From a virus, in IMG/VR virus record IMGVR_UViG_3300025525_000035, positions 1-23,768 of that record: a stretch of DNA of 23,768 nt. The stretch is one strand, 5' to 3'. Both the position numbers and the translations under genes were made by a program. Each line of letters begins with the position of its first letter. Positions within the stretch are counted from its first letter, which is position 1. Under the pieces are notes generated by a model, which made no database searches, was not told the DNA's origin, and saw only the letters and a list, made by a program, of their open reading frames with translations. Of this stretch, positions 1 to 23,768 are shown in pieces.

Positions 1-381
1 ATGACCGCCGGCGGGCCTGTCGTTCTTCCGGGAGCGGAAGAGCAGACTGAGATTAACCTGCTCAATGCCCTGAACATGTTCCACGAACACGAAAAAACAT
101 TCGTGCGGGCCTTTTACGAGCAGACCGGGATTTTGCCGATACAGGCCGACTTGGCATACTGGCGCAAAACATTCTCGTACCTGCGCGCAAAAGGGGTAAC
201 GCCCGACGACCTGGTCGAGGCGGCCCGCCAGGCGGCCAAAGACGACATGACAATTGCCAGCCCCAAGAGCCTGGAAAAATACGCGGTTGATATCCACTTC
301 AAAACCCGCCGGATTTCGTCGAGCAGTTACCTGCACGACTTACTGCAGGCCGGTTACAGCATCGATGGAGCAGCCCAATGA
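1..381 (+). CDS. Small protein upstream of the replicative helicase, possible replication accessory factor
   Basis: This 126-residue protein is not recognised. It begins with an ATG at the first base of the window, so the true start could lie upstream. It is soluble, mostly helical in appearance, and has no membrane segment. Residues of about 25-100 (FHEHEKTFVRAFYEQTG, then AYWRKTFSYL and a helix ending near KSLEKYAVDI) resemble in character the short helical C-terminal domains of phage replication initiators and helicase-loader proteins, but no diagnostic motif is present. Its stop overlaps the start of the DnaB-type helicase gene by four bases (ATGA), so the two are translationally coupled. 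That position makes a loader or primosome accessory role a reasonable guess. This is inference from context; confidence is high that it is a gene and low for the role. Confidence 0.6.
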   Translation: MTAGGPVVLPGAEEQTEINLLNALNMFHEHEKTFVRAFYEQTGILPIQADLAYWRKTFSYLRAKGVTPDDLVEAARQAAKDDMTIASPKSLEKYAVDIHFKTRRISSSSYLHDLLQAGYSIDGAAQ

Positions 382-1712
382 CTGATTTCCTACCCCCACC
401 CAACCCTGCCGCGTCCGGCATGCCGCACCATCGCGAGTTCGAGGAGGCTGTGATTGGTTCGGTGCTCATCAGCCCTAACGTGTACGAGGAGCTGGCGTAC
501 TTTTTGGACGGCGCGGATTTCTACCTTCACCGCCTGCGCTTTATCTGGCAGGCGTTTGGCTCGCTCAAAGCCCGCCATGAACCGATTGACTTTTTGACCG
601 TTTCCGCAGAACTCGAACGCATGGGGAAACTGGAGGAAGTTGGCGGCCCGGCCTACCTGACCGGCCTGTTGAACCAGGTGCCAACCACCCTGCACGCTGA
701 GCAGTACGGGCGCGTAATTATCCAGGACTCCACCCGCCGCAAAATGCTCGTCGCGGCCAATGAAATCGCACGGGCGGCATACGATGACAGCCTGACGCTC
801 GAGGAAGCCCTGACCGTAGCAGATAAATCCCTGCTCGCCGCCCAGGGCAACCCGCTGGACAAGAAAGGCACACGGTCAATCAAACTTGGCCTGAGCGAAC
901 TGTACGACACGCTGGAAGAACGCAGCAAAAACCCGCGCAAGGTCTGGGGCATGGAGACCGGGTTCCCGGATTGGGACAACCTGACCGGCGGCCTGCACCC
1001 CGGCGAAATGACCATCATCAGCGCGCCGCCCGGTTCGGGCAAGACCATTCTCATCAGCCAGGTGGCAAAGTACGTCAGCCGTGCCCACGGCGTGGCCATC
1101 TACGAGCTCGAAATGAGCGAGCAGGCCCTGCTCACGCGCATGGTCTCAGCGGAATGTGGAATCACCGCGTCTGACCTGAAGCGCGGATTTATCAAGGACG
1201 ACCAGTGGCCACTGCTCACCAACGCCATCGAGCGGTTGGAGACAACGTCGAAACTGTTCATCAACGACACGCCCGGCCTGACAACCGCACAACTGCGCGC
1301 CGACCTGGCCCGCCTGGTGCGCCAGCATGACATCAAACTGCTGGTGGTCGATTACCTGAACCTGCTGGGCGACAAGGAAGCCCGGGAAGACCACGACAAC
1401 GCCGCCATCAAAGCCCGCCGGCTGCGCCAGATCGGCAAGGAATTCGGCGTGTCGGTCATCACCATTCAGTCGATGACCAAGGAGGGGATGGATTCGAAGA
1501 CCCCGACCCTGAATGCAATGGCTGGCCGCGCGAACATCCAGTTTGATGCAGACAACGTCTTTTTCTTCCAGCAACGCCCAGACAAGCCGAAAATCATGGA
1601 CATGATACCGGCCAAGCAGCGCGAAAGCGGCGGCTCAAAAGGGGTGTTCAGCCTGCTTTGGGACGCGCAACTGCCGAAATTCAACAGCCTGGCAAGGAGC
1701 GAAGCCCAATGA
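378..1712 (+). CDS. dnaB: DnaB-type replicative DNA helicase
   Basis: This 444-residue protein is a hexameric RecA-fold helicase expected to unwind DNA at the phage fork. The N-terminal DnaB domain spans about residues 15-140 (HREFEEAVIGSVL at the start, then the GGPAYLTGLLNQVPTT region). The ATPase domain starts near residue 185. Walker A is APPGSGKT at 216-223 and Walker B is LLVVDY at 321-326. A SKLFINDTPGLT segment near 291-302 and the AKQRESGG arginine/glycine loop near 412-419 match the later DnaB motifs. Length is typical for the family. The start is the ATG overlapping the preceding stop, and the end overlaps the nucleotidyltransferase start in the same ATGA fashion. No primase domain is fused and no separate primase is seen in the window, so priming may depend on the host or on genes outside it. 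Confidence 0.95.
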   Translation: MTDFLPPPNPAASGMPHHREFEEAVIGSVLISPNVYEELAYFLDGADFYLHRLRFIWQAFGSLKARHEPIDFLTVSAELERMGKLEEVGGPAYLTGLLNQVPTTLHAEQYGRVIIQDSTRRKMLVAANEIARAAYDDSLTLEEALTVADKSLLAAQGNPLDKKGTRSIKLGLSELYDTLEERSKNPRKVWGMETGFPDWDNLTGGLHPGEMTIISAPPGSGKTILISQVAKYVSRAHGVAIYELEMSEQALLTRMVSAECGITASDLKRGFIKDDQWPLLTNAIERLETTSKLFINDTPGLTTAQLRADLARLVRQHDIKLLVVDYLNLLGDKEAREDHDNAAIKARRLRQIGKEFGVSVITIQSMTKEGMDSKTPTLNAMAGRANIQFDADNVFFFQQRPDKPKIMDMIPAKQRESGGSKGVFSLLWDAQLPKFNSLARSEAQ

Positions 1713-2302
1713 ACTACACACTGGCGAAATCCATTGCCGACTACCTGGTCGGCGAGCTGCGCGAACACTGCCTGCCCGGTTTCTGCCAGGTGGCGGGCGG
1801 GCTGCGGCGCGAAAAGGCCGACGTGCACGACATCGAGATTGTGTGCATTCCGGCCCCTGGCATGCCGCGACCGGAATTCGGGCAAAAGCGCATCTTTACC
1901 AGCTACCTCGACCTGGCGCTTTACCGCCTGGAGTGTGCCGGTCGGCTGGGCCGGCGGGAGAAAGACGGTCCCAGGCAGAAACAAATCGCCATCAACCTGG
2001 ATTCCTTCGGCGTCCGGACGGCTGACCGCTTCTTCCTCGACCTGTTCATCGTCAGGCCTGAGACCTGGGGAATTCAGTTCACCTTGCGCACCGGCCCGGA
2101 CGTTTTCAGCCGCAAATGCGTCACCCCACGCCGGAACAAAGGCTTCCTGCCAGACGACTGCGAGTACATCCGGGGAGAAACCCGCATCGAGCGCTCAGGG
2201 GAAACCGTTCCCCTGCCTGACGAGGAAAATTTTCTTGACCTGCTCGGTCTTGGCTGGATAGAGCCGCGCGACCGGGCGGCATACGTGGAGGCTCACTCAT
2301 GA
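1709..2302 (+). CDS. DNA polymerase beta-like nucleotidyltransferase
   Basis: This 197-residue protein resembles the phage branch of the Pol-beta nucleotidyltransferase superfamily. The glycine-containing motif AGGLRREK lies at residues 29-36, followed by D41-x-E43 in VHDIEIV, which corresponds to the first metal-binding acidic pair (Asp-x-Glu rather than the usual Asp-x-Asp). A later acidic residue, D111 in LDLFIV, is the likely third ligand. The segment after it (RPETWGIQFTLRTG, then FSRKC) is typical of phage proteins annotated as polymerase X-like. The protein is about the size of a palm/fingers unit only, so it is probably a gap-filling or end-modifying enzyme and not a replicase. The start at 1709 is preferred to an upstream in-frame ATG at 1658 because AAGGAG precedes it and it overlaps the helicase stop. 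It sits in the replication operon. Confidence 0.8.
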   Translation: MNYTLAKSIADYLVGELREHCLPGFCQVAGGLRREKADVHDIEIVCIPAPGMPRPEFGQKRIFTSYLDLALYRLECAGRLGRREKDGPRQKQIAINLDSFGVRTADRFFLDLFIVRPETWGIQFTLRTGPDVFSRKCVTPRRNKGFLPDDCEYIRGETRIERSGETVPLPDEENFLDLLGLGWIEPRDRAAYVEAHS

Positions 2303-2760
2303 AAACTGGAATGCACCTGCCGCTCCTGGGGCTTTTTTGCATCCTGGCAATTGCCATACTTGGCAGCGCCTGGAGATACACCCGCACCGAAATCGCAATT
2401 GCCAGCCTGGCCGCCGAATCGGTAGGGGCAAGCCTGCCAAGCGGCTGGATGGCGATGGGCGAGGTTGGCACGTTTTGGATTGTCAAGGCAATTCTTGGCT
2501 CCCTGCTGGCAGGAGCCGGCACAGCCATTGGCCTGAAGTTCTGGAATGCCTGGAAAAAGAAAAACCGCCAAGGCACATGGGCCCCCGGCCCCAACGCGCA
2601 ATACCAACGACAACCACCAGCCCCCAAGGGCGTGAGCGAGAACGAGCTTTACCGGATGATGCTGTACCAGCAAATGACACAAAATGGCGCGCGGCCTGCA
2701 AAACGACCTGCGCAGAACGGGATGGTGAACGATGAGGATGAACCGGAGATTGTTTTTTAG
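2299..2760 (+). CDS. Small two-TM membrane protein
   Basis: This 153-residue protein has two clear hydrophobic segments, at about residues 6-23 (LPLLGLFCILAIAILG) and 55-80 (a glycine-rich stretch ending in TAIGLKF). A lysine-rich stop-transfer sequence (WNAWKKKNRQG) follows. The last 60 residues are hydrophilic, rich in Pro, Gln and Asn, and probably cytoplasmic. GGAGG precedes the ATG by a good distance, and the ATG overlaps the previous stop. No family is recognised. It begins a run of membrane-associated genes (lipoprotein, then FtsK-like ATPase), so it may be part of an envelope complex with them. The role is unknown; that it is a real gene is well supported by coupling, ribosome site and coherent topology. 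Confidence 0.75.
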   Translation: MKTGMHLPLLGLFCILAIAILGSAWRYTRTEIAIASLAAESVGASLPSGWMAMGEVGTFWIVKAILGSLLAGAGTAIGLKFWNAWKKKNRQGTWAPGPNAQYQRQPPAPKGVSENELYRMMLYQQMTQNGARPAKRPAQNGMVNDEDEPEIVF

Positions 2761-3724
2761 CCTGCCCCTGGCGGGACTGTTCCTGCTGATGATTCTTTCC
2801 GGGTGTGGCGAATCGGCTTTTAGCCCGCCGACGGCCACCCCATTGCCGACAGATATCGGTATTTCCGGCGCAGTTGTTCAACTTCTGGAGCAGGAAGCCT
2901 ACATCCGCCTGACACAGCAATCGATTGACAACCAGCGAATCCAGATGGGCGCGATTATGACGGCGACCCAGATGGTCATCGACGCCACAGCAACACAGCA
3001 AGCCCGCAGCGACAACGCCACCGCAACCGAGCGCTCAGCGCAAATTACAGCCCAGGTCTGGCAGGTTACGGTGGATGCAGCCAAAGCCAATGACGCTGCG
3101 ACACAGCAGGCCCAGGCCACCGGCACCGCTGTCTATCACCAGGGCGTGACCGCGACAGTCGCCGCCGGCGCAACTGCGACCACCGAATACAAGACCCAGA
3201 TGGCCCCCATCTGGAAGGCCGACGAACAGGCCGCCGAGGCGCGCGCCACGAAAGCCGGAATTGAACTGCGCCAGGCGCAGGCCACGGAAATGGTCGATGC
3301 CTGGTGGTTGTACATCCTGGTTTTTGTCCTGGCGATTGCCTTCCTGTACTTCCTGTGGAAAAAGTCTCAGGTCGGCGTGATCCTCGACGAACGCGGCCGG
3401 CTGCGCCTGGTGATGGTCGGCCAGACGGCTCTCAACCCCGACCTGATGTTTCGCCCGGTGATGGATTTCCGGGACGAGCAGATAAAGGCGCCGCGGCTGG
3501 ATGTGCCGGATGATACCCAGCGGCAGATTACGCACGAAGCCAAGATTGTCGATGCCATCGCCATGCTTCCGCCGGGTGGCTACAACCGCCAGGGCGTTGG
3601 CCTGCTGGGAGGCATGGTCAACCAAAACCAACCCGGGGCAGTCAACATCCAGGTTGTGCAACCGGGGCAAATGGATGGTATCCGGCGCGAACTTGACGCA
3701 AAACTATCCGAGGAGGACGAATGA
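2732..3724 (+). CDS. Lipoprotein with second TM segment and cytoplasmic tail
   Basis: This 330-residue protein has a basic N-terminus (MRMNRR), a hydrophobic core at about residues 8-22, and a lipobox LSGC with C25 as the predicted lipidated residue. A PPTATPLP linker follows. Residues of about 45-185 are rich in Ala, Thr and Gln and look like a long extracytoplasmic helical stalk with imperfect TAT/QQA repeats. A second membrane helix at about 191-210 (WWLYILVFVLAIAFLYFLW, then KK) returns the chain to the cytoplasm, leaving a globular tail of about 120 residues that ends in acidic residues. A lipid-anchored N-terminus combined with a C-terminal cytoplasmic domain is an uncommon layout. The Thr/Ala/Pro linker style recalls Chloroflexota lipoproteins. 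The gene overlaps its neighbours on both sides, coupling it to the FtsK-like ATPase. The function is unknown; an envelope component of a DNA-transfer or exclusion system is an inference. Confidence 0.75.
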   Translation: MRMNRRLFFSLPLAGLFLLMILSGCGESAFSPPTATPLPTDIGISGAVVQLLEQEAYIRLTQQSIDNQRIQMGAIMTATQMVIDATATQQARSDNATATERSAQITAQVWQVTVDAAKANDAATQQAQATGTAVYHQGVTATVAAGATATTEYKTQMAPIWKADEQAAEARATKAGIELRQAQATEMVDAWWLYILVFVLAIAFLYFLWKKSQVGVILDERGRLRLVMVGQTALNPDLMFRPVMDFRDEQIKAPRLDVPDDTQRQITHEAKIVDAIAMLPPGGYNRQGVGLLGGMVNQNQPGAVNIQVVQPGQMDGIRRELDAKLSEEDE

Positions 3725-5109
3725 ACAGGGATTACTACACCGAGGCCGTCGTGGCAGCCGAAACCCTGGTCGCCGTAATGACACAAGACCTGCGGCTGCA
3801 GGCTCCCACGCAATACTACCTGGACCCGACAGGCGAGCGGGTCTGGTTGATCGCCGTTCTCGACCCGCGCGCCCTGGGCGGTCAAATCACCGCTTATATC
3901 CGACCGCAAACCCTGCACCAGCTCTCGACCGCATTGGGAGGCCGGCCGGTCATCCTGAGCAACCACACCGGCCTGCGTTATGGCATCCTGATGAGCGAAA
4001 AGCCCAAACTGCCGTTTCCCGTGAACTACCCGGAAGACATTCCCCTGGGGACGGTCCCGCTGGGGCGCACGCTCACCGGCTCACTGCACCCCCAGGCATC
4101 GAAGCTGATGAATGTACTGGTCGGCGGCGAACAGGGCAGCGGCAAGAGCACGCTCCTGCACCTGTTCGCCTACGCGGCCTACCAGAACGGCTGGCAAACC
4201 TACGCAGCCGACCCGCGCTCGATGACCTTCGATGAAACCTGGAACGGCATCCTGCGCGCCCCGGTGGCGGACAAAGTCGAGGGCGTCTTCAATATCCTGG
4301 ATATCCTCGACCGCGAGATGGAGCGCCGGGCATCCCTGTTTCGCTCAGCGCGAGGAGAAGGCGCACTTCCCGCCGGCAGCATCGACGCCTACAACGCGAT
4401 AGCCGGGCAGGAAGAGAAACTACCGCGCGTTTTCTTCCTTGTGGACGAGGCCAACACCTTTCTTGCGAATGACAGGCTGCAAAAGCGGGTCGAGGACTTG
4501 AGCAGACAACCGCGCAAGTTCGGGATTCACTTCGTGCTGGCCGGGCACAACTGGCGGGATGCGGATGTATCTCGCGGCTTGTCGGCCAATTTTCATACAC
4601 GCATTAGCCTGCGCGTCGCCGACGACACCAGCGGGCGGGTTGTACTCAACAATCCGCGCTGGGGCAAGGCGATGATGAAGGTTACACAACCCGGACGCGC
4701 AGTGGTCTTCCTGGATGGCCGCTTTACCCGCACACAGTTCTACCGTTTGGATGATGAGCGGATTATCCAGATGCTCCTATCCGGTTCGGGACCCGCGCCG
4801 GCACTGAGCGATAAGGAGCGAGAGCTGGCCGGGCGTGCCATTCGGGAAACTGACGGGAAAATCAGCCGGGAGGTGCTCACAGGCTGGGGATATGGGCGAT
4901 CAGAAGCCGACCGCATCATGGAGCGATGGACGGCCCGAGAGTGGGCCGAGAAGGATCCGCAGCGAGCAAACGCAACCTACATCACACAGATTCTGCGGGA
5001 TTTGCTGCGCAACCCCGCAGCCCCCGCAACCCACCGCAGCCCCCCCGCAGCCCCCGCAACCGGGCCGACAACCCTGACAACCGGCACTACAACCCCCGAG
5101 GCGACCTGA
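3721..5109 (+). CDS. FtsK/HerA-like DNA translocase ATPase
   Basis: This 462-residue protein has an N-terminal domain of about 110 residues followed by a RecA-like motor. Walker A is GGEQGSGKST at 135-144 and Walker B is VFFLVDEAN at about 237-245. A GIHFVLAGHNW segment and a VADDTSGRVVL segment follow, as in FtsK, SpoIIIE and TraB/HerA-type pumps that move double-stranded DNA. Residues of about 345-400 (ELAGRAIRETDGKISREVLTG) look like a small winged-helix domain similar in placement to FtsK gamma. The C-terminus is a Pro/Ala/Thr-rich tail encoded by a duplicated 18-bp DNA unit. No TM helix is present, so membrane recruitment probably comes from the two membrane proteins encoded immediately upstream. 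It is distinct from the packaging terminase encoded later. The role in DNA transfer or segregation is inferred. Confidence 0.85.
   Translation: MNRDYYTEAVVAAETLVAVMTQDLRLQAPTQYYLDPTGERVWLIAVLDPRALGGQITAYIRPQTLHQLSTALGGRPVILSNHTGLRYGILMSEKPKLPFPVNYPEDIPLGTVPLGRTLTGSLHPQASKLMNVLVGGEQGSGKSTLLHLFAYAAYQNGWQTYAADPRSMTFDETWNGILRAPVADKVEGVFNILDILDREMERRASLFRSARGEGALPAGSIDAYNAIAGQEEKLPRVFFLVDEANTFLANDRLQKRVEDLSRQPRKFGIHFVLAGHNWRDADVSRGLSANFHTRISLRVADDTSGRVVLNNPRWGKAMMKVTQPGRAVVFLDGRFTRTQFYRLDDERIIQMLLSGSGPAPALSDKERELAGRAIRETDGKISREVLTGWGYGRSEADRIMERWTAREWAEKDPQRANATYITQILRDLLRNPAAPATHRSPPAAPATGPTTLTTGTTTPEAT
5013..5060 (+). repeat. Duplicated 18-bp unit encoding Pro/Ala tail
   Basis: The unit CCCCGCAGCCCCCGCAAC occurs at 5013-5030 and again at 5043-5060, with a partial copy (CCGCAGCCC) between them, a period of 30 bases. 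It lies inside the 3' end of the FtsK-like gene and encodes its low-complexity Pro/Ala tail. It probably arose by slippage and may vary in copy number. Confidence 0.7.
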
Positions 5110-5110
5110 C

Positions 5111-5647
5111 ATGGCACACGGACGCACACACAACAAAGCCAATGCCGTGTTGACCATCGCAGTCGGCGCGGCGGGCCTGGTCACAGGCTTACCCGCCGAC
5201 CAGTCCCTGGCTCTCGCCCTGGGCGTGGCCACGGGCTTCCTGGTCAACCCAGACCTGGATGTGGAAGGCGGGAGTATCGCCTTCGACAATGCCCGGCGGA
5301 CTGCTGGCGGACTGTTTGCCTTCGCCTGGCGACTGCTCTGGCTGCCCTATGCCCGCTTCATCCCGCATCGCTCTTTTTGGAGCCATGCGCCCATCCTCGG
5401 CACGGCTGGCCGGGTCATCTACCTCGGCTTGTTGGCCTGGCCAGCTTGGCCTTTTATTCCCTGGGGCGTCATCCTGCCCTGGCTGATGCCGGCCCTGCTC
5501 GGGCTGGCGCTCTCCGACCTGGTTCATTGGATATTGGATATGAAAACTTTCAAAATATTTCAATTGTGGTGGCGCGGCGTGTTTTGGTTCGCCGTCCTGC
5601 CAATGCTGCTGGGCCTGCTGGCCTGGTGGCTGCTGATAGGGAGATAG
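5111..5647 (+). CDS. DUF2227-type putative metal-binding membrane protein
   Basis: This 178-residue protein matches from memory the pattern of the DUF2227 family (uncharacterised metal-binding membrane proteins, common in cyanobacteria and Chloroflexota). It begins with the GRTHNKAN motif containing H3 and H7, has NPDLD with D48 and D50 near the end of the first hydrophobic hairpin, then WLPYARFIPHRSFWSHAP with H86 and H92, and D136/H139 in SDLVHWILD. About four membrane segments surround these conserved residues, as in the YdjM-like membrane-bound metal-dependent hydrolase group. The enzymatic activity of this family is not established to my knowledge. The ATG follows the FtsK-like stop by one base. 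It adds another membrane protein to this early cluster. Confidence 0.8.
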   Translation: MAHGRTHNKANAVLTIAVGAAGLVTGLPADQSLALALGVATGFLVNPDLDVEGGSIAFDNARRTAGGLFAFAWRLLWLPYARFIPHRSFWSHAPILGTAGRVIYLGLLAWPAWPFIPWGVILPWLMPALLGLALSDLVHWILDMKTFKIFQLWWRGVFWFAVLPMLLGLLAWWLLIGR

Positions 5648-5650
5648 AAC

Positions 5651-5872
5651 ATGCCTTATTGCGATATTCACCATAGCGAGAATTGCGAATGCCACGACCG
5701 ATCCTGCCCTTGCGGATGCGGACGTGACGAAGGTAAGCCGCCGACAGGCCCGTGTGTTTATGATGCCCCAGCAGACATCCAAGAAATCACTATAACGTAT
5801 CACGGTGTCACCCCTGAACAGGTAGAACGGGTAATTGCAGAGCAAATACTCAAGGCGCATGGGCGCATCTAA
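5651..5872 (+). CDS. Cys-rich mini-protein, probable zinc-binding
   Basis: This 73-residue protein has seven cysteines in its first 35 residues (C4, C12, C14, C19, C21, C23, C35) and histidines at 7, 8 and 15. The arrangement (CDIHHSENCECH, then CPCGCG) suggests one or two bound zinc ions. The second half (residues 40-73) looks like a small alpha/beta unit with VTPEQVERVIAEQIL. A GGGAGA-like ribosome site precedes the ATG, three bases after the previous stop. No family is recognised. Small zinc proteins in phage early regions often bind nucleic acid or host proteins, but nothing here decides that. It is the last gene before the 229-bp repeat-rich gap. Confidence 0.65.
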   Translation: MPYCDIHHSENCECHDRSCPCGCGRDEGKPPTGPCVYDAPADIQEITITYHGVTPEQVERVIAEQILKAHGRI

Positions 5873-6101
5873 TGTGGTGGGACAGAGTTTTGGTGGAAGA
5901 AAATCAAGTCCCACCAGGCCGTTTTTATTGCCCACCAGGCTCCCACCACTTCCCACCACCCCGTAAAAAATACCCCATTTCTGCCGGGTGGAGGGTGGTG
6001 GAAAGGGGGGCGGGGCGACTGTCGTCCACCAAAACAAAGACGAACAGTGGACATTTATCAGACTCTCAGCAGACTTCTGCAAGACTCAAAGGAGCACTTC
6101 A
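5873..6101. promoter_or_regulatory. Repeat-rich intergenic control region (TCCCACCA family)
   Basis: This 229-bp gap carries TCCCACCA at 5909-5916, 5941-5948 and 5951-5958, a near copy GCCCACCA at 5930-5937, and the reverse complement TGGTGGGA at 5875-5882. An 11-bp inverted pair, GTTTTGGTGGA at 5887-5897 and TCCACCAAAAC at 6025-6035, encloses most of the gap. A G-rich stretch (GGGTGGAGGGTGGTGG) lies at about 5986-6001 and a run of G at about 6005-6010. An in-frame ATG at 5988 would extend the next gene through this region, but AAAGGAG at 6088-6094 supports the start at 6102. I see no convincing -10/-35 pair. It probably binds a regulator or replication protein. Confidence 0.6.
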
Positions 6102-6914
6102 ATGACGACCTTTATCAACTTCAAAAACTTCTTGTGGCTTGTGTATGCCGGCGTTCTGGTGGTCATCACCCCGCACACGCAATGGATGTTCGCACAGCTC
6201 GAACCGCCCGACCTTCCCGGATTGTCCTGGGTGATAGCGGTGGTTGTCGAGGCGGCCATCTTTGGCCTGACCCACAGGTTGGTTCACCACATCGAAGCCC
6301 GCCGGCTGACGACCTTCAACTTTGAACGCCAACGCATGAAAGATGGCCGGTTCTCGAGATACTTCACCTGGTGGCCGATCTTCGCATACCGCTACCTGAA
6401 CATCTATTCGTTCGGCCTGGCCTTGTTCGTGCTGCTTTCGGGCGCAGCGAACCTTACCCATGCTTTCGAGTATGGCCGGCCTCCGAAAATTGTCAACGAA
6501 TGGGGAATCCCGTTTGCCTTCTATACGTTGGCATTTGGAGCGGTTCTCCCAGTGATGAACCTGGTGTTCGCAGCGGTGCTGGCCCAGATGGACGACGCCG
6601 AACAACAGGGCGACCCCGAATTGGACAAGGCGAAAGCCGAAAAGCGTGAAGCCGAAAAGCGCGCCAGGGAACTCGAACGCCAACTGGCCGACACCGAACG
6701 CCGGCTTGATGAAAGCGAAAAACGCTATCATGCCGTCGGCGATGTTGTCGTCTACCTGTTCGGCACGGAGCGCGCACTGGGCGAACGCATTCGCTATGTG
6801 CGCCGGACGTTCCCGCAGCTGTCCCAGAACGGCATCAGCCAGATTTTGGGCTGTTCGGTCTCGACTGTGAATGAAGCGCTTAAGCACTACGAAGTGGAAG
6901 CAATTGATGTGTAA
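6102..6914 (+). CDS. Four-TM membrane protein with coiled coil and C-terminal HTH
   Basis: This 270-residue protein has four hydrophobic segments at about residues 9-30, 41-62, 100-120 and 135-162. They are followed by a highly charged coiled coil at about 165-212 (KAEKREAEKRARELERQL) and a C-terminal helix-turn-helix at about 240-262 (SQNGISQILGCSVSTVNEAL). The fourth helix leads directly into the coil, which would place the HTH in the cytoplasm. The membrane part, with its LSGAANLTHA motif, recalls the DUF2637/Spd-type proteins of actinobacterial plasmids; this is resemblance, not a confirmed match. The start is ATG 6102, chosen over ATG 5988 because AAAGGAG lies seven bases upstream. A membrane-tethered DNA-binding protein next to a repeat-rich gap may anchor or regulate that DNA. 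Confidence 0.75.
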   Translation: MTTFINFKNFLWLVYAGVLVVITPHTQWMFAQLEPPDLPGLSWVIAVVVEAAIFGLTHRLVHHIEARRLTTFNFERQRMKDGRFSRYFTWWPIFAYRYLNIYSFGLALFVLLSGAANLTHAFEYGRPPKIVNEWGIPFAFYTLAFGAVLPVMNLVFAAVLAQMDDAEQQGDPELDKAKAEKREAEKRARELERQLADTERRLDESEKRYHAVGDVVVYLFGTERALGERIRYVRRTFPQLSQNGISQILGCSVSTVNEALKHYEVEAIDV

Positions 6915-6929
6915 AGAGGAGAAACTGCC

Positions 6930-7220
6930 ATGAGCATAAACCCACGAGGTACGATAGTAAGAACCAATGCGCCGCAAAAAGGCCATGCACGGCTTGGCGA
7001 GCCGCAATTCCAGATTATTGCCTGGTGCCCCGATGAAAAGGCTGAAATGCCGCCAGAACAGGTGCATTTCATCATGCACTGGCCGGCACACCTGGCCGAC
7101 CTGCCTCCCCTGGGCATTCGTTTCAAGTCGCCCGATACCCTGGGGTTTTTCATCGAGGAACTGACAAAATACCGCAGGGTCGTCTGGCCCGATTGCGAGA
7201 AAGCGGAAGGTGAAACGTGA
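6930..7220 (+). CDS. Hypothetical protein, 96 residues
   Basis: This is a soluble protein of unknown family with no membrane segment or clear catalytic motif. Recognisable landmarks are a basic N-terminus (NPRGTIVRTN), a PQFQIIAWCP strand, a FIMHWPAHLADLP segment and a C-terminal helix GFFIEELTKY. An AAAGAGGA ribosome site stands upstream of the ATG. The end overlaps the next gene by four bases (GTGA), so it is coupled to it. It looks like a small alpha/beta fold; the function is unknown. Confidence 0.65.
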   Translation: MSINPRGTIVRTNAPQKGHARLGEPQFQIIAWCPDEKAEMPPEQVHFIMHWPAHLADLPPLGIRFKSPDTLGFFIEELTKYRRVVWPDCEKAEGET

Positions 7221-7708
7221 GCAATAAGCCGCGCTTTGCAGAAGACGCAAACTACTTCGATACCACAGTCCATCCGGCCAAGTCCCTGGGTGAAATCCAG
7301 GAGATGCTTGACGATTTCGGGGCTGAGAACGTAATGGTCATTCAAGGACAGGCCGGCGGGAAAGCGGCCTGGATGATACGGTTTATGTGGCTTGGCAAAC
7401 CGTATCGCTTCTTATTCACTCCACTCGATTGCCGAAACCCGGACAACCAGAAGACCGTCGGCGGAAAGAAGCTGACCAATGCCGAACGCGCCAAATACCA
7501 GATGGGCCGCATTGCGGTGCACTTCGTAAAGGCCATCCTAACCGCGGCAGAGGCGCATCCGCACGCACTCTTCGGCTTCATGGAGTTAAGCGTCGGCCAT
7601 GCAAAGAGTCAGATTCCGCCGACGGCGGGCGAACTCGACATAAGCGGCTTAACGAAGGCGCTGCCCGACAGTAGCCTGGCGCTTCTGGTTCAAGGGGAAG
7701 TGGTATGA
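7217..7708 (+). CDS. Hypothetical protein, 163 residues
   Basis: This soluble alpha/beta protein starts at a GTG that overlaps the previous stop. It contains SLGEIQEMLDDFGAENVMVIQG near residues 23-44, then an aromatic beta-rich stretch (AAWMIRFMWLGKPYRFLFTP), a basic segment (VGGKKLTNAERAKYQMGRIA) and a helix HFVKAILTAAEAHPHALFGF. The organisation (a predicted strand pair, then RIAVHFVKA and LFGFMEL) looks like a conserved phage hypothetical, but I cannot name it. It sits in the early accessory operon and its stop overlaps the start of the following mini-protein. The function is unknown. Confidence 0.7.
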   Translation: MSNKPRFAEDANYFDTTVHPAKSLGEIQEMLDDFGAENVMVIQGQAGGKAAWMIRFMWLGKPYRFLFTPLDCRNPDNQKTVGGKKLTNAERAKYQMGRIAVHFVKAILTAAEAHPHALFGFMELSVGHAKSQIPPTAGELDISGLTKALPDSSLALLVQGEVV

Positions 7709-7812
7709 ACCCGCACGCCGCAGTCCTGGCCGTCGGCGCCATCGTGCTACTGCTGTGCGCCGGCTTTGGCGCTGTGATACTACTGGGTAACCTTCCAGGG
7801 AAAAAGGGATAA
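7705..7812 (+). CDS. 35-residue single-TM mini-protein
   Basis: A short reading frame begins at ATG 7705, overlapping the previous stop (ATGA), and ends at TAA 7810-7812. It is preceded by a good ribosome site (AAGGGGAAG). The product has a short polar start (MNPHA), one hydrophobic helix at about residues 6-28 (VLAVGAIVLLLCAGFG region) and a basic C-terminal end (PGKKG), so an N-out/C-in topology is expected. It could be a small envelope modulator or toxin-like peptide. It is too short for homology by eye. Support comes from coupling, ribosome site and coherent topology. Confidence 0.6.
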   Translation: MNPHAAVLAVGAIVLLLCAGFGAVILLGNLPGKKG

Positions 7813-7822
7813 ACCCATATGT

Positions 7823-7856
7823 GGGGGTGCGCCGACTGCGTTGGCGGCGCACCCCC
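7823..7856 (+). terminator. Perfect 12-bp hairpin after the mini-protein gene
   Basis: The arms GGGGGTGCGCCG (7823-7834) and CGGCGCACCCCC (7845-7856) are perfectly complementary around a 10-base loop. The hairpin starts ten bases after the preceding stop. It is followed by an A-tract and not a T-tract on the + strand, so it is not a textbook intrinsic terminator. It may be a weak terminator, a transcript-stabilising structure or a protein-binding palindrome. Confidence 0.5.
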
Positions 7857-7936
7857 GCAAAAAAACTACCGGAACATACCCCCCTATTTACCATTGTGTG
7901 AGATTGAATTGCTGAGCAACAAGGAGACCCCCATAT

Positions 7937-8314
7937 ATGCCGGCCTATAACTTCAAGTCCCAATTCGCCAAGGCTATCCGTGACGGCGAAAAGACCACCA
8001 CCATCCGCCCGCCACGGCGAAGGCCGACGCGCGTCGGCGACATTCTTTACCTTTACACAGGCCTGAGAACCAAAAAAGCCGACCGTATCGGCGCATACCG
8101 ATGCGTGAAGGTAGAGCCGTGCGTGATCCACCCGGGCAGGATGGACATGCGTATCGGCGGCCTGGCCTGCACAAACCGGGCGATTGCCGAGATTGCCCGC
8201 GCCGACGGTTTTGCATCGGCCAAGGCCTTCTTTGAGTTCTTCGCCAGGACATACGGGCAAGATACACTCGAAATGGAGTTAATTGCCTGGGACCCAACAC
8301 GAATCGAAGATTAA
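7937..8314 (+). CDS. ASCH-domain protein
   Basis: This 125-residue protein fits the ASCH (PUA-like) fold. The N-terminal pattern YNFKSQFAKAIRDGEKTTTI is followed by RPPRRRPTRVGDILYLYTG, which is the typical 'lifetime of the domain' layout: a helix, a Lys/Thr strand, then a basic RxxVGD turn. It continues with a strand (RIGAYRCVKVEPCVI) and a helix (GFASAKAFFEFFARTYG), ending in the strand MELIAW. ASCH proteins bind or process RNA or modified nucleosides, and several act as ribonucleases or N4-acetylcytidine amidohydrolases; the specific activity here is unknown. AAGGAG lies 11 bases upstream of the ATG. Its 5' gap shares a CCCCTATTTA motif with the gap before the next gene. Confidence 0.8.
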   Translation: MPAYNFKSQFAKAIRDGEKTTTIRPPRRRPTRVGDILYLYTGLRTKKADRIGAYRCVKVEPCVIHPGRMDMRIGGLACTNRAIAEIARADGFASAKAFFEFFARTYGQDTLEMELIAWDPTRIED

Positions 8315-8322
8315 AAACTTCG

Positions 8323-8337
8323 CCCCTATTTATAGGG
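8323..8337. promoter_or_regulatory. Palindromic candidate operator upstream of the LuxR-type gene
   Basis: CCCTAT-TT-ATAGGG at 8324-8337 is a palindrome with perfect 6-bp arms. The 10-base string CCCCTATTTA that forms its left side (8323-8332) also occurs at 7881-7890, ahead of the ASCH gene. It lies about 36 bases before the HTH gene start, which suits autoregulation. No direct evidence of binding exists. Confidence 0.45.
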
Positions 8338-8373
8338 ATTTAGTAAAAAATCACCCCAAGACGGAGGTATCGC

Positions 8374-8625
8374 ATGCCACAAGCACAGCACGACGAGACA
8401 TCGGGCCCACAAAAACCACGGTTATCCCCCAGAATGGTTGAAGTTCTGGCACTTGTTGCCACAGGTATGACCCACGACCAAACCGCGGCCAAACTTGGAA
8501 TCTCATCGTCGGCTGTTCGCAGCTACATTACCAGCGCGCGAGGCCGGCTAAGGGCGCGCTCCCGCTCCGAAGCCATCGCCATTGCCGTTGCCTCGGGGCT
8601 GATCAACGTTTCGCCGACGGCATAG
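8374..8625 (+). CDS. LuxR/GerE-type HTH transcriptional regulator
   Basis: This 83-residue protein is essentially an isolated LuxR-type DNA-binding domain. The signature starts at LSPRMVEVLALVATGMTHDQTAA (here broken as LSPRMVEVLALVATGMTH, then DQTAAKLGIS) and runs through SSAVRSYITSARGRLRA, giving the four-helix GerE fold. There is no receiver or ligand-binding domain, so it would act constitutively or by partner binding. GGAGG precedes the ATG. It is the last gene before the repeat-rich gap and the late operon, so it is a good candidate for a regulator of the early-to-late switch, perhaps through one of the repeat families downstream. That role is inferred from position. Confidence 0.85.
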   Translation: MPQAQHDETSGPQKPRLSPRMVEVLALVATGMTHDQTAAKLGISSSAVRSYITSARGRLRARSRSEAIAIAVASGLINVSPTA

Positions 8626-8638
8626 GCTGCTATGAACA

Positions 8639-8799
8639 AAGTGCGAACTGTGATTTGGTTCGCACTTGACGGGTCGAAAGCCAGAGTGCGTACAAAAAAA
8701 GGCCCAAAAAGGGAGTGCAAACTGCCTTTGTGCCCGATACGTTCGCACTTTTTATGCGCATTTACCCATCGATTCTCTCCAGTGCGACCACGTGCAAAC
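8639..8799. repeat. AGTGCGAAC-like motif cluster (7 copies)
   Basis: The exact 10-mer AAGTGCGAAC occurs at 8639-8648 (+), and as its reverse complement at 8658-8667 and 8741-8750. The first two form a perfect inverted repeat with a 9-base spacer. Related forms occur at 8685-8693 (AGTGCGTAC), 8714-8722 (AGTGCAAAC), 8781-8789 (AGTGCGACC) and 8791-8799 (CGTGCAAAC). Seven copies in about 160 bp on both strands look like binding sites for one DNA-binding protein. Confidence 0.7.
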
Positions 8800-8805
8800 C
8801 GGGGC

Positions 8806-8826
8806 GGTAGGGGCGTAGCCCCTACC
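8806..8826 (+). other. Perfect 9-bp hairpin with 3-base loop
   Basis: The arms GGTAGGGGC (8806-8814) and GCCCCTACC (8818-8826) pair perfectly around GTA. No T-tract follows, so it is not a standard terminator. It lies between two repeat families and may be a structural element of an origin. Confidence 0.6.
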
Positions 8827-8874
8827 CGTCCAGATTTCAAGCCGGCTGCCGTCCCGCTACGAGCATGCGGGGGC

Positions 8875-9078
8875 CTGTGAAAATGCCCAGCCGGGGCTGT
8901 GAAAAGCCTGTGAAAACTCAAAAAGGGTCTGTGAAAAAGTGAAAAAGGGCTTGTGAAAAAGTGAAAAACCAATTTCGGGTTTGTGAAAACCACAAGAGAT
9001 AGATTGCCACTGGCTGTTTGCCGGCTGTGAAAACTCGAAAACCGGTGAAAACCCGGGCGGGTACTGATGTTTTCACAG
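8875..9078. repeat. Phased GTGAAAA iteron-like array
   Basis: Direct copies of GTGAAAA begin at 8877, 8899, 8910, 8931, 8939, 8953, 8961, 8983, 9027 and 9045. Five are preceded by CT and two by TT. One inverted copy, TTTTCACAG, is at 9070-9078. Many gaps are 22 or 11 bases (8877-8899, 8899-8910, 8931-8953, 8939-8961, 8961-8983) or 44 (8983-9027), and one is 21. That places the motifs on one face of the helix, as in plasmid and phage iterons. Confidence 0.75.
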
Positions 9079-9125
9079 GAAATGCCTCCCTGGGCTTGTT
9101 GCCTTTTCCCATCATTGAATTTACT

Positions 9126-9146
9126 GCCCCTGCGGGGGCTTTTTTT
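9126..9146 (+). terminator. Rho-independent terminator before the late operon
   Basis: A GC stem GCCCC/GGGGC with loop TGCG (9126-9139) is followed by seven T residues (9140-9146) and then GTTT. The stem is short but GC-only. It would end transcription from the early side and the repeat region before the late genes. Confidence 0.7.
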
Positions 9147-9156
9147 GTTTAAGCCA

Positions 9157-9216
9157 GCCACTGTCACTTTTGACACTGTCATTTTCGCCACTGGCATTTC
9201 TGCCACTGTCATTATT
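9157..9216. repeat. Four tandem 15-bp repeats upstream of the late operon
   Basis: Exactly four 15-base units run head to tail: GCCACTGTCACTTTT, GACACTGTCATTTTC, GCCACTGGCATTTCT and GCCACTGTCATTATT. They lie between the terminator and the first late gene. A TTGACA hexamer follows at 9215-9220, but no matching -10 is evident. They may bind an activator of late transcription. Confidence 0.75.
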
Positions 9217-9294
9217 GACAACTACCTGCCGCCTACGTTCTTGGGTACATTCTTTATGAATACTGTCTTCAATTTCACCAAACAGGAGAAAAAC

Positions 9295-9744
9295 ATGCAA
9301 ACACTCAAATCGTTGAACTGGAACTGGTCGGCCATCGTCGCTGCGCTATTTGCCCTTGGCATTGTGACGACCAACGAGCCAGAGATAGCCGCCATCTCTA
9401 TCGCCGGCATGCTGGTTGTGACCCTGCTGAACTTCCTGGCGCGCAGCTTCGGCGTCCGTGTCGGCGCGGGCTGGCTGTCCATTGGCTTATACGTCGTCTC
9501 GACCATCCTGGCTTATTTCCTGAACCCCATTGCGCTGCCGGCTTTCCCCGCCTACCCCGGCGACCCGGTGACATTTGCCCAGGCTATTGCAGAGCTTATC
9601 CAGCAAACAGCTCCGCTCGCTGCCACGCTGACTGCCTCGGCCACCCTGGCCTATAACGCGCTCAAGCCGCTGGTCTTCGACAAGTACCTGCCGGCAGTCG
9701 AGCCGCCGACAGCCAGCCCGCGCGTAGACGAAACCGTCGGGTAG
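9295..9744 (+). CDS. Small multi-TM protein, possible holin
   Basis: This 149-residue protein has hydrophobic segments at about residues 10-25, 31-50 and 58-77, with a weaker one near 105-125. A hydrophilic C-terminus (VEPPTASPRVDETVG) follows. AGGAG lies six bases before ATG 9295. In-frame ATGs at 9256 and 9067 lack such a site, and the latter would run through the terminator. Size and TM count fit holins, but no endolysin is in the window, so the role is not settled. It opens the late operon, directly before another membrane protein and the terminase genes. Confidence 0.65.
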   Translation: MQTLKSLNWNWSAIVAALFALGIVTTNEPEIAAISIAGMLVVTLLNFLARSFGVRVGAGWLSIGLYVVSTILAYFLNPIALPAFPAYPGDPVTFAQAIAELIQQTAPLAATLTASATLAYNALKPLVFDKYLPAVEPPTASPRVDETVG

Positions 9745-9752
9745 GCACCGCC

Positions 9753-10094
9753 ATGCCAGAAGTTCCCGTCTCGGTCTGGGACCAAATCCCTGTCATTGTC
9801 ATTTTTGCTTTGCTGCTGGGCGGGCTCGGCTGGCTGCTTGTAAAAATCTTTTCGAAGACCATCTCCGAAATCAACGCCCATTACGCGCAAATCATTCAAA
9901 CCACGAATGAGCAGTGGCAAAAATACTTCGATGCCCGTTCCGAGGTCAACCAGGTTGTGAGCAACCAGGTTATCTCGCAACTTGAAGGGCTGACAAAAGC
10001 CGTTGAGAAGCTCGCCAAAGACCTGGAAGCCCACGACCAAAGGGACCGGCAGGAAGAGCATTACCGGAGAAGTTCAAGAAGGAAACCTTCATGA
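9753..10094 (+). CDS. Single-TM protein with coiled-coil tail
   Basis: This 113-residue protein has one N-terminal membrane helix at about residues 13-32 (IPVIVIFALLLGGLGWLLV) and then a long hydrophilic, heptad-like region (EINAHYAQIIQTTNEQW to EKLAKDLEAHDQRD), ending in a basic tail (RRSSRRKPS). The layout resembles the XhlA-type holin partners and other phage membrane-coil proteins, without a diagnostic motif. The preceding gene ends eight bases upstream; its stop overlaps the next start. Together they form a small envelope-associated block at the head of the late operon. Confidence 0.65.
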   Translation: MPEVPVSVWDQIPVIVIFALLLGGLGWLLVKIFSKTISEINAHYAQIIQTTNEQWQKYFDARSEVNQVVSNQVISQLEGLTKAVEKLAKDLEAHDQRDRQEEHYRRSSRRKPS

Positions 10095-10432
10095 CACTCA
10101 AGCTGACCGTACTTGCCCCAGTCGTCAATATTCGCCGAGGCATCGGCAACGCCGCCGGCGGCATCCTGCGCCAGGCGCGCATCGGCGAGCAGTTTGATGC
10201 CGTCCAGGTTATCGATACCCCGAAGTCGGTAGAGCAGTGGGCCAAGGTCATCCTACCCGACCAACTGAACGCCGACGCCTACGTTTGCATCAAACTGCCC
10301 AACGGGTCGGCACTCTGCCAGGTGTCGGCTGTCCCGACGCAGGTCGGCGACGCGAAATACCAGGAAGGTTTCCGGGACGGCGTCGAGCACGTGCTGCGCT
10401 GGGTCTCGGCGGAAAGGGCCAAACTTGGATAG
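10091..10432 (+). CDS. SH3b-like domain protein
   Basis: This 113-residue protein starts with a beta-rich segment resembling bacterial SH3 domains: LTVLAPVVNIRRGIGNAAGGIL, here the VNIRRGIG turn being the key feature, then GEQFDAVQVID, QWAKVIL and AYVCIKLPNGSALCQV. The VN-IRxGxG and WxKV pattern is characteristic of SH3b domains that bind peptidoglycan or peptides. The second half (residues 85-113) is a helical extension, KYQEGFRDGVEHVLRWVS. No signal peptide is seen. Neighbours are two membrane proteins upstream and terminase downstream, so an envelope or lysis role is possible but not shown. Confidence 0.55.
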   Translation: MTLKLTVLAPVVNIRRGIGNAAGGILRQARIGEQFDAVQVIDTPKSVEQWAKVILPDQLNADAYVCIKLPNGSALCQVSAVPTQVGDAKYQEGFRDGVEHVLRWVSAERAKLG

Positions 10433-11111
10433 CGACCAGGTCGAGCGGTATGTCGGCAAGAAAGGGAAATCAGAGTCCCCGCGCGCCCGGCGGGCCTTCG
10501 AAGACTACCTGCGCATGGCCCCGGGGCGCACGCAGGCGCGCAGCCTGCGCAACCTGCTTGCAGCTTACCAGCAAGACCCGCTCGCGCCGACCAAGTCCTG
10601 GACAACGCTGACCAACTGGTCGGCAGAGTACGAATGGGTGCAGCGCGCCGCACAGTTCGACCGCGCTCAGTCCGCCCGTCTGGCCGCAGAGTACGAAGAA
10701 CAGCGGCGGACCATCATGGAAAGCGGTCTGGCCCTGGTGCACGAGCGGGTCGGCAAGCTCGTGGAAATCTTCGACCGGCTCTACAAGGATTTCGAGGAAG
10801 ACAAAAACGTCTGGGTGAAAGAAGCCAAGGGAATCGGCAGCGGATATAACTTCAAAGAAGTGGAAGTCGTGCGCTTCAATGCCGGCCTTATTGGCGAGCT
10901 GCGCGCCACGCTTGATGACATCGCCGCAGAAGTCGGCGGGCGTCCACGCAAGACCGAACTGACCGGCAAGGGCGGCGGCCCGATTCGCGCCTCGGCAGTC
11001 CCGTTCGACACGAGCAAGCTGAGCAACGACGAATTGGCGATGCTCGAAGAAATTTTGGAGAGTGCCAGTGGCGACGATGAACCTGCCGAGCCTGGCAGAA
11101 GTGCAGGCTGA
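10425..11111 (+). CDS. terS: Terminase small subunit
   Basis: This 228-residue protein lies directly upstream of the large terminase. Residues of about 35-85 hold a helix-rich DNA-binding region with the pattern typical of this group: RSLRNLLAAYQQDP, then SWTTLTNWSAEYEWVQRAAQFD, whose W-S-x3-W-x2-R-A part recurs in phage small terminases. A long helix follows, probably the oligomerisation region. The C-terminus is acidic. The start appears to be TTG at 10425, supported by GGAAAGG seven bases before it and an eight-base overlap with the previous gene; the next in-frame ATG (10515) would lose residues at the N-terminus. It selects phage DNA for packaging. Confidence 0.75.
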   Translation: MDSDQVERYVGKKGKSESPRARRAFEDYLRMAPGRTQARSLRNLLAAYQQDPLAPTKSWTTLTNWSAEYEWVQRAAQFDRAQSARLAAEYEEQRRTIMESGLALVHERVGKLVEIFDRLYKDFEEDKNVWVKEAKGIGSGYNFKEVEVVRFNAGLIGELRATLDDIAAEVGGRPRKTELTGKGGGPIRASAVPFDTSKLSNDELAMLEEILESASGDDEPAEPGRSAG

Positions 11112-12576
11112 ACGTGCAAATCGAAATTTCTATTACTACGTTCAGAAAGCCTGGCCCATCGCCGACCCTGGCAATCCGTTTATCGACAACTGGCATGTCG
11201 GCTTGGTTTGTGAGTACCTGCAAGCGCTTTACGAACTGCAAATCCAGAACCTTATCATCAACATAGGCCCGGGGTATGCCAAAAGCCTGCTCTCGTCCGT
11301 GCTTTTCCCGACGTGGGTTTGGGTCAAGAAGCCGTCAGAGTCGTTCCTGTGCGGTTCTTATGACGAAGACCTGGCCATGCGCGACGCGGTGCGATCGCGC
11401 CGGCTGATTAAGTCGGCCTGGTACCAGGAACGCTTCGGCGACCTGTACCAGCTTTCTGGAGACCAGAACGTCAAAAGCCGCTACGAGAACACCGAAAACG
11501 GCCAGCGCATCTCCGTCGGCGTCAACGGCGCAATCATTGGCCACCGCGCGAACTTCCTTGTCTGGGACGATCCGCTGCACCCGAAGTATGCCGACAGCGA
11601 CGATGTGCGCTCGAGGGCAAACGAAACCATCGACGCCATGATGGGCACACGCGGGGCCAACCCGGCCAACATCCGCCGGCTCATCATTATGCAGAGACTG
11701 CACGAAGACGACCCGGTCGGGCACGTACTCAAGAAGGCCAAGGAAGACCCGGACGCGCCGCAGTACGAGCACCTGGTGCTGCCCGTGCGCTACGAGCCGA
11801 ATCGCTTTTTCTCATCGATTGGCCTGAAGGACCCGCGCACAGAACCCGGCGAACTGCTTTTCCCGCAGTTGTTCGACGAGAAAGCGGTTCGCCAGCAGGC
11901 CAGCCTGCTCGGTGAGCGCGGCACGGCAGCCCAGCAGCAGCAAAGGCCGGCGCCCAAAGGCGGTTACATCTACCTCCGCAAGTGGTGGATCGGAGAGAAC
12001 CGCTATGACCCCGCCGACCGGAGCTACTACAACAAGTCGATTGGCCGGTGGCTCTCCTGGGATACGGCGCTCAAAGACGACGAGCAGAACGACCATTCAT
12101 CGCTCACGGTTTGGGACCTGCTTCCGGATTACCGCATTCTGCTGCGCTTCGCCTGGTGGCGCAAGTTGCAGTTTCCGCAATTGGCCAAGTCCATCCAGGA
12201 CGAGGCCGCCCGCTGGAATTACGACGAGAAACTGCGCGGAATCATTATCGAGGACAAGGCCAGCGGCATCAGCGCCTTGCAGACGCTGCGCCAGGGCAAT
12301 TCCGAATGGCTGGCCGGCCTGCTCGTCCCGTATGACCCGGGACGGTTCAGCAAGGAAGCCAGAAGCCGGCAGGCGTCTCTCTGGTGCGAACGCGGGTGCG
12401 TGCTCCTGCCAGAACCCGCCGACGAAGTGCCCTGGCTCCTGGACTATGAAGAACTCTTATTCGATTTCCCGACCAAGGTCATCAAAGACCCGGTCGACAG
12501 CACATCGCAGGCAATCCTGCATCTTGAAAACCTGCTTGCAGAAGGCTGGCGGGCAAGGACTGGAAAAAGCAAATGA
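11068..12576 (+). CDS. terL: Terminase large subunit (packaging ATPase-nuclease)
   Basis: This protein of about 502 residues is the DNA-packaging motor. The ATPase domain has an unusual Walker A, GPGYAKS (near residue 68), in IINIGPGYAKSLL, and Walker B in FLVWDDP (about 155-165) after a TENGQRISVGVNGAIIGHRA segment. A coupling region near IIMQRLHEDDPVGH follows. The RNase H-like nuclease has LSWDTALKD (about residue 330), IIIEDKASG (about 395) and DPVDSTSQAI near the end, giving the acidic metal ligands. Start choice: GGAG (11057-11060) fits GTG 11068 better than GTG 11062, with ATG 11077 also possible. It overlaps the end of the small subunit. Confidence 0.93.
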   Translation: MATMNLPSLAEVQAERANRNFYYYVQKAWPIADPGNPFIDNWHVGLVCEYLQALYELQIQNLIINIGPGYAKSLLSSVLFPTWVWVKKPSESFLCGSYDEDLAMRDAVRSRRLIKSAWYQERFGDLYQLSGDQNVKSRYENTENGQRISVGVNGAIIGHRANFLVWDDPLHPKYADSDDVRSRANETIDAMMGTRGANPANIRRLIIMQRLHEDDPVGHVLKKAKEDPDAPQYEHLVLPVRYEPNRFFSSIGLKDPRTEPGELLFPQLFDEKAVRQQASLLGERGTAAQQQQRPAPKGGYIYLRKWWIGENRYDPADRSYYNKSIGRWLSWDTALKDDEQNDHSSLTVWDLLPDYRILLRFAWWRKLQFPQLAKSIQDEAARWNYDEKLRGIIIEDKASGISALQTLRQGNSEWLAGLLVPYDPGRFSKEARSRQASLWCERGCVLLPEPADEVPWLLDYEELLFDFPTKVIKDPVDSTSQAILHLENLLAEGWRARTGKSK

Positions 12577-12884
12577 GCGAAGAAGAGCAAATCAAGATCG
12601 GCGCAACCAAATACAGGATTGTTACCGAGAAGAACCTGGTCGGCGACGACGGCCTGAAAAGGCTGGATGGCCACATTCGGTATTCGTCGTCTGAAATCAA
12701 GCTGGATGCCGACCTTGGCCCGCAGGCGCGCCGACAGGTGATCTGGCATGAAGTCCTGCACGGCATTATGACCCACGCCGGCATCGAAACGCACGACGAG
12801 CATCTTATCGAAGCCATTTCCTACGGCCTGATGAATGTCCTGCAAGACAACCCCTGGCTGGCCCAGCCTGTCGAGGAGCAATGA
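12573..12884 (+). CDS. Small HExxH zinc metalloprotein
   Basis: This 103-residue protein has a zinc-binding HEVLH motif at residues 59-63 within RRQVIWHEVLHGIMTHAG, and E80 in HLIEAISYGLMNVL as the likely third ligand. The N-terminal half is a beta-rich region (YRIVTEKNL, then GHIRYSSSEIKLD). The pattern resembles ImmA/IrrE-like minimal metallopeptidases found in phages. The start overlaps the terminase stop and the end overlaps the portal start, both as ATGA, so it is firmly embedded in the head operon. No canonical prohead protease is seen in the window, so head maturation is one possible role. That is speculation. Confidence 0.8.
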   Translation: MSEEEQIKIGATKYRIVTEKNLVGDDGLKRLDGHIRYSSSEIKLDADLGPQARRQVIWHEVLHGIMTHAGIETHDEHLIEAISYGLMNVLQDNPWLAQPVEEQ

Positions 12885-14404
12885 GTATTTTTAGCGGAAC
12901 CACCCCACAACTCTACCTGATGCGCGCACAACTGATTGCACAGCTACGCGAACAGGAGGCCTCGCCGGCCGACTGGTATCGGATGCTGGAAGCGTACTAC
13001 TTTGCCAACGGCCTGTATGAGCAGTTGCAGACCTGGCTGTATGAAAACGCCATCTGGACGCCCGGCATGAAGCCCTTGCGCAACCCTGCCAGCCGGGTGG
13101 TTGAGTTTCACGTCACCCACCTGTGGCCCGGGCCGCTCGACAAGGCCCTGCCCATCGTTGCCAACAACAAGCGAATCGTCGAACCAATACAGCAGGTGTG
13201 GGCGTGGTCAAACTGGGGGCGCAAGAAGCAATTGGCCACTCGTTGGTATGCAACCTTTGGGGACTGGTTTTGCAAGGTGGCCACCCGCTCCAAGGTGCTC
13301 TCGCTGACCGCCGACGGGGAAGAAAAACGAAAAGTCGAGCGGGTTTTCCTGCAAAACATCAAGCCGGAAGTGGTGACCGATTTCGATATCGACGAGCGCG
13401 GGTTTGTCATCTTCATCCGCCTGGACATCCCCAAGGAAGACAACGAAATGCACACAGAAGTGTGGAGCAAGGCCGGCTATTGGCTTTACATCCACGAAAA
13501 GAGCGCGGGGGAAGACCTGGACAAACTGGGAGAGCCGGTCGAGTACCGCCCGCTGTCGGCATTCGGGATTGATTTTGTTCCCTTTGTGCATGCCCAGTTT
13601 ATGGACGTCGGCGAGAAACGCGGCGTCGGCTCTTATGTATTGGCCCTGGACAAAATCGACGAAGCCAATCGCATGGCAACGCGCCTGCACCAGCTGATTT
13701 TCCGCTTTGGCAAGCCGACGAAGGCGCTGCTGGCCAACGGGAACGACCCAACGGGCCGGCCATTGCCGCCGGTGAAACTGTCTAACCAGTCGGACGATGG
13801 GAAGACCGAAGAGCATGACGACGATGTCATCTCCATGCCAGGCACATCGAAGGTGGAATACCTGATTGCGAACATCAACTACGACGCGCATCTGAAAGCC
13901 ATCGAAGCTCAGTTACGGGAACTGGAAGAAGACCTGCCCGAATTGAGTTACTACCGCCTGAAGGATTTCGGAGCCAACATCTCAGGGCGGGCAGTGAGAA
14001 CGCTGCTTTCCCATGCCATCGACCGCGCCCTCGAGGCGCGTGGAAACATTGAAGACGCGCTGGCACGGGCCAACATGATGGCCCTAACGATTGGCGCAAA
14101 GGCCGGCTTGTTTAAAGACATCGGCACTTATGAAAACGGGGATTTCGAGCACACCTTTGCAGAGCGCGATGTGATTTCGCCCAGCGCCTTCGAGGATGCC
14201 GAAACCATCAAGACCGAAGTTGGCGCGAATATTCCGCTCGTGACGTCGGTCCGCCGGCGCGGATGGTCTGAGGCCGAGATAGCACAAATGGCGAAGGATA
14301 AACAGGCGCAGCAAGACCAGGAGCAGGTGAGCCTGGCACAGGCCCTGCTCGAAGCCGAGCGCCGGCGCGACCAGAACCAGACGGCAGGAGATCCCGATGC
14401 CTGA
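12881..14404 (+). CDS. Portal protein (SPP1 gp6-like)
   Basis: This 507-residue protein is the dodecameric portal through which DNA enters and leaves the head. It resembles SPP1-type portals: an N-terminal helical region (YRMLEAYYFANGLYEQLQTW), a beta-rich clip/wing region (FDIDERGFVIFIRLDIPKED) and a C-terminal stem/crown with LSYYRLKDFGANISGRAVRT (broken here) and AIDRALEARGN (residues about 350-400). A disordered charged stretch (SDDGKTEEHDDD) lies near residue 305-315. Length is typical. It follows terminase and the metalloprotein and precedes MuF, the usual head-gene order. Confidence 0.85.
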   Translation: MSIFSGTTPQLYLMRAQLIAQLREQEASPADWYRMLEAYYFANGLYEQLQTWLYENAIWTPGMKPLRNPASRVVEFHVTHLWPGPLDKALPIVANNKRIVEPIQQVWAWSNWGRKKQLATRWYATFGDWFCKVATRSKVLSLTADGEEKRKVERVFLQNIKPEVVTDFDIDERGFVIFIRLDIPKEDNEMHTEVWSKAGYWLYIHEKSAGEDLDKLGEPVEYRPLSAFGIDFVPFVHAQFMDVGEKRGVGSYVLALDKIDEANRMATRLHQLIFRFGKPTKALLANGNDPTGRPLPPVKLSNQSDDGKTEEHDDDVISMPGTSKVEYLIANINYDAHLKAIEAQLRELEEDLPELSYYRLKDFGANISGRAVRTLLSHAIDRALEARGNIEDALARANMMALTIGAKAGLFKDIGTYENGDFEHTFAERDVISPSAFEDAETIKTEVGANIPLVTSVRRRGWSEAEIAQMAKDKQAQQDQEQVSLAQALLEAERRRDQNQTAGDPDA

Positions 14405-15413
14405 CCCTTATGTCGTCCGGGTGATGCGCCAGTTCAAGGCCGACCTGTTCCTGCGTGAGCGCGAGCAGGTGACTGAGATGACCCGTCGCTGGCTATCGAT
14501 GGAAAACGCCCTTCAGGACGCTTTCGCAGGCCTGGCGCTCGAAATCGACCAGTACCGCTTCGAGGAAGCCGACGACGTTATACCAGCCTGGAAGATAAAG
14601 CAGATGGCTCGCTACCGTTCCCTGCTCGACCAGGTGCGCGTGGAAATCGAACGCTACAACGGATATGCAAACGGAACCATCCAGGCCAGGCAGTTGGAGT
14701 TTGCCAACCTTGGCATTCAACACGGTGCGGAGGCCATCCAGGTCTATTACGCCACTTTTGGCCGGGTCGCCGGTGCGTTCAATGTGCTGCCCGTAAGCGC
14801 GGTGGAGTACATGGTCGGCCTGGCCGGCGACGGCAGCCCACTTCACAAGCTGCTCTCTGCGTCTTTTGGTGATTCTGTGGATGGAATCACCAACGAACTG
14901 CTCAAGGCCGTGACGATGGGCCTGAACCCGCGCGAAACCGCCCGCGCAATGGCCAAAGGCTTCGGCGTCGGCCTCGACCGCGCTCTCAACATCGCCCGCA
15001 CGGAGCAGTTGCGCACGTACCGGGAGAGCAACCGGGAAACATATCGCTATAGCGGGCTGGTCGGCGGATACAAACGGCTGTCGGCCAGGGATGGCAGGGT
15101 GTGCGCGGCCTGCCTGTTCGCCGACGACGGCAAGGTGCTCGACCTGGGTATTTCCTTCGAGGAGCATCCGCAGGGCCGCTGCACGCTGGTGCCGGTGGTG
15201 AAGGGGCTTCCGGTTGTCCAGTGGGAAAGCGGAATCACCTGGTTCATGGCCCAGGGCGCGGGCGTGCAGTCCAATATCCTGGGGCCAGGCAAATACGAAG
15301 CCTGGAAGGATGACCGTTTTGACCTGGCCGACGTGGTGAAGCGGCGCGAGAACGAAACCTGGGGCGCTTCGCTCGTCCCGGCAAGTCTCGCAGAGCTGGT
15401 CGGCAACAATTAG
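14397..15413 (+). CDS. Minor head protein, MuF domain (SPP1 gp7-like)
   Basis: This 338-residue protein carries a MuF domain at about residues 180-270. The signature includes ALNIARTEQLRTYRESNRE, then GGYKRLSARDGRVCAACLFADDG (broken as YKRLSARDGRVCAAC, with the two Cys), and HPQGRCTLVPV. Such proteins attach near the portal inside the head and may be ejected with DNA. The N-terminal part is helical and shows no toxin domain. The C-terminal part after residue 280 (NILGPGKYEAWK) is short. AGGAG stands upstream of ATG 14397, with an eight-base overlap with the portal gene. Confidence 0.88.
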   Translation: MPDPYVVRVMRQFKADLFLREREQVTEMTRRWLSMENALQDAFAGLALEIDQYRFEEADDVIPAWKIKQMARYRSLLDQVRVEIERYNGYANGTIQARQLEFANLGIQHGAEAIQVYYATFGRVAGAFNVLPVSAVEYMVGLAGDGSPLHKLLSASFGDSVDGITNELLKAVTMGLNPRETARAMAKGFGVGLDRALNIARTEQLRTYRESNRETYRYSGLVGGYKRLSARDGRVCAACLFADDGKVLDLGISFEEHPQGRCTLVPVVKGLPVVQWESGITWFMAQGAGVQSNILGPGKYEAWKDDRFDLADVVKRRENETWGASLVPASLAELVGNN

Positions 15414-15488
15414 GAGATTCCAGCCGACAGGCTGTTACTCAATTCAATCAAACGTCCACCGGACGGCATAAACGAGGAGAAAGAAACC
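15414..15488 (+). promoter_or_regulatory. Leader before the scaffold gene with two small hairpins
   Basis: This 75-base gap carries CAGCC-GACA-GGCTG at 15421-15434 and CGTCC-ACC-GGACG at 15453-15465, then AGGAG at 15475-15479. It is the longest gap inside the head cluster, at the point where expression should rise for scaffold and capsid. No T-tract or clear promoter is visible. Confidence 0.35.
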
Positions 15489-16124
15489 ATGAAACACAGA
15501 ACCTGGATGTTGAAGTACGCGCCCGGCCTTCGCTTCGAAGCGGACAAGGGCAAAGGCGGCGGCAAGCCGGCTGGAGACGGGAACGAACCCGGTGAAGGCG
15601 ATCAGGAAGAAGAAACCCCTGACGCCGATAAAAAGAAGGAAAAGCCAGCCGACGAAAAGAAGTTCTCGCAGGCAGAACTTGACGCCATCGTGCAGGACCG
15701 TCTCGCCCGCGAGAAGAAAAAGCAGGATGACGCCGCCGACAAAGCCCGCAAGGAAGCCGAGGAAACCGCCCTGCTCGAAAACCAGAAGTTCCAGGAACTG
15801 GCTGAAGAGCGCGCGAAAACCATTGCCGAACTGGAGCCTTTCAAGGAACAACTCGACGGCGCCAACGAGACCATCGAGCGCTACAAAGGCGCGCTGGACA
15901 AGTATCTCGAAGCCGAGAAGAAGGACCTGCCCAAGCACGTTCTCGCGCTCCTGGAAAAACTCGACCCGGTCGAGCAGATGGATTACATCGCGGCCAACCG
16001 GGAGGAGCTCGGCAAAGGGCCGGAAGGCATTCCCCCAAGTCCGAATCCGAAAGAGAAAAAACTCTCGGACGAGGAACGCGAGCGAGCTCGTAAGGAGCAA
16101 GGCTCACTTTACTCACGATATTAG
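15489..16124 (+). CDS. Capsid scaffolding protein
   Basis: This 211-residue protein is highly charged and almost entirely helical, as in phage GP20-type scaffolds. An N-terminal disordered region rich in Gly, Glu and Lys (about residues 18-55) leads into FSQAELDAIVQDRLAREKKK, the common scaffold motif, and then a long coiled coil (about 75-150) with KFQELAEERAKTIAELEPF. The C-terminus is basic (SDEERERARKEQG) and probably touches the capsid protein. The typical position, immediately before the decoration and capsid genes, supports the call. AGGAG nine bases before the ATG defines the start. Confidence 0.88.
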   Translation: MKHRTWMLKYAPGLRFEADKGKGGGKPAGDGNEPGEGDQEEETPDADKKKEKPADEKKFSQAELDAIVQDRLAREKKKQDDAADKARKEAEETALLENQKFQELAEERAKTIAELEPFKEQLDGANETIERYKGALDKYLEAEKKDLPKHVLALLEKLDPVEQMDYIAANREELGKGPEGIPPSPNPKEKKLSDEERERARKEQGSLYSRY

Positions 16125-16143
16125 TTGCTAAAGGAGCAACCCC

Positions 16144-16560
16144 ATGACCGATATTACCCTTGTTACCGCCAATAAGGTGGATGTGGTGGAAAGCATCATC
16201 CAGATGACGCTGCCCGCTGCCGAAGCCCTGGCCCCCGGGGATGCTGTCCGCCTGGACACTTCCACCGGCAAATTCACCAAGGCCAACGGCACCACCGCTG
16301 CCGAGGCCCGCATTTACGGCATTGCCGTCGGCCAGCACGCTGTGCCTGCCGGCATGCCCGTGACAGCCATCCGCAAAGGTGTGCTGACCGGCCACGATTT
16401 GTCAGGCCTGGCCTATGATAAAGCCGTCCTGCTCTCCGACACCGACGGGGCGCTGGCCGACACGGCCGGCACTGTCTCTGTCACGGTTGGCCGGGTTATC
16501 CCCGGCACTTCTTCGCCGCTTGGCTCGGCCTACGACAAGCTGCTGTTCGTTGACCTGTAG
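16144..16560 (+). CDS. Head decoration/stabilisation protein (DUF2190-like)
   Basis: This 138-residue all-beta protein lies directly upstream of the capsid gene. Features are PAAEALAPGDAVRLDTSTG (about 24-42), RIYGIAVGQHAVPAGMPVTAI (57-77, broken here as IYGIAVGQHAVPAGM) and ALADTAGTVSVTVGRVIPG (about 103-121). The repeated pattern of Ala/Gly/Val-rich strands with GxAVG and AGxxVTV turns matches DUF2190/lambda D-type decoration proteins. AAAGGAG precedes the ATG. It is expected to bind the outside of the capsid after expansion. Confidence 0.7.
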   Translation: MTDITLVTANKVDVVESIIQMTLPAAEALAPGDAVRLDTSTGKFTKANGTTAAEARIYGIAVGQHAVPAGMPVTAIRKGVLTGHDLSGLAYDKAVLLSDTDGALADTAGTVSVTVGRVIPGTSSPLGSAYDKLLFVDL

Positions 16561-16571
16561 GAAGGTGTGAC

Positions 16572-17633
16572 ATGACTTTACTTTACGGTTTTCAAGCCCT
16601 GAAAGACCTGGTGAACCGCCGCGTGACCGAAGTTGGCGTCGAGGTTGTTGCAAAGGCCATCGATGCAACGGTTGCCGAGCACAACCGCCAGATGGACGCG
16701 CTTAACCGCATCCTGGTCGAAAAGACCACCGAATTCAAGACCGTTTTCAAGAGCGCGACGCACGCACGCCTGCAGCCGCTCGACGAGAATGGCCGCGCCC
16801 GGCCCATCAAGCCGTCCGGCAAGTACGACCTGGCATACCCCATCCTGTCTGCCGGTACGGCCTGGGGCAATACGCGCATTTCGCGCGAGAAAATGACCGT
16901 CCAGGATGCCAATGATGTGACGGCCATGCTCATCAGTGCCGACATCCGCTGGATGCGCGACCACCTGCTGGGCACCATCTTCGACAACGTCGGCTGGAAT
17001 TTCCCGGACGACGAGCACGGCACGCTGGCCGTGAAAGGCCCGGCCAACGGCGATGCCACTATCTACACCATCCTGAGCGGAGCCGACCAGGGCGCGACCG
17101 ACAACCACTTCAAGGCCCAGGCTTCGGCCATCGACAACTCGAACAATCCGTTTGCCGCGGATTACGAAGAGTTGATGGAGCACCCCGAGAACGCCGGCGA
17201 AGCGGTTGCTTTCGTCTCGACCAGCATCAAGGCGTCCATCGAAGGGCTGACCAACTTCAAGGAACCGCGCGACATGAACATCCAGACCGGTTCCGGCACG
17301 GATGTTCTGGTCGGCACGCTGGGCATCCAGACGCCCGGCAAGCTGGTGGGCTACATCGACAAGGTTTGGATTGTCGAGTGGCAATCTGTGCCGAGCGGCT
17401 ACTACTTCATGACCGCCACCCAGGCCGACGCTCCTATTCGGCAGCGCGAACATCCTGAAGCGTCTCTGCGCGGCTTCTCGCGCGTGGCTGAGCGCAACGA
17501 CCACCCGTTCTACGAGAGCCAGTATGAGCGCCACGCCGGCTTTGGCGCGTGGAATCGCGTTGGCCTGGTGGTGCGCCGCATTGGCAACGGCACGTATGCG
17601 GTCCCGACCGGCTACACCGTTCCGATGCCCTAA
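16572..17633 (+). CDS. Major capsid protein
   Basis: This 353-residue protein sits where the major capsid gene is expected, between decoration and connector genes, with strong AGGAAGG before its ATG. An N-terminal helical part (VAEHNRQMDALNRILVEKT) is followed by an elongated beta region with KYDLAYPILSAGTAWG, a long loop with GATDNHFKAQASAIDN, and a C-terminal part with ISREKM-like basic patches and RQREHPEASLRGFSRVAERN (broken as HPEASLRGFSRV). The pattern is that of HK97-fold proteins, though too divergent to assign a subfamily by eye. No protease domain is fused. Confidence 0.85.
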   Translation: MTLLYGFQALKDLVNRRVTEVGVEVVAKAIDATVAEHNRQMDALNRILVEKTTEFKTVFKSATHARLQPLDENGRARPIKPSGKYDLAYPILSAGTAWGNTRISREKMTVQDANDVTAMLISADIRWMRDHLLGTIFDNVGWNFPDDEHGTLAVKGPANGDATIYTILSGADQGATDNHFKAQASAIDNSNNPFAADYEELMEHPENAGEAVAFVSTSIKASIEGLTNFKEPRDMNIQTGSGTDVLVGTLGIQTPGKLVGYIDKVWIVEWQSVPSGYYFMTATQADAPIRQREHPEASLRGFSRVAERNDHPFYESQYERHAGFGAWNRVGLVVRRIGNGTYAVPTGYTVPMP

Positions 17634-17646
17634 TCCGAACTGAACT

Positions 17647-17676
17647 CCTGGCCTGCCGGATAACTGGCAGGCCAGG
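17647..17676 (+). terminator. Perfect 11-bp hairpin after the major capsid gene
   Basis: CCTGGCCTGCC (17647-17657) and GGCAGGCCAGG (17666-17676) pair perfectly around an 8-base loop. No T-tract follows; the next ribosome site comes immediately after. It is likely an attenuator or a 3'-end stabiliser that keeps capsid mRNA abundant relative to downstream genes. Confidence 0.6.
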
Positions 17677-17689
17677 GGAAAGGTAGACC

Positions 17690-18205
17690 ATGCACTCACG
17701 AATTTATGCAGAACGATTTGACCTGGCGCTCAAGAAGCTGGCCGACGCGGTGGAAAAACTGGCCGAAAGGGGCCTGGTGCAGGCTGAGCCGATGCCGGTC
17801 GAGCGCGACCCGCGCATTCTGGAACTTCGCCGGCTGGAATATGCCGCCGATGTGTTGGGCCAATTGGCCGAAAACGATGGCTTGACGGTTGTGGAGACCG
17901 AAGTTGAACAGCTTGACGAGCCGACCGGCGAACCTGAAGGCGAACAGCCTGACAAGCCGGCTGGCGAATCCGAAGGCGAAAAGGCCGACGAGCCGACCGG
18001 CGAACCCAAAGGCGAAGTGCCTGACGAGCCGACCGGCGAACCCGAAGGCGAAGTGCCCGAATCTGCTCCAGCAGAAGGTGATTCTCCCGCGGTCGATGAT
18101 ATCGCCGCTATGGAAGCCGAAATGGCCGACGAGCCGACCGGCGAAGCCGAAGTGCCCAAATCCAAAAGGGCATCGAAGGCGGCCAAGGCTGGCAAGGAAG
18201 GCTGA
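17690..18205 (+). CDS. Acidic protein with tandem 12-residue repeats
   Basis: This 171-residue protein has a helical N-terminus (FDLALKKLADAVEKLAERG) and a repeat region of four 12-residue units at residues 76-123: DEPTGEPEGEQP, DKPAGESEGEKA, DEPTGEPKGEVP and DEPTGEPEGEVP. A shortened copy (DEPTGEAEVP) lies at about 147-156. The C-terminus is basic (KSKRASKAAKAGK). It is immediately downstream of the capsid gene and its hairpin. It is likely a disordered, acidic accessory of the head or connector. No known family. The DNA encoding the repeats (17915-18058) is a true tandem array with a 36-bp period. Confidence 0.65.
   Translation: MHSRIYAERFDLALKKLADAVEKLAERGLVQAEPMPVERDPRILELRRLEYAADVLGQLAENDGLTVVETEVEQLDEPTGEPEGEQPDKPAGESEGEKADEPTGEPKGEVPDEPTGEPEGEVPESAPAEGDSPAVDDIAAMEAEMADEPTGEAEVPKSKRASKAAKAGKEG
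17915..18058 (+). repeat. Tandem 36-bp repeats (4 units) encoding an acidic repeat
   Basis: Four 36-bp units run from 17915 to 18058, each encoding DEPTGEPEGExP-like sequence, and a truncated copy occurs about 70 bases further on. Length variation by slippage or recombination is expected. They lie inside the acidic protein gene after the capsid. Confidence 0.8.
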
Positions 18206-18207
18206 CC

Positions 18208-18627
18208 GTGCCCATTCCAACCGCGTACACCGAAGAAGCCCTGGGTGAGTATATGCTCACCATCCTGGGCGTCGTCGGCCAGGTGCTCCAGTACACGTCT
18301 GCCAGTTTCGACGAAGAAATCGCCGACACCCTGCTGGCTTACGGTGTAGCCAATATTGCGCAGGCAACCGATATCAAGAAGTTGCGCGCCCTGGCCAAGG
18401 TGGCCGCCTGGCAGAAAGCAAACGCTGACCTGGTCGCGTTCTACGACTACCAGGCCGACGGCGGCAAGTTCGACCGCTCACAGATGCAGGCGATGGCTGA
18501 AAAGGCTCTTGCCCAGGCACAAACCGGCGCGCTTGCCTACGACCCCAACTACCAGGCACAGGTGACGCGCGAGAGACCGGTCAACGACCCCTACCGGTAC
18601 ATTCCGGACGAAGAAAGAACGTTGTAA
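18208..18627 (+). CDS. Head-tail connector / adaptor protein
   Basis: This 139-residue, helix-rich protein starts at a GTG supported by AAGGAAGG. Its composition (EEALGEYMLTILGVVGQVL, a DEEIADTLLAYGV helix and KKLRALAKVAAWQKANADL) fits the small gp6/gp15-type adaptor ring proteins that sit under the portal. Position after the capsid cluster and before head-closure and tail-terminator genes is standard. The C-terminus ends in a Pro/Tyr-rich tail (VNDPYRYIPDEER). Confidence 0.6.
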   Translation: MPIPTAYTEEALGEYMLTILGVVGQVLQYTSASFDEEIADTLLAYGVANIAQATDIKKLRALAKVAAWQKANADLVAFYDYQADGGKFDRSQMQAMAEKALAQAQTGALAYDPNYQAQVTRERPVNDPYRYIPDEERTL

Positions 18628-18639
18628 AGGAGTCCTGAT

Positions 18640-18903
18640 ATGTGGGATGAGATTATCGAAACGGTGCGCCAGCACCTCAAACTGCAAGGCAAGGAACTGC
18701 CCGACGCGCTGCTGGTCGCCAGCGGCGATGCCTGGGAACGTGACTCGCAACAGGTCAAAGCCCTGGGCGAATTCCTGGCCGCCAACGGCATGGAACTGCC
18801 GGCCAACCTGGTCCCGTTTTCCGAACGCGGCAAGGTTGCCGAGTGGCTGCGCCGCAGCGCTGGCCAGGCAAGCCGGCGGGCCAAAGAAAGCGTGAAGGAG
18901 TAG
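18640..18903 (+). CDS. Small hypothetical protein in the connector block
   Basis: This 87-residue helical protein is not recognised. It begins MWDEIIETVRQHLKLQGKEL, has FLAANGMELPANLVPFSERG in its middle and ends basic (RRSAGQASRRAKESV). AAAGGAG precedes the ATG. The gap to the next start is three bases. It is probably part of the neck or a small tail accessory; no further evidence is available. Confidence 0.6.
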   Translation: MWDEIIETVRQHLKLQGKELPDALLVASGDAWERDSQQVKALGEFLAANGMELPANLVPFSERGKVAEWLRRSAGQASRRAKESVKE

Positions 18904-18906
18904 TCC

Positions 18907-19293
18907 ATGCCGCTTTTGTCTGCCGCCGAACTGGCCAGCATGCGAGCCGCCCAGGCCGACCACATGAACGATACCTGTGTGATCAGGGTCTATGGCTCGA
19001 CGACTGACGAAAACAACATGCCGAAGCCGGCCTACACTGCCGGCGCGCCAATGGCATGTGGGTTTCGGGCGCGCACGCCCAGGGAAGTGTTGCAGCGGGC
19101 CGAAGTGGCCATGTCGGACGGGGATGTTCGCTTGCCCGTCGGCACGACGCTAGACCGTCGCTCCCGCATCCGCATTACCCACCGGCACGGCCAGGCCCTC
19201 AGCCCCGCCCAGGACTATGAGATTGTCGGCGAGCCGCTTCGCGGGCCATCCGGCCTGGTGGTTCTGCTCAAACGCTCCACGGATGGCGCCTGA
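18907..19293 (+). CDS. Head closure (head-tail stopper) protein, SPP1 gp16-like
   Basis: This 128-residue protein is beta-rich after a short helix. DTCVIRVYG (about residues 22-30) starts the barrel, then ACGFRARTPREVLQRAEVAM, DVRLPVGTTLDRRSRIRITH and YEIVGEPLRGPSGLVVLL (about 99-122). The last motif (G-E-P-x4-G-P-S-x-L-V-V) and the RIRITHRHG strand are those of stopper proteins that close the head after packaging. The stop overlaps the next start by one base. Confidence 0.75.
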   Translation: MPLLSAAELASMRAAQADHMNDTCVIRVYGSTTDENNMPKPAYTAGAPMACGFRARTPREVLQRAEVAMSDGDVRLPVGTTLDRRSRIRITHRHGQALSPAQDYEIVGEPLRGPSGLVVLLKRSTDGA

Positions 19294-19685
19294 TGGCCGA
19301 AGTCAATGAAACCAAGACACTGGTTGATTTCCTTCTGGCTGCCGGTGGAGGGCTGACCAATCGCATCTATGGCGATACGGATGTGCCGCCCAGCGACTAC
19401 ACCCCGGCTGCGGGCCCGTGCATTTGCCTGGTTGTCCGGGGAGGAGATGCTGACGACGAAAGCGATGCAGTCAAGGAATGCTCCTTCCAGTTCAAAGTTT
19501 ACGGCCCGGACAGGCCGACGGCGCGCGCGGAAGCCCGCAAACTGCACGCTGTTTTACAGAACGCTAAAAGTTCCATCATCAAAAACGCCAGGCGCGAAAC
19601 CCAGCCGGTGACACTTGAAGAGCCTGAAAACGGCTGGATTTTTGCCCTGGTCTTTTACTCTGTTTTATTCACCAATGTAAGTTAG
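19293..19685 (+). CDS. Tail terminator / tail completion protein
   Basis: This 130-residue protein lies between the head-closure gene and the major tail protein gene, the usual tail-terminator slot. It is an alpha/beta fold: LVDFLLAAGGGLTNRIYGD, a strand CICLVVRGGDAD, then ECSFQFKVYGPDRPTARAEA and a helix ARKLHAVLQN, with a closing strand WIFALVFYSVLFT. The pattern (FQFKVYGPD, then ARKLHAVL) resembles lambda gpU/gp17-type caps. Start ATG overlaps the previous stop. Confidence 0.72.
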   Translation: MAEVNETKTLVDFLLAAGGGLTNRIYGDTDVPPSDYTPAAGPCICLVVRGGDADDESDAVKECSFQFKVYGPDRPTARAEARKLHAVLQNAKSSIIKNARRETQPVTLEEPENGWIFALVFYSVLFTNVS

Positions 19686-19694
19686 GAGGCCCAA

Positions 19695-20300
19695 ATGGCT
19701 GACCCCGTAGTAGGTAACATTTTCAAGTCCGGCGCGATTGTATGGCTTGCACCCGCCGGCGAGACCCTCCCGGTTGCAGATACCATCGCCGCCGGAGCCG
19801 CCTGGGGCGGCAACTGGTCGCGCGTTGGCTTCACAAAAGCCCCGGTGGCCGTGAAGTATGAAGACGAAGAGCACGACGTGGATGTCGAGGAGTTTTTGTC
19901 TTCAGTAGACCGCTACAAGATTAGCGAAAAAATCATGGTCGAGACCGTCCTGGCCGAACTGATCGCCGACTACCTGAAGCTGGGCATCGGCGGCACCGTG
20001 ACGACAGTCGCGGCCACATCCGAACTGGTCGGCAAAGACATCCTCGAGGCAGGCAACGACGCCATCAAGCCCAAGTACGTTGTTGGCTTCGAGGGAACGT
20101 ATGTGAACGCTGTCGGCCTTACCCTGCCTGTGCGCTTTTTCGTGCATCGCGCGACCGTCAAACTCAACGGCGAATTGACGTTCTCGAAGAAGAACGGCGA
20201 TTACACCGGCGTTCCGCTGCAGGTGTCCGGGCTGGCCAACACTGCCAGCAATGGCCGGCTGTTCAAGTTCGAGCGTGTAACCGCGCCGAAGATAGCCTAA
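19695..20300 (+). CDS. Major tail (tube) protein
   Basis: This 201-residue protein is beta-rich and sits just before the tail chaperone, as expected for the tail tube. The layout is WLAPAGETLPVADTIAAGAAW near the start, WSRVGFTKAPVAVKYEDEEH, a helix SEKIMVETVLAELIADYLKL and a C-terminal barrel with ATVKLNGELTFSKKNGDY and a closing FKFERV. AGGAGG precedes the ATG. A strong hairpin follows, similar to the one after the capsid gene, consistent with high expression. Confidence 0.82.
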   Translation: MADPVVGNIFKSGAIVWLAPAGETLPVADTIAAGAAWGGNWSRVGFTKAPVAVKYEDEEHDVDVEEFLSSVDRYKISEKIMVETVLAELIADYLKLGIGGTVTTVAATSELVGKDILEAGNDAIKPKYVVGFEGTYVNAVGLTLPVRFFVHRATVKLNGELTFSKKNGDYTGVPLQVSGLANTASNGRLFKFERVTAPKIA

Positions 20301-20305
20301 TCAAT

Positions 20306-20334
20306 CCGTCGGCGTGAACCCATCGCGCCGACGG
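20306..20334 (+). terminator. 9-bp hairpin after the major tail protein gene
   Basis: CCGTCGGCG (20306-20314) and CGCCGACGG (20326-20334) pair perfectly around an 11-base loop. No T-tract follows. Like the hairpin after the capsid gene, it may limit read-through or protect the abundant upstream transcript. Confidence 0.55.
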
Positions 20335-20360
20335 CCCGCAATCATTCCCTGGAGTTATTC

Positions 20361-20819
20361 ATGAACGAAGTCACTGTAACACTCGGTAACAAGGACTACA
20401 CCATCAAGCAACTGCCCATCCGCGCCAACCGCGAGTGGCGCGCCAGGTTCAATGAGCCGGTCAATAAGCTGCTCTCGGCCTTCCAGGACGTCGGTAAGGT
20501 TTCCAACACTGAATTCGAGGGTGGCAGGGACCTGATGCAAAAAATCGGCGGCCTGTTGCTGGCCCGCGCGAGCGATGTGGCCGGCGTTTTGCTTGAGTCT
20601 ATGGAATTGGTGCTGGACGGGCTTTTTTCTTATTCCCCTGAGCTGCAGGCCGACCGGGAACGCATCGAGACCACGGCCACGGACGATGAAGCCATGAAAG
20701 CCTTCGTCGAGGTGCTGAAAATCGCCTACCCTTTTGGGCGCTTGATGAACCTGGCCGGCCAGATTGGCCAAACGGACAAAGAGACTTCGCCGAGCTCGCC
20801 CGAGCCGAGTGGCGAGTAG
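20361..20819 (+). CDS. Tail assembly chaperone, short form (gpG-like)
   Basis: This 152-residue protein is the zero-frame product. It begins with a small beta element (VTVTLGNKDYTIKQLPIRA), then helices typical of siphophage chaperones (LMQKIGGLLLARASDV, GVLLESMELVLDGLF). It ends SSPEPSGE. It lies between major tail and tape measure genes, where lambda G and its relatives are found. A slippery site at 20729-20735 allows a longer -1 product that shares its first 125 residues. Both forms are expected to coat the tape measure protein during tail assembly. Confidence 0.82.
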   Translation: MNEVTVTLGNKDYTIKQLPIRANREWRARFNEPVNKLLSAFQDVGKVSNTEFEGGRDLMQKIGGLLLARASDVAGVLLESMELVLDGLFSYSPELQADRERIETTATDDEAMKAFVEVLKIAYPFGRLMNLAGQIGQTDKETSPSSPEPSGE

Positions 20820-21025
20820 ACGAGGATGACCTGGATGAGCTCGAACGCCTGGAAATGCTGGACGCCTATGCTCGGCGAAAGCAGTACGAAGCACGCCTGA
20901 TATCTCTCGAGCTGATGCGCGGCCTGGCCCAGGTGTTTGGCGGGGCGGCTGGAGGCGCGAGCGATTCTGGTGAGAAATGGGTCGATTCCGACGGATTACT
21001 GGCCCGGATGGGAGTTACGCTGTGA
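20361..21025 (+). CDS. Tail assembly chaperone, -1 frameshift product (gpGT-like)
   Basis: Reading proceeds in frame to Phe at 20733-20735, then slips back one base and continues at TGG 20735-20737 to TGA 21023-21025, giving about 221 residues. The -1 frame is closed by a TGA at 20687-20689 and open after that, so the slip must lie between 20690 and 20819; CCCTTTT is the only canonical heptamer I found there. The extension is helical and acidic: FAELARAEWRVDEDDLDELE, then a helix YARRKQYEARLISLELMRGL and a Gly-rich end. No separate start with a good ribosome site serves it. This is the classic siphophage arrangement. Confidence 0.85.
20729..20735 (+). other. -1 ribosomal slippery site CCCTTTT
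   Basis: C CCT TTT fits the X XXY YYZ rule in the chaperone frame: Pro-CCT to CCC and Phe-TTT to TTT after slippage. About 16 bases downstream, CTGGCCGGCCAG (20751-20762) is self-complementary and can also pair as TGGCC/GGCCA with a longer loop, a possible stimulatory structure. Confidence 0.8.
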
Positions 21026-21465
21026 CAAAGAAAACGATCCGATCATACCGCCCGGCGGTAATAGCGACCATCAAGAACGCCACACAAGATGAGCTGGCGA
21101 AGTTTGCATTTCAGATCGAGACCCAGACCAAGGCGAACATCCAGAAGAACAACCAGATCGATACAGGGTTCATGCTGAACTCTGTGTATACCGTTGCCGA
21201 GGCCGGCGGGAACACTTACGCCGCGACCAGGCCGACCGCCGATTACACGTCCCGTAAGAGCGGAGCGAAAGCCAAGCGAAAGCGCGCGCCCCAGCGCACT
21301 GTACCTGGAAAAGCCAGCGCGATTGTGGCCGTCGGCGCGGAGTACGCGGTCCACCAAGAAACAAAAAAGCCCTTCCTTTATCCTGCTGCGGAGCAAGCAC
21401 TGGCCGGCCAGGCAGGCGTTGAATTGAAGAACAACATCAAAAAGAAAGTGCGGGAAGAAGAATGA
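21022..21465 (+). CDS. HK97 gp10-like protein
   Basis: This 147-residue protein is expected to start at GTG 21022, which overlaps the frameshift product's stop (GTGA), with GGGAG upstream; an ATG at 20977 would be an alternative. Motifs are NIQKNNQIDTGFMLNSVYT, a lysine/arginine-rich loop (KSGAKAKRKRAPQRT), GAEYAVHQETKKPFLYPAAE and a C-terminal helix. The DTGxxxxS and EYAxxxE...PFLxPA pattern is that of HK97 gp10-type neck/tail proteins. It is here between the chaperone and the tape measure genes, away from the usual position before the tail terminator. The stop overlaps the tape measure start. Confidence 0.75.
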   Translation: MTKKTIRSYRPAVIATIKNATQDELAKFAFQIETQTKANIQKNNQIDTGFMLNSVYTVAEAGGNTYAATRPTADYTSRKSGAKAKRKRAPQRTVPGKASAIVAVGAEYAVHQETKKPFLYPAAEQALAGQAGVELKNNIKKKVREEE

Positions 21466-23768
21466 AACTCGCCGATATCTTCCTTGCCCTGGGAGCCGAC
21501 GACTCTGGCCTTGACGGAGACTTGAAAAAGTCTGAGAACAAGACCTTGCAATGGGTTGGCGGTCTCGCGAAGGTTACGGCTGCAGCTATCGGGGCGGCTG
21601 TACTGGCAGCCGGCGCGATAGCTGTCGATGGCCTGCACAAGTACGTTGACTACGACAAGGCCATCAGCGAAGTATTCACCCTGCTGCCTGATCTTTCGAA
21701 AGAAGCCACCGACAAGCTCTCAGCAGACGCCCGGGCCTGGTCGGCTGAACTGGGTGTTCTCACGGATAAATCTGTTCCTGCCCTGTATCAGGCCATTTCT
21801 GCCGGCGTTCCCCCTGAAAACGTATTTGATTGGCTGACAGTTGCCCAGAAGGCGGCTGTCGGCGGTGTGACAGAGCTGGAGACGTCTGTCGACGGTATTT
21901 CGAGCGTTGTCAACGCCTATGGCCAGGAAGTGATGAGCGCGACTGAAGCCAGCGACCTGATGTTTACCGCAGTGAAGCTGGGTAAAACCGATTTCGGGCA
22001 GTTGTCGCAGTCCCTGTTCAACGTCATCCCAACCGCCGCATCTCTGAAGGTCAAGTTCGGAGACATCACCGCAGGCCTGGCGGCAATGACCGCCCAGGGT
22101 ACGCCGACCAGCGTGGCCACCACCCAGCTGCGCCAATTGCTGGTTGAGCTCTCAAAGGATGGCTCGAAGGCCGCTGTCGAATTTGAGCGCATCTCCGGCA
22201 AATCCTTCCCCGAATTTATTGCCAGCGGCGGGAACCTGGCCGACGCCCTTCAGGTCATCGAAGACGATGCCAAGTCGAGCAATAAATCCGTAAGCAACTT
22301 CTTCTCGAGTGTCGAGGCTGGCAATGCCGCCCTGGCGCTGACAGGTGCAGGCGCAGAAACCTATCGCAAAAACCTGGCTGAGATGGCCGCATCCGCCGGC
22401 GCGACCGACAAAGCCTTTGAGACGATGGAAAAGACCTCGTCCAGGGCCATCGAGCGCTTGAAAGCCAAGATGGAGAAAAAGCAACTCGACCTTGGCGAGA
22501 AGCTGGAGCCTGGCCTTGCTGCAGGCCTGCGCGCACTGGAAAGTTTTGCCGACAGCCCGGCTGTTTCCAGATTTACAGACAAAATCCTGAACGGCATCGA
22601 GGCAATTGGTGCCCGGGCCGGCAACCTGGTCGACATCTTCGCGGAAACCGGAAGCGTGTTTTCTTCCGAGTTCCTGGAAGCCCTGACTGCCGGCATGTCC
22701 CAGGAGTCCCAGGACAAAATCTTTGGCTTTGCAAAGAGGCTGGAGGGCGGTTTCGACCTGCTGAAAAACTGGTGGACCGCCAACGGGCCGGGCCTGCAGG
22801 AAGCGGCCCAAACCGTGCTGGGTGGGTTGCAGAACCTGCTTGGCGGCCTGGCTGAAAGGTTTGGGCCTTTCATCGAGCAGACCTTTGCCAAGGTGATGAA
22901 CTGGCTGGTTGAAAACGGGCCGCTTATCCAGGATACTGCCAACGCGATTGCGACTTTTTTCTCGGAAATCGTCATCCCGACCGTCCTTGCGGCCGTCGAC
23001 ATCATCATGCCAATCCTTTCCGGATTGATTGACATACTGCTCGACCTCGGCAAACTCGTGATGCAAGTTATCACCGGGGACTGGCAGGGTGCCTGGCAGA
23101 CCGCCCAGAATATCCTGCAAACCGCCGGCAGCGCCATCCTGGAGGCCGTGACCCGGCTGCTGAACTTTATCCTGTCCTGGTTCGGGACAAGCCTGGAGAA
23201 GATTGGCGCCACCTGGAAATACAACTGGGAAATGTTTCTGCAAATCGTAGCCCTGCTGACCGGACGCATCATCAGCAAGGCGGTTGAAATCGTGAACGGG
23301 ATTCGCGAAAAGTTCAAGATTGACTGGGGAGCCATCGGGCGTAACATCATCGATGGGATTGCCAAAGGCATCACGAACGGCATTGGCGCTATCAAGGACG
23401 CTGCGCGAAATGCCGCCAAAGCCGCCCTGGATGCGGCCAAGGACTGGCTACAGAGCAAGTCGCCCAGCCGCAGGGCTGCGGACGAAGTCGGCGAGCCCAT
23501 CTCCGACGGCACGGCCCTGGGCGTCGAGCGGCGGGTGCCGCACCTGAAGCGCACACTGCAGGATTCGCTCAAGGATGCCCTGGGAAGCGTCAGTGATATG
23601 AGCGTACCCATCGGCTTCGAGGATGTTCCGTCAGTCAAGGGCTTGGCCGGCGGGATGAATGTCACCATCTACCAAAACATGCCGCTGACGCTCTCTGATG
23701 AGTACACGCTCGAACGCCTACTCGAGCCGATTTTTATGCGTCTGATGCGAAAAGCGGAGACTGCATGA
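21462..23768 (+). CDS. Tail tape measure protein
   Basis: This 768-residue protein ends at the last base of the window. It sets tail length and is ejected with DNA. The N-terminal third matches the phage tape-measure core: YDKAISEVFTLLPDLS, AISAGVPPENVFDWLTVAQK, VVNAYGQEV, DFGQLSQSLFNVIPTAASL and AAMTAQGTPTSVATTQLRQL. Hydrophobic segments lie at about residues 38-58 and 486-540. Near 660-685 is the common terminal motif LQSKSPSRRAADEVGEPISD. By the family rule of about 1.5 angstrom per residue, the tail would be near 115 nm. ATG overlaps the preceding stop. No lysozyme domain is evident. Confidence 0.92.
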   Translation: MKLADIFLALGADDSGLDGDLKKSENKTLQWVGGLAKVTAAAIGAAVLAAGAIAVDGLHKYVDYDKAISEVFTLLPDLSKEATDKLSADARAWSAELGVLTDKSVPALYQAISAGVPPENVFDWLTVAQKAAVGGVTELETSVDGISSVVNAYGQEVMSATEASDLMFTAVKLGKTDFGQLSQSLFNVIPTAASLKVKFGDITAGLAAMTAQGTPTSVATTQLRQLLVELSKDGSKAAVEFERISGKSFPEFIASGGNLADALQVIEDDAKSSNKSVSNFFSSVEAGNAALALTGAGAETYRKNLAEMAASAGATDKAFETMEKTSSRAIERLKAKMEKKQLDLGEKLEPGLAAGLRALESFADSPAVSRFTDKILNGIEAIGARAGNLVDIFAETGSVFSSEFLEALTAGMSQESQDKIFGFAKRLEGGFDLLKNWWTANGPGLQEAAQTVLGGLQNLLGGLAERFGPFIEQTFAKVMNWLVENGPLIQDTANAIATFFSEIVIPTVLAAVDIIMPILSGLIDILLDLGKLVMQVITGDWQGAWQTAQNILQTAGSAILEAVTRLLNFILSWFGTSLEKIGATWKYNWEMFLQIVALLTGRIISKAVEIVNGIREKFKIDWGAIGRNIIDGIAKGITNGIGAIKDAARNAAKAALDAAKDWLQSKSPSRRAADEVGEPISDGTALGVERRVPHLKRTLQDSLKDALGSVSDMSVPIGFEDVPSVKGLAGGMNVTIYQNMPLTLSDEYTLERLLEPIFMRLMRKAETA

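Follow-up and report, generated by a model that had tools for sequence, protein, structure and literature searches.

A candidate membrane-linked duplex-DNA translocase with a repeat array at its own gene end in phages and plasmid-like elements of Chloroflexota

Described systems for moving duplex DNA

Conjugation of duplex DNA without a type IV secretion system has been described mainly in actinomycetes. The clt locus of Streptomyces conjugative plasmids consists of 7-9 bp direct repeats; in pWTY27 these overlap traA at its 3' end, and in pSVH1 they are read by the C-terminal winged helix-turn-helix (wHTH) domain of TraB (PMC3583192). The three-gene module described here (hereafter the trio) and its repeat array closely match, by analogy, Streptomyces TraB and the clt locus. 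As in the TraB/Tra systems of Streptomyces plasmids and AICEs, there is a single FtsK-family motor with a C-terminal winged helix (here predicted), the motor gene has short direct repeats at its 3' end (as in pWTY27; PMC3583192), accessory membrane proteins are present, integrases and Rep proteins occur together with the module, and there is no relaxase or type IV secretion system, as judged here from PF03432 and VirB4 (PMC3583192, PMC3218068). The trio differs in that its motor has no transmembrane (TM) segments of its own, the partners are an upstream two-TM protein and a lipoprotein instead of Spd proteins, the hosts are Chloroflexota, and tailed phages carry it too; the fixed linker code of its arrays was not found in the clt literature searched.

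Three other systems invite comparison. TcpA, the coupling protein of the pCW3 type IV secretion system, has the closest solved fold (E 2e-20) and is the best PDB sequence match (E 6e-8), but trio contigs carry no VirB4-type system or classical relaxase, and the trio motor has no TM domain. The motor is homologous to that of FtsK/SpoIIIE (hhalign E 1e-51 against host FtsK) and is followed by a gamma-like domain, but it lacks the four-TM N-terminus (460 residues versus 700-900), has a localised array in place of dispersed KOPS, and occupies separate clades of the motor tree. In Thermus ICETh1, TdtA (transjugation) is likewise a hexameric, DNA-pushing ATPase of a mobile element without a type IV secretion system, but it acts together with a restriction enzyme and a NurA-like nuclease, no gene for either of which was seen in the examined neighbourhoods of the trio, and its abstract speaks of no repeat array (PMC5365140).

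The window and its conserved three-gene unit

The window, meaning the whole stretch of DNA that was analysed, is a linear viral fragment of 23,768 bp, kin of a Chloroflexi provirus. Genes for TerL (11062-12576), portal, head proteins, major head protein and tape measure bear out the siphophage setting of the original prediction, and every gene that it named was found where it had been placed (Table 1).

Table 1. Features of the window discussed in the text
Feature	Position	Strand	Evidence or remark
Two-TM membrane protein with cytoplasmic tail; gene 1 of the conserved trio	2299..2760	+	Homologues at the same position: L003 62%, L002 33%, L006 38%
Lipoprotein with TM helix	2732..3724	+	Lipobox Cys25; TM near residue 190
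FtsK-family dsDNA-translocase-like ATPase, no TM	3721..5109	+	Pfam, AlphaFold, Foldseek; 4-bp overlap with lipoprotein gene
ATPase C-terminal region, predicted winged helix	4798..5010	+	hhalign to host FtsK gamma; modelled helices and strands
Direct-repeat array, candidate clt-like recognition locus	5007..5092	+	Same linker code in relatives; held-out test
DUF2227 membrane protein, accessory	5111..5647	+	PF09988, E 2.9e-20
Four-TM, coiled-coil, HTH protein, accessory	6102..6914	+	80% identical in L003
Seven same-strand TGTGAAAA iterons	8876..9033	+	Spacings 22, 11, 21, 22, 30, 44 bp

The conserved unit is a three-gene operon of the two-TM protein, the lipoprotein and the ATPase, of which the first two genes overlap by 29 bp and the last two by ATGA. 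The order is the same in the window, G003, G002, L006, L022, L023 and L026; overall, the window shares the ordered trio with two further temperate phages, a pair of probable phage-plasmids and dozens of Chloroflexota elements that are plasmid-like or integrated. Searching relatives for the same gene set, a check suggested at the outset, found the partners linked to the ATPase in every close relative and nearly all distant ones: among 19 held-out loci, the lipoprotein gene lies upstream of the ATPase gene in 19, and a match to the tm2 HMM in 16. Further scans of viral contigs with L022 and L006 as queries yielded no new phages. The DUF2227 and TM-HTH genes had been counted into the unit, but each is common to just one of the two close phage relatives, and absence from L002 rules both out as core parts; the DUF2227 protein is 70% identical in L003, and phage G003 is the only sharer. 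The TM-HTH protein matches no Pfam family above cut-off and bears no likeness to SpdB of pIJ101 (E 17).

In plasmid-like and integrated elements the trio usually stands beside parM or parA genes, often with a tyrosine recombinase gene. No Par homologue was found in the phages (window, G003, G002); G002 and G003 carry large serine recombinases and are therefore integrating phages. The suggestion that the window might be a phage-plasmid is thus borne out for related modules, which occur in two probable phage-plasmids, but not for the window itself, which has no visible partition gene and whose close relatives integrate. Terminal repeats, a sign of circularity, were present in none of the contigs tested, so plasmid status rests on gene content.

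The ATPase belongs to the FtsK/SpoIIIE family (PF01580, E 6.5e-9), with a Walker A motif (GEQGSGKS) at residue 136 and a Walker B motif (FLVDE) at residue 239. It comprises an N-domain (residues 1-105), a motor (106-350), a predicted winged helix (approximately 360-430) and a disordered tail (433-462). Comparison of its AlphaFold model (pLDDT 81) by Foldseek places TcpA and FtsK (E 4e-18) nearest; HerA, which had been named beside FtsK, is far weaker (E 9e-7), and with no NurA among the neighbours examined a HerA-NurA system was rejected. The profile also matches pIJ101 Tra (E 8e-13). The expectation that this motor differs from both the packaging motor and chromosomal FtsK was upheld: its best matches are FtsK-like and TerL is separate, excluding a phage terminase, and at 462 residues without TM segments, in lineages outside the host FtsK clade, it is not an FtsK chromosome translocase. 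Across the family the ATPases have no TM segments, barring isolated single hydrophobic calls. EccC of type VII secretion was also discarded, on the grounds that the protein has one ATPase domain, that EccC models score far below the cut-off and that the partners have no NCBIfam match. The C-terminal region aligns modestly with host FtsK gamma (hhalign P 1.2e-4, probability 56%) and leaves Pfam FtsK_gamma unmatched; its modelled helices (364-377, 383-388, 393-405) and strands (409-411, 419-421) are compatible with a winged helix.

Neither membrane partner matches any Pfam or NCBIfam family. In the lipoprotein, the lipobox is followed by an extracytoplasmic, A/T/Q-rich helical region of about 165 residues, the TM helix and a cytoplasmic tail of about 120 residues. 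The lipobox cysteine is kept in 18 of 18 homologues, at identities down to about 20%, with ectodomains of 129-213 residues. The structure model consists of two long helices at low confidence (pLDDT 59), usable for helix content only.

The repeat array at the ATPase gene end

The window array consists of 8-bp direct repeats (consensus CCGCARCC) starting at 5007, 5015, 5024, 5034, 5045 and 5054, with degenerate copies at 5066 and 5075, giving linkers of 0-1-2-3-1-4-1(-2) bp. The identical code 0-1-2-3-1-4-1 recurs in G003, G002, L006 and L151, paired with three motifs (CCGCAACC, CAACAACC and TACCAACC); the motif varies among elements and the linker code is constant. Among ATPase 3' ends, 19 of 30 in the discovery set and 15 of 26 in the held-out set have at least five repeats, versus 18 of 592 control gene ends; for the 8-9-10 bp spacing the corresponding counts are 10 of 30, 8 of 26 and none of the 592 controls (Fisher 1e-14 and 3e-12); about one third of the ATPase genes have no strong array. 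A protein-level cause such as a low-complexity tail was rejected: in approximately half of the cases the spacing is not a multiple of the codon length, and the arrays straddle stop codons, so the constraint acts on DNA. The same repeat scan of three Streptomyces tra plasmids, intended as a positive control, gave no clear signal near tra, these plasmids being too GC-rich.

Judged from sequence comparison, the motif and the predicted wHTH domain travel together across unrelated motors. L006 and the window share the linker code with 61% identity in the wHTH domain and 26% in the motor, and G470C1017 and G510 share the motif GACGAACC with 55% and 19% identity, respectively. The partial Mantel correlation of motif with wHTH domain, controlling for the motor, is 0.36 (p 5e-4; p 0.057 with near-duplicates removed). 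Co-inheritance could be physical instead of functional, because the domain and the array are adjacent in the DNA.

Proposed mechanism and rival explanations

We infer from the array, the predicted wHTH domain and the TraB precedent that the C-terminal winged helix of the ATPase may read the 8-bp repeats of the array, which lie where its own gene ends and which combine a fixed geometry with a sequence specific to each element. The motor, as its fold suggests, would then form a hexamer on the array DNA and pump duplex. Topology predictions suggest that the two-TM protein and the lipid-anchored lipoprotein would bring the TM-less motor to the membrane, the long outer helix of the lipoprotein perhaps projecting into the envelope or in the direction of a partner cell. 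Duplex DNA of the element might thereby enter another cell without a relaxase or type IV secretion, as with TraB and clt in Streptomyces. Since tailed phages carry the system, the genome of a prophage or phage-plasmid could reach other cells as naked duplex, which would give the phages a second means of spread that needs no capsid.

That the trio is a self-recognising, membrane-linked dsDNA pump is very probable. Its purpose is a more even question, transfer between cells being about as likely as not, with septal segregation or dimer clearing as the alternative; the full reading, in which a membrane-anchored translocase recognises the element that encodes it and most likely serves transfer between cells, is given even odds. 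Somewhat more tentatively, the trio with its geometry-coded repeat locus may constitute a hitherto undescribed system by which mobile elements of Chloroflexota transfer dsDNA independently of a relaxase, found also in tailed phages. The conjugation-like character originally proposed is supported insofar as membrane linkage, plasmid-like relatives and the clt-like array back the TraB analogy; the choice of transfer over segregation stays conjectural. Counted against the full reading are the lack of a TM segment in the ATPase, unlike TraA of pWTY27 (PMC3583192), and the adjacent partition genes and recombinases of the plasmid-like elements, which suit segregation equally.

Segregation is indeed the chief rival, though we consider it less likely: an element-encoded FtsK, anchored where the cell divides through its two membrane proteins, would act within one cell with ParM or ParA, clearing element DNA from the septum or resolving dimers with a nearby Xer-type recombinase. 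ParM or ParA is encoded immediately downstream of the module in 15 of the 19 held-out loci and a tyrosine recombinase in 8, actin-like ALP_N and RHH families were confirmed, and the motor is closest to FtsK and TcpA. However, the window, G003 and G002 have trio and array with no Par gene found, the recombinases of G002 and G003 being of the large serine type; FtsK sites are dispersed and polar, yet the window motif outside the array has no strand bias (1 plus, 3 minus); and the task needs no extracytoplasmic lipoprotein helix. Par neighbours also raise the improbable reading that the array is a parC-like centromere of the adjoining ParM/RHH or ParA/RHH system, its position at the ATPase gene end being incidental. 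ParR-type RHH proteins bind tandem repeats, and parC normally sits immediately before parM or parA, as the array does in many elements. Nevertheless, in the window, G003, G002 and L170 arrays of the same code stand at ATPase gene ends with no Par gene found, the motif GTCAAACC occurs both with ParM (L022, L160) and with ParA (L162), and the Par gene is more than 4 kb away in G710C428 (ParM) and on the other side of the trio in G658C100.

Two remaining explanations have little probability. The structural match to TcpA would suit a coupling protein that exports single-stranded DNA with the help of an atypical relaxase, through a type IV secretion system that is encoded by the host or has gone unrecognised, and tyrosine recombinases can serve as relaxases; but VirB4 (PF03135) is absent from all trio contigs, PF03432, the only relaxase family searched, from all 26 genomes, and the ATPase has no TM domain. 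Slightly less credible still is a superinfection-exclusion or defence module in which an envelope-associated pump acts on incoming DNA: a membrane protein and a lipoprotein do occur together in temperate phages, and the motor has weak PADLOC matches to mads_8 and SspH, but these span the FtsK-type motor only, no defence partner genes accompany it, and the self-addressed array and plasmid distribution are left unexplained.

If the trio does serve transfer, a second phylum would have its own version of such conjugation, either independent or very divergent, with phages, phage-plasmids and plasmid-like elements as its carriers. Direct testing is possible through the array, as each element names the candidate binding site of its own motor in a fixed geometry, and domains exchanged in nature allow a prediction of the sequence that a given motor reads. 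The array is also relevant to the loading of FtsK-type motors onto DNA, and its sequence could help to locate self-transmissible elements among uncultured Chloroflexota.

The window contains a further set of repeats. The array at 5007-5092, unmentioned in the original prediction, comprises the repeats that matter most; the iteron-like repeats that had been noted instead are present, TGTGAAAA occurring 8 times versus 0.65 expected. They were dismissed as a common feature of the relatives, being clustered in none of them, and may represent a candidate origin or operator.

The conserved trio and its ATPase

On its left, the linear viral record (23,768 bp) carries genes for DnaB and, by a weak match, a polymerase-beta-like protein, together with the genes that the original prediction grouped into a conjugation-like module; on its right lie siphophage structural genes (TerL, portal, head proteins, tape measure). 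The first three of the grouped genes do overlap one another, and on sequence comparison the conserved unit is this trio of a two-transmembrane (2-TM) protein, a lipoprotein and an ATPase. The DUF2227 and TM-HTH genes, also counted as members, are both missing from a close relative, the provirus L002/G002 from a Chloroflexi MAG contig. ATPase, lipoprotein and 2-TM protein are respectively 74%, 50% and 33% identical to those of the window in this provirus and 84%, 74% and 62% identical in a 50-kb phage (L003/G003); the structural genes of both are unlike those of the window. The gene order (2-TM, lipoprotein, ATPase) is kept in other Chloroflexota loci at 30-34% ATPase identity. Among 19 later loci, outside the set used for profile building, the lipoprotein gene lies upstream of the ATPase gene in all 19, though in one case not immediately, and the 2-TM gene in 16, so that linkage of the trio holds in relatives; all related loci come from MAGs or viral contigs, none circularised, and the related genomes are non-independent samples. 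We infer the host of the window from its relatives.

Features of the window
Feature	Position	Details
2-TM protein gene	2299-2760	29-bp overlap with lipoprotein gene
Lipoprotein gene	2732-3724	ATGA overlap with ATPase gene
ATPase gene	3721-5109	FtsK family
8-bp repeat array	5007-5092	CCGCARCC copies
TGTGAAAA repeats	8876-9033	seven, same strand; spacing 22, 11, 21, 22, 30, 44 bp
Inverted TGTGAAAA copy	9070	
15-bp repeats	9157-9216	four, GCCACTGTCATTTTT-like
Three small genes	9295-10432	before terminase pair; two encode membrane proteins
Glu/Pro-rich repeat protein gene	17690-18205	adjoins major head protein
36-bp repeat	17898-18052	4.3 copies, in frame within the Glu/Pro-rich repeat protein gene

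In simple scans for TM helices and lipoboxes, lipoprotein homologues down to about 20% identity retain a single, invariant lipobox Cys, an A/T/Q-rich outer region of 129-213 residues, and a TM helix with an inner tail of 120-150 residues. The ATPase matches FtsK_SpoIIIE above the Pfam cut-off and its motor aligns with host FtsK (E 1e-51), bearing out the predicted FtsK likeness; its C-terminal domain aligns with FtsK gamma (P 1.2e-4). The top PDB sequence match is TcpA, the pCW3 coupling protein (6e-8), and an AlphaFold model (ten aligned homologues, pLDDT 81) matches TcpA first (2e-20); FtsK of E. coli and of P. aeruginosa comes next (4e-18 and below). HerA and EccC trail so far behind that the HerA-like label falls away. 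The motor tree, whose deep branches lack resolution, places the host FtsK proteins in a clade of their own. In a profile search of the class (396 genomes), host FtsK aligned only at positions about 109-347, in frames of 700-900 aa; full-length homologues (430-500 aa) were found in about twenty genomes.

The repeat array and its candidate reader

A blind scan for clustered 8-mers located repeats at the ATPase 3' end in several elements; those of the window lie inside DNA coding for the disordered C-terminal tail of the ATPase. In a region reaching 120 bp upstream and 90 bp downstream of the stop codon, at least five copies are present at 19/30 discovery and 15/26 held-out ATPase ends, versus 18/592 other gene ends, and 8-9-10 spacing at 10/30, 8/26 and 0/592, respectively. 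The motif varies by element (CCGCAACC, CAACAACC, TACCAACC, GTCAAACC, GACGAACC, CCTCAAGG, GGTCACAC and others). Linkers of 0-1-2-3-1-4-1 bp between copies are identical in the window, G003, G002, the related locus L006 and held-out L151; four further loci (L022, L136, G460C224, L146) match the opening of this frame with a degenerate fifth slot, and later linkers differ in other elements (e.g. 0-1-2-2-2-1-4 in G519, 0-1-2-1-2 in G710:C428). The constraint acts on DNA, since several arrays run through the stop codon and multiples of three make up only about half of the spacings. The array principle may reach beyond this ATPase family: nine 8-bp repeats also lie at the 3' end of a second, very divergent FtsK-like gene (L088, G460:C557 6442-7959, E 9e-4).

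The motif tracks neither the motor nor the partition genes but the predicted winged-helix C-terminal domain of the ATPase. L006 shares the linker code of the window with 61% identity in the winged helix and 26% in the motor, and the contigs G470:C1017 and G510:C253 both have GACGAACC at 55% and 19%, respectively. GTCAAACC is present beside both ParM and ParA systems, and the array is retained in phages without Par genes. The association of motif with winged helix in a partial Mantel test (p 5e-4 for the full set) is borderline with near-duplicates removed (p 0.057), and since domain and array are adjacent, co-inheritance on its own is no proof of binding.

Carrier elements and possible function

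Outside the phages, the trio adjoins either ParM (actin-like, PF17989) plus a small RHH-like protein or ParA plus RHH in 15/19 later loci, and a tyrosine recombinase is nearby in 8/19. The contig G710:C436 (L085 and L098), with ParM, the trio and phage genes (capsid E, Mu-like protease, tape measure), is probably a Chloroflexota phage-plasmid by gene content, and G738:C149, with ParM, the trio, terminase and D5 primase, looks like another. The predicted phage-plasmid link thus finds support in these related elements, but G003 and G002 each carry a large serine recombinase. G710:C436 also encodes a replication initiator and RHH, with all genes in one direction. A plasmid-like element with the trio and ParM (L092, G510:C253) bears NB-ARC, WD40 and several TPR genes, possibly defence-related cargo.

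Classical conjugation machinery was sought as two families: relaxase PF03432 had no match in 26 genomes, and no trio contig showed VirB4 PF03135. Streptomyces TraB, which moves duplex DNA with no T4SS, binds 7-9 bp repeats (clt) through a C-terminal winged helix, and the tra gene of pWTY27 overlaps clt at its 3' end (PMC3583192, PMC3218068). The predicted resemblance to TraB/Spd extends to a motor, self-addressed repeats and membrane partners; the present motor, however, has no TM helix, its partners are a lipoprotein and a 2-TM protein, and the linker code sets it apart from TraB/clt. By this analogy the module would be TraB-like in its working, because the logic is the same, yet outside the TraB/Spd system on account of those differences. 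DNA transfer is the best guess at its function; the partition and recombinase genes that neighbour the trio in plasmid-like elements make septal segregation a serious rival.

Other repeats and small genes

The TGTGAAAA repeats (expected number 0.65) are possibly an origin or operator; they show no clustering in relatives. The 15-bp repeats precede the gene for a small, conserved membrane protein, and the true start of this gene is probably near 9295. Although the window, G003 and G002 differ in their structural genes, G003 retains all three of the small genes preceding the terminase pair, and G002 retains the first and third.
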